Below, one piece after another: positions 1 through 64,000 of a stretch of DNA of 64,000 nucleotides; the stretch's first letter is position 1; every line of letters begins with the position of its first letter. The DNA lies in the NCBI GenBank assembly GCA_038049695.1, contig CP142454.1, positions 17,120,501 through 17,184,500 on the forward strand, in the 5' to 3' direction. This DNA comes from Cinnamomum chago (lineage: Eukaryota > Streptophyta > Magnoliopsida > Laurales > Lauraceae). Both the position numbers and the translations under genes were made by a program. Under the pieces are notes generated by a model, which worked only from the letters and a program-made list of their open reading frames with translations, made no database searches and was not told where the DNA came from.

Positions 1-813
1 GACTGGAGTGCAATTGCATTTATATAGTGAAGTTATTTGCAATTAACTATGGGCACAGATTGCACATGAGATGTAGGATTGCGGTATCCCAGTTGGAGCC
101 AGCTTTCTATTGAATCCCTACTAGTCCCAACGCTAGCCCAAGATTAGATCATTACTAATTCAACATGAACTCAAAAGGAAATGAAATAGCAAGTTACTAT
201 TTCTATTAGAAGTGAGACTTCTAATAGTGGTAATAGTAAGAAGAGAAGGTTACTAATTATTATGAAAGTGTGGCTTCTAAATAATATTAGTGAGAGGAGG
301 TACATGAGTGCTATAAAAGGAGGAGCAAGGGGTTGGACGTCCCCATCCCTTGGAGTGCACGCCCAACCCTTAAAAGTGCAAGAGTTGCACTACTCCCTCT
401 TCTAGTTTCTCTTCTGGTTTTCTTAGAGCTTTTAGTTGGTTTTCTCTTGGAGATCCCACCATTCTTCTTGAGAAAAGAGATCTGAAGCGGGTCATAGCGT
501 GGAAGACAACGAGGTTTTGGAGATCCTAATTCGCTATAAGAAGAGTTCTTGTTCAAGCAAATTGTCTTCTTCTCCATTAGAGTACTACTGAGCTCCAAAG
601 GTATAATCCACTTCCTTGTTTGTTGTGGATTTATTTTGGTTGCATGGTGATACTATTTGCTATCTTGGAGATAGTGTTTACTGATCTTGATCATGAGTCT
701 GAGGTTCTTGGATCCTGAATTGGGTTTTGTAGCCTTATGGATAACTGATCTCTGCATCAAGTAGATCAAAAGTTTTGAAAACTTATCCACGAGGTCCACC
801 TGTTTCCAACACA
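1..813 (+). mobile_element. possible LTR-type fossil running in from the left edge
   Basis: This stretch has no host gene. It contains a TATA-like box (CTATAAAAGG near 312), a transcript-like leader rich in pyrimidine tracts, and a segment ending TTTCCAACA near 811, an ending often seen in plant LTRs. The left end lies outside the window, and I see no primer-binding site or target duplication, so the family cannot be given. It could also be the promoter and leader of an unannotated transcript. Inference only. Confidence 0.3.
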
Positions 814-2798
814 AGGGGGATCTAAACATTCAGCGCCACCAGATTATCCTAGCCCTTGATTTAACAACCTTAAAGTTTAATGTTAGCTTAACTGTAAGTT
901 TTCTTGAGATTCAATTCCAACGGTGAGTGTTTCAATGGTGCGTGTAAAATTGGGCCTAATGCTAGATCATGAGATGAAAAGAGTATCAAGGGGGTTGCAC
1001 TGATGAAAGGTGGGCCCCACAATGCTGGACTACACTTGTTGCTCGTAGGAGAACATTTTCTTGTAATGACAATAAGATCTATAGAGTTATGGCTGGTAGA
1101 ATTTAAAAATATTAAGACATGGTTAGGATTATAGTAATATCTCTTAAGATTGTCTATTTCGTCTATTTCAATCTTATTTCCTTATTTATCTCATGAGTCA
1201 TGACTCATCCATTGTAATCTATAAATATAGGATTTTCCAAAAGCATTGTGCTCTTATTGGCAGCTCTGGAATCCTTGCATAAGGATAACACCAATAGTTT
1301 TAAGAAAAAACCGGGGGGGGGGGGGGGGGGGGGGAAATTATTGTCTTCGGTAGCTGTACCGTCTTCGGTAGCTGTACCTTCCCAAAGGCTTAATAATGCT
1401 ATAAATCTCATGTTGGCAGGGGCTAGTCAATGTCGTGCATTTGATTTACAGTGGGTAACATTATATCTAGGACATACAATAAGAATTGGATTAAATGGAG
1501 AATAAAGAAAGAGAAAGAAGATGGAGTGCATTTAGGGTTTTGAGGAGAGAGAGAGAGAGAGAGCAGGGAAGAAGAAGATTGTTTGATTCGTCCAGTACCC
1601 ACTGCCCACCTAATGTGCCCACTGTCCATCGAGCCAGTCGTATTCGCCTTGTGCTCTTCTTCTTCTTCTTCTGCTGCTGCTATTTGGAGATGGTTTATTT
1701 TTTGCAAATTCTGAAAAAAAAGAAGGGGAAGGGGAGGAACTGCAATTCTGCAATTCCTGCTTTTCAATGAAGTAGAAATAGGAATGAGAGGCTACCATGA
1801 CACTCAAAGCCATCTCAAATCTCAAATTCCCCATCCCCTCAAGAATTGGCTGACTTTAAAAACCCTGAGTCAAATGTCATCTTTTGTTTGTGCAGATCGT
1901 ATATGAAGATAATTGTGCACAGACTACTACTCGTGCACTAGAAAATTGGAGTTGTATCCGTATCATTATTTTACAAACATCAAGAAAAATCTAAAAGCGC
2001 TCTTTTTCACCAACTTCCAACAATTTTCCTCCGTTTAACCAAAATTGAATTGTCTATGTAACATTTATTGGTCTTAATGCAATTGTGCCATTGTGTCATA
2101 TTAGGCAGTTTATTTTGCCCTTCTTTGTGCATGTTATATGTTGCTGGATTTTTTTACAATCATTTGGTATTTGTACGAGGAACATTATGTCATACATCTA
2201 TCAAATTTCAATTTCCTTCTACCATCTATTCCATCCATGCAGGACCATGGTTTAGTGATTGAGATGGTCGATGTAGGGGGCCCTGCAGTGAGTTGTTGAT
2301 GCCCAAAAAACCTCCTACAATGAAAGATAATAACTCTTCAATTAGTAGCCTGCAATAGAATGATTAAGGAAAGAATGCAATAATTAATAATAGTGGAAGG
2401 CTAGGATCCTAGAATCTTGAGCATTTTAGAATACCCTCTTGGTGCTAATCATTGAATCATGGTCATTGCATGTGTGGAATAGGCGGTTGCATCAAACTAT
2501 ACATTTGCTCTGGTAGAGTACCCTGTAATTTTTGTTTTCAGGATCATAGGTGCTTGGAAACTTTGTTCTTTCTTTATATTTTGGAGAATTGTTTAGATAT
2601 GTATTTGACTTTGGTGAATTCTAATTCTCTGAAATGGTCATTGAAGGTTATAGATGTATCAAATATGGTTCTGCTGTTTTAAGAGGCTTGGAGGTTGAAT
2701 TGTATCGTAGCAGAAGTCTGAAACCCAAACAAATTGTGATTTTTGGCCCCTTTTGAGCTGAATAGTCAGTTGATTTGACAGAACTGCTAGAGGAACAT
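814..2798 (+). other. upstream region of the CONSTANS-like gene
   Basis: No protein-coding gene is supported here. The region holds a TATA-like stretch (CTATAAATATAGG near 1220), the poly-G run listed separately, a GA-rich leader (about 1505-1590) and CTT/CTG-rich sequence, which look like 5' UTR. A leader exon around 1500-1860 joined to the coding exon by a 5' UTR intron is plausible but not proven. The segment around 1125-1145 (TTAGGATTATAGTAATATC) recurs at 38710 and may be a remnant of a shared LTR family. Confidence 0.35.
1313..1334 (+). repeat. 22-base G homopolymer
   Basis: An uninterrupted run of 22 G on the plus strand, preceded by AAAAAACC and followed by a perfect 18-bp tandem duplication of GTCTTCGGTAGCTGTACC (1344-1379). 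Such G runs are rare in plant DNA, can form G-quadruplexes and are prone to sequencing error. The reading frames crossing it are not genes. Confidence 0.9.
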
Positions 2799-5700
2799 AT
2801 GGGTTCTCTATGTGATTACTGTGGGGACCAAAGGTCTGTGGTGTATTGCAGATCTGATGCCGCTTCCCTATGTTTGTCCTGTGACCTTAATGTCCATTCT
2901 GCTAATGCGCTCTCTCAACGCCATCAACGGACTCTTTTATGTGACAGATGTTATTCACAGCCAGCCATAGTTAGGTGCGCTGAAGAGAAGATTTCACTTT
3001 GTCAAAACTGTGATGGGAATGGACACGGTGGGTCAACGTCAGCTTCAGGGCATAATAGAAAACCAATCAACTGCTATTCAGGCTGCCCTTCGGCGGCTGA
3101 ACTTTCTAGGATTTGGTCATTTGTTGAGGACTTTCCTTCCACAGCAGAATCAAACTGCAAGCAGGGGTTGGGCTTGATGAGCATCGATGAGAAATGTGAC
3201 AGTAGCTGTTGGGGACTACCAGAAAACAGCAGCACAGTAGATGTAGCTGCCATGAGCAGTACACATGATTTAGAAAGTGTTGATAAATTTGATGTTTGGA
3301 TTGGATCCTCTTCAATGTCTCCACCAAATCATGTGCCAGGCAATGTAGATCAGTCAGCTGGATATGTGGAATCCAGGGTAATCTATAGCTTTGGAATCCT
3401 TATTTATCTATCATCCCTAATCTTCCCATATTTTATGTGGTGATTGATTTTAAGTTATACATTCATATGCTGTTTTACACTGTATGTGGTATGAACTGTT
3501 AGTTTTGGTTTCTATGATCTATTTGAATAAAAAGGGGGAATTTGTCTGATAAGGTAACTGGCAGATGCTTGACCATGAGCCTATGAAAAATTTGGTGTGA
3601 ATTTATGCTCTTTTTATTTTATTTTTAAGTAATGGTAAATTTTATTTAGGAAGAACTCCACCACCACAACAAGAAGGGTATAAAAGACTTGTACACTTCA
3701 TATATCCTGCTGCTACTGCTGTGCCTTTCAAGCCATCAAATCTGAGGCAATATTAGATGAATGTAGATTTTGGGTATTTTATCAGGTGGGTACAGCAAGC
3801 TAGAGTCCTAGAACGGCAGATTGATTATTCATTAGCTATAAAATCAGCCAGCAGCCTAAAGCAGTCCTAAATTAAAATGAGGGACTTTTTGAATGCAACA
3901 GATCTGGTTTGTAACATTGGGTTATGCAGAATATTTGATGTCGTGTTCATTTGGACTCTATCCATTGGCAGATGGTTGAGAAAGTGGTTGGGACATGGGT
4001 CTAATGGTCTAGTTGTTCGAGTCTTAAAATATTTTTATTTGATTTATGTCAAATCACCATACTAGTAGGGGCATGTTAATTCAAATAATGATGTAGAGCA
4101 TCATATATGATAATTATATTTCTAGATGATATCCCTAATGATATTTGTGATTTTTGTTAATTATCTTTAGAGATGTCATTATATCCTTGAGTATGTTAAT
4201 TAGCTTCAGAAGTATCGTTGTGGCTGATTGTAATCAAACAAGATTCTATAAATATAGTAAAAATAGAATGTAGGAGAGATCATTCCCCTTTGCTGATCAT
4301 CTCCTCTGTTCTTACATTTCTTCAATTTCTTCTCATTCACCACCACTATCAACTATCAAGGAAGTTGCTGCAAGCTGCTTCAGTTCATTTGTTACTGGAA
4401 GTTACTTTTCACTTCATTTCAGGACTGGGTCACGCTCCTGTAGCATGACTTAATTCCTAGATTGCCAAGGACGTGTTCATGTTTCCTCTGATGAGAGAGT
4501 CTATAGTGACAGGCGATGCCATATTTGTAAATTTGGATGCAGCAAAACATTAGATTGTCTTGTCATAATGGGCTCTAAGTAATGGGGGTGGAAGCACTTA
4601 TGCGAAACATTGCAATGGTTACATTTAAGATGAAGACGGCTTAGTGAATAAACTTCGATTATTGGTTTTTTTTTCTGAGTATTTCACACTAAGCTATCTG
4701 GTTCTGCTTATTTTCTTCATATATCATTGAAGTTTCTGCTGTCAGATGTTTCATGGATTTGTTATTGACTAACTGATCTGTTATACAGCTGCCAAAAGGA
4801 CTGGGAATCTGTGAAGATGATGACCTCTATGAAGATTTCAGTGTGGCTGATGTCAACTTGAGCTTTGAAGAACTCTTTGGCATGCCACATAATCAGCCAG
4901 TACAGCCTTTTGAGGACACCAGTATTGATAGCTTGTTTGCAGTGAAAAGCATGCCTGATTCAAGTGGCCAGGGTGGCTTTGTGGCAGAGGTTTCTTTTTA
5001 ACAGATTCTTCTATTGCACAATCTTGCTTCTTTTATCCTGTCTTGATGTGCAATGTCTTTTCCTCCAAATTTATTATTTTAATTTTTGTTAGTTTGCTGT
5101 GCTCGTCCAGGAATTCTTATACATAGCTCAGCAAGACCCACATGAAAAGCTACATCCATGGGGACAAATAATGTTCCATTCTTTCTAGGAACATAGCACT
5201 TTTACCTGTTATTCTGGAAATTGAATTGTATAGTGAATCATTCAAGAGGATGAATCAAATCATATTGTGAATCATCACAAATTGTACGAGTTTTTATTTT
5301 TCTTATAAAAAATAAAAATGAAAAATGAAAAAGGTAGTTATTCATAATCCATAGAACCATCGATACAGTGGCAAATAAGATTATTATATAATCATATGAA
5401 GAACATCATTGACATATATTAATGTATCATAATGATGTGTGAGTCGTTAGATATGTTAAAAATGTCAACATCATTAGGAAAAGTTAACTAGTTGGAGTTT
5501 TTTTTTTTTTTTTTTCTTTTTTTCTCTTTATATAACAAATAAAAATAAAATCCAAATCATCAACCTTATATGGTTAGGATGTCGCTTGAAGTTAAAAAAA
5601 GGTGTTCATGAAAAATCAAAAAGAAAAATGTAGGACGAAACTCTTGTCCAGTTGTACGCTCTAGTTACATGCCTGCTCCTTATTTATCTTTAAAACTTCT

Positions 5701-8422
5701 TTAAAACTCCTTTAAAATCGCACAAATTCTCAAGAGGTTTCACTGGTGACAAGATAACCTTTTAAAAATAGAGATACATAAAAAAGAAAGAAAGTAAAAA
5801 TTACTAATGTTAACCATCTGTATGTGGCTACTCTTGTTCAAACCTCCCCTGAATTGTAAGATTTGATTTAAAAAAAAAAAGTATCGAATTGTAAGATCCA
5901 CATCTGTATCTTAAGATTCACTTGCAAATGATATTCGTGGTATAGTTACAAATCTTTTTCCTTAGGATTCGATACGAATTGTAGGATTCGGGATAAGAAC
6001 CCTAGGATTTTGACAACAATTTGTACCCTTTTTGTGTACTTGGATAGCCAATGAAGATGTCATTAATTGCCTTAGAATCTATCTTATCTTGCTGTTACTA
6101 TGGAATATGCGCTTAGCATGTACATCCAAATACTTTAGGAGGAATTGGAAACATAGGAGTAGTTAGACGTAAGACTTGTATTTGATTTTTATTGGTCCTA
6201 TTGACTTAGACTTGTATTGGACTTTCATTGGTCCTATTGACTTGGGCTGCATTAGTTTTGTGGCCCATTGTGTGGCTTGGGTTGCATCATTTAATCACAA
6301 TAGTATTTTATGAAGGCATACACGGTGGTCTGTTGTCATCGCTTATTTTGTAGTTAAATAATAAAATTCAATAGTCTGTTGTTATAGCCTATTTTGTAGT
6401 TAAATAATAAACACATTAAGATGACACTGATTTGTGAGATAACACTAAAATGATGTGCTAATGAAAATAAATCTGCCACAACCATTAACTTGCATATTGT
6501 TTTAGTGTGTTTGGATGTGTAGCAAGATTGCTACTTCAATTTTCTAGAAGACTAGATGTTAATCTGCTCTACTGTTTCTGGATGATCCAGAAAACTAGAA
6601 CAGATTAGATGGGGCAAAATAAAACACTTAGTTCGTTGCAAATAATTAATGACATCAACAACTGCCATTGATATGGGCTCAAGAAGTTTCAGAGACCAAT
6701 ATCCACCTCTAGTTTCATGCAGTCTATAACAGACAGTGGAAAAAATTACCATCCATTCTTCCGATAACTTTCCTTCAGGGCACTCCCCAATTGTTTCACA
6801 AAGAATGTATTAATGAACTTATGCAACAGATCATCAATTTGTTAATAACTGTTCTCTTTTGCAGGATTCTTCTGCCAGGCAAGTGGAAGTCATGCAGGCA
6901 GCCTGCAGCAATGCAATATCTGCTGATTCCTTGATGTCAAATCCAGGAGCTAAATCTGACTCAAACTTATATTTAGCAGCAAGGCAGGCTCATTCCAGTC
7001 TCTCACTCTCTTTTTCCGGCTTGATCGGTGAAACTAGCGCTGGAGATTATCAAGACTCTGGTGTCTCATCGATGTTTCTCATGGGTGAGCCTCCATGGTA
7101 CCCTCATGGGCCTGAGAGCTCATTACCAAGTGCAAGCAGGGACAGTGCTGTTATGCGGTACAAGGAGAAAAAGAAAACTCGCAAGTATGTCTAAATTTGT
7201 AGAGTTGTAAATATGCACGTGCATGTCAATTTGGCAATAAAGATCAACAACCAAGATTCCCTAACCAATTTATCATGAGATTTTCTTTGATAGATGGATC
7301 AACTGATTAATAATTTTGGTTGATTGTGGGAGCTTTAGACAACATCCATTAGATCTAAAGATAGATGTGATGGATGGGGGCATGATCTGGGACTGTCCAA
7401 GGGTACTACTATCTTGTGGGGTTTGGATGGCATCTTCTGATTTGTACATATACATGTACATGTCAATTTGCCAATACAGGTCAACAGCCAAGATTCCCTC
7501 TCTAATTTATCATGAAATTTTCTTTTATATAGGGATCAACTGATTAATTATTTGGTTGATTGTGAGAGCTTCAAATCACATCTGCTGTGTGTGCCCCCTA
7601 GGTTAACTTTATATCAAAGCTTGTTACATCAACCACCATGGAGGAACAGATTCAAGAGCTTCTCTCAAATCTCCCAAGTTTGAGAACAGTGAACCTCAAA
7701 CTTCCAGACATTCAGTTGTAACCAGCTCCACATATAATGTGTCCAATTTTCTAGGTACTTCATGGGTTATCTATCAGGAGGTACCCAACACTTCTGATAA
7801 GAAATTTGTGAAGTGAATCCATGAAAAAAGAGGTTAGATAAGCTGGTGCACTTAACTGTAGGATTTAAAATGGAAAACTGAAACTAACTGTATTCCTCAT
7901 GCATACAATTATGTACACCTTTCTATATTATTGGCTTGCAAATATGAGAAGAAAATCATAAATCGTCCACAGACAATGTGAACAGACAAAATAATGGTTG
8001 CTTCTCTTGGTTAGTTTAACCCTTTGTGGCCCATCAGTTTTTTTAACATTTTAAAATGCACTGAACCATTGGCTTCACATCTAAAATCACGGATGGAGTA
8101 CACTCAGCAACACTCAAACACTTGGTTGAGTGTTGTATGTTCCTTTTAGTTCATTACAATAGGCCCAACATCAAAGCTCGATGTCTGAGTTTACTCTGCA
8201 TATCAGTGGGTTGATGATTGTATGTTCCTTTTACAATGCTATCATGTTAAGCTAAGTGTATGACCTGTGATGAGTCCTTTTCCTCTAAACAGGTTTGAGA
8301 AGAAGATACGGTATGCTTCTCGCAAGGCAAGGGCGGATGTCAGGAAGCGGGTGAAGGGGCGGTTTGTGAAGGCCGGTGACAAATATGATTATGATCCGTT
8401 GTGCCAGACAAGAAGCTTCTGA
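2799..8422 (+). CDS. CONSTANS-like zinc finger protein (COL9/COL10 type), B-box plus CCT
   Basis: Nuclear transcription regulator of the BBX family; COL9/COL10 relatives in Arabidopsis act in flowering and light/clock output. Coding exons 2799-3377, 4789-4989, 6865-7184 and 8293-8422 join in phase (0, 0, 2) to 409 aa, the size expected for this subgroup. B-box 1 occupies residues 5-42 (C5, C8, C17, C25, C28, H33, H42). A divergent second B-box follows at 48-76 (C48, C51, C60, C68, C71, H76), the pattern of the COL9-15 group. A conserved acidic LPKGLGIC block opens exon 2. The CCT domain is at about 355-397, split by the last intron after TRK; it binds DNA or NF-Y partners in the family. I chose ATG 2799 because family members begin with this MG-x-LC; nothing upstream in frame has an ATG. 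Introns of 1.1-1.9 kb carry old repeats. Confidence 0.93.
3378..4788 (+). other. COL intron 1, with LTR-like remnant
   Basis: Intron starts GTAATC and ends TTATACAG. Its middle (about 4060-4450) has an LTR-promoter-like look: a TATA stretch CTATAAATATAG near 4246 followed by a C/T-rich leader. I see no paired end or target duplication, so an old solo LTR is only a guess. No coding sequence is supported. Confidence 0.3.
7211..7572 (+). repeat. direct duplication of about 125 bp inside COL intron 3
   Basis: Two copies, about 7211-7335 and 7448-7572, spaced 237 bp apart, share CATGTCAATTTG, CAACAGCCAAGATTCCCT-like and GGATCAACTGATTAAT blocks. They are imperfect (several mismatches), so the duplication is not very recent. 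It lies fully in the intron between the third and fourth coding exons and should not affect the protein. Confidence 0.75.
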
Positions 8423-9925
8423 GGAGAGCTGAGTATGAACTATAATTTTAGGAATGCAGGGCTGCCTTATGAATAACTTGAAGACAATGATAGTATTCAG
8501 AGATCAATCATCAATGATTTCCTTCTCTTCGCAACGACAATTCTTACAACTCTCAAGGATACTTTTGAGCATCAAAATACATTCTAGATCTTGGCTTATA
8601 GAATATCCAGATAAGAAGGGAGGAAAAGAATTGGTTTTCCTGGTATTTGCCAACATTGGTGGACTGCAATATGTTCTAACAATGCCGAAGATATATCTCT
8701 TATCATAATGGGAATTCTCTCCCTGACCAGTCACACCCAATTATTGGGTTGTTGTACTTCCTTTTCTCTGCTTTGTAAAGGTGGGCATTTAATTGGCCGA
8801 TTTCACGGAAGTGAATTCCATAGGAGTTCCTCTCTGTGAAATGTAAGATTGCAAGCATTTACTGGTTTGCCTACTTCTTTCCTCAAGTGGCTTTGGAGAT
8901 CTCACTTTAATCACATCACCTGTGGTGCTAACACGGTCAGGTTGGGCATGCAAATCTGCTATTTCAGATGTTATATAATTTTTTTTCCCTTGTGAAATAT
9001 TTGGAGCACAAAATCTATGTATGTACTTGAACTGGTTTGTCTTTTATTGAGATATCAATTTGTAGTAATTGTTAGAAAAGTTGTACAATGTCAGCTATTT
9101 AGGTTTGTTTTTGTTTTAACTATAAATTCAGGATTGTGGAATCAAGGCCTCATGTATCTTGCTCCTAGAGTTTGTATTAGATGTTGATTTCCCTTTCATG
9201 TTGCTACTTTTCTACCGAACTCTCTATCAATGGCCGCTGCAAATTCGTTTACTGAGAACGAAGTGAGGGACGTCATTTAAGTGAACATGCAACCATGGCA
9301 GGCAGAGATGGGGGTAGCGGGGTTACAAATGGCCTCCTCAAGAAAATTCTTCTTACATGGACGCCCTTGAAGTAAATTCTCTGCCTCCGCCCTTGTTGTA
9401 ACCCCTTGTCATCAAGACCCATGATGTCTTGATATGGCACATGACCTATGATGCCCTGATATGGCACGGATATGGGATCTACAAACCGTATAGACATAAC
9501 ATGGCACGGATTTTACACGTAAAAAAAAGTGAAATATCAGATTTGATAGGACACATTCCTGATAGGACACCTTCGGTTGTCCATTAGTATCCATGATAGA
9601 TCATTACGTGTGGGGGCTTACTGAGTCCCAACACTTGAACTGCAACCTGTCATAGATTGCAACCGAGTTTTGACTTTTGAGTACGTCCACCATGACGACA
9701 ACACTCCCATAAACTATTCTGCTTATCAAGAGGAAATAACTTTGAGGGCATTTGAAAACTCCAAAAATAAGCTCCTATTTTATAACTTAGGACTTATTTA
9801 CATATTACAGTTGTTTTTTGGTATACCTCTGAATGTATTTTCTATTTTTACAGTTTATTTATAAATTAGAGATTTTACATTTAAAAAAAAAAAGAAGCTA
9901 AGGGGTAGTTGGGAAACTCTAATCT
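8423..9925. other. intergenic stretch between the COL gene and the MULE
   Basis: About 1.5 kb with the 3' UTR of the COL gene at its start (likely to about 9100) and otherwise no supported gene. It has one weak local repeat of GATATGGCAC (about 9430-9510). Short open frames on both strands show no family resemblance. Confidence 0.6.
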
Positions 9926-9934
9926 AATTAATAA
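9926..9934. repeat. 9-bp target-site duplication, left copy (AATTAATAA)
   Basis: Directly abuts the left end of the Mutator-like element and is identical to 24922-24930 at the right end. Nine bases is the usual Mutator-superfamily duplication length. It fixes both element boundaries to the base. Confidence 0.92.
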
Positions 9935-10541
9935 GAGAGGGGCTCTCCTCCACTGCAGTGGAGGAGAGCCTCAGCTGGAGAGGCGTGGGAAGAATTTGGC
10001 TCGTGTGGAAACTAAAAAGGGATGAAAGTGAATTGAAACAGTGTTGCCGCCCAAACGATTCGAGTGAAATGAAAAGAAGCAGAAGCCCAAAATCGAGGCC
10101 CTTCCTCTCCAGCCGATCTCTCTCTCTGCAATCGCTCTCTCTGTCTCTCTCTCTCGCTCCCACGCGTTCTGCTCACGATCTCTCTCCCTCCCGATCTGCT
10201 GCATCTGCTTCTCTCCTTCTCTCCCTGCAATCGCTCTCTCTCTCTCTCTCGATCGCTCCCATCGACACTGCTGCACACGTCGAGAGCTTCTCTGCTGCTG
10301 CGATCGGTCTGCCGACTCCCCTCGTCTCTGCTGCTGCGATCACTGCTTCCTCCCTCGTCTCTGCTGCTGCGCGATCAGACATCCTCACTCACCTGCTGCT
10401 GCGATCGCTGCTTCCTCCCTCGTCTCCCTGCGTCTCTGCTGCTGCGATCTCTCGCTCCCTCTCTCGTCGAGATCTCTCTCTCTCGCTCTCTCTCTCTCGC
10501 CAGAAGCTCTCCCTCTCATCACTGCACTCCCTCCCGATCTC
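9935..10541 (+). repeat. left terminal inverted repeat of the MULE
   Basis: Matches the reverse complement of 24232-24921. The outer 165 bp are unique-looking and about 98% identical to the other end. The inner part is CT-rich with repeats of a roughly 35-bp unit (CTGCTGCGATCNCTGCTTCC-like). It probably holds the promoter of the transposase gene, as TIRs do in MuDR. The long serine-rich open frames across it come from CT and CTG repeats and are not genes. Confidence 0.9.
9941..9970. repeat. perfect 30-bp palindrome near the left MULE tip
   Basis: GGCTCTCCTCCACTG followed at once by its exact reverse complement, starting 6 bp inside the element end. The same palindrome recurs at 24886-24915. 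It could extrude as a hairpin or bind a symmetric dimer of transposase; that role is inference. Confidence 0.95.
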
Positions 10542-11473
10542 TGCTGCTGCATTTCCTCTCAAAAGTCGTCTCTCCCGCTGGTCCTCTGCCTGGCATCGTC
10601 TCCCCCACCTCCCTGAAGTCATCTCTCTGTTTGGATTTCTCTACAACGGACCAAGCCCCTCCCTCAGCAACTCTTCTACACAAAACAGAGTAAGAAAACA
10701 CTTCTGGCTAAGGACTGTTTCTTTAATTTGTTTTGGATCCGGGAATGTGAGATGGAAATTGGATTCTCTGCCCCAGTAGATTTTTTTTAGTAGAGCAACA
10801 AAAGTGCTCTCTCCCAGTGAAGGGCAACAAAAGTGCTCTCTCCCAGTAGATTTTCTTTTTCATGTTTTTCCAACTTTCAGATCTGCTTCTTTACTTTTAC
10901 TATTGCATTTCCAACCTTGGATGAGCCACTCCCTTTTTGATGTAAGACACCTCTCTGTCATCTTCCTCATGCATTTTTAATTGTTTTGTGATCCTGGCCA
11001 TTGATTTGGTACCCCATTATGGACTGATTTTAATTATTTCATGACCCTGCCCATTGCACTAAAAATTCCAAGTTCAGAAGGCTCAAATTATTTTCAAAAT
11101 CATGGAACCATTTTCAAATCTTAAGAAAATATTCAACTATCCCCTTCCAGATCAGTTTTCATGTAACCCCAATTGAATTCGGCCTTCTCCATGGTTGCCA
11201 CTTTAATGCATATATTTTGAGCTAATGGTCTGGATTGAGAGCTGAAAGCCAGATTGCCCCATTGCACTAATAATTAAAACAGAGCTAACTCATGCCTATT
11301 GCAATATAATTCCCACAGAAAACAAGGTAATTTATTTGGGGTTTTTGTCTTTTGTACATGTTATTTGGGGTTTTTGTCTTTTATTTAGTCATGGTTTTAT
11401 AACTTATGAATTTTGGTTTGTTATTCATGAATATGCTTTAATTATTTGTGATCCAGATTGCATATGGATATGA

Positions 11474-13790
11474 CCTCCTCCTCATCACCAGCTGTCCATT
11501 ACCCGGTTTGTAGATGAAGTCATGACACCAAGATTGAGAATGCATTTCGATGATTTAGACGAGGCATATAACTTTTACAATGCATATGGAAAACTCGCTG
11601 GATTTAGTATAAGAAAAGAATCCAGTAATAGAGGCAAAGTTGGGGAAGTTGTATGGAAGCGATTTGTTTGTTCAAAGGAGGGTAAAACAGATGAGAAACA
11701 CTGGATTGGATTGATAAGGAACTTGTTCAAAGACGTCGAATGAAAACAAGATTCGATTGTAAGGCTAAGATGCAAGTGAAAAAAGATAAGTCAGGTGGTT
11801 ATGTGGTATCCATGTTTGTACCAGAACACTCTCATGCCCCCGCTACTCCTAGCAAGAGATTTATGCTGAGGTCGCATCGTGAAGTGCCAGAATCAAAGCG
11901 GCAACTTATAAACACATATGATTCAGCAAACGTGCGCAACAAACAACAAATGCAAGTGTTTGCATCTCAATCTAGGGGGCTAGACAAAATGGGATTTACA
12001 GATAAGGATGCCAAGAATTACCGTAGGGATGAAAAGGAAAAGAGAAGGGGGCTAGATGGACAGTTGTTATTTCAACTTTTTGAAAACCGCAGAGAAATGG
12101 GAAATGGTTTCACATATACCATTGAGCGAGATGCAGAAAAGAAGATAACGCATGTGTTTTGTGCAAATGGATCATTTCGTACGGCTTACAAAGCGTTTGG
12201 TGATGTGGTGACATTTGATACAACCTACAAGACAAATTGTTACGAACTTATTTTCGCCGCTTTTGTAGGTTGCAATCACCATGGGCAAACTACTTTATTC
12301 GGGTGTGGGTTTCTTCCAAATGAAAAAACGGAGTCTTTTGAGTGGTTGCTTAACACCTGGCTTGAAGCCATGTCCTTTGGTCCACCAAAGGGTGTTATAA
12401 CAGATCAAGATCTGGCAATGACAAAAGCTATAAAGAATGTCATGCCAAATACCGTTCATCGGTATTGCCTATGGCACATTTGGATAAGTTGCCTACGAAT
12501 TTAGGAGGGGTTCATATTCACAATGAGGGTTTAATAGAGCAGATAAAAAAATGTGTTCATAACTCTGATACTACTGATCAATTCGTGAGTTTTTGGAATC
12601 AGATCATAACAGAGAATAAGCTTATGGAGAATAATTGGTTGGCGGATATATTTAATATTCGTCATATGTGGGTTCCGGCATATTTAAAGGAAATTTTTTT
12701 GGCAGCATGTCGACCACTCAAAGAAGTGAAAGCATGAATGCATTTGTGAAGCAGTATGTAGAGTACAAGAATTCCCTCCTTGATTTCATATTGCGTTTTG
12801 ACGCTGGGGTTGAACGTCTAAAATATTTTGAAAAGAAAGAGGATTTTGAGAATAACAATGGGAGGCCTAAAATGAAGACATGTTTACCGATGGAAAAGCA
12901 AATGGCCGAAGTATATACAAGAAAGTTATTTTATAAGTTTCAAGATGAGTTATTCAACACCATGACAGTTGATGAAGTTGTTGTATATGAGGATGATGTC
13001 ACCTGTAAGTTTGTCGTGAAAATTATTCCGATGAGAAGCAAATTGATAGAGAGGTTTTATGGAAAAAAGACGAGAAACATGCATATTGTTCTTACAAGAA
13101 GTTTGAATTTGAAGGCATCCCTTGTTGCCACATTTTGTGTGTCTTGAAGAGATGTTCTATACTATTTTTGCCCGAGCATTACATTTTGAAGCGATGGACG
13201 AAGGGTGTTACAAAAGATGCATTTGTAGATGTTGAATCGGGTGGGTCTGTCCGTGTTAACCAATGCTTGGCTCGACATAGTCAGTTGTCATGTATGTTTG
13301 CAGGGCTTATTGACATAGGCAGTCAATCTAGAGAAGGTTTTGATCTTCTAATCAGTGGTCATAAGGAATTGGAAATGAAATTAAGTCAGTTGACATTAAA
13401 CAATCCATCAAATACAAGTATTGGGAATGGACTTGTCGATAGTAATGTGGTTGAATACCATGAGCAGGCGCATGTTGTAACGAAAGGACGCGCGAAGAGA
13501 CTTAAATCATCGAAGGAAAATGAAACAAAAGGGCGTCTTTGTAAGGGTTGCAACAAGCGCGGTGTATCACATGACAAGCGAAATTGTCCAGTGTTGTTGA
13601 ACAGGTAAACGATTTAATGCTATTTTTTGTTATTATCTCCCATGTTTCATATATAACTATTACTTAAAAAAAAAATTCTTTCAGGTTAGTTGATGATGAT
13701 CTAGGGAAGTCAGTAGAATCTAACTTTGGAAGTAGAGAAAGCTCCGATGATGATACAGGTAAATTAGTTTTTTACCTATATATATTAGTT
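11474..13790 (+). pseudogene. FAR1-type MULE transposase, frame-broken
   Basis: Transposase of the FHY3/FAR1-MuDR group, which cuts and pastes the element. Order of parts: FAR1 DNA-binding domain (11522-11850; EAYNFYNAYG, RFDCKAKM), MULE catalytic core (about 12100-12480, with FDTTY near 12217 and TDQD near 12400), a downstream QRSES/NAF block (12710-12760), a SWIM-type finger (about 13090-13140) and a C-terminal CCHC-like knuckle (CKGCNKRGVSHDKRNC, 13540-13590). An intron GTAAAC...TTTCAG (13605-13684) probably joins a short acidic tail ending in or just after 13760. Frames change near 11.73, 12.48, 12.70 (a 7-T run) and 13.1 kb. In the SWIM motif the second Cys is Tyr (CSYKK). Conserved motifs survive in all pieces, so decay is recent or partly due to sequencing error. 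Confidence 0.88.
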
Positions 13791-14750
13791 ATAATGTCAC
13801 AATGGCACTCTATCTCAGTAAAAGAGAAGGAACCAAATAGTTTTGTGACTATTAAGAGCAAGAACCAATAGCATAGCAGGCCTAGATTCACGAGTCCCTC
13901 TCCTCCTCACATTAAACAATCATATTCTCCTCCCTACATTAAACAATCATATCCTGCACTTTACACTGTCTCAGTATCTTTTCCTTTCTCACCCACAAAT
14001 GTATTCATCCTCCAAGAAATGCTTTAAATAGACCTTTGGTAAACTCCTTGCCATTTTATCATATCATGTTTTACAGGCAGCAAACCCATAATTAAAGAGT
14101 CAGTTTTGAAAACAGGCAGCAAACCCATAATCCTGCTGTATGATATGCTATTTAATTTGAAACCCCTCAACATGGATGGAATTCTTTCATAACCATCTAT
14201 CGCAGACTGCCATATGTATGAATAGTTTGTGAAATGAACCATGATCCACATTAATGTTTTTATTTCCCTCCATAACTTATCACAAGTTGCATGTCTATTG
14301 CAGCTCAATTACTATAATGCAGATATGCAGACTTGTTGCAGAGAATGAAGACATGAAGACTCCATTCATCTTCTTTGTAAGCTTATGAAGACTTTATGCA
14401 GAGAATGAGACATGAAGACTCCATTCATCTTCTTTGTTATGCCAACCTTTTGTTCCTGTACTTTTGATGAAGAAAAACATGGAAAAACAAGAATTTTGTT
14501 TATGTAGTTTATTATGTGTGAGATTGACACGTTGATAAACTGATCAATATTTTGATGAACATTATTGTTTAATGAATGAATGGATTTATTTCTTTCACAT
14601 TGTGCAGAGATGGGTTTAATGAATGAATGGATTTATTTCTTTCACATTGTCTAGAGATGTTTTTATGTGTGCAGTGTAATATTGTGCAGAGATGGGTTTA
14701 TGTGTGCAGTGTAATATTGTGCAGTGTGATGGGTTTATGTGTGCAGTGTA
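13791..14750 (+). other. MULE internal region 3' of the transposase, with short tandem repeats
   Basis: No gene is seen. From about 14565 to 14750 there are tandem copies of two short units: one of about 45 bp (GAATGGATTTATTTCTTTC) repeated twice, and one of about 35 bp (GTGCAGTGTAATATTGTGCA) repeated about three times. A duplicated block CAGAGAATGAAGACATGAAG occurs near 14340 and 14400. Likely the transposase 3' UTR or terminator region. Confidence 0.55.
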
Positions 14751-15500
14751 AACTGATGAAACCTTGATGAGTACCCCTATTCGGGCAACTGGTTGACCCA
14801 CTTCCGGATGTAATTTTTGGATGAAATTTGGGGTATGCGAAGACCATATTCCAGACTTAAAATCTGCTATATTTGGGCAACGGACGAATGCGTTTGATCG
14901 GTTTTCAACTCGCGCACTTTTTCAACTCAGTCGCAGAAAACTGATGAAACCTTGCTGAGTACCCCTGTTCGGGCAACTGGTTGACCCACTTCCGGATGTA
15001 ATTTTTCGATGAAATTTGGGGTATACGAAGACCATATTCCAAACTTAAAAGCTTATATATTTGGGGAAGGAACGATCGCGTTTGATCGGTTTTCAACTCG
15101 CGCACTTTTTCAACTCAGTCGCAGAAAACTGATGAAACCTTGTTGAGTACCCCTGTTCGGGCATCTGGTTGACCCACTTCCGGATGTAATTTTTTGATGA
15201 AATTGGGGTATTCGAAGACCATATTCCGGACATAAAATCTGCTATATTTGGGCAACGGACGAATGCGTTTGATCGGTTTTCAACTCGCGCACTTTTTCAA
15301 CTCAGTCGCAGAAAACTGATGAAACCTTGCTGAGTACCCCTGTTCGGGCCACTGGTTGACCCACTTCCGGATGGAATTTTTGGTTGAAACTTGGGGTATG
15401 CGAAGACCATATTCCGGACTTAAAATCTACTATATTTGGGCAAGGAACGATCGCGTTTGATCGGTTTTCAACTCGCGCACTTTTTCAACTCAGTAAAAAA
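14751..15500 (+). repeat. tandem array A: four copies of a 188-bp unit
   Basis: Copies begin at about 14751, 14939, 15127 and 15314 with AACTGATGAAACCTTG, then carry GTTCGGGCAACTGGTTGACC and CACTTCCGGATG. Spacing is 187-188 bp and copies differ at only a few sites each. The unit is homologous, in opposite orientation, to array B next to it. No coding frame runs through it. Confidence 0.93.
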
Positions 15501-15629
15501 AAACTGATGAAACTCAGTAAAAAAAAACTGATGAAAACTTCTTTTGTCAAGATCAGATCTAGAGTTATAAACACAGTCAAGTAGCTGACTCCATTAACTA
15601 CTACTACTCGTTTCCACATTTGTAAACAC

Positions 15630-16976
15630 AGTGAAGCTCATTTCAAAATTGGGGAACTCGAAGTCCATATAATGAAGTTAAAATCTGCAATTTTTGGTTA
15701 AAAAAAATTCGTGTTTGCCTCTTTCTCCCTACACAGATTCATATCAAATGATAAATTAATGAAAATTGGGGAACTCGAAGTCCATATAATGAAGTTAAAA
15801 TCTGCAATTTTTGGTTAAAAAAAATTCGCGTTTCAAAAGTGCCTGGTTTTTGGCAGATTTGACTGATTGGGTTCCAAAAGTGTGCGACTAGAACGCTAGG
15901 CAAACGCGATTTTTTTTAAACAAAAAAATTCAGATTTTAACTTCATTATATTGACTTCGAGTTCCCCAATTTTCATAAAAAAATTGCCTCCGGAAGTGGG
16001 TCAAACAGTGACCTAAACAGTGCTACTCAGATTGGTTTTTGGCAGATTTGACTGACTGGGTTCCAAAAGTGCGCGATTGGAACGCAAGGCAAACGCGATT
16101 TTTTTTAACGAAAAAATGTAGATTTTAACTTCATTATATTGACTTCGAGTTCCCCAATTTTCATGAAAAAATTGCCTCCGGAAGTGGGTCAAACAGTGAC
16201 CTAAACAGGGCTACTCAGATTGGTTTTTGGCAGATTTGACTGACTGGGTTCCAAAAGTGCGCGATTGGAACGCAAGGCAAACGCGATTTATTTTTAACAA
16301 AAAAATGCAGATTTTAACTTCATTATATTGACTTCGAGTTCCCCAATTTTCATGAAAAGAATTGCCTCCGGAAGTGGGTCAAACAGTGACCTAAACAGGG
16401 CTACTCAGATTGGCTTTTGGCAGATTTGACTGACTGGGTTCCAAAAGTGCGCGATTGGAACGCTAGGCAAACGCGATTTTTTTTAACAAAAAAATGCAGA
16501 TTTTAACTTCATTATATTGACTTCGAGTTCCCCAATTTTCATGAAAAAATTGCCTCCGGAAGTGGGTCAAACAGTGACCTAAACAGGGCTACTCAGATTG
16601 GTTTCTGGCAGATTTGACTGACTGGGTTCCAAAAGTGCGCGATTGGAACGCTAGGCAAACGCGATATTTTTTTAACGAAAAAATGCAGATTTTAACTTCA
16701 TTATATTGACTTCGAGTTCCCCAATTTTAATGAAAAAATTTCCTCCAGAAGTGGGTCAAACAGTGACCTAAACAGGGCTACTCAGATTGTTTTTTGGCAG
16801 ATTTGACTGACTGGGTTCCAAAAGTGCGCGATTGGAACGCTAGGCAAACGCGATTTTTTTTTAATGAAAAATTGTAGATTTCAAGTTCAGTATATAGACT
16901 TTGAAACCCCCAAATATCGTCCAAAAATTCCTTCGGGAAGTGGGCTAACCAGTGCCCCAAACAGGGGTACTCAGCA
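15630..16976 (-). repeat. tandem array B: about six copies of the diverged 188-bp unit, inverted relative to array A
   Basis: The marker GCCTCCGGAAGTGGGTC recurs at about 15986, 16174, 16364, 16552, 16741 and (diverged) 16929, so the period is 188-190 bp. The reverse complement aligns along its whole length with the array A unit (shared GAAGTTAAAATCTGC-like, CGCGCACTTTT and GACCCACTTCCGGA blocks). Two partial units in the array A orientation (15640-15715 and 15759-15830) precede it, so the switch point near 15830-15900 forms a hairpin with a stem of about 70 bp and a loop of about 70. Confidence 0.9.
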
Positions 16977-17405
16977 TCACTAAAACAAAAAAACATGTTC
17001 TTGCCAATCACTTAAAACATCAGCATTCACCATTCTTATTCAACATCAAACCAACCATTCACCTATAACTTCCACATTCAAACTTAACCTGTTTTTGCCC
17101 ATCACTAAAAACATCAACATTTTCCATTCTTACTCAACATCAAACCAACCATTCATTCACCTATAACTTCCACATTCAAACTCAACCTGTTTTTGTCCAT
17201 CATCTATAACATTCAAACATCAACACAAACTATTTCCATTGAATATCAAGGAATATCAACATTATCATTCATATCAACACAAGCATTCAGATTCAGCTAT
17301 CCAACAAAGACAAAAAAACAAAAAACATTGGAGTCTATCATTTCACTTATCAACCAACCCCTTACATAATAGTAGCTTCCAATCTAGAAGAGTAAAGCTT
17401 GGATG
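16977..17405 (-). repeat. duplicated A/C-rich block 3' of the GRF gene
   Basis: A block of about 105 bp occurs twice in tandem (about 16995-17098 and 17099-17205), sharing CATCAAACCAACCATTC, CCTATAACTTCCACATTC and CAACCTGTTTTTG. It lies just past the stop codon of the minus-strand zinc-finger gene and may be its 3' UTR. No coding sequence is supported. Confidence 0.7.
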
Positions 17406-20400
17406 CTACATTCGACACAATAATATCACAAGCAGGACAGCATAAACAATCATAACAACCGTGAAGACTCGACAAATTTGTTCAAGCTTCTCCAATCTTG
17501 TAATAACATTTACCACACGGCTCTCAGCTTCAGGGGGGGCATAGTGCGGAGTACTCTGGCAAGGGTATGGGTGATTGACCGTCGATCTCACATATTCATC
17601 ACACCAACCAATGAAGTTATTGCAAGCCTATTATTTTCTCGCAAAGAATGGCATATATATGTCGTTAGTGACAAGCTCAAGATAACTCACGGATGGAACT
17701 CTGAAATAGCATAAAGCTATGAAATTGTATTATTCTTATTATCTTTCTTTGGAGAACCAGCCTCAATATATAGAGCATTACAAGCCTAAAAACAAGGCTC
17801 TAAGTTAGGAAACTAATCTAATTAGGAAACTAATCTAATTACAACAAGGTAATTACAGAAATATGTACAACTGTGTGATCTTTGACCTAATCAACCACGT
17901 GAGACAGTCATGCTGGACTGGATCTAATAATGGGCCTTGGGCCTATTTAACACCCCCCCTCAAATTGATGCGGGAGAATCAACAAGCATTAATTTGCCAA
18001 CCAAGAATTGATGTCGTGGGCGTGGAAGACCTTTGGTGAGAATATCAGCAATTTGAAGTTCAGTAGAGACATGCGGAAGGCTGATGACATTACGTTTAAA
18101 CTCATCACGTATGAAGTGACAATCAACCTCGATGTGTTTAGTGCGTTCATGAAAAATCGGATTCTCAGTAATCCGAATAGCACTTGTATTATCAGCATAT
18201 AGGGGGGTAGCTCCGTCTGCGGGAAATCCAATATCTGAGAGCAGACCACGGAGCCAAAGAATTTCGGAGCACGCAGCAGACATAGCTCGGTACTCAGCCT
18301 CGGTAGAAGATTTGGAAACTTTGTCATGTTTCTTGCATTTCCAGGAAATCAGACTATCACCCAAAAACATGCACCATCCTGTCGTCGATCTGCGAGTATC
18401 CGGACAACCAGCCCAGTCAGCATCGGAATAGGCTCGGAGAGAGAGAGGATTGTTGGATGGAAAAAACAACCCGCGAGTCGGTGTGCGAATAAGGTACCGA
18501 ATGATGCGGCGAACAGCTGCCAGATGAAGGTGACGAGGAGCAGTCATGAACTGACTCATGAGGTTGACCGCATAGGAGATATCAGGACGAGTGATGGTGA
18601 GGTAGATCAAGCTACCAACCAACTGGCGATATGGGGTCGGATCAGGAAGAAGGTCACCCTCCTCTTTACTGAGTTTGACATTCAATTCGACCGGCGTATC
18701 GACGGGAGGTGAAGCAGTAAGGCCAGCCAAGTCAATGAGGTCAACCGTATATTTGTGCTGATTGAGTACTATACCTTTAGTCGATTGATGAACTTCAAGA
18801 CCAAGGAAATAGTGTAAGGGGCCTAGATCCTTCATTTGAAATGTCTGATGAAGAGAAGCTTGGAGGGCCTGAATCATTTGTGCATTTGGACCAGTAATGA
18901 CAATGTCATCCACGTAGACTAGTAGCACAGTAATCCCGGATGGAGCATGATGTAAGAACATGGAAGGATCATACTGGCTAGGATGAAAATCCAAATGAAG
19001 AAGGGTATCTTGAAATTTCTCAAACCATGCGCGAGGAGCTTGCTTCAGACCATAGAGAGAGCGACGGAGCTTAGCAACCATACCCTTCCCAGAGGAGGAC
19101 CCCGGAGGCAGACGCATATAAACATCTTCTTTGAGATCACCATGAAGAAACGCATTTTTGACATCCATTTGATAGAGAGGCCAGGATTGAGCGGCAGCAA
19201 CAGCAAGGATGATGCGTACGGTGGTCATCTTGGCTACGGGAGCAAAGGTTTCATCGTAATCAATGCCATATTCTTGCCGATTTCCGAGAGCAACAAGGCG
19301 CGCCTTATATCGATCGAGAGTGCCATCTGATTTTAACTTGAGAGAAAAGATCCACTTGCAGCCAATAGGTTTGACACCCACAGGAGAGGGGACAATATCC
19401 CACGTATGATTTTTCTCTAAAGCAGCCAATTCATCTTGTATAGCCTTGTTCCAACATGTATCCTGCACAGCCTGAGAATAGGATTGGGGAATGGAAGAAG
19501 AAGACAAAGAGGCCATTAAGGAAGTATGGGAGAAACCATAGCGGTCGGGTGGTACCGAAATGCGAGTGGAGCGACGTAGAGAAGGTTGTCCAGATGGACC
19601 AAGTGCCGGAGGTAGACTGGATGCCGGGGGAAGATCAGAAGGGGGATCCCTGGGATGCGCTTCTCTGTTCCGTCTGTGATACACAAAATTAGGATTAAAC
19701 CGAACAACTGACGTGTCGTCAGAAAAACCAGGTAAAGACACCAAAGAGGAGGGGTCAGGGGGATCAAGATGTTTTTGAAAAAAATACTGGTGTTAAAAAA
19801 AAACAACATTCCGAGAGGTACGGAAACGACGAATGCGAGGATCATAACAAAGGAACCCTTTCTGGAAGGGTGCATAACCTAAAAACACACACTGAGCTGA
19901 TTGTGCGGTTAGTTTTGTTCGCTCAGAAGGAGGCAAGTGCACAAAGCAAGTGGAGCCAAAAACATGAAGATCATCGTAGGATGGAGAGGTCTTGTACAAT
20001 CGGTAATATGGGCTTTGATTCTCAATGGAGGTTGATGGCATGCGATTGATAAGATGAGCTGCTGTAGCCAATGCCTCAACCCAAAATCGGGTAGGAACCG
20101 ATGATTCAAGAAGAAGGGAACGAGTGACATCAAGGAGATGTCTATTTTTCCTTTCAGCAATTCCATTCTGCTGTGGAGTATAAGGACAAGTTCTTTGAGA
20201 AATAATGCCTTTGTGTTGTAAAAACCGTTGAAAATCTGAGGACACATATTCCCCTCCTGAGTCAGACCGCAAGATTTTAATGCAGGTGGAAAATTGATTC
20301 TCAACATAAGCTAAAAATTTTTTAAAAACATTAAAAACATCAGATTTTGAATGCAGAAAGTAGACCCATGTGAACCGACTGAAATCATCAATAAAAGTCA

Positions 20401-23303
20401 CAAAATATTTATAGTGAGCGTGGGAAAGAGCTGGAGCAATTCCCCATACATCACTATGAACTAAATCAAAAGCCTGAGTGGTGAGTGAAGTGGAATGAGG
20501 AAACGGAAGAGTCTTGCTCTTTCCCAATTTACAAGTAGCACAATCAAAAGGCACACAAGAAGATAAACCAATAGATGTATTTAATAAACCAGAATTTAAC
20601 ATAAGGGACAAAGCCTTGGAATTAGGATGTCCGAGTCGATTATGCCACAATCGGCAATTATCTCGAAGAGAAAAACAAAACACATTATTGTCAAATTGAT
20701 TCCTAGAAATTTTAGAAAAATCCAGCGGAAACAAGCGTCCACACTTAGGCCCCCTCGCGATCTCCTTCCCGGACATCTGGTCCTGCACAACACAACCAGA
20801 AGAAGAAAAAGAGATGTTACATTGATTTTCAACAAGCTGCCCGACTGACAAAAGGTTGGAAGTTAAATTGGGACACAGATAAACATTTTTCAATGGAATG
20901 GGACCAGGGATGTCACCGACAGCAGTAATGGGGATATGGCCCCCGTTAGCAGTTTGTATTTGAAGAGGGCCATTGTAGCTTTGCACATTGGAGAGTGGTG
21001 CATTGGAAAATGTCATATGATTAGACGCCCCGGAATCAAGAAACCAAGTAGAAGATGGAGGGGATATACCTGAGAGACCAAAAGCAGAAAGGGCATTGAC
21101 AATCATCTGTTGAACCAATTCAGGAGTGAGAGAGGATGAGGGCCCAGGCTGTGAGGGTGCAGATGTAGGAGCAGGTAGATCCGAAGAAGCAACATACGCA
21201 AGCGGAGGCTGATATTGTGGAGTTTGAGACTGTGGACGTTGTGGACGGCGGCGACATTCAGAGATGATATGTCCCGACTTCTTACAGTAACTGCAGACCT
21301 TCTGTTTGCATTGAGTTGCAATGTGCCCAAATTTTTGACAACTGTAACACTGTGTTTTGCTCAAGTCTCGAGGCGGAGGCTGAGAAGCCTTATTAGCCGA
21401 GAACGCGACTGAATAGGTTTCCGTCTTTTGTTGGGCTATATGAGCGGAGGTCGCAAGGCGCTGTTCTTCGCGTAGGAGCTCATTCAAGCATACATCTAAG
21501 GAAGGTAATGGCATCCGATTCATCAGAGCAGATCGGACACTTTCATATTCATTGCGCAGTTTCATCAAAAACTGATCCCTGTGACTAGAGGCCTGAAGAT
21601 CTTGAATCACCGTCAACACATTGTCAGCCACATCCGCATACTTAATACTATCGTATTCCGACCACAGTGTAAGGAATCCGGAATAGTAGTCTTGTACCGA
21701 CAAGGTCCCTTGTGCATACTCAGCAATTGCACATTCAAGATGAAATTGACGTGCAGAGTTATCTTGATGATATACTTTCTTCAAATACTCCCACATGGCT
21801 TTAGAGGTCGAGTACGGCTTGAGATTCATTATCAAATGAGGCTCGACAGATCCCAGAATCCAGGATTTGATTTTGGCATCTTTAGTAAGCCAGGCGGATA
21901 TCTTCTTCTCATCTTCCTTGGGTTTTGGGTCAGATCCAGAAATATAACCCCATAATTCCTTAGCCTCAAGGTAAATCTGGAACTGAAACGACCAGGCGGG
22001 ATAATTTTTTCCCGTGAATCGGATCAAGGTAACCTCAGATTTTTTCATCTTCAAACTTGATTGCAAAGAAAATCCAATAACAGTGAAGAGATGAAAGCTA
22101 AATTTGTGATAACAACTGTGCTTGTGTGAAGAAATCAAGATCCGATCAATCAGAGATGATAAAAAATCAAAACAGAACATAAAGGGGCAAAAAAACACCC
22201 CAGACGACCTTGATTTTGGCTGCTGATCTTCTATGTGGGCCCCACGGATAGATCTGGACAATGATCAGAGCCCTGATCTGAAGAAGTCCAGTAATTTGCT
22301 TCCTACTAGAGAAAGAATGATCCAATTCTGCTGAGAATCCAAGAGATTGGACGGTCTTGATGAAAACAGTATTGAAAACTGAAAAATCTCGAGAATGAGA
22401 AAAAATCCAATCTGGAGGTGCTGAAAAATCCTGAAAAAATCGCCAATATTCTTAGGAATACCAGTCGACCAGTGTGGGATGGTTTCTGGAAGTTGATCTG
22501 ATGATCTATGGTGGGCCACGCAAAGGATGGATCTACTGACGTCGCTGGAAGTCGCTGGAAGTCGCTGGAGTTGCTGGAGTTGCTCGGATGATCATAAAAT
22601 CTTGGAAAAATCACCAAAAAGTTGGATAAATCTAGTCGACCAGGATGGAAGGGATTTCCAGAGAGGTTGATGACGATCTGAAGTGGGCCACGTCTTGATC
22701 TGAGATGATCTGTGATGATCTGTGATGATCAAGTATGATCGCTTATTCCCTAGATACTATGCAAGATAAAAACAAGGTTTTCTTGTGCTCTGATACCATG
22801 ACAAGCTCAAGATAACTCACCGATGGAACTCTGAAATAGCATAAAGCTATGAAATTGTATTATTCTTATTATCTTTCTTTGGAGAACCAGCCTCAATATA
22901 TAGAGCATTACAAGCCTAAAAACAAGGCTCTAAGTTAGGAAACTAATCTAATTAGGAAATTAATCTAATTACAACAAGGTAATTACAGAAATATGTACAA
23001 CTGTGTGATCTTTGACCTAATCAACCACGTGAGACAGTCATGCTGGACTGGATCTAATAATGGGCCTTGGGCCTATTTAACAGTTAGTTGGTATATATTT
23101 GTCTATATGCGAAAATAAATAAGAATTGAAAATAAGGAAATTGCCAAAGTTTATTTCGTTCTTACCAATGGTCGTGGACATGAATAATAATGTCTACCAT
23201 AATTATTTGATGACCGCGAAACCTTGACTACACAGTTGCCAACACCACATCGACATAAACGTTCAGGCCAGTTCGAATTTTCAGAAGAGGCATACGAAGT
23301 CAT
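17406..23303 (-). CDS. small GRF-type zinc-finger protein with C-terminal membrane segment, second gene of the MULE
   Basis: Two exons on the minus strand: 23303-23166 (46 codons, ATG at 23303) and 17627-17406 (73 codons plus stop), giving 119 aa. Splice sites are GT (GTAAGA) and AG (AATAG), phase 0. Residues 17-57 fit a GRF-type finger: C17, C19, S29-x-x-S-N-N-Y-G-R37, YYSCP (C42), C48 and W54-C-D-E57. GRF fingers bind nucleic acid in several DNA-repair and plant proteins. A short coiled stretch (RVVNVITRLEKLEQICR) and a hydrophobic C-terminus (VFTVVMIVYAVLLVILLC) suggest a membrane anchor, a pattern seen in many unnamed plant GRF proteins. The frame is intact although the intron holds a copia element (without it the intron would be 119 bp). 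It reads inward from the right TIR, convergent to the transposase. It could be a captured host gene or a resident helper. Confidence 0.75.
17664..17668. repeat. 5-bp target-site duplication of the copia element, left copy (GTTAG)
   Basis: Identical to 23083-23087 beyond the other LTR. Marks an LTR-element insertion within the MULE. Confidence 0.92.
17669..17952 (-). repeat. copia 3' LTR
   Basis: 284 bp, begins TGACAAGCTC and ends TATTTAACA on the plus strand. Near-identical to 22799-23082. It is the 3' LTR because the element reads on the minus strand. Confidence 0.95.
17953..17966 (-). other. copia polypurine tract
   Basis: Plus-strand CCCCCCCTCAAATT, which reads on the minus strand as a purine run of AATTTGAGGGGGGG next to the 3' LTR. 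This is the usual primer for plus-strand DNA in LTR elements. Confidence 0.85.
22787..22798 (-). other. copia primer-binding site (initiator tRNA-Met)
   Basis: Plus-strand GCTCTGATACCA, i.e. TGGTATCAGAGC on the minus strand, directly next to the 5' LTR. This is the classic plant copia site. Confidence 0.93.
22799..23082 (-). repeat. copia 5' LTR
   Basis: 284 bp, TG...CA, matching 17669-17952 at all but about 2 positions. Followed by the second GTTAG target duplication copy (23083-23087). Confidence 0.95.
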
Positions 23304-24231
23304 TTACTTCAAGATCTTCACAAACAAAAGAAAGGATTGGCAGATGGAGACTTTAGAACACATATAATCAGAAATATATTGACTTAACAAGCAAAAATAT
23401 GATAATTTCATTGAATCAAAGGAGATCTAAAGAAAAAATTAGACCAACCGTATTCGTACGACATTTTTTTTTCATTTCCAACAACATAAGTAAACATGAT
23501 AATGTGGAAAAGAAAAGAAATTGTCAGGTTGTATCCAACATGAGATCAATCAACGAAAGGGTAAAAAAATCAGAGCATCCATGTGTTTGACATATAACAC
23601 TCATAAAGAAAAACTACTAGTCCTGAAGGAAAGTTGATGACCCAATTTCTGTATTCTTGCTTTGTGTTGTAAACCACATTTTCAGATAGAGAGAGAGTAC
23701 ATGGTAATAGAAAGGAAAGAAAAATGCCATGAATCCATATAGGATTTGGTAGTTAGATGACTTTTATGGAGTAGATGTCAGAGAAAAAGCTACAACTATT
23801 GACAAATCCAACAGGTGGAGAAATGGTGAAATGAGGTCCTGGCAAAAGAACCTCATACTAGTCCTGAAGAGTCCTCATACTAGAAATGATCAAAATGGTG
23901 AGTTAGAGTATTATGCTGATCAAAATGGTGAGATCTTGGGCTCTGGTGATCAAAATGGTGAGTTGGAGGGCTCGGCAGGAAAATTGCCGAAAACTCAACC
24001 TCCTATATAAAAGAATAAGAATCCATTGAATCAAATAAAAGATAAGGTATTGTGCTCTTTTTCACTCTTCCAAAATGGAGAACCTGATCGAGGGTTTTTT
24101 TATTTTTAGCCCTTTCATTTCAACCATATTTGAGTCACAGGAATTTTAATAACATGCATATCATGTAAGATATTAAAAGGAGATCAGACCTGAGATGAAA
24201 GACCTGAGTTCAGACCTGAGATGAAAGACCT
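23304..24231 (-). other. region between GRF gene start and right TIR
   Basis: Likely leader/promoter side of the minus-strand GRF gene. It holds three copies of GATCAAAATGGTGAG (about 23889-23960) and, next to the TIR, tandem copies of GACCTGAGATGAAA (about 24185-24232). No other gene is supported. Confidence 0.5.
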
Positions 24232-24654
24232 GAGATCGGGAGGGAGTGCAGTGATGAGAGGGAGAGCTTCTGGCGAGAGAGAGATCTTGAGGACAGAGGG
24301 AGCGAGAAATCGCAGCAGCAGAGACGCAGGGAGTGAGTGATGATGTCTGATCGCAGCAGCAGAGACGAGTGAGGAAGCAGCGATCGCAGCAGCAGAGACG
24401 AGGGAGGAAGCAGCGATCGCAGCAGCAGGTGAGTGAGGATGTCTGATCGCGCAGCAGCAGAGACGAGGGAGGAAGCAGTGATCGCAGCAGCAGAGACGAG
24501 AGAGTCAGCAGACCGATCGCAGCAGCAGAGAAGCTCTCGACGTGTGCAGCAGTGTCGATGGGAGCGATCGAGAGAGAGAGAGCGATTGCAGGGAGAGAAG
24601 GAGAGAAGCAGACGCAGCAGATCGGGAGGGAGAGAGATCGTGAGCAGAACGCAT

Positions 24655-24692
<38 letters not shown>

Positions 24693-24921
24693 TTGCAGAG
24701 AGAGAGATTGGCTGGAGAGGAATGGCGCAGAGAGAGAGATCGGCTGGAGAGGAAGGGCCTCGATTTTGGGCTTCTGCTTTTTTTCATTTCACTCGAATCA
24801 TTTGGGCGGCAACACTGTTTCAATTCACTTTCATCCCTTTTTAGTTTCCACAAGAGCCAAATTCTTCCCACGCCTCTCCAGCTGAGGCTCTCCTCCACTG
24901 CAGTGGAGGAGAGCCCCTCTC
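24232..24921 (-). repeat. right terminal inverted repeat of the MULE
   Basis: Inverted match to 9935-10541. It is about 80 bp longer owing to small internal duplications in the GA-rich part (a repeated GAGAGGAATGGCGCAGAGAG-type block near 24715 and extra copies of the GCAGCAGAGACGAGGGAGG unit near 24360-24480). Probably carries the promoter for the GRF gene. Confidence 0.9.
24886..24915. repeat. perfect 30-bp palindrome near the right MULE tip
   Basis: Same 15+15 bp palindrome as at 9941-9970, at the same distance from the element end. Confidence 0.95.
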
Positions 24922-24930
24922 AATTAATAA
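24922..24930. repeat. 9-bp target-site duplication, right copy (AATTAATAA)
   Basis: Identical to 9926-9934 and directly next to the right TIR. Confidence 0.92.
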
Positions 24931-26652
24931 TGGCTTATTAGATGAAGGTCTAAAATAAAAGCTCTAACTTCTAAATTGCAATTTACAGTTAGTGCGTTTG
25001 ATAAAATTATAAAAAAAAACCCTCTCATTTCATGAGGTAATTGGGTCCCACCTAGGAATTGTTGTAATATGAGCTTATCTTTTAAAAATTACAATGTAGA
25101 AATTGCCGTTTGCGTAATTATGAGGTAATTAGGGGGTCCGCCTTTTCGTTCTATCCTACAAAATCTTATTTGATATTTATTTTTAAAAATTCACATTTAA
25201 TCTTCATTTTCAACAACTTTATCGTGTATTGCATTCGAATCTTATGGACTCTAATGCAAACAAAGAGGCGATTTTGAAAGATTTAAGAGGTTTTTAACAT
25301 AAGAATCACCAACATAAGTTATTGCGAATTTAATTACATGAATGATGAAACCAACCGCGCGAAAGTTTTAAATCTATCTTTCCATCGATAACAGATTCGT
25401 CACGGTTCGCGGCGGAATATTACTCGTCCACGTGTACATGGTCTTCTCTAACGGCTAACGGCTATAAGCAGTCTCTCCTGTCCTCGTTAACCAACCAACC
25501 AACCAACCATTCTTGTTTGTAGCATGTTTTCCGCTTTCTTTCATTTCCCAATCCCACCAAAGCTCTGTTTTCCATTCGCTGGTGAAAAGCGAATAACGGA
25601 AGAAGAAAAAAACCCAAATCTCCTCACTATTGAAGAAGAAATCTCGTTTCTTCTTGACGTTGAATGTCGTGCAATTTGATTTTCAGGTCGTGAAACGATG
25701 TTATGTGCGATTTCTGGGGTACTTTTGGCGGTTTGAGATTTGGATTTGTAACTGGAGGATTGGAATCCCCTAGGAGGAAAACAGGCACCAGATTGGTCAG
25801 ATTTTGTGATAAAATTGACCTAATTTGATATAAGTTTGCAATGTGAGAGATTAGTTTCAGTTTTACCGGGTTAGATTTGGAAATATTGGATAAGTGAAAG
25901 GATTTGAGATGAGTTTGGGTAATTTGTGATTCGAGCTTCTTGTTTTGATATGTAGGATTTCATTTGGTCCCCCTTTGAGTGTAGTAAAAGCTTTTGAAAC
26001 ATCAAATGTGGAAATGTGATGAATTTCCTATCGATTTGATGCGGAGATTCAATGCCTAGATTTGGTTTCATGGGTTGGTTTTGGGATTCTGCTGATTTGT
26101 GGTTTTATTGTAGTGTACAGGACTCATTAGAAGCTAGATCGAGTGTAAATCTGATGTATTTGCAGTAAATTGATTTTCTATGTGGAGTTTTGAGGGTTTT
26201 TTTTTTTTTTTTTTTTTTTTTTGTTTAATGGTCCAGGTGTTGGAGTTTTAGTCATTTATGTGGCTTTAGATCTTGGTAATGGAAGACTGACCGCTGATAT
26301 CGTTAATTTCCTTGTCTGTAACTGTAATTTATAGAAGGGTATCCGATGATCTCTCAACTATGGGAATGTTGGCTAGATTTTGATACTATAGACACCAATA
26401 CAGAAGATGATATGGATAAAGTTTGTCTTAGAAGATTGTTGAGCAGAGATTAGGATTCTGTGGATGCACGTTGAAGGAGTGTCTGCGGGGATGAGAAAGT
26501 TTTAGATATGAGTTTTGAGGTTCTTAAGAGGCTCTGCTGGAGTGTCTGTGGGGATGAGAAAGTTTTGGATATGAATTTTGAGGTTCTTAGAGACTCTGGT
26601 GGGGTGTCAGACATCAAAGCAGGTCGAATCTGAGAGGTTACTAAGAAGAAAG
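24931..26652 (+). promoter_or_regulatory. promoter and 5' UTR region of the alpha/beta-hydrolase gene
   Basis: No gene is supported between the MULE and ATG 26653. A G-box-like CCACGTGTAC lies near 25429. The CCAACCAACCAACC run and GAAGAAGAAA-rich leader near 25490-25680 look like transcript start and 5' UTR, probably with a 5' UTR intron (a long T run at about 26198-26221 sits in it). A 63-bp unit is duplicated in tandem at 26477-26539 and 26540-26602, with short upstream ATG frames in each copy just before the start codon. Confidence 0.5.
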
Positions 26653-29600
26653 ATGATTGACCAGTTCATCAATTTTGTTATTAGGCCGCCTAGGTGGGTG
26701 CCTTTAGATTTTTTTTCAGTTTTCCTCCCTTCTCATTGTGTATTTCTGCATATGTTAGTGAGAAGAACTGTTACTTAATCCAAGGCATTTGATCCATTTA
26801 GTTAATAGTTTATTGAAGGAATTGTGTGATTCAGATCCACAAATGGGTTCCGAAATATATGTATCTTTTTTTTTTTTTTTGAAGATTGTTTTGTTAAGAT
26901 TAGAGTTGAGGTGCTGTTCTGATTTTATTTTGTATTTTGAAACATCAACCTTGTCTGTAACTTTTAAACAAGGCATTCTCTTGTTTTAAATGTCTATATA
27001 TCCATAGATATTATTACCAATTAAAAAAAAAAAAAAACATAACCTCATTGTGGAAGGGAGGGATTCATTTTATGTTTTTTTAACTCTTTAGTTCGTGAAA
27101 ATAAATGATTTTCCCGCTTCTTCTTCGTATTCTGACCTCATTTTTTGCCCTTTTGTACATATAATCACGCTACCCAAGTCTCTATCCAAAAGACTAAGGG
27201 ATTGATCCCTGTTGCATTTGTGGACAGGGAGATGCCTGCCATTGGGCTACCAATGGATTGGCGGAAGGGTGTGACACAAGAAATATGATTTTTCTTTTCT
27301 CATGTACTGCTGCACACTGGAACGACACCTTTACTTCTATGATGTTCGAAATTATGATTCCTTTTTGGACTATAATTAGCATCTTTTATTTTTTCTAATT
27401 ATACCTTTGCTTACCTGATGGATGAACAGGGCTGATTATAGTCCAGACGACTTCTTATGGAAAGCAGAATTCACACTAGAAGGGAGAAAATATGAAAGGA
27501 AGGACTTGGAGGCAAGTATCAAAATCAATTACCAAGGTTTTATCATTTGTTTTTGAGTCATTATATCACTCCAGCGTTTTCGCCGTATGTGCTAACTGTG
27601 CTAGAACTACCCCTTTTGCTATGGCAGCTTAAAAATGGAAGAGGTCATATCTTAAAGTGCAGTCATTATGTCCCTTCACCTTTCCCAGAAAACACTGCCC
27701 TCCCTTGTGTAATCTACTGCCATGGAAATAGGTTGGTTAGCTTTTCTTTGGAGAATGTAGTTAGGTATCTTACAGCTGTGAATTTTTCTAATCATTATTT
27801 TTTATTTCATCCTTTGTATGTGCTAACCTTAAATTTAAATTGCCATTATGTCATTTTGAGTTTCATGTAATGTTCATGGTATTTTGTTTATGTTCTTGGT
27901 TTTTAAAATTTAATTTCTATCCAACTCAACCAACCAATTTGTCTACAGGTGCTTTAGTTTATGTTCATTTGAAGGAAATTTTGAGAAAGACTGAGGTTTG
28001 TTAATTTTTTTCTGTCATTTATGCATGCAGTGGATGTAGGGTAGATGCTAATGAGGCAGTTGCAATTCTAGTACCTTCAAATATTACTGTATTTACTCTT
28101 GATTTTTCTGGCTCTGGTATATCTGGTGGTGAATTTGTCAGCCTTGGGTGGCATGAGGTATTTGATTTAGTACATTGCTATGAACATCCACGATCCGATG
28201 CTTATTGATTTTCTAACCATTTTATCTGTTTCTGATTTTCAGAAAGATGATCTTAAAGCTGTGGTGTCTTTTTTACGAACCAACCAGCAAATCTCATGCA
28301 TAGGTCTTTGGGGCCGATCGATGGGTGCTGTCACAAGGTAATCATGCATCATCTATCTTGATTTTTTTAACTAGTCAATGCAAGTAGAATTTTCATTTAA
28401 TTTTGACGTCTTGACTGTGTGTATACTATCATATAATTCTGAATTATGGCATGATAAAGTTCTTGAACACCTAAGTTGGCTCAGTATTATAATAGCTGAA
28501 ATTTAAGGACTACATCTTGACAAAGTAACATCTTTGTATCCACTGCACTGAGAACAACCAATGGCTCTTATATAGTACAAACAAGATATTAATCTTAAAC
28601 TAGAAAACCTAATTTCATCATAATAAGAAATTGTAATCACATTAGCCTAATATAACACAATTTAATCCAATTCTAATCTAAGACAAACTTATTCTCATAA
28701 TTAAAAACTAACCAAGAACCACCAGAAAAATTACAAATAAGACCCTGACTGTCTCTCAACACTCCCTGTCAAGCTTATGCACAGATATCTTACCTGGTTG
28801 GAATAAACATTATAGATCTGCTTCCTTTCATGGCAACTTTAGTGAAGAACATTGTCAACTCGAACTTTAATTCCAATGACTTATGATGGATCTTCAATCT
28901 ATGTTACACCTTAACTGACGAAGGAGATGAAAACTTCATATGTTATTATTAACTAATGTGTACTCTTCTCTGGAATGTCATGCAGCCTTCTTTATGGAGC
29001 AGAAGACCCATCTATTGCTGGAATAGTGTTGGACAGTGCTTTCTCAAACTTAACTGACTTAATGATAGAACTTGTGGATGTTTACAGAATCCGGATTCCT
29101 AAATTCACAGTATGTTCGTCTTCCTCTCTGTTGCTAGAATAGGCTTGGACATTGCTCTCTAACTTAATTGATTTAATGGTGGAACTTGTGGATGTTTATA
29201 AAATCCTCCTTGGTATGTTCTCTTTGGTTGTTGGAATAGTGATGGGCAGTGCTTTCTCTAACTTAGTACTTTTGTTAGGATTCCTAGGAATTCAATTAAG
29301 CAACTTTTGTTTGCATCGTTTACTAGGGATTCGCTGTAAAGTGGGTTCCAACAAGGGAATATCAGAGAGGTGAGGGGTGACGGATATAACGTAGAGATGT
29401 AAATGGGACTCAAACTTTCTTAGAGTTTGATTTACTAGTATGATGGCTAGGTAATCAATTTCCACTGAAAGGGATATTATTTGATGGCCATTTGGCAATC
29501 TTCAACTGTATTTCTTCAAATTTAGCCACTTTGATAAGAAGGCTGTTCTAGGAATTCAGGAAGTCAATTCCATGCAAACAAAGAGGCCCTAAATGGGAGT

Positions 29601-29834
29601 TGATCCTGTCTTATTTGAAGATATTTTTAAAATTTAAATTGTACCCCCTTCATAAAACAAGAAATACCAAATAAACCACATAAGCCTAATCCAATACCTC
29701 ATCATTAGCATCATCAAGACCTTATTCCATGAATCTGGGGGAGCTCTACAACAACAAAATGCAAAGGAAGAAAAAATGAAAAAGAAAAAGGACTAAAGCT
29801 AAGAACACAACCCATATAGAAACTACAAACTAGA

Positions 29835-29893
<59 letters not shown>

Positions 29894-32800
29894 GTGCATG
29901 AGTATCCAAATGATAAGCTCAGCCATCATAGAGGATGATACAGTTAATGTTTTGAAATAACCCTAATTAATATGGAAAGAAAAGATAAGGAAGAAAAAAT
30001 CTATGATTTTAGAGAGAACTAAAAGAAAGGAGGTCACTGGTGTTCCAATTAGGGTTGGACAGCCAGCCTTATCGAGATATAATTTTTAGTATTTACAGAA
30101 TACCCTTTTATTTTACAAATTTACATAACAGTCTTTGAAAATTGTAAAATTTACAAAAATCTCCGTCTCTATACACTCCCCCTAAAGCTAGTGCATAGAC
30201 ATTTATGATTCCCATCTTGGAAAATACACCACTTAATTGTTTCTTAATAAAAACATTTATTTCTGTCAGGAAATCTGTTATTTTATCGTTAGTCCAGGTA
30301 TGCTCTAACTGTATTCTTTTTTTTGCCCCTTTTCTTGGATGAAGTGACAATCCACTTTGATATGTTTTATACGCTCATGGCATACTGGATTATAGGCAAT
30401 ATGAAGCACAATAACATTATCACAATGTAAAAACATAGCATCAATTCCTACCAATGCCAATCCTTTTAGTAAAAACTTTTCGCCATAATAATTTGTGAGT
30501 CCTGCCTCGTACTTAGCTTTGGAACTAGAGCATACAATCATTTGTTGTTTCTTGCTTTTCCAAGAGACAAGGTTACCACCAACTAGTGAAAAATATCTAG
30601 TAGTAGATCTTCTATTTGACTTGGGACTTGCCTACTCTGTGTCTGTATAAGCTTTTGGTTTTAAGTGACCATGGCATGAATACACAATGCCTTGCCCTGC
30701 AGATCCCTTTCATATTGCAATATTCTGTGAATTCAGCTAGTAATCCAGTTTAAGGAGCATGCATGAATTTACTCTCAACACATTGCATACAAAGTATTAG
30801 GCTGTTTAATGGTCAAGTAATTCAAGTTCACAACTCATTTTGCTATACATTCTGATCATATAATCACCACTTTTAGAATCTATGCCATGGCCATGCCCTA
30901 TCACTGTGTTGATAGGTTCGCATCTAATTTCCTTGTTTCTTCAAGAAATCCATTGTAAAATTGGCTCAAAAATTACAATTTCTTTTTCAGATTTGGAAAC
31001 TTCAATACCCCAAAAGTATTTTTCATATCCTCGATTTCAAATTTACTTCTCAAGTAACATTTTTAGGCCCTGTTTGTTTACATTAAAATACACAGGAATT
31101 GAATATATAGGGTGGTTAAAAATGAAGATCGAAGGTGAATTTCCATAAAAGAAGATGCTATTTGATGCTCATTTATGGAAATTCACCTTTAATCTTCATT
31201 TTTAATCACCCTATGTTTCCAATTCCTATGCATTCTAATGCAAACAAACAGGCCCAAGATTTTTGATCTCTACTTTCATCATTTCCAATGACAACATTGT
31301 CATCCACATAGACTATCAGAATTGTCACTTGTCGTTGTTTCTTTTTGAAAATAATGCATGATCTTCTTGGCATCATTTATAGCAATACCTTAAGATGGCT
31401 TGACTAAACTTGTCAAACAAGCCTGTGGAGACTGTTGAAGACCATATGATGCCTTTTTCAATCAGCAAACCTTCTCCCCTGACAGTTCAGAATAAATTCG
31501 GTTGGTGAACTCATATATGCTTCCTCCTATAGATAACAATGAAGGAGCACACTCTTCACATTTTTATTAATATAACGGCCAAGAAAAAACTTGCTGCAAT
31601 ACTCTTACATAGTTCAATTTTGCAATAGGAGGGGGCGTTCACTTCAAAAAAAAAAAAACAGGAGCAGGATAATTAATAATCCCTTTGCAAACAACCTTTC
31701 CTTATACCAGTTGGATTCCATGATTTCAAGTTATTTCATTTTAATCAAGGAAAGATGCAGTAAATTTATCTTCAACTTTTGTGTGTGTGCATGCGTGCAT
31801 GGCATGCACCTACATCTGTGTCTGTGAGTGAGATAATATGAATTATAAATTTTAGATAAATTACTCTGTAAAGTAACCTAAATTAAGTTGGGTACTCATT
31901 GTTCCTTAAATGAGACAATCTGATTGGAGACTTACATTCCATCATGTTTATTTGGTTCTCAACCGCTGCTTTGCTTCTATTTACTCCTGATCATTTGCAT
32001 AACTCTCAGCTATTTTTAATTTTGGGAAATTAATTGGGGAGTTTTTCAGAATTTGGATTTTTCATCTTGATGCATATCACCATCATCGTTGCATCATCAT
32101 TGAACTTTCGTAAAATCTATTTGTGAAAGTTTAGGAAAATATTGCTGAAGATATATGTAAAAATAGAAATATATATGAAATCCACTTAACCAATAGCTTT
32201 TATTCAGTTTTTAGTATTTTCATAGAACATCGCCGAAGCATATTTCAGTGATATTTTGAAAAAATCATGTGATACTCAAGGATAATTTTCTTTAAGAAAA
32301 ACTCCTTCAGAATATCACAGTATTTGCAAAGTACTCCCACAATTGCAGACAGTTCTGCCAATATTTTAGCCTCTACAGCTTGTCAGGTCAGTGTTTAGTG
32401 TAGGTTTTTGTAGATGTTTCAATATGGTAACTATGGAAATATTTTTTCTTTCTTCCCTATCAGGTTAAAATGGCTATCCAGTATATGCGGCGTTCAATTC
32501 AGAAGAAGGCTAAATTTGACATTATGGACCTCAATTGTGCACAGGTTTCTCAATTTATTACATTGTTGAGTTGCAGATTTGTGTCTCTTGAGTTAACAGT
32601 ACACATGTGCTTTTCTAAAAATTTTATGCTAAACAGTTCAACATGAGAATTTATTTGTTTGTGGCCTTTTCTTCAATGCCAATGGTGTTCCTTAATATTT
32701 TTCTATGTTATTTGATGGAACCGATGGTTCTTTTTTTAAAAATATTTTTCTGTGATTTGAGTGAACTGCATGCTGATATTCTTAGCATAATATCTATTTG

Positions 32801-35800
32801 CTGCTGCATCTCCAGGTTGCACCCAGGACTTTCATTCCTGCTTTATTTGGACATGCTACTGAGGATATGTTCATTCAGCCACATCACTGTGACCACATCT
32901 TCAATTTATATTCGGTAATTTTAGATAGGCATATTTTGCGCATTGAATGATGTCATCTAATTAGGATTGATAGGTGGCTGCTCTTTAAGGGTTTAAATAA
33001 GTCTATCCCTCATTCCCTTGGACATCTTTATATGTGGTTTTTGAAGATAACTGTAACCAGTAAAGACGGTTAGATTGAATTTATCCCGGATATTTTAGGG
33101 AAATGAACATAGATTTTCAAGGATAGGGATATCCAGAACAGAGGCTTAGAAAGGACAGGCTTATTTGTGTGCCAAACAGGCAAAAAAATGTCATATAGGC
33201 TCAAGTTCTTTAGTTTTCTGATACTTGTTGGAGAATATCCTTTATGAAAACAAAAATTCTTGTATTTTAAATTTTGAACATTATACAGGGGGACAAGAAT
33301 ATTATTAAATTTGAGGGAGACCACAATTCCCCTCGACCACAACTTTATTATGACTCTGTCTGCATTTTCTTCTACAACGTTCTTCATCCTCCCGAAACTT
33401 CATCAACATGTTCAAGTAAGATGGAGAAGTGTCATGATTTGGGGGACTTGAAAGTTGGTCCTGGCATGAATCAGGTGACTTCTTCAAATCATTATAGGAT
33501 ATTAAAAAACCATGGAAGATTGAGAAAAAAAGGTCAAAATAACTAATCATTGTTGTATTTACAAGTTTTTGAAATATGTAACTTGTGTCATCTTGCATGC
33601 TTATTAGTCACTGAGATCTTAAATAAATAAATAAAAATGATTTAAGTTTTGAAGAGTTTAAAGGCCAATAAGAGTCTAGTTGTCTTGATCGTCTTCTTCT
33701 TTTTCTTCTTCTTTTTTGCCTCCAGCACTTGTTTTGTGATATTGTTGGTAATCTTCGTGCTATGAGTATTGATGCCGCCAGCACATCATCAGGTCCTCAT
33801 TATGCTTCAAATGGTAAAATTCTCTAGTCTGAAAATGGGATAAGCTTTATCTTGATTGATTTTCTGTTTATCACTAACCAATAGCTCTAAAACAGATTTT
33901 ACTACAAAATCATTAAGAGACTTGCTTGCTGAAACGGTAGGTTTTACAAATTTTGTGGTAAGTTTCTTCAAAAAAAAAATTTAATATTTTGGTTTCTAGT
34001 ACAAGAATTCTTCTTTTTTCCCCCTCTCAATTGCAGGATGCAATACTTGATCAGAATAACAGTCTCGCAGAAAATGAAGGGAAAGATGGAAATGACCCAC
34101 TCCACTTCCAGGTGATTCTCATAATTGAGTATTAAGTTTGTGTTAGAAAAGAATAGAAACCAGGATCTCTAGATAATGTGTACAGATCACTGCGGAAATA
34201 ACTATGGATGAATATGATTAAAACCCATACCTGCGAGATCTCTTTGATTTGATCTCGGTCTTACAGCAATCCGAAAATCTCAAGATCTTCTACTGTATTC
34301 ATCTATGCTCGAACTCGCACCAGAGAGTGGGCCTCTTCTGCGAATTCTCCTTTGCTCTCCAAAAACGAGATTTCTCTCTTCTTATTAGTTGTTAACCTTG
34401 AGAGCAATAGCACATATTTATAGGCTACAATAGGGACCTTAAGAAGGAAATAAGGATAGGCTTCTTATGGAAACAAGAAACCCTAATTTGACCCAAATTA
34501 GAATCCTAGTTCCATAAATTACAATTCAGTCCAGTAAAGAATTGTAATTGTACTCCTGTCCTTATTCTCAAAATAATATTTCGAACTTCTTGTTATTAAA
34601 TGCTTATTAATCTCCCACGTTAAGATTTCAGATATCCATCAATTAAATAATTATTGACATCTATATTTAATCGATATCTTTATAATTCCTTGAGACCTTA
34701 CACTTAACTTATTTGATATGTCGGACACAAAGTCCACCTATAGAGTTTGACATAATCAAAACTTAAAAGCTTCATCAAGGGGATATCATCAATCCCTATT
34801 ACAGGACATGGATTCCATCAATAAACTAATATCCACCATACACGTAGTGTAGTCATCCAATTCACTGAAATAGTTGACCCATAAAAGATCTCACTCCTTT
34901 GTAAATCAAAATGCCAAACACCAAATGTATGTGTCTATTATTTATGTTGGGATTAAGAGTACAAGCACTCATAATAAGCATTTGGATATTAATCATCTTA
35001 TATAGTCTGTATGAAGACAATAAACCCAAAAAATGGTCATGTTCAATACACACAAAGCGTACTAGTATAATGAGTCAAAACTATACCGTTTCCCGCAGCC
35101 AAGACAAGCTTGTTGAAACATCATGCTACAATCGTACCGATGGTGTGTCCAAATCCATTTAGATTGTGAGCAACAACTTATATTCTATAAGAACCGACAA
35201 ATAAGTCTTCCGTGTATAAGTAGAATTCTACACACCAACTTGTCTACTTTATAGAATAAAAGACACTCACATGCATAATAATTAATAATGCAACCATTTG
35301 CCCATACAAAATCTCAGTTAGATGAGAAGACAAAATATACTAAAAATGAATCGGTCAAAGACAAGTACATAAAGTATGTTTTTAGTATAAATTTCCAACA
35401 GTTTGAATGTGGTTCTGCTCTTCTCTTGATGGAGAATCAGAGAACCAGTCCACTTGTTTGGACAATTGTGGTCCTTTTCAGTTTTCACTATTACTACATT
35501 AGTGATATGGCATTGACTAGGTGTTATGGACCTAACCAATACGCCAAAACCCCTGGGACTGATGGAACACGACAAATTAAGTCTAATAACTATTTAGGAC
35601 CGTAATAGACCACCACGCTTCTGCAGCCGACGTCCTCGGCGGCTCTCATTCTGGTGGCAGGTAGCCATTTCCCCCCCCTTAGGAGGGTCACACTCTACTC
35701 ATGGTAGCCCTCTCCGCTGCAACTTTCACTCTGGCGGTAGGTGGCCATTTTCTTCATTTTTTAGACGGCCCTCACTCTACTCCAGGTAGCCCTTTCCATG

Positions 35801-36566
35801 ACTCAAACCTGGGATGTGAAGGTAAGCTCTGATACCAAATGTTATAGACTTAACCAATACGCCAAAAGCCCTAGGACTGATGGAACGCGAAAAATTACAT
35901 CTTATAACTATTTAGGACCATAACACTAGGTTGTGAGCCCAACAACCCCGATCCTTAATCAACAGTAAATCACACAATAGAAAAGGAGAAAATCAAAAAT
36001 TTGTTGACCTATGATCGCAAATCCACCGAATAATGCCTTTAATCCAACAAGAGATACCTCAAACCAAGAAAAGAAGAACATGAAAGTTCATGAAAATTAC
36101 AACTTTATTGAAAAATAACAAGAGTAGGGTTTCACAACCCCTTTACATTGTTTGAAAATATTATAAAGCCCTAAAATCAAATATTACATTTCAGCTACTG
36201 ATTTAATCACTAAACAAATCAAACCTTAATCCTCTTAAGAGTCCTAGTATGCTTAAAATAAGAAGGATATAATTTAAAACAACCAAACAAAGCAATCCCA
36301 ACTTTATGTGAGAAACACGAATAGCCTAGTGGTAAGGGCATCTCACTCTCAGCCAATTGCTAGGGATTGACCCCGGGCACTAGCGGAGCACAGATATGGC
36401 AATATACTGTGGCAAAGGAAGGATACAAGAGCACACTCGGGTGGGGCACTACACTGGGAGTAGTATTGCAGAGCACGTGCAACAACTTGGAGCACCCCAG
36501 GGATGATATCTGGGATCATAGATTAGGCTAGTTTAGGATTAGGATAGTTTACCATTCCTCCCATGT

Positions 36567-36610
<44 letters not shown>

Positions 36611-39600
36611 AACTTCATGTGCATGTTCTGGAGTCTTCCATATTAGAGGATTGTGGGCCCTCTTGCTGTCCTTATGGAGAAATACTCTCGAACTTAACGT
36701 AACAAACTCCTTAAATATAGTCCCAATTACAAGGAAGGAAACACCCTTAAACAATCAGAGGAAAGAAAATGGTGTGCACATGCACTAAGGCATGAAATAC
36801 CTGTCATCAACTATCAGACCACACAAAGCAAACACACAAGGGAGAAGTCACACAAGGGTTTTACATGGTTCGATGATATGCCTACGTCCATGATCAAGGA
36901 AAACTCTTGCTCTCTTTATCGTTTAGCTCATTCCCGAGTATACTCTTGGGTCTAGGGTTACAATTTACAACATATATATAACTTTCTTGGCCGCAGTTCA
37001 CTTCATGTTAGTGATTGTTGTTTGCCAAGGGTGTTCGAGCCTAAGAGGGAATGCAGTTTTTTGTATACCTGTGGTGTACCATATCAGGACTTATCCAAAT
37101 GTAATCTCTATATGAGTATCATTATTATCCTAGCTAAATAGATTGGTATCCTTTGGGGATTCAATAGAAATCCTTCCCTAGATGATTGGATAGGAATCCT
37201 TCCAATTTCCAAATTTTATACTCTCATTAATATAAAGGCCTTTGGCTAGAGATGCAAATGGGTTGAATCCAGGATGGAACCATGGTGGATCTGGACAGTA
37301 TCTGGTTCTGATATGGAACCTATTTTTTGTATCCATTTCCAGCTTCAACTTAAAAGAATGGATCCGGGTCCGGATCTAGATCCGAAATAATATATATATA
37401 TTGCATTAGTATAATTGGATAAAAGAGCTTAAAGGTAAAGCTTTTAGATATACAAGTAGAACTAGAAATACTAGATGATCAAAGTTAAGTAGACACTCAA
37501 CTATGAATATAATTGAAGCAATGTAGGCCCTTGAAACCTATATAAAATTTTATATGTGAATGTAGTTATCAAGTATCTGGAAACTCGGGTTGGAACATAC
37601 TAGGATCTAGTTCTGGATCTGAATGTTCCGGATCCTATATGTATGGATCTAGACCTGGATCCGAATTCTCCTGGATCCAAAACTAAGTTCTAGACCGTCT
37701 TTACCTGGAACCAAGAGTCGAACACTCGGCTAATTGGATACCTATTTGCAACCCAACCTTTAGTATGTCATATCAAAATATATTCTTTTTTTTATTATTA
37801 TTAATGCCAAGATGTATATAAAGAAAAAGGTATCAAAATATATTCAATTCAACATTTCTCAAAGATTTTGTCACTGTGGTCGCGTTCATCATTGTCATTC
37901 CAAACCTTCTGGTTTTATAGAAACAAGGAAACCGTTTGTGAATCTAAGAACTAACGTTGGTTTTAAGAAAAAATGGAAATAGTTTGCGATTCTAAGAACT
38001 AATGTTGGTTTTCTATAATTTTAAGAAGCAAGGTTTGCTCGTGAGGCATAAGCACCCTGAGTTTGAGGCTAACACTTCACACCTTGGGCAATGAGAACAA
38101 TTTTCCTCACCCATTTCAAAGCATTTACATATACAGCTTCTTTTTTAATCCTAATGATTACAATCAACTTAAATTAAGCCTAATAAATTCCCTAATGTAT
38201 ATCTTCAGATGATACTCAATCTCAAAGATATTACTAAGTTGAGTGCTCTCATGACTTAATGTCTCGGGGGAATTAATATAGTGATCCTCAGTATCGGATA
38301 AATGGGCAGTCTCCTTTCCACATTTGATGCTTTGTGCAAACTAGGTGACTATGGATCTGCCACCTACACTGGTCAACATTTTGATCTGCCCATCACCTCT
38401 GTCCACACCTCATTGTGCATAAAAATTGCATTGACCACTTGTTTTGGATCTATTAATGGTTCTGATCTGAAATTTAATCTCGTGCTTCTAAATCTGCTCT
38501 TCTATACTTGGGATCTGATCAGCTATCTTTATCGCTGCTGTAGTCTTCCCCACATAAAACAGCTGATCATCTGCAGTCATTCACATGTCAGCCAACCACC
38601 TGCATTCCTTTTTTTTCTTGAAATTCACATGCATATGTTGAATTTGCATTGGTTTAACAGATATGCGTTCAGCTGATTTTCAAATTCACATCCTAAGTTC
38701 GAGAGTGTTAGGATTATAGTAATATCAATAGTAATTAGAATAACAGTATTGTAGTAAAACCAGATAAATATCTTGGTAGATTAGATAGGACCTGGTTAAC
38801 CCTTTGTAATCTTTGATTTTCATTATTCTACTCCTATGTAATTGTTCTTTTTAATGGAAAAACACAAGAGTTTAGTGTTCTTTGAAACTCGAAATTTGAG
38901 GCTTACTGATTTCAGGATAGCGCAAATGGGAAGAATGAAGAATGCAGCTTGCCTTCAAGCTCTGACCGTGACAGTTGGGGAAGTACTTCTCTTGGGGTGA
39001 CAGATGGCAAGTCATCCTCCGAGAGCACGGGGAATTCCAACAATGGGAATCAGGTCCCTTTTCTTCTTGTCAAATCTTTGGTCCAAAGTAGCTAGAATAT
39101 CTGTATCTGAATTTTGAAAAGCCAGCAAATGGAAATTGTCATAAAAGGGCAAATGGGGTTACTGCTCCTTGTAAAAACTACCTGAACAAAGCATTCTTTA
39201 ACTTCAAGTTCTTGGATTTATGAAAGATGTGAATGCATTTTTCAAGGATGCATGTTTTCATTAATTAAGAACATTCTCTCACTTCCCACACTGCCCTTCT
39301 TTTCTCTGTAGACAGCTCAGTTGCAAGTTGGCTCGTGGAAAATGGGAAGTGTGGGAAGTCAGAGAAATTTTCAGTTCCTATGATCTTTTCTATTTTTGAT
39401 GTCTGGTTTTGTTATCTTTGAAATTTCTGGTTTCTTTTATAAATGAATCATCCTTTCCAAAAACAAAAATATATTGAGGATAATGATCATTTATAGAAAT
39501 AAAGTCACAAAAACTTGAACTGTCCATTTTGTCAGCCCCAAATAAATTTGATTGTATAAGTTTTGACGCTATACTTTCTAATCAGAGCGTCTATTTCATC

Positions 39601-40029
39601 CCATCTCTTGGTTGAAGGCTGCTAAACAAACGTTGAATATGGGTGTGTAAATCATCTGATTAGTATGGTTTTCATGTGGTTGCTTGAGAAAGTAAGACTA
39701 AATATTATGGTCAGCTCCAGATCAGTTGATTGGGTTCTCCTTCTCTATCCAAATGCAACTCAGTAACACTATCCTGTTCATGATTGGATTGTCCATTGTG
39801 TATTCCCTAATGAAAACATTTTTTTTTTTTGGGACTGCAGAGAACTCTCAAAGCACTCACAACACCTCTAAGGCGGATAAAGTACAGACGGAAAGACCCG
39901 TTGAAGGAAAATAAGCAAGTCACATCCATCCCCAAGAAGCGAAGGACTGAAAAACTTGGGTCGTTAGGTCAGCGGCTCCGTTGCTGCATCCCAAGAAGAA
40001 CGAAGCATAAGAGGCATTTATCGTCCTAA
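26653..40029 (+). CDS. alpha/beta-hydrolase (plant BAAT/serine aminopeptidase S33-like family)
   Basis: Predicted serine hydrolase of unknown substrate; resembles a plant family annotated only as alpha/beta-hydrolases superfamily. Coding exons: 26653-26693, 27430-27511, 27628-27731, 28031-28157, 28243-28337, 28986-29109, 32464-32544, 32816-32914, 33289-33474, 33726-33813, 33896-33936, 34037-34111, 38916-39053, 39841-40029. They sum to 1470 nt, 489 aa, in phase throughout. It opens MIDQFINFVIRPPR, typical of the family. Catalytic features: oxyanion-region YCHGN (71-75), nucleophile S144 in GRSMG, probable acid D235 (GHATED) and H263 (GDHN). The C-terminal 190 residues are Ser-rich then basic (KRRRT-type, RRTKHKRHLSS) and may be a nuclear or membrane-binding tail. 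The second intron uses a GC donor (GAG|GCAAGT). Introns 6 and 12 are 3.4 and 4.8 kb through insertions. Confidence 0.93.
27160..27265 (-). mobile_element. possible SINE head in hydrolase intron 1
   Basis: On the minus strand, GTAGCCCAATGGCAGGCATC resembles a tRNA-type A box and GGGATCAATCCC a B box, about 35 bp apart, as in the SINE at 36311. The tail and target duplications are not clear, so this is a truncated or old copy if real. Confidence 0.4.
28500..28850 (-). mobile_element. old copia-type LTR edge in hydrolase intron 5
   Basis: The sequence ends in TCTCAACACTCCCTGTCAAG, which read on the minus strand is a purine-rich tract next to an LTR-like A/T-rich block. This resembles the 3' end of a copia element. 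Family-level call only; heavily decayed fossil with no clear partner end. Confidence 0.4.
29015..29275 (+). repeat. tandem copies of hydrolase exon 6 sequence running into intron 6
   Basis: The second half of exon 6 (29015-29109) is followed by a second copy (about 29130-29222; frame reads NLIDLMVELVDVYKI against NLTDLMIELVDVYRI in the real exon) and a third, shorter copy (about 29224-29270; VVGIVMGSAFSNL). The extra copies lack the GRSMG part and matching splice sites. They look like decayed exon duplications rather than alternative exons, though copy 2 still has an open frame. Confidence 0.8.
29280..29592 (+). mobile_element. MITE-like remnant of the GGGCCTGTTTG family
   Basis: Its right end CATGCAAACAAAGAGGCCCT resembles the terminal repeat of the complete MITE at 31065-31255, and an internal stretch (GAGGTGAGGGGTGACGGATA) resembles one near 61950. 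The left end is unclear. Confidence 0.4.
29839..29892 (+). repeat. compound microsatellite (CT)n(TA)n
   Basis: About 16 CT units followed by about 11 TA units in hydrolase intron 6. Likely length-variable. Confidence 0.9.
30170..31560 (-). mobile_element. old copia fossil, reverse transcriptase/RNase H end, in hydrolase intron 6
   Basis: Minus-strand sequence keeps copia signatures in order from 31560 down: RT fragments (KASYGLQQS, then VDD region near 31300), then RNase H (ending HERIKHIKVDCHFIQ near 30350), then a purine tract next to the likely 3' LTR near 30175. It carries many breaks and is much older than the copia at 17669. A MITE (31065-31255) is inserted in it. Confidence 0.8.
31065..31255. 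mobile_element. 191-bp foldback MITE inserted in the copia fossil
   Basis: Near-palindromic: AGGCCCTGTTTGTTTACATT at one end, and at the other the reverse complement of GGGCCTGTTTGTTTGCATT; the arms continue to pair through AATTCACCTTTAATCTTCAT-like sequence to the middle. Flanked by AACATTTTT (31056-31064) and AAGATTTTT (31256-31264), a 9-bp duplication with one mismatch. Non-autonomous; superfamily uncertain (Mutator- or hAT-like by duplication length). Confidence 0.75.
34136..35405 (-). mobile_element. solo LTR, 1260 bp, with 5-bp target duplication
   Basis: The LTR spans 34141-35400 (TGTTAGAAAA...TTTCCAACA) between direct copies of GTTTG (34136-34140 and 35401-35405). A minus-strand TATA stretch (CTATAAATATGTGC, near 34420) gives its orientation. 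No internal coding region or second LTR is present, so it is a solo LTR, probably copia by its TGTTGGAAATTTATAC start on the minus strand. It lies in hydrolase intron 12. Confidence 0.85.
35522..35925 (-). mobile_element. TRIM (terminal-repeat retrotransposon in miniature), 404 bp
   Basis: Terminal direct repeats of 85-86 bp (35522-35606 and 35840-35925, TGTTATGGAC and TGTTATAGAC starts) flank about 233 bp with no coding capacity. Plus-strand GCTCTGATACCA (35826-35837) is the tRNA-Met primer site read on the minus strand, two bases from the right repeat. A 5-bp duplication CTAGG (35517-35521, 35926-35930) closes the unit. It is non-autonomous by design; the two repeats differ at roughly one site in eight to ten, so it is old. 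Confidence 0.9.
36311..36608 (+). mobile_element. tRNA-derived SINE with poly-A tail, 298 bp
   Basis: Starts with tRNA-type internal promoter boxes: A box TAGCCTAGTGG near 36325 and B box GGGATTGACCCC near 36365. It ends in a 39-base A run (36570-36608). A 13-bp target duplication, CCAACTTTATGTG (36298-36310) and CCAACTTCATGTG (36609-36621), has one mismatch. Inserted in hydrolase intron 12, same strand as the gene. Confidence 0.9.
37246..37756. mobile_element. non-autonomous hAT-like element with GGATCC-rich interior
   Basis: Ends CTAGAGATGCAAATGGG and, inverted, GGTTGCAAATAGG pair imperfectly. Flanks CCTTTGG (37239-37245) and CCTTTAG (37757-37763) look like an imperfect 7-8 bp duplication. 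The interior repeats GGATCCGG and GGATCTAGA motifs many times. No coding frame. Confidence 0.55.
38704..38885 (+). mobile_element. LTR-like remnant in hydrolase intron 12
   Basis: Begins TGTTAGGATTATAGTAATATC, a phrase also found near 1125. No matching end or target duplication is visible. Fossil; low confidence. Confidence 0.3.
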
Positions 40030-40537
40030 AAGTGGTTGTATCATACAAATTTCTGTCACTGTAATTGTCCATTTTGGTCCCTTTTTTTTTTTTTTTTTGG
40101 TTTCCTGTGTTCTCTCTACCCATCCTAGCATATGTGCTCTTCAATCACTGCACATATGAGGAGCAGTGAATGGGTTCTGAGTAATGAATGGGTTTATTTC
40201 ATGTGTAATGAAATGGGTTCTGAGCAAGCTCCCCAACTTTCACAAGATGTGTTTTTGAGTAATGGTAGAGTTTCCATGTATAAGTTTCATGGTATGGGTT
40301 CTGAGTAAGCTCCCCATTTTTATTTTTTATTTTTAATCTTTTCTGTGCATCTGGAATCCATGTCAGGATCTGAAGCTTTGATTTTATGGCTCACCTTTGT
40401 CCAAAAAATAGTGGTATTATTTAAAAAGCAATTTTCATTTTTTCACTGATATCCTGATATTTTGAGAATATCCAAACATTTAAATGTAAATATATATTGT
40501 GACAATATCACAATAATGGAAAACTCTCCAAGAGGGA
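40030..40537 (+). other. 3' UTR and downstream of the hydrolase gene
   Basis: Holds a T run (40083-40098) and two to three copies of ATGGGTTCTGAGTAA-like phrases with AAGCTCCCCA (40170-40315), a small local duplication. No gene. Confidence 0.5.
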
Positions 40538-40745
40538 TTTTTTTTTTTCTTTTTGGTTTGTTTTTGTTGATGTCGAAGGTAAGGGCTGCACTAATCCCTC
40601 AGGGCGCAAAGGGAAGCCGGGTAAACTCCCCTTAGCCCCGTGTGGTAGTGCAATTTCGGACCAACAACCTCCGGATGCAAACCGTGGTCCTAAGCCAATT
40701 GAGTTATCCCTTGTAGGTACTTTGCAAGTGACATTGGTGAAGACT
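40538..40745 (-). mobile_element. SINE-like element, minus strand
   Basis: Read on the minus strand it starts near 40745 with GGATAACTCAATTGGCTTAGG, an A-box-like tRNA stretch, then GGTTGTTGGTCCGAAATTGC as a possible B box, and ends in an A run (plus-strand T run at 40538-40549). Target duplications are not evident. Confidence 0.5.
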
Positions 40746-42092
40746 CCATTTTTCTGAGCACGTGGACCTCCTATTATTATTCCAATCCCCTCTCTTACTA
40801 CCCTCGACCTCTCGAATTGGCGGCAGCCCAAATGTAACTAAAGTGATCTCACTTGAATATTGATGACCAAGTCATTTGGACGGGTCCATTTCAAACTTTA
40901 TGCGTTCTGATCAGGATTCTCAAGTGCAGAGCCCATAGTTTGGGCTGAAAAGCATCCAGATGTTCTGTAGGGCTGATTTACTATTTCTCTTTTCTCGTGA
41001 GTGCATTGATTCCATTAATATGGCATCACTATTGGATTTATAGGGCTGGCCCTCCCTCTAGTACATTTGCATTCTTTTCTGCCACATCAACATGGACATT
41101 TCAGATCTTATTAATCCCCAAGCAAAATAAAGTTACTATTTACTAACCTCTTCGTAGGGGCCACGTTGCATAGTTCCAATACTCACTGCCAAACTTGCAC
41201 GCCAAAATACAAAATATAAACAGTTCTACTAGATCTAAGGGAGTTAAATGAATGATCTAGCAGTGCAATGGTAACCGATAGCCTTCTCTTGGGCCAAAGT
41301 GCTTGGAAGGGTTTTTTTTTTTTTTTTCTCTTTTTTCTTTTTTTGGAAGATTGTTTGGAAATTGCAATATGTTTAGACAGAGGCAGTTAATCTGTGGGTA
41401 CTTTTGGTTATGAACTCTTTGATGGTTATTATTCTAGAGCATCCATTTGCTCTATGAACAAGCCAAATGTTCACTTGAGAGCACACCACATTTGCAGTCC
41501 AGATCTATGGGCCACTCCTTTAATCAGCGTACCTCATCAACTTGACATCGGTCCCATTTTGACACTCATTTAACATTTTTTTTCCCCACACAGGAGAATC
41601 TAACACACACACTCTCACTCACAAACCCATGGCACAATCAACTGATCCACGGCTTTGGACGACAGTCGACATTAGTCACAGTTAGGTTATACATTATAAA
41701 GAATATAATTTTTTTTAAAAAGTATAGTTAATCTACTGTTGACTTCGAGAAATAGAACCAATGGTTAGACAAAGTTAATGGGGCGTTATATTTTCTTGCC
41801 CTACCTAATCCTCACCCATCACGAGACATTTCCTTTCCCCTGCTTCAATCAACAGCCATGGTATCTAGGTTGGCCGCAAGAGTAGAACCACAGATGAACA
41901 TTATGGTCCACACTGAGGGGAAAATTTCCCTCACCTATAGCACCTGTGAGGTTTCTCTCCTTTCTCACGTGAATTCTCTCAAGACACCCACCGCTTCATT
42001 CATTTCCTTCACGTTTGCATGTTATCCACCACCCCCTTCTTGTTTTATATCCACCCCAACTTAACTCCATCTCTCCACACCTACTCACACCC
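40746..42092 (+). other. intergenic region and promoter of the DUF3741-type gene
   Basis: No coding gene is supported. It has a T run (41311-41325) and, just before the start codon, a pyrimidine-rich leader (42030-42092) with a TATA-like TTTTATATCC near 42043. Confidence 0.45.
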
Positions 42093-42887
42093 ATGAAAGA
42101 CCTCTCCTTCTTCCTCCTCAAGAACTCTCTAACATCCAAGATGAAGAAAGGCCTCAGGAACTTCTGCAATGGCGTCGGTTCGACGTCCACCCTCAACCAG
42201 CAGACAGCAGACCGCGACATGTCCTGCTTGGTCACCCCATCATCTCTCATCAGCTCCTACATTGAGGACAGCAGCATGGAGGGGAGCCCCCCTACCCTTG
42301 AAGAGATGATCTTAAAGCTCGATTTAGAGGAGGCGGCCATGAGGAAGGCGAGGCTCAACGATGACCCCGGAGAATCCTGGAGGAGGATGTCTTGTGTGAA
42401 CAACTCTGATATCCTAAGGTCTGCGAGGAATGCATTGAACCAGTACCCACGGTTTTCGCTCGATGGGAGAGACTCCATGTACAGATCCACTTTCCGAAGC
42501 TTCGCCCCGCGAATGGCTGCCTATGCGAGTGGCTGGAAGTCGGCGAGCTGTGAACCAAACTTGGAGAGGAGTCATGTGTTGCCTTCAACATTAGGAGGGG
42601 AGAGTGTGGTGTGGTGCAAGCCAGGAGTTGTGCCCAAGTTGATGGGCCTGGAGGCTATACCAGTGCCCATCACTAGTAGGCATTGTAATGGGAGGAGATT
42701 GATGAGTTCTAAGATCAGACAAAAGAATCTAAGGAGAGTAGAAAGGAATGAAACGCAGAAAAAGATTCTTGTTATGGGTACGCCCGGTTGTGGGGGAACT
42801 AGGAGGCAGACCATGGGCATTGCCCGCATGGCCGAACCTCCAAAAGTCAATTACTGCACGGCTAAGCCCATCAGACGTCTTCGCTAG
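42093..42887 (+). CDS. DUF3741/VARLMGL-motif plant protein, single exon
   Basis: 264 aa, no intron. I recognise the family motif but not a tested function. The N-terminus is MKDLSFFLLKNSLTSKMKKG with a conserved FCNGxGSTSTLNQ block (about residues 24-36). A Leu/Glu-rich helix follows (PTLEEMILKLDLEEAAMRKA, about 67-86). CKPGVVPKLMGLEAIPVP (about 180-197) is a VARLMGL-like motif of the DUF3741/LONGIFOLIA-related group, proteins linked in Arabidopsis to microtubule-associated or elongation roles. The C-terminus is strongly basic. I start at 42093, not at the upstream in-frame ATG 42015, because homologous proteins of this type begin MKDLS and the extra 26 residues look like UTR. Confidence 0.8.
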   Translation: MKDLSFFLLKNSLTSKMKKGLRNFCNGVGSTSTLNQQTADRDMSCLVTPSSLISSYIEDSSMEGSPPTLEEMILKLDLEEAAMRKARLNDDPGESWRRMSCVNNSDILRSARNALNQYPRFSLDGRDSMYRSTFRSFAPRMAAYASGWKSASCEPNLERSHVLPSTLGGESVVWCKPGVVPKLMGLEAIPVPITSRHCNGRRLMSSKIRQKNLRRVERNETQKKILVMGTPGCGGTRRQTMGIARMAEPPKVNYCTAKPIRRLR

Positions 42888-43048
42888 TTATTTGTTAGTT
42901 ATTTGTACTCTTAAATTTGATTTCTTGGAGTTCTTACTGTCAATTTCTGTTTGCAGTGGCCGCAGGCCTCATATATTTGTTTATTTGATTTTCATGAAAC
43001 ATATATTACTAACTTTGAATAGCTGTTTCTCTGCCCGCTTGGCACTTT

Positions 43049-45649
43049 ACTAGTGTCACGATCCGGGCCCGAATTACAATAACCCCGAGCCGTGAGCCCA
43101 TACTTACTCCCGTAAACTCCAAAGTAACCGAAGTTAAAACGGAATCCACAAGGGATATCATTCTCAATAAACCTGTCAAATACACAAATTTTGCGGAAAT
43201 ATCTATATTTGACAATATCAATTTACGAATTTACATGTATACAAAATAAAGTCCTTATACATGTATTATTTCCATCATAGTTTGTCAATCGGTGCATATC
43301 CCACATCATACAATAACAATTACTTACATTCCAAAAATGAATGTACAAAATGACCTTTCAAAACGTTTCTCAAAATGTTATAGTTCTTTTTCGCACTCGA
43401 ATACTTATATCAAATAGTATTCTGTCCATTCCATTCATTTAATCCTCCTGGAGGAACCGGAGCGGTCTCCTCCGCTGCCGCTGGGGGCGCTGCTGCACCG
43501 GCAAGGGCAACCGGGCTTGTAATGCCATCAATAACACTAGTGAACACGACGGTTCAACAATGTATAAACAGATCTAGTTATAGCACATGTTAATACATAT
43601 ACTGAACTCATTTAATCTATTTAATAACAATTCCAATTCTAACAAGTCCGGATAATTTCTACAATGACAATGTACAAAATGGTCACTACCATAACTTTCA
43701 TTCATTCGTTTCATTTCATTTCATTTACCATCTTCCCTCAAGGAAGGATTCATTTAATTTACCATTTTCCCTCAAAGGAATGATTCATCTTTCAAACGGA
43801 ATGCATCAATCAATACCCATAGATATGATTGGAATATGTGGGACTTACTAGTGTCCGGGCCAGGGACAACTAGCATCACCACGAAGCTCCGGAACACCCC
43901 AAATCCAACTGTTGCAGCAGGATTAATTATTTGTTTCATTTATTAATTCATTGAACTCATTTAAAGTTCTAATACCATAGCTAGGTAGTGCCAAACTCAA
44001 AAGTTAATGCTCTCCAATAAGCAGTTAATTACTGGATTCAATTCAATTTAATAATTCTCTTCGTGACAAGAGAAGGGAATAGTAGTAATTCCAATCTCAC
44101 TAGATTGGAACCCAACAATGTGGTGTACGATATAATGAGAAAACTTACTAATCATTTATGTAACTACTTAACTCTGTCTCAAGTCTGAACAACCATTTGG
44201 GTGTAACATTGGTTTCCAAATGCACGTGTTATTTTCGATGGACATTACAATTATATATTTAACGTGTGCATTGAATAGTCCTCGTAATTATCACCCATGA
44301 AGTTTAGCCTTAAAACTAATTTTTAAGGAGTGCTTATACTTACAAGAAATACTCCAAGCTTATGCAAGAAATACTCCAAGCTTATGCAAAAATTTTCACT
44401 TACTATGAATAATTTGGTCAGGTTCGGTTACCTTGGCGGCTACCAGGCGGTTAGCCGAAACTGCACCGGCGGTAAGCCGAAACCTTGTTGGCAGCTAGCC
44501 GAAATTTGGATGACGGCTAGCCGAACCAAGTTTGGTTAGCTTACGGTCAGCTTTCCAGAAGCCGATTTTCTGACAGGGATTTCTGACTCAAATTCGGTCA
44601 GCCCAACGGTCACCATTCGGCTAACCAAAATTCCAATTTCGGCTAACCGAAATTCGGCGGTTAGCTTTCCAGATACTGATCAAATTGGGTTTTTCTGACG
44701 GTTAACCCTGCGGCTAGCCGAAATTCACCCAGAACGACATTTCTGAGCTTCAGATTTCTGAAGCTAATTTATGTACATTGAATCCATTGAACTCCAAACA
44801 CCTCAATAACACACAAAATCACAAATAGATGTTTATACTTGCCTCTCTTGAAGTTTAGTTAACTCAAAGCCCTTTGCTTAACTTGCTTTTGAGGTGAAAA
44901 CCCCCAATGAAACCCTAATTCCAAGAAAACATGAAATACACAAATCTATGAGCTATTTGTGTTACACACTACTTCTATCTACTCAATAGAACTTGAAAAT
45001 CTTAAGGTAAGACCAACTACTTACTTGTGGCTCCAAACAAAGAGATCTTGAGTTCTCTTTTAAGCTCTATCGCTTCAAAAATGGAGGAATGACTCGAGGA
45101 AAAAGATGAAGATGGAGCTTCCTCACTCGAGGCCACTCAAGCACTCCTAATCTCACTCTTGATGAAGAGGAATGGAAGAGAAAAGGAAGGAGATGAGGAT
45201 GAGTCTAGGGTTGTTGAAGTAAAATGAATGAAGGATCCATTTCATTCTAATATAAAGATACTTCACACTAAAACCCTCACCTATTAATCTTTACTACATT
45301 TTGAGTCAAATGAAACCTCATTTTATCCATTTGTGGTCAAATGGAATCGCGTTTATTATGAAAGTTAACGTACCATTCGAAATACACACGTTGGAATTCA
45401 GAATTTCCGTATTCGACGAAATACCCGAAAACCCGTATTTACGAAAAAGTCTTTAGTCTACCTTGTTTGAGTCTAAACTCATTTTAACCAACTCAATTTC
45501 ATTTCATTATGCTTAATGCATCATCTACGACTAATTTGTCTCTCTTTGGTCATTAACCTTGATTAACTCATTTATTCATGCTTAATTAGCATTAATCTCA
45601 ATTAATTAGCTTTAATTATGATTAGTTTGGGTCGGGGTGTAACAACTAG
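43049..45649. mobile_element. large solo LTR-type unit, 2591 bp, with 5-bp target duplication
   Basis: The unit spans 43054-45644 (TGTCACGATCCGG...GGGGTGTAACA) between copies of ACTAG (43049-43053 and 45645-45649). No reverse transcriptase or integrase sequence is inside, so it is most simply a solo LTR of a large, probably Ty3/gypsy-like element. Between about 44420 and 44730 the phrase GGCTAGCCGAA and near variants recur about ten times. The inserted site lies downstream of the DUF3741-type gene. Confidence 0.8.
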
Positions 45650-45654
45650 TTTAG

Positions 45655-45915
45655 TAAAAGTCAAATAAAGCCTCCATCTTTCAGATAAGGAGTCACATCA
45701 AAAGTATACATTTTCAAAATTTCCTCTTTCTTTAAAAAAAACAATTAAAAAAGTAACATCCTTTCTCAACTATAAAAAAAAAACCCTATTTTTCAATACA
45801 GAAAGTCAAAAAAAATTTCATATCAAGTAACTAAAAATAAAATACCATCATAACCTATTCATACTTTATTCTCTATTGATTTGATGCTTTACTTCATCTT
45901 TATTTTATAGTAAAA
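45655..45915 (-). mobile_element. AT-rich MITE, copy 1 of a local family
   Basis: Its reverse complement aligns with 56516-56760: shared GGTTATGATGGTATTTTATTTTT-type, GACTTTTATTA and AGGCTTTATTTGACTTTTA blocks. It abuts the large solo LTR, which may have landed at its edge. No coding frame. Confidence 0.6.
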
Positions 45916-46925
45916 TTACCAAATGGGTCCTCAGGTTTTGTTAATTTGTTCTCTACTAGTTTCCATGACCTGTTTTCATTGCCTCCCAAAGACCCAAGGG
46001 GCATGATTAATGTGCCAGATAAATGAGGGGGTTGGATTCAGGATACATGGGTCCCACGAGTTCTTAAGGTTATTACCTCAAAGGAACGGCAAGGGGGTAT
46101 CTCCTATACGAGATTTCAAATATACATGGGCTTCTACTACAAAATGCACGAGCTTGTTTTTTTATTAAAAGATGCCCCTTTCACTTGGATGCATGCCAAG
46201 AAGGGGAAGGCATGGCAATGAAAATATTTGGACATGAATACAAGACAACTGGTGTTTCAATTATACAATTTTATTCTTTTTATGAAACCCAACCATGAAA
46301 ATTTTTTAGAATAATGTAAAATTTGGGCTTTCGCTAATTCAAGTGGGGGCACGAGCACGTGCAAAAGAAATAGATTGCTTAAAAGATGGGCCCCAGTATG
46401 AAAAAGAGGGTATTGAGATCGAGATTGAAAATCCCACACCAACGTTGTGCAGGACACCTTCTGGTAAAAATTCCTGTATGTGTGCACCAGCGTACAGGCA
46501 CGCACACATTTGGATTGGCCCACCTAGGGCCCCATGAATCATAAAGAGGTGGGGATTAAACCGGGTAAGACCACCCCAAATTTGAAATTTCAAGTCTATC
46601 TAATGATCCTAACCCTTAATACGTGGCCCACAAGTTTAGTGGATTTAAATGAAGAGAGGGAGGGACAGAGAGAGAGAGAGAATTCACACTCAATCCATTT
46701 AAATGGTCCATTCAGATGGATCAGTGTCTTTTAAGATACGAAAAAACACAAACTAGTAGAAAACAATATATCAGTTCCTATACAAGGAAAATGATACAAA
46801 AGCCAAAATAGGAGAGTCAGCGTCTCAACTTCCCCCTTTTATTCTTACCAACTTTGTAAAAGGTGCATTTGCTCGAGGATAAACAGCTCGGCTTCTTTCC
46901 TGAAGAAATCTCCAAGTTGAATTCC
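45916..46925. other. intergenic stretch downstream of PDH E1 alpha
   Basis: No gene supported. A (GA)n run lies near 46664-46681. The last 100 bp before 46926 are probably 3' UTR of the minus-strand PDH gene. Confidence 0.5.
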
Positions 46926-49900
46926 TCAAGGAAGAACGGCTCTCACTTCTTTCCTATCTGCTCCAAAGGACTGCCACAAGAAAAAACCAACTAAAAATCA
47001 GGTTGTCATATCCAACAGCTCATGAATAATATGAGGATATTGAGTGCTGATGTACATGATGTGCACATTTACAGTATAACCAGAACCAGATGTGACATCC
47101 AAACAAGTGAATTCCTTCCATGGTTCGGTCATCCAGATTATCTGTATGACAGGTTGAGCCATTGATGGGATGTACTACAAATTATTTATTATTTACTATT
47201 TTATTCTATTTCTTGAGCGAATTCCGATTGTTCAATGTACAAATTCTAAATAAAATTTAGAAAACAACATTGTCCAGTTTAGGTTCCTAATCCACAGTGG
47301 ACTTTGAAACTGTGACACTTTGTAGGTTTATAATTGTCATATTCATCATCATAGCCAGTTCCACTGCTGTTCTCAACCTACTAGATTTAACAGATTGAAC
47401 ACTGCAAAAAAATTAGACAGCTTTAATAAGTGATCAAGCTGATTATTTTAAATCCTGGATCTGGACAAGCCTTGTTTTTTAGAAAAGGGTCAGTCCAACC
47501 AGCAGGTCAATATAATTGCATTATATTTTATGTTTTTAATGCAAACATCTGTCAAACCCAAGTGGTGGTTTAGTCAGAAGAATAATCAGGGTTTAAATCA
47601 TCCAAAAAAAATTAATTAAAATAAACCTATGCAATTACTGAGTGAATCAATCAAACTCAAGACAGCATGACCAGCCAGTTATGATCACACCAGTCTGGAA
47701 TAAAAAACATCGCTTTTAAGTACACTTAAACCAGAAGAGACAGATACGATAATAGGAAGAAACATGCAGATTAATGTACCTCCACTCCATAACCTTTCAC
47801 ATAAACATTGGTGAAGAGTTCAGAAGGATCAGGCATAGGGCTCTCCTGGGAAAAAAAAATTACAACAACAATGTCAGAATGAGAGTTGCAAAACAACCAA
47901 ACCATAGAAACATACCAGTATAAACAATACTCTAAAGACACAGGAATGGAGATGTAAATGTGGGGATTCCAACAAAATTTAAAATATCTGATTTGATGGT
48001 CACCTTGGCTTGAGCAATGGCCTCATCTACTTGTTTCCTGACCTCTTTCTCAATATCCTGCATAAATGCATAATTCGGTTATCCCCCAATTGTTTATAGA
48101 ATTTCAACCTTCAAATACATGCAGTTTCCTTGTGTCAGAGCTAGCTGGCTTTAAGATCAAACTCATCACATGATAGAAGCAACCAAAACCTGATCTGTTT
48201 CTTGAGCCCTAGTTCAAGAATTTCGACCAATGAAAAACGTGTGGCACTAATGAGTAATACCTTGAGATCAGATGCAGTGGCCAGGTCATGAGCTAATATC
48301 AACTTTCTTATTCTTTCGATTGGATCACGCTCCTGCAAATATTGGGGAATACATTTAGTTCTATACTTGAAAAAGAAAGGACAAACAGCACGCAGATTGT
48401 TCAATATAAGCCAACCTGCCTCACGCCACTTATCTCATCACGTGTGCGGTATGTGCTCCCTGGATCAGACATGGAGTGCCCATGATACCTGTAAGTGTCC
48501 ATTTCAAGAATCTAACACCCATGTCCAAAGAAAAGATCCAAAGTTAGAACTCCATATTGAAAAGAACAGAGAAATTAAACTGTTAGAAAGAAAGGAAAAA
48601 AGAACACGTGGCGGGAAAAAGTGTGTCCTAGGGGGGAAAATGAGGGCAAAAGAGGGGAATGGCAAGGAAATTACTAAACTGCCCTTTTACTCCAATTGAA
48701 ATATTTTCAAAAACAAGGATAAAATGGTCTTTGTCTCTCTACCTCACAAACAAACAAAATTATATTTTTTCACTTTTCTTCCCCCTACTTTTTGACTTCC
48801 CAAACAAGAGGAGGGAAAATTAATTTCCCTCCCCTCCCCTTCATTTTCCTTCCCCCTCAGATTTTCCCTCCCCTCCCCTCTTCCCAAACACAGGGTTAAA
48901 GTCAAACAACAATCTATTAAGGAAATGAGCACACATTTTCTCTCTCTTTTTTTTTCTGATCGGTAGTGAGCAGGCACTACTCTTAAGTTTCAGGACAGTC
49001 GATCTCACATGGATCATGTGTCTTGCTGTACATAGAGGAATTAACGAAACAGAACTATGAAAAATTACAAGCTGCTGTTGTCATCATTTCCCTGGAGAAA
49101 CCAAAGAGAAAAACACAATTCCCAACATTGAACAATATTACGGAACAAGACCCATATAAAAAATTCAAAACCTACAACCAAATGCCCAAACTTAAGTTCA
49201 TTAAAACAAAAGATTAAGAAGCTGTTCTGTTGCTCATTTTTCTAATGAGATTTTGGAGTGTGTATTGATTAACTAGAATATAAATTCTTGATCAAAAGGT
49301 GGTGACACGACAGCCGTCCTACTTGACAATGATGCAGCTCAAGACTTAAATATCTAAAGGAGGACCAAGGGTCCACTTGACCAGCATATGGAGCCAATGT
49401 CGTAAGGACACCAGCCCACATGGAATGTTATGATTGTCATACACCGAAGCAGTAGTCTAGAAGCTTTCTATTTATGTTTGTATTATATTAGTAGTCTAGA
49501 ATGAGTTGAGAAAGTTGTGATATTTTCATAAAATTGCAGAAGTTGAAAAATTCACAAGAAAAATACAAGATCGTGACATAATCCTTACAAAATGGTAAAA
49601 TGGTAAAACTTAAATAGTATTCAATTTTACAAGTAATTTCTATTTATGTTTTGTTTTTTAAAATTAATTAAAACATAAATTACTTTAAAAAGATTTTCCC
49701 AATACTAACTCGGCAAAACCCCAAATTTAAAGACATCCCTAGATTTTCCCAAGACAATAATTTCCCATAACAATATCTGTGATGCTGCTTACTATGCACT
49801 AGTTAGGGATCACATCACAGGATTCAAAATGGCTAATGTTTTGCGATTTTAGAACCAAAGCATTTTTCCAAACACATTTGTAGCATTGAAGAAAACATAA

Positions 49901-52900
49901 ATGAACATAATAATTAAATAAAAGAATGGCTATAGTTCTCCTACACAAGGAAAGAATGAATTAAAATTTATAACTATGAAAGTATGTTCAATGGTCTATA
50001 ATCACTAAAATTGTTGATTAAATTCTCAATTTTGGACATTCAAACGCATGTATTTAAAAATTATATTCAGGATTGAATTGAATTAGCTAAAATAGACCTA
50101 TTCTTGCAAACATGTACAGTTTTGTCCTTCAATGCTATATAAGTAAGGTTTAAAAGGCTTAGAGGTTAGGTTTTACTTAGTCCATACAATCCTTTTCTTG
50201 ATTTCTTCCATTATACTTGAGGAAGCTTGGAGCAAACCTGGGCCTGTGGGTGTTGGAGGGGTGCTTCGTGATAGTGGTGGTGTTGTGGTGGCTATGTAAC
50301 CTATGTTCTCTTAAGGTGTCTGTTGTATGGAATCTAATGAAGTAGAGGTCATCGCCATTGTAGAGGTGTTGCACAATGTCGTTACTTCCATGGATGAAAA
50401 TAGCGGCCGCTACGCTATATCGGCCGTCGCGGCCACTACGGGGTGAGAAAAATTCCTACTTTTCAATTTTTTTTAAAATGCATAATAAGACTTATTTCTT
50501 TTCTTCTTCTCTCCAAATAACATTTCTACACAACCCTTCTACCCTTTTATGTTTAAAAGAACACCAAAAAGCATATGATCTCGCCAAATTACAGTTGATA
50601 TAGATTATAGAGAGTTCTTCTCAATGATTATTCTCTAAATACATCCTATTAGACACCCCCTTTGGTAGATGTATTTTTTTTCTCTAGGTACTCTTAAGTC
50701 TTGATTTCATGACATAGTTTTTTCTTTTATAAGCATTTCATTAGTTTCTAAGTTAGTATAACTAAGCACCATGAACACATGTAAAAAAAATGATCATTAC
50801 TATTATTTTCTATTTATACAGCGATACAAGACCTCATTCAGTGAGGGGACCGCTACGCCCCCTTACCTTAGTTACTTTTGCAAAAAAAAAAAAAAAAAAA
50901 AAACATTTTCTTTCATTTTACAATTTTCTGGATTTTCTGGAATTTTTTCAGATTTTTTTGGTAATTTTTTCAAATTGCACCTCTACGCCGCTACGTATCG
51001 CCGGCTTCGTAACGTTTTGGCGGCGGGCTATTTTCATCCTTGGTTGCTTCTTTTCGATCCAAGTTGATTGTGGAAAGTGATTCTAATAATGCAATTTCTT
51101 GGGTGTCATCCATTGATTTGCCCCCTTGGAGATTTCAGTTACTTTTTTAATGAGATTAAAGGCCTGTTTGTCATCATTCTATGAATGAATGTAGAAAAAC
51201 TTGTTTGGCATGCACTTTGTGAGAGAAAATCTACACGCACACACACAGAGAGAGATTTTATAGACGTGCATAAAGGGAGAGACTACCAAACAAGTTTTTC
51301 TTCATTCATCATCAGAATGAAACATTCCCAAAATTATGCCAACCAGACCCTAAGGTTCTATCTTTTTTTATTTATGTGGAATTCAAGCATATTTGTCGGG
51401 AGGCTAATGGTTTGGCAGATTCTTTGGCCAAGCAAGGGGTGGACAAATCTCCTTTGTGTTGCTTTCACTATGTAGCTTGTTTCTTGGGATTTTTTTTTCT
51501 TTTGTTTTTTCCTCTTGGTATTATGCTTTTATAACTTGTTTTGACCTAATCAGGTTGATTGGTTCTTCAATAAATTTTTGTTACCAATCAAAAGAAGAAG
51601 AAAAAAGCAAATGCAGAATCAACAGCAGTACCAAAACATTCAGTTCTAACTGAAACAAAATGCCCACCGGAAGAGAATCGATAACCAAGATAACTAGTCC
51701 TTGCTTTTTTGAAAGAAATAAAGTGTTCACCATCTTAACTTTATAATCCAATGATGAATAAGAGACTATCAGGCCAAAAGCTGCCAATTTTCACCAGAAT
51801 TCCAATGGAAAATAGTGTTTTTTTTTTTTCGATGGGAAACAAAAATTTATTTCAGAACAAGTATAATTTTACTTTCTTTTTCTAGTTTCTAATTCATCCT
51901 GACCTAATTTTTTGTTTTTAAGTATATAGTTATCATAAAGATCTTCCTTTGACAACACATAAAATAACTACATATCAAGTTTTTCTGTTGTGACACAGCT
52001 CCTTACAAAATCTGTGCTCCACAGCGAACCAACTTGGCTAATCGGTGACTCTTTTTTTAAAATGATTATTGGTATGACTAGTACAAGTATAACTCACTCA
52101 GTACTCAGTAGCACAATTCATTCCCAAACCAGGCAAGCTCATAATAATATGAAGAATTATCGATCCAAAAAAATGAAGGAAATTTCTTTTCAAACCAGCT
52201 CACACGTTATAATTCATTACACAAGTTTAAAGGCATCAATTAATTTGAATTATTTTGGAGGCTGATTTGGGCATGTACCAGAGTTAATGATGCAAATAAA
52301 CATGGCAGCACCACATAAAAATTTGCGTTCAAACACCAAAAAACTTCATTATCGCTAGAAGCTGCATGGTAATGAAATTTATGAGAAAATGCACACAAAA
52401 TAAAATCAAAGACAGTTGACTCACAATGGGTCCATTCTTCAATGCATGCTCCTTAGCAAATTTGCATGCCTGCTTCACTGCAAGAGCATCCATTCCATCT
52501 ACCTGTTACAAATTATTAAAAAACATATATGAGGGTTTGAACCAAAAATCTTTAAAAGAATTTTACTAGTCTTCTATGCTAAAGCCTGCTATTTTACTTC
52601 TTCTTAGAGCCGTCCCATTACACAAGGTCTGAAATGTAAAGAAATCGAGTTGGACTTCTATGTAAATATTAAAAATTCAGGGAATATTTTGTAGTTTCAG
52701 AAAGTTCACAAGATTTTTTTTTGTAATTATTGAAATATAATAAAGTATTATGTGGCTGGTCGTCCAACCCTAGGGGGCAGCCAAATGCTTCTTTCCTTCC
52801 AGTTCTTTTTCTTCTTCTCTATTTTCTCTAGTTTTCTACTTTATGGTTTTTTAGACCATATGAGAAATGAGAGAAGACCCTAGGTTTCTTTTCACTCAAA

Positions 52901-55900
52901 GCTTGTAACATTATATCAGAACATAATGTCTAGCAGAAGACTTCCATACGAAGGCAGTGAACAAAATGGATTGAAAATTCCAACAGGTTTATAAAAGCTA
53001 CAGGCCCAGCCGAACCTGTAGAAGTATTGTCCAAGTCATATACAGGTTCAACTGAACATTCAGCAATTGTTTGATCAGTCTTTGGTCTTCTACAGTGGTA
53101 ATCTAGTTTCTATTAGATTATTAAATTCCTACAGTGGTAATAAAAACTTACTTCATCAAGTAATAATGTAGTTTTAGCGAGTCTAGAGACTGGATTGTTG
53201 CCTGCACAAATAAAGTGCTTTTCCCTCTTTTTTGGTCCTGTGTTGGCAGCAGTAGTGGAGCTCCCAGCAAGTATCTGATAATTGAAGACAGATACTCGAA
53301 GAGGATTATCCTACGTGATGATTGCAGCAGAAACCAGGATATGAAGGTTTCTTAACATTGGCCAAACTCAGTAAGGAAGTCGCACAAGGACGACATGGAA
53401 GAACAACACATGCTTGTGCTTGCCAAGGAGTTTATGGAGCATTATGAGAACTCTAAGAGGGCTAGCAAGGGTCAGATCAAGAATTAATCAATATTTGGGC
53501 CCCAAATATTCCCAATTATTGAGAAAAAGTTCATGCCGGGCTGTTTTAGCAAAGAAAAGAAAGCAGGGAGGCTATTTCAAATTACTGGAAATTCTGAAAC
53601 TCAGAATTTCAGAACATGCGACATTTTTTTCAGGCCTCATTTTGTGGGCCAACCTGAGCCCAAACCCACTAAGGGCCTGTACCCCTTGGTTGCCCAAGAC
53701 CCAGTGGGGTCCACTTCATCCATAAGCAATGAAGTTGACCATGTGGGGGCCCACAGAGCCTTTTGCCCAGGAATGCCTGGGACGCACAGACTTTCAATAT
53801 TCTGCAAGTTTCTTAATATTCGTTTGCAATTATGTTTTGATTAGGAGTATTAGTATTAGTAGGAAAGTTAGATTCAGAAGCAGGAGTCTTAGGAAGCCTA
53901 GAAAGAAGCATCCTCATTGGCACTACGAAGAACATGCACAAAAGAAGTATTAACCCGCTGCACCACATCAGCCAAACACCAAGGAAGCCTAGAAAAACCC
54001 GTCGCACTAATTAGGACTGTCATTTCATATGTCTTGTTCTCAAAGTTAAATTTTGGAGATTGAGGACTGTAAAGGTTCATACTTTGTTTTGTGCTTAAAA
54101 ATCAGATTAAGAGTGTCTAAGTCAAAACTCAGATGTCTGAACAAACACCGAATGATAACCTAAGGTTGTTTGTGGTGTTTGGTAGTGATTTAGAGGATTT
54201 TTTTTCTTCCATAATAAGGAGTATTCGAGTTTAGGGTCTGGAATAGAATCCAAGCTAAGGGGGAGAAAGTCATGTGAATTCTTCCCAACTACTGAGCATT
54301 GTGAATCCAAACACATGGATTACACAAAAAACTGGTTGTTGGCAATAATTTCAAGGAGCAGAGTGTAAAAAAAGAAATAAGTAAACCTCAAGAGTAATCA
54401 CATGCGTGATAACTTTTGCCCTAGCCTTGATTGCCACAACAATAGGATTCTATTTCCTATTACTGAAAACTCAATCGCTCTCTCTAACCAAATAGACCAC
54501 GAAACAGCCATCAGAAAACAATCCCAAAGAATATTTCCTAGAACAAAAAAATACTCAAACCTGTTTACTACCCACTAACACCACCACTGTTCTAGGCCAA
54601 ATCCTTTGGATTACAAATTGTGAATCAACAACAAAAGGACAAAAAAAATAAGTTATGAACATCATCCGCATTGCTCACATAAAGCCTACGGCCCTACACT
54701 CATTCAATGTCATCATCTTTCTATTGTGCAAGTGACCAATAGTTAGGCTCTTATCAAATGCCACCCCCATGTGAATTCCATTACCCTTGAAGGTCCTTCG
54801 ATTTTGCAAATGCAAGGAAACACTTCATGAACCTCCCATATTCCACCTGTCTAACAAATGATTATAACAACTTTTAACTGAAAAATTGACCATAAACATT
54901 TGGCCCCCAAACAAGAATACCACCTCATGTGCTTGAAATAAATACCTGAGACAAATATCCCACAAAAACCACCAAAGCCCCAATCTCATCATCGCATTCT
55001 GACGAAAATTTAGAGTCCAAAAAAATGCTACTCCCATCAATTGCAATGGCAAACATTAAAGGGAGCAAATCTGACAATCTTTTCTTTTTCCTTGAATGAT
55101 GGAACAGGTCTGACAATTTCTCATATCATTCTAGAACCAACTATAAGACCCATCTGACAAGCCTCTAACGCTTTGAATTTTTTTTTACCAACTCTTAATC
55201 CTTAGCATGTGAATTTACAGGGACAAAAAAAGGAAAGCAACTAAATTAAATACAACAAAATTATTCAAGCTATACAAAATTAGATCCAAAACAACACTTA
55301 AGTTTATCATCACATCACAAATTGTTGCTCCTACCTTCAAACCAGGGACATAGTCACCACGCTTATAATAAGATGGACTCTTGGCTGCTCTCCACTCTGC
55401 AGTTCCCATTCCATCTGCAAAAAACCAAAACAACAAAAAACATAAGAAGAAGAAGAAGAAGAAGGAGAAATAGTAGCAGTAAAGATCAAATTCTAATCAA
55501 TAATTACAGTGATTGTTCTCGCAGACTAGAATTGCCGGCAAGTCCCAGAGCGCCGCGATGTTGAGCGCCTCAAACAGCTGGCCCTGATTCGCCGCCCCAT
55601 CTCCATAGAGAGCAAAGGTGACGGTCTCATCCTTGGAGTACTTCTGTGCGAAGGCGATGCCGCATCCGAGAGGGATCTGGGCGCCCACGATACCATGGCC
55701 GCCATAAAATCCACTCTCCTTCTTGTAGAAATGCATCGATCCACCCTTTCCCTTGGAGCAGCCGCCGCGGCGGCCCATGAGCTCGGAAAAGGCCTCGAGG
55801 AGGGTTCCGCCGCGGCCGAGGTAGATGCAGTGGTCCCTGTAGGCGGTGATGATGGAGTCCTTCTTGGTGATTGCGGCCTCCATGCCGACGGCAACGGCCT

Positions 55901-56213
55901 CCTGGCCGTCGTAGAGATGGCAGAAGCCGCGGATGAGCTTGGCCTTGTAGAGGGAGTCTGCGGCGATCTCCATGCGGCGCATCAGCGCCATGTCGTGGAA
56001 GAAGCCCATGAGCTCTTTGGGGGTTGTGTCGATGGAGCGGGATGGGGGGTCGCATTTGTGGCCAGTGAAGGGGACGCTGGTTTCGATGGTCAGGATCTTC
56101 TCGTCTTCGGTCGACGTGGAGGAGAAGGAACGTGTTGGGGTAGAGAGGGATTTGAAGAGGAGATTGGGAAGAGATGGGAAGGATGGTGATGATGTTAGGC
56201 GTTTGAGAGCCAT
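46926..56213 (-). CDS. PDHA1: pyruvate dehydrogenase E1 component subunit alpha, mitochondrial
   Basis: Thiamine-diphosphate-dependent E1 alpha, which with E1 beta decarboxylates pyruvate and passes the acetyl group to E2 in the mitochondrial matrix. Minus-strand coding exons: 56213-55508, 55414-55335, 52502-52425, 48511-48416, 48332-48261, 48057-48004, 47845-47780, 46970-46926. All have GT-AG ends and join in phase to 398 aa, close to the plant family size. Residues 1-35 (R/S-rich, RSFSSTS) look like a mitochondrial presequence. The TPP motif runs G204DG...E232NN. The phosphorylation-loop region [18 protein letters not shown] is intact, as is the C-terminal [14 protein letters not shown]. 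Intron 2 is 2.8 kb and intron 3 is 3.9 kb, the latter through LINE and MITE insertions. An in-frame ATG exists upstream at 56270 but would precede a poly-Lys run, so I prefer 56213. Confidence 0.96.
50392..51039. mobile_element. 648-bp TIR element with GC-rich ends
   Basis: Ends are an exact inverted pair of GGATGAAAATAGC (50392-50404 and 51027-51039), followed inward by CG-rich sequence (GGCCGCTACGC; CGCCGCTACG). A 20-base A run (about 50881-50902) lies inside. Flanks GTTACTTCC and GTTGCTTCT may be a worn 9-bp duplication. No transposase frame. Confidence 0.65.
51160..51350. mobile_element. MITE of the GGCCTGTTTG type (PIF/Harbinger- or hAT-like)
   Basis: Left part (GGCCTGTTTGTC, AAAAACTTGTTTGG) pairs with inverted right part (CCAAACAAGTTTTTC, CCAACCAGACCC). 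Flanked by TAA on both sides (51157-51159 and 51351-51353), matching a Harbinger-type 3-bp duplication. Inserted between conserved parts of the LINE RNase H domain. Confidence 0.6.
52503..55334 (-). other. PDH E1 alpha intron 2
   Basis: A 2.8-kb intron with no element I can close at both ends. The segment near 52740-53420 has LTR-promoter-like and polymorphic-looking pieces, but no terminal repeats or target duplication are visible. Several short open frames on either strand show no family resemblance. Confidence 0.4.
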
Positions 56214-56250
56214 CTTCTTCTTCTTCTTCTTCTTCTTCTTCTTCTTCACC
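56214..56250 (-). repeat. (AAG)11 microsatellite directly before the PDH E1 alpha start codon
   Basis: Plus-strand CTT repeats abut CAT 56211-56213. On the minus strand the last AAG touches ATG. It is open in frame with an upstream ATG at 56270, so a longer product with about 11 lysines before the presequence is possible in principle. Confidence 0.9.
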
Positions 56251-56339
56251 TCTCTGAAGTCTGATCTCAATAGGCTTCGGGGGAGAGAGAGAGAGAGATG
56301 AGATTCTTCTGAGAAGAGAATAGTAGATGGGGACTTTGA

Positions 56340-56515
56340 GAAGTGAAGGTGGGCGAATAGGAAAATGTGGTGTGGTAGGCGCCTAGGTTGATTAAATATA
56401 GTTTGGATTCTCTCTCAACAACCACTACAATTTACACGGGAAGGTTGTAACAAAATGATGTGGGCGTTTTTGGAACTTCGGGTAGTTTGGCAACTCGGCT
56501 GATAGAGCCAACTAA
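56340..56515 (-). promoter_or_regulatory. PDH E1 alpha upstream region
   Basis: Contains a GA microsatellite (about 56282-56297, likely 5' UTR) and AT-rich sequence (TTAAATATAG near 56391 could serve as a TATA element on the minus strand). No gene. Confidence 0.4.
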
Positions 56516-57160
56516 AGTGAAGTAAAGTAGAGTTGATTTAAAAAAAATATAAATGGGTTATGATGATATTTTATTTTTATTATTATTTTTTATGAGATTT
56601 TTTTACTTTTTGTATAAAAAAGTGAAGTATTTTTGTATTTTAGTAGATAAAGGTGGTGGTTCTTTTTTTGAAAAAGATGGAGAGCGTTTTAAATTAAAAT
56701 GTTTTTGATGTGACATATTGTCTGAAAAATAAGGCTTTATTTGACTTTTATTATACTGATAAAGTACCAAACTAGCCCAATAATAGAGTGAAGTAAAGTA
56801 AAGTCTTTATTTTTAAGACCAAAATTATACATTTACAAAAAAAAATTATTAAAAAAAAAAAAACAACATCCTGTTTAATATCATGTTTGGATGTATGGTG
56901 AATTGAAGTATAGTGAGGTGAAACAATAACATATAACGTGATTTTAGTTGTTTGTTATGGAATCTTTTTTACTTTTTATATAGAAAAGTTAAGGCTTTTT
57001 TTTTTTTTTTCGTCTTTTGGTGGAGAAAGGAGATTGTTTTTTTAACTTCTTTTTTTTAATTCAGAGGGAATTTTGAAATTGTGTATTTTTAATATGATCC
57101 TTGTCATTTCTTGTCGGGATTCACTTTACTTTATTTTAACCAGTTAATTGCCAAACATGC
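56516..57160 (+). mobile_element. two AT-rich MITE copies (family of 45655-45915)
   Basis: Copy 2 (about 56516-56830) and copy 3 (about 56880-57160) follow each other in the same orientation. Shared blocks include GGTTATGATG or its variant, ACTTTTTGTATA/ACTTTTTATATAGAAAAG, TTTTGATGTGAC/TTTTTAATATGATC and a GAAGTAAAGTAAAG or CACTTTACTTTA end. They lie in the PDH promoter side. Confidence 0.55.
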
Positions 57161-57356
57161 CTAAAAGACTAAAAAAACACTCACTTTTTATTAAAAAAAA
57201 GTCGAAATAAGTTCTCTACCAAACAACTTATGGCAAAATATTATCGTAACTCATTTATATTTTATTCTTTACTGATTTTAGCTTTTACCACACTTCTTTC
57301 TACATATAAAGATTGTGGACTCACATAGAGTGAGGTGATATGGACGATTCAAGATG

Positions 57357-59707
57357 GATTTTGTAACGCCCCAATTCCGGATACCGATAAAGTCGTTCGA
57401 ATATCTGAAGTTGGCGCTACTTCCCGGAAAATCCGAGAACTTCCAAGATCGTAGGCCCGCAGTGAGGTCCAATTTAAAACTTTTTGAACCATATGGTAAC
57501 AACAGTTAAATTGCGGAAGCATAACAAGTAAAGCGGAAGCAATTTGATATCGATATATATATCAAGTAAGAGCGAAACATTAGTCTAGTTTAAAAGTGTC
57601 AATTGTTAAACAAAAGTTGATTACATAATTGATAACCACCCGACTCACTTACAAAATTCTCTCAAAAACCTAAAGCAAAGTAAACTCTCAAAACCCTGGT
57701 AAAAGCTCTCCACCCTCCGGCTCGACATAGAGGTCGGCCGGGCCCCACGCGAACTCTCCAACTACGGGCGCTTCTACGAGCGCAAGCGCTTCCTCTGCGA
57801 TCTCTGGGTCAAGGCCTAAGCACCAAAGATGGGTCAGATCTAAAAGATATGGCAAGTCACAGTATACAGATAACATAGGACATATATATCAAAAGAGTAG
57901 AGACAGGTATATAATTTAAAGAATAACAAGGTAAATGAACTACGCAGTTGAGCAAGATAAGCATAAAGAATCATGATAAATAAACAACATCTAATCTACT
58001 ACAAAATGGCACATTCACACGAGCTGGAATACCTCGGGATATTATGCCGCGGCCCTCCCATATTGAACACAGTTGCGGCGGGGAATCTCACGAGTGCTGA
58101 GAATTACTAATCCCGCAAAATCACTCATCAATCTCATCACACTCATCACTCAAAGACCGGACCCGGTATCACACCGTCCGTCTTAACAACATAGCTCATC
58201 ATGATAGCTCCTCAACACTCATAATAGCTCCTACCGGGGATGATCAGTCCACAGACTGAGCTTAAATCAACCGAGTGAATGTCTATGCCGACTCAAGAAT
58301 AACTCTAAGGGTTTGTGTCTTTATAGGCTTTGCCTTGCGTGAACAAGGTCCTAATCAAGTCTGTAAGAGGTTCAACTATCAATCAGTCCGTGGATTACAA
58401 TCCACGTCCAAGTCCACTCGTTTGATCCATACTAAGGCCCATCAACGCATGGCCTGGTCTAAATCAGTCCAAACGAGGCAACATACCCATTTCTACTGAT
58501 AAACATCTCATTCTCAATATAAACTACATCTCCAATCTAAGGGTACATATATCTATACTTAGGCCCAATAAGGGTCCGCCTAGCCACAGACACGGGTCAG
58601 TGTTCTCCAAATCATACTATTGGATCACCTCTAGATATCCTAGGTTCAGGTCATTCATTTCCATTAATTAACAGTTAACAGCTACACTAAAGATCTAAGA
58701 ATGACAGTAATAAACAAGGTGAAGTGTGAACTTCAATATGAGAATCAATAGGGAAATACAACAGTCCAATCCTAGGTAATGGACCACATTCAGGTTCAGG
58801 TCAATCTCCGGTAATTAGATCCCTAATTGGAGTCTCAGATGCCAAAGGATACTGTGTTTGGTGCTCCTGAGGTTACATGCATCATTGACAACGTTTAAGG
58901 CTCTAATCATCTTAGATTAAACGACCAAAACCCTAATCGGTGGTCCCCACGAGTCAAGGTTGAGCCACACCGTTGACTCGGGCTTAATACATTGATAAAT
59001 GTCCATTTGGATGGTCAATGAGCCCCACAAATGATCACAACTCCTAAATGTTGAAAACTGAAAAATCAGGGTTTCCCAATGTGCTTGGTCGACCTGGCAC
59101 AAGCTGGGTCGACCCTGCACACTGGGGGTTGACCCCCAGGTTGACCCAGTGTGCTCGGTCGACCTCCTGGCCTAGTGGGTCGACCGAGTGCACTGGAAAA
59201 AACTGGTTCAAGCCTCCTGGAAGACTTAATTTGTTTTCAAAGGTTCTCAATGTGCCCGGTCAACCTCTTGGCCTAGGTGGTTGACCGCATACACCAAAAA
59301 CCTTGGAAAGAGTGATGTCCCAGCTTCCACCCATTTTTCACTTCATTTCCTGTGTTTCAGGAGGAAATCAACTTTCAGTATGCATTCCCTGAGTTTCAGG
59401 AAAAAAACCAACTTTCAGTCATTTCCTGCAAAAATAGTGTACCTGGGTCGACCTGGCACACTGGAACTTAGCTCTGCAGGAAAAATTAACTGAGAGCAGG
59501 TTTTTCCCAAAATTCAGTGTACCCCGTCGACCTCAACGTCGAGCCGGAGGGTGGAGAGCTTTTACCAGGGTTTTGAGAGTTTACTTTGTTTTGGGTTTTT
59601 GAGAGAATTTTGTAAGTGAGTCGGGTGGTTATCAATTATGTAATCAACTTTTTTTTAACAATTGACACTTTTAAACTAGACTAATGTTCCACGGGCGTTA
59701 CAGATTT
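57357..59707 (+). mobile_element. LTR-type unit with inverted end, 2341 bp, with 5-bp target duplication
   Basis: The unit spans 57362-59702 (TGTAACGCCCC...GGGCGTTACA) between copies of GATTT (57357-57361 and 59703-59707). TGTAACGCCCC is a common start of plant Ty3/gypsy-like LTRs. A block of about 165 bp near the left end (57577-57742) returns inverted at the right end (59521-59688), so both ends read as LTR starts. No polymerase domains are inside. GTCGAC recurs six times in 59087-59530. Probably a solo or rearranged LTR; fossil. Confidence 0.75.
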
Positions 59708-61416
59708 CTTCCCATCAGGTGTTGTATCCTCATATTTCACTTCAAATGGAGTGGATTCCACACTCCCATTCTATCCACATCTTCCACATCAATGTCCAAT
59801 CACGCTTCCATTGTGTCCAATCGGATTGTGGGATCCATTTCTTTTTAACTTACGTTTTGATGAAATAGCATGTAGCATTACAGGGCGTGAAATCCATCTT
59901 GAGCGGCCCGGATCATCACTTGGTAGGTCCAATCATGGAGTTCCATAATTTTGTTACATATGCTCATGTAATAGCCCCCAATAGGGTCTTTTGCGTTTAG
60001 ACGCCCTCCATTCTCTCTATTTGTAGAATGGAAAACCAAATTCATTATTTCTGCAGCAAATTGGAAAAGTATCTTTCGTTGTCGTCCTTTTTTTTCTGAA
60101 AAAGAATTTTCAAACTAGTAACCCGTTTTTTCTGGAAAGAAATCTGCAAGATGATGGAGTACGAAAGTTGTTTTTCTTGATTTTGTATGGACTTATTGGT
60201 ATTGTATTGTATACCTTTTCTGCCTTCGACTAAGATTATCAGGTATTGTATTTTGGAGCAAAAATGGCTACTGTGCCATAAAGGGCAATGCCAACAACAA
60301 TAGTGCCGCGAAGAAGGTAGGGGTGGCAATGATACTAATATATATATATATATATTTAGGAATTTTTTTTACAAAAAAACATCCTTAAATATTCCTATGC
60401 TTCTAAAAGCATCTTCAAATACATGTATTGCTCAAAAGCAGACATTTAAAAAAAAAATCAAATTATCTTTCACTTTATTTCTTGCAAAATTAAGGCACGA
60501 CACTTGCGTTCACTTTATCTATCGTGAGTTCGAGACATATCACCGTAAGCTTGGGATTTTGTGTTTGCATATGTGTTCAACAACATTTGTAAGCTTTGAT
60601 ATGAATTGAACATTAACATGATTAAGTTGCGATGTCAAAAAACAACTTGTGATGTCGATAAGAGACTTTACCGTTCAATAGTTAAAATTATCAAAAACAC
60701 AATACATGGATGTGAATTTATATTGACTAATTATTCCCAAGCTAAAGGAATTATTTTTGTAGATGTACAAGTTCGGCCATTCTATTATGAGTTCCTTTCA
60801 TAATGAAGTAGTCACCACGAGCATTTTTTTACTATAATTTGTGGAGATCCCGTTAAAAATAAAATCTAACCTTTTACTTTTCCTAAAAAAAAGAAAAAAC
60901 GAAAGAATTTATATGCTCCGCTCCATTTTGTAATCGTAACTCTACCTTACTACAATAATGGAGAGGACTACCTTCAAAGTCGAAAATATTTTTCCTCAAC
61001 ATTTATTTCTTTAGAATATGAGTTTAAAATAAAAATTGATTACTTATGATGTCCTAAATAAACTAGTGACTTCTAAAATTGAAATAAATATAATATTTTT
61101 AAAACTTCAATGTATGAATGCAATCGAGTTTCAATATTGCGAGAAAAAAGCCGAAGGCAAAATATATATATAAATAAAAGTTGCTTTTAAACATGTATTT
61201 TAGGATGTTTTTGGAGTTAATAAGATATTTTGTGGTAAAACCAGCTTCACTTCAGGCCCTACACACCTGTTGCGTTAGCGTGTGGGGTGTTGATATCGCC
61301 TCATGTCTTGCCCCTTCCGGCCCTCCCGCGACTCTAAAACCCTCCCCACTGCGGAATAAACCTCACCCAACCCATACTCCTCAAAACCCTCCATCCACCA
61401 CACCGCAGAAGAGCAA
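59708..61416 (+). other. intergenic region and promoter of the TPR-like gene
   Basis: No gene supported. A (TA)n run lies near 60340-60355. The C-rich stretch 61310-61410 looks like the 5' UTR of the following gene. Confidence 0.5.
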
Positions 61417-63701
61417 ATGATGGGGATTCTCGCCCCAGTCGTTTCTTCTCCTTCTGTGTTTCCCAGCGCCATATGGTGCGTGCCCTCTTCTTCTTCCTCC
61501 TCATGTTATCATCATTAATAATAAGTAAAAGATTGAGTGATTTGGGTTACATCCAAACGCTACTTTTTCAATATCCAAATAACTAAAAGATGTGTTTTTT
61601 TTTTTCGGATTTATTCTACAAACGTCTGATGCTGCTGTTTAACCCTCTTGTCAGGAAGCCGCAGCAATGCCAAAAAGGGATAATGCCTTTCGCAGTGCCT
61701 CTCCGACATGGTAGTAGAAACCTCTACCCAGTTTTTCTCAGCATTTCTACAAAAGGGTCTGTGGAATTGCATAACACTTGCAATTCATCCTCCGGTGGCA
61801 TGGCTCCCGAGGACATGCAGAGGTGAGTATCCTCTTCCCTAACAATCGTTTGGGCCTGTTTGTTTGTGCTAGAATACTTAGTAGGAATTGAAATCGTCAA
61901 ATGACCTCGACCCCAATGGCTATTGAAGGGGTCAAGTGTGAATTACATGGCGTGAGAGGTGAAGGATATAAGTTAGCAATGTAGATGAGATATTGGCTTT
62001 TTAATAGGGTGATGGGTGGGTATTCATTTCCCATCTTCCCTTGAATTACTAGGGTGATGGCTAGGTACAAAGATGAAGGGTGTTATGTAGATGGTCTCAT
62101 ATAGTGAATTTTTAAGGTATGTATTCCTGGCATGTTGGAATGATTGATGCTAAGTGTATTTAGTCTTAGCAGGTCTAAGATGTTGCTTGATAATTCAAGT
62201 ACCTCTATGGATAATGCGAATGATTTTGAGACAGAGCTGCAAGAGTTCTTCAATCAAGTGAAATCCATGCTTGTATCGGGGAACAAAGAGGGCGCCATAG
62301 ATCTTCTCAGAGCAAATTATTCACTTGTAAAGGAGCAAATTGATGCAGGAACTAGAGGCATGGAGCAAGCTGCAACTCTTGACATCATAGCTTTGGGATA
62401 CATGGGTGTTGGTGATTTCAAGTTTGTTGAGAATCTGTTGGAGATGGTAAATTCAGTTTTCTCCCTACACATATTTAATTATGGCAATGATATCTCTTAC
62501 CATTTTCTCACCTTTTGAAATGATGATTGTTTCCATTGCCCATTGTGATTAACAGTTGCATGAGATGGTGGGATGTGTACAAAATGATGAACCTCTTTTA
62601 GATTCAATATTGATGCATATGGGAAGTATGTATACAACTTTGGGGAGGCTCGAGGATGCGATGCTTGTCTATAACCGCGGTCTTGAAATTCTAGAGGGTC
62701 TATTTGGTAAGTAGTACTGAACATATTTATTTAGAGCTGACACTTTTTTTTATTACTTCTTATAGTTGTGAACCGTAACTTCTCAAATAATATTTTAATT
62801 TTTACTCGTCTTAAATACATGATACATGCCAGTATGTGCCCATACCATTTCGATCAAAAGTCCTTCATTTTGCTTCTTTATTGGAGCACCCTAAGTTTCC
62901 TCTTATGTTCTCATTCCTACGACCTTTCCTGTAACTCCCCACATTATTGTTAGCATGCACATCTTTGCAATGTGTACTTTTGCTTTTCTTATCTTTATTG
63001 CTGAACCTTTGGCTTTATATCTGAAAGTGAGGTCAGGAAGTGGGCATCACTGAGAAAGGAGTTCCAAGATTTAAAGTGATTCTGTAGCTAATTGGTTGCT
63101 TACATGAGGTTTGGCAGTTGGAAGGTCATAAATAAAGTTACTGGGTACCACCTTTTGCCTTCCTGAAATTTAATGGGGATGTGGTTACTATAGGTAAGCA
63201 TGGTCTGGCATTAGTAGGCAGCCTTCTTTATGATGCTTAGGGGACACTTTGGTAGTGTTCTCGTCTCCAATAGGGGTAAGGGACTCAAATGAAGCAGACA
63301 TTTGTGCAAACAGAGAAGATTTGAGGGTGTTTACTGTTTCTTTCTTAGGATAGATCGCAATGGAGAAACAAAATTCATGTAACCGACCCTAACATAGTTG
63401 GGACAACAAGGCTTTGATGATGATGATGATGGGGACGACGACGACGACTGCTTCTTTCTTAGGGAAGCCTATTATGGACAGTGATTCTACCAAAGCTGTC
63501 TGTTGGATCATTAATACAGAGGTGACCTTTCGACTTATACTCCATGATGAGCAAAATTAATGTTTTAAGTGCATCTTCGTAGATTGAATTCTGTCACGCT
63601 CCTGGGAAAGTTATTGAGGTTGCAAATTTGTTTGGCAAAATAAGGATTTGAGAGATCGTCTATGTATTTAGGCTCTCAGTTGTTGCTTGTCTGGGCCGTG
63701 T

Positions 63702-63752
<51 letters not shown>

Positions 63753-64000
63753 TTAGATGGAGTTTGCTCTTATACCTTTCTGGTTTTTTGCTTGTATCAA
63801 TTGATCTCTTTTATGGAATGAAATTTTACTAGACACTGATTAAGAAGAAAAAGATATGCTGTGGTTCACCATTTACATCTGTCCACTGAACTCAATTTGT
63901 TTTTCAGTTTTTATGAGGCATGGCAATTATTAAAATGTGTATCTCTTCTCCCAGGGAAGCATAGTCCTTTTCTTATCACACCGCTCATGGGAATCGCTAG
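61417..64000 (+). CDS. TPR-like superfamily protein, 5' part (continues past the window)
   Basis: Coding exons 61417-61475, 61655-61822, 62173-62446, 62556-62706 and 63955 to the edge join in phase (2, 2, 0, 1). The N-terminus (MMGILAPVVSSPSVFPSAIW, then basic and Ser-rich) looks like a plastid or mitochondrial transit peptide. Helix pairs follow: ELQEFFNQVKSMLVSGNKEGA, then a TPR-like repeat SILMHMGSMYTTLGRLEDAMLVYNRGLEILE (exon 4). The family is annotated in plants only as TPR-like; I cannot name a function. Two ATGs in tandem (61417 and 61420) are both in frame. Most of the repeat domain lies outside the window. Confidence 0.82.
61853..62110 (+). mobile_element. MITE-like remnant in TPR gene intron 2
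   Basis: Starts GGGCCTGTTTGTTTGTGCTAG, matching the terminal repeat of the MITE at 31065-31255. An internal TAGGGTGATGG phrase occurs twice (about 62010 and 62050). The far end is not clear. Confidence 0.45.
63372..63450 (+). mobile_element. RTE-type LINE or SINE 3' tail
   Basis: ACCGACCCTAACATAGTTGG, then ACAAGGCTTT and a GATGATGATGATGATG run match the well-known 3' end of plant RTE-clade LINEs and their SINEs (hairpin plus simple repeat). Followed by a GACGAC run. The rest of the element is not recognisable. Confidence 0.5.
63455..63660 (+). mobile_element. LINE RNase H fragment in TPR gene intron 4
   Basis: Plus-strand pieces read DSDSTKAVCWI (about 63478-63512) and, in another frame, APGKVIEVANLFGKI (about 63599-63642), the pattern of the LINE-type RNase H domain. 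Decayed. Confidence 0.55.
63703..63752 (+). repeat. (CT)25 microsatellite
   Basis: About 25 uninterrupted CT units in TPR gene intron 4, likely length-variable. Confidence 0.92.

Follow-up and report, generated by a model that had tools for sequence, protein, structure and literature searches.

The element at 9935-24921 of the window (the whole stretch of 64,000 nucleotides of Cinnamomum chago DNA that was analysed) raises the question of whether the second gene of a two-gene MULE, here encoding a small GRF zinc-ribbon protein, is a working part of the element or chance cargo. From sequence comparisons, we read the locus as a decayed member of a high-copy family of FAR1-type MULEs, the complete form of which has two convergent genes, and the GRF gene as a conserved, co-mobilised and exchangeable accessory gene whose biochemical role we infer only. 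To this reading, taken as a whole, we assign a probability of about 0.8.

Layout of the element in the window

The first-pass annotation described a perfect 9-bp target duplication, terminal inverted repeats (TIRs) of 0.6-0.7 kb, convergent FAR1-type transposase and GRF genes, and repeat arrays between them, and this layout was borne out by the sequence itself, by blastn and by domain profiles. The features are as follows.

9926..9934, no strand: left target-site duplication, AATTAATAA, from sequence
9935..10541, plus strand: left TIR, 607 nt, from blastn between the two ends
9941..9970, no strand: perfect palindrome of 30 bp close to the left end (element positions 7-36)
11464..13608, plus strand: FAR1-MULE-SWIM transposase gene, frame broken, start placed from relatives, domains from profiles
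14750..15513, plus strand: 188-bp tandem array, 4.1 units, in transposase-gene sense
15844..16974, minus strand: 189-bp tandem array, 6.0 units, in GRF-gene sense, inverted relative to the 188-bp array
17406..17627, minus strand: GRF gene exon 2, with the rest of the zinc ribbon, linker, C-terminal hydrophobic stretch and stop
17628..23165, minus strand: GRF gene intron, 119 bp when the inserted Copia element and its duplicated target site are left out
17669..23082, minus strand: nested Copia LTR retrotransposon, 5.4 kb, within the GRF intron and not part of the MULE
23166..23303, minus strand: GRF gene exon 1, with the start codon and first portion of the GRF zinc ribbon, from splicing and the PF06839 profile
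24232..24921, minus strand: right TIR, 690 nt, with a 30-bp palindrome close to its outer end, from blastn between the ends
24922..24930, no strand: right target-site duplication, AATTAATAA, from sequence

MULEs have long TIRs and target duplications of 8-11 bp, mostly 9 bp, and the perfect 9-bp duplication AATTAATAA found here, with the terminal letters GAGAGGGG...CCCCTCTC flush against both of its copies, conforms to this. The TIRs align with 583 of 695 columns identical and 93 gap columns, with just three differences across the outer 180 nt, and the 30-bp perfect palindrome lies at both element ends and is exact in 22 of the 28 element ends examined. Between the TIRs the FAR1-MULE transposase gene reads from the left and the GRF zinc-ribbon gene from the right, with the facing 188/189-bp arrays in between. 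These arrays are mutually inverted, at about 71-77% identity over 107-179 nt, and face each other in the 13 loci, of 15 with the window's transposase type (type A), that have both, as well as in one stretch from the sister family B (L031).

The transposase frame in the window is broken by five frameshifting indels. Its MULE domain (PF10551, E 4.2e-30) is above the cut-off and places it among MULEs, and a FAR1 domain (PF03101) is above the cut-off in both frame pieces and likewise in the family-B transposase. SWIM scores 17.8 bits in the broken window copy, under the cut-off of 19.6, and 28.1 bits, above it, in family B. The MuDR DNA-binding domain (PF03108) was not found in the window pieces up to E 0.1, and the gene is thus not MuDR-type by this domain, which was detected in family D (copy L035). 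Family-B transposase had no match when compared with viral contigs. By eye, an extra short 3' exon of the window transposase gene is possible.

The window GRF gene has an open frame of 119 aa after splicing (PF06839, E 2.5e-9), and with profile scores of 37.5 bits for GRF1 and 32.9 bits for GRF3, against a cut-off of 25.9, these proteins belong to the GRF family. The 119-bp intron length recurs in 9 of the 16 relatives measured (range 105-121), and among the 17 GRF1 copies having both exons, all have GT..AG splice sites and 14 have a frame without internal stop. The Copia insertion in the intron, absent from the first-pass annotation, has LTRs at 17669-17952 and 22799-23082 that are 99.3% identical over 284 nt, and is flanked by the target duplication GTTAG at 17664-17668 and 23083-23087.

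Accessory GRF proteins are about 98-136 aa long, the GRF zinc ribbon lying at the N-terminus and a hydrophobic stretch at the C-terminus. The ribbon pattern and the hydrophobic C-terminal end recur in four proteins that represent three GRF types, and in all four the hydropathy maximum is at the C-terminus; a structure model gives a long helix, though at low confidence (mean pLDDT 62). The GRF protein is accordingly described here as having a predicted C-terminal membrane tail. The GRF of NEIL3 binds single-stranded DNA. When the GRF profile was compared with known structures, the only two matches up to E 1 were NEIL3 GRF chains, PDB 7omk (E 4.2e-5) and 7jl5 (9e-5); while the ribbon is matched by profile, that of NEIL3 is borne on a glycosylase whereas that of the window stands alone with a C-terminal hydrophobic stretch.

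Pairing, selection and exchange across the genome

We surveyed pairing in one genome, that of C. chago, which has 531 GRF domain candidates and 3015 MULE candidates, the lists used holding a small part of the latter. Using profiles only, and counting pairs within 20 kb, there were 37 convergent, 3 tandem and 0 divergent pairs among the 150 MULE and 127 GRF places listed. With DNA searches added, this became 90 convergent, 2 divergent and 3 tandem pairs among 206 MULE and 191 GRF places listed, a count that is not free of query selection since some DNA queries were picked because they came from paired copies; a shift control gave a mean of 0.43 pairs, with a maximum of 4, across 500 shifts. The remaining 101 of the 191 GRF places had no convergent transposase among the places listed. 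Counting the locus L016 and lower-ranked transposase places as GRF-less from DNA matches only proved wrong for 12 of these places, which hold a GRF gene unmatched by the window GRF DNA, 11 of them found by the GRF2 search and one by profile only.

The first-pass annotation asked whether full-length copies always pair the two genes; among the places listed in this genome, pairing is frequent but incomplete. Among the matches listed, a GRF partner was present at 26 of 40 type-A places, at 34 of 40 places in family B, a sister family with near-identical copies, and at 16 of 19 in family D, which is MuDR-type (DBD_Tnp_Mut) and in which every one of the 16 long matches was paired, but at only 3 of the 40 scored transposase places listed for family C, a distant FAR1-type. 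The family-B list has eight places at 100% over 795 bp; each is paired with a GRF gene, itself listed at 100%, and seven have a 754-aa open transposase frame. In type-A copies the GRF gene lies between the TIRs; in family B, TIRs were not found in the single stretch read (L031), so that there the case for one unit rests on the identical pairs. A copy with the window's TIRs and a full transposase yet no GRF gene, which the first-pass annotation took as the mark of cargo captured in this copy only, was not found, with six of the 14 unpaired type-A matches (five loci) read and all six lacking the transposase 3' part. The reverse loss was seen in three loci (L017, L018 and L021), where all or most of the transposase is gone and the GRF frame is still open.

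Family C includes elements without the gene. Two of its copies (L036 and L037) are 99.5% identical and were therefore copied recently, have open transposase frames of 785 and 779 aa, and carry a captured piece of a host VTT-domain gene where the GRF gene would sit, and no GRF gene was seen in a third (L038). The GRF gene is therefore not required in cis everywhere. Family C also retains arrays without it, which led us to reject the idea that the arrays exist solely for a partnership with the GRF gene.

For GRF1 we obtained a pN/pS of 0.50 with a bootstrap range of 0.28-0.93, the upper limit of which nearly reaches 1, and for GRF2 a dN/dS of 0.197/0.488. Transposase within type A gave 0.52, about equal to the GRF1 point value, from ten copies of which none has an unbroken frame, and 0.15-0.18 between types A and B.

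Turnover of GRF types is seen among elements with similar transposases, as in L016, which keeps the type-A transposase and TIRs with a different GRF gene. Conversely, L033 and L010 share a single 1,344-nt block, 96.7% alike, around the GRF gene, while their TIRs differ and so do their transposase types, A and C being 34% identical in aa sequence. A clean swap of half-elements at the central arrays was considered and rejected: in L033 the block that surrounds the GRF gene spans 1.3 kb, and beyond it the arrays are only about 64-71% alike. Exchange of a cassette, through gene conversion or template switching, is a better fit.

The claim that the GRF gene is a functional helper stood in part. It is not cargo of a single copy, being present in many copies of several families with 14/17 frames open and a pN/pS of 0.50, but its rarity in family C (3/40) tells on the other side, and the helper role itself is one that we infer. 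Since the GRF gene mostly keeps its reading frame, is copied along with the element and at times passes between families, we regard it as probably a functional helper rather than an accidental passenger.

Known two-gene elements and alternative explanations

Both genes of maize MuDR, mudrA and mudrB, read inward from long TIRs, and the element carries intergenic repeats. In the parts of the literature covered, MuDR is described as having two oppositely transcribed genes, one for the transposase and a poorly understood second one (PMC6446971, PMC9168764, PMC4486113), with mudrB function termed not well defined (PMC4486113). The window element shares the two opposed genes, transposase and second gene, whereas its transposase is FAR1-type and its second gene encodes a GRF zinc ribbon with a C-terminal hydrophobic stretch. 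We set aside the proposal that the MuDR plan arose independently in a FAR1-type element, since the C. chago genome also holds MuDR-type family D with a GRF gene at the equivalent place, convergent in both MULE types; given this and the apparent exchange of cassettes, the layout is accounted for no less well by common ancestry or by exchange. The GRF accessory gene is not special to FAR1-type elements. Abermu MULEs of the MuDR clade include a type II with an opposite ORF (ORFR) between transposase and 3' TIR, fast evolving (Ka/Ks 0.39-0.56), species-variable and of unknown function according to the portions seen (PMC9168764). 'GRF' is absent from the main text of that paper, and no ORFR domain is named in the parts examined. 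As family D is likewise MuDR-type with an opposed second gene, in its case a GRF gene, a link between the two is possible by analogy. Jittery-type plant MULEs (group 36), as described in part of PMC6446971, have an N-terminal FAR1 and a C-terminal SWIM or CCHC domain, one ORF and TIRs of 39-292 bp; the FAR1 N-terminus is in common with the window element, which differs in having two genes and TIRs of 607-690 nt. Among the papers listed by a literature search, with subscription journals and Repbase outside its scope, none concerned a GRF protein carried by a MULE, and the papers naming GRF-type fingers that were opened list them, in the parts seen, in domain surveys only.

MULEs capture host genes, and the GRF gene could be such cargo, hitch-hiking inside the TIRs in Pack-MULE style with no function for the element. 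The VTT-domain piece in the equivalent place in family C would suit this, as would the 531 GRF candidates and the many GRF places without a transposase among those listed. We nevertheless consider it improbable given that GRF genes occur in FAR1-type A, B and C and MuDR-type D in nearly constant orientation, that 16/16 long family-D matches are paired, that frames (14/17) and splice sites (17/17) are kept with pN/pS and dN/dS below 1, and that in type A one GRF gene occupies the place of another. We give still less credence to a gene retained because it serves the host or acts against the element, domesticated or regulatory, such as a transposition repressor spreading within elements: L017, L018 and L021 are as expected of it, but equally so of simple deletion derivatives, while at the family-B 100% places both genes are nearly identical and the 754-aa frame is open in seven of the eight, and non-convergent arrangements are rare (2 divergent and 3 tandem in 95 pairs).

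VANDAL elements are MULE-type, and their accessory protein, VANC, is not known to be of the GRF kind. According to PMC10398659, VANC proteins attach to noncoding tandem repeats carried by particular VANDAL copies and clear silent marks, the repeats themselves diverging fast. Both systems thus combine an accessory gene with noncoding tandem repeats, fast-changing in VANDAL, whereas the accessory protein here is a GRF ribbon with a hydrophobic tail. That the GRF protein is likewise a sequence-directed anti-silencing factor, with the noncoding repeats as its target, draws on this parallel, here an accessory gene in MULEs whose noncoding tandem arrays are long, and on the turnover of GRF types beside a similar transposase. 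It is unlikely, as the arrays persist in the GRF-less family-C copies, the 188-bp array was not found in family-D copy L035, and a predicted C-terminal membrane helix would be unexpected in a chromatin factor.

For the GRF gene as a conserved accessory gene, the proposed course of events is that the transposase and GRF genes move as one unit and that GRF cassettes have been exchanged via gene conversion or template switching. The C-terminal tail would hold the GRF protein in a membrane, that of the ER or the nuclear envelope, with a nucleic-acid-binding zinc ribbon presented, and the protein would aid spread of the element in trans, either as a tether for the transposase or for the DNA of the element, or by working against silencing by the host. 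The facing arrays may separate the 3' ends of the two genes and so stop convergent transcripts from colliding.

The function of a MULE second gene becomes approachable here: the gene has a domain that can be recognised and comes in several types that can be exchanged, a sister family offers recent copies that are nearly identical, and deletion derivatives occur naturally. We know of no earlier case of a DNA transposon encoding a probable tail-anchored membrane protein. More tentatively, and as an idea that we hold to be possible but doubtful, FAR1- and MuDR-type plant MULEs may share an undescribed accessory gene encoding a membrane protein that is tail-anchored and binds DNA through a GRF ribbon, and that favours spread or evasion of silencing from a site at the ER or nuclear envelope, with cassettes swapped as in an arms race, and many plant GRF-type 'uncharacterized proteins' may be transposon genes. 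If true, numerous small plant GRF proteins would be recast as transposon-borne.

Structure and ends of the window element

The Mutator-like element (MULE) in the window has the following features:

9935-24921: MULE, between perfect 9-bp repeats AATTAATAA
Left side, + strand: transposase gene, with a FAR1 domain over the cut-off in both frame pieces and a MULE domain (E 4.2e-30)
Exon 1 23303-23166, exon 2 17627-17406, - strand: GRF zinc-ribbon gene, 119-aa product (PF06839, E 2.5e-9)
Between the 3' ends of both genes: arrays of a 188-bp unit (~4 units) and a 189-bp unit (6 units)
17669-23082: nested 5.4-kb Copia element inside the GRF intron, LTRs 99.3% identical over 284 nt, target duplication GTTAG

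The first-pass annotation had described a target duplication, long terminal inverted repeats (TIRs), convergent transposase and GRF genes and intervening arrays, and was right, all of these being seen in the window. The TIRs align over 607 nt on the left and 690 nt on the right (583 of 695 columns identical, 93 gap columns), and their outermost 180 nt show only three differences. The two arrays are inverted copies of related units. A SWIM match in the transposase fell just under cut-off. Relative to the open frame of a sister family (family B) the transposase carries five frameshifting indels, with a longest open stretch of 269 aa, and none of ten aligned transposases of the window's type (type A) was free of both stops and frameshifts. 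Without the Copia element, whose own coding frame is split by a single stop codon, the GRF intron is 119 bp, a length also found in nine of 16 relatives measured (range 105-121). Using blastn, no further copy of the element was found in the remainder of the window; a 167-nt inverted repeat (95.8%) lies at 57576-57742 and 59522-59688.

Near each terminus lies a perfect palindrome of 30 bp (9941-9970 on the left, and its counterpart in the right TIR). Among 28 ends from 16 copies it is exact in 22, and its mean majority agreement is 96%, compared with 83-85% in the next 30-bp blocks; it may serve as a dimer site for the transposase or form a hairpin. For 12 of the 16 copies tested, both termini could be located; seven of these, including the window element, had a perfect 8-10-bp duplication, and none was found in the other five. 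TA-rich duplications flank six of the 12 (L012+L013, L018, L019+L020, L021, L027 and L028, stretches fetched from the same genome), five of the six being TATATATATA, and in TA runs chance matches come easily. The type-A family may prefer TA microsatellites, a preference described for MuTAnT in Medicago (PMC4486113).

Pairing of transposase and GRF genes across the genome

We searched the 1.06-Gb genome (14 contigs) and scored only the best candidates, so that all counts are lower bounds. With Pfam profiles alone (best 150 of 3015 MULE and best 127 of 531 GRF candidates) pairs lying within 20 kb of each other were convergent in 37 cases, tandem in three and divergent in none, and when places found by DNA queries were added (206 MULE, 191 GRF) there were 90 convergent, two divergent and three tandem pairs; the profile-only count is the less biased, because some DNA queries derived from copies whose pairing had been seen beforehand. 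In a control in which GRF places were shifted (500 trials), convergent pairs averaged 0.43, with a maximum of 4. No convergent transposase accompanied 101 of the 191 GRF places among the matches listed, a shortfall that the restriction to the best candidates may or may not account for.

DNA queries from the window returned the best 40 of 353 candidates for the transposase (94-100% identity), 40 of 68 for GRF exon 1 and 40 of 202 for the TIR end. We fetched 17 copies, a non-random choice of top transposase and TIR matches, and among these and the window element both exons of the window's GRF type (GRF1) were present in 14 of 18. The other four were L028 (exon 2 only), L016 (a different GRF gene), L022 (GRF1 just beyond the fetched piece) and L023, which has a truncated transposase and no GRF gene. 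GRF sequence was retained with the transposase all or mostly gone in L017, L018, L021 and L028.

Pairing differed between transposase types. GRF partners were found at 26 of 40 type-A places (best 40 of 353), and, among the matches listed, at 34 of 40 family-B places and only 3 of 40 places of the distant FAR1-type family C. Family D, of MuDR type and scored in full (18/18 and 19/19 candidates), was paired at 16 of 19 places, the unpaired three being one partial match and two short fragments, and just two of 18 places of its GRF type (GRF3) were without a family-D transposase. Six of the 14 unpaired type-A matches were read, at five loci (L023, L029 twice, L030, L039 and L040); all six were missing the 3' part of the transposase, and the sequence read around them revealed no GRF gene. 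At L029 two transposase halves face each other as a palindrome, in which a GRF gene was not found, and by coordinates only, G000:C11:9862864+ and 9866934- form a similar palindromic derivative. In this genome, the view that the GRF gene belongs to the element as a genuine second gene has good support.

Probable exchange and joint copying of GRF genes

Family B (L031) encodes a FAR1-MULE-SWIM transposase in an open frame of 754 aa (85% identity to type A across 645 aa), with facing 189-bp arrays and a convergent GRF2 gene of 28% amino acid identity to GRF1; the fetched sequence did not reveal its TIRs. Eight family-B places matched the 795-bp query at 100%, and all eight had a GRF partner itself listed at 100%:

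G000:C9:66113437, C8:24011957, C7:63066167, C5:32203242, C4:81202334, C4:1186057, C11:35449087, C12:621252

The simplest reading is that transposase and GRF genes were copied jointly, very recently, and these places, seven of them with the 754-aa frame, suggest that family B was very recently active.

L033 combines a family-C transposase and unrelated TIRs with a 1,344-nt block around the GRF gene that is 96.7% identical to type-A L010, its GRF exons being 97-98% identical to those of the window. L016 has a type-A transposase and TIRs yet carries GRF2, and its block from TIR to array (915-2449) gave no alignment to L010. Judged by coordinates, GRF1 faces 14 of the 26 paired type-A transposases, GRF2 faces 11 and a profile-only GRF faces one, and type B is paired with GRF1 in four cases. 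Therefore, differing GRF genes occupy one place in otherwise alike elements; GRF cassettes have probably been exchanged between elements.

The FAR1-type transposase of family C (L032-L034, L036-L038) shares only 34% identity with type A. In family D (L035, inverted repeats at 347-544 and 5403-5598) the transposase, which was read in pieces, is of MuDR type (PF03108, PF10551 and SWIM), and the same convergent place holds a GRF3 gene that has no intron. The suggestion that a FAR1-type element arrived independently at the MuDR plan is thus unsupported, as a MuDR-type family has a GRF gene in the same place.

The GRF gene as probable helper or dispensable partner

Selection was assessed in 17 GRF1 copies with both exons (14 type A, three type C; L028, missing exon 1, was excluded). 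Splice sites were GT..AG in all 17, and 14 had no internal stop, one of these being without a start codon. Pooled pN/pS in 14 copies was 0.50 (bootstrap over codons 0.28-0.93) and that of the transposase in ten type-A copies 0.52; single GRF1 pairs gave 1.18 for the window and L010, on ten changes, and 0.30-0.48 for five others. Between types A and B transposase dN/dS was 0.15-0.18, and GRF2 of L016 and L031 gave dN 0.197 and dS 0.488. The GRF1 interval is wide, and such near-equal GRF1 and transposase ratios, in copies whose transposases are broken, point to shared history and are no proof of strong constraint.

The ribbon pattern is common to GRF1 (119 aa), GRF2 (135/136 aa) and GRF3 (98 aa), each of which has a C-terminal hydrophobic stretch (19-residue means 1.8-2.8), and a weak AlphaFold2 model of GRF3 (mean pLDDT 62) showed ribbon strands and a single long C-terminal helix. 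A five-sequence GRF profile, run against the PDB, matched GRF chains of NEIL3 (E 4.2e-5 and 9e-5). Membrane insertion of the GRF protein is predicted, nucleic-acid binding is putative, and its place in the cell is likewise something we infer from sequence. A literature search of limited reach brought up no publication on GRF proteins in MULEs.

Facing arrays, each in the sense of the adjoining gene, occur at 13 of 15 type-A loci (those with both) and in L031, with differing unit numbers among loci, and in family C an array lies only on the second-gene side (L032-L034, L036), even without a GRF gene. This distribution fits a putative role in gene 3' ends more than a target of the GRF protein.

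In L036 and L037, 99.5% identical over 8,965 nt and so a recently copied element, part of a host VTT-domain gene occupies the site of the GRF gene (1168-1705 by Pfam and 2007-2544 by identity to L036, respectively), and in L038 no GRF gene was seen. As family C demonstrates, multiplication of a FAR1-type family is possible with few listed GRF partners; this scarcity could arise if other elements provide the GRF protein or if the search overlooked some GRF types, or the GRF gene may be dispensable. Reasoning of the latter kind is applied to Abermu by the authors of PMC9168764, who hold that ORFR is possibly unimportant, as recently active rice copies are without it. Judged from sequence, the zinc-finger gene is likely to be a helper of the element.
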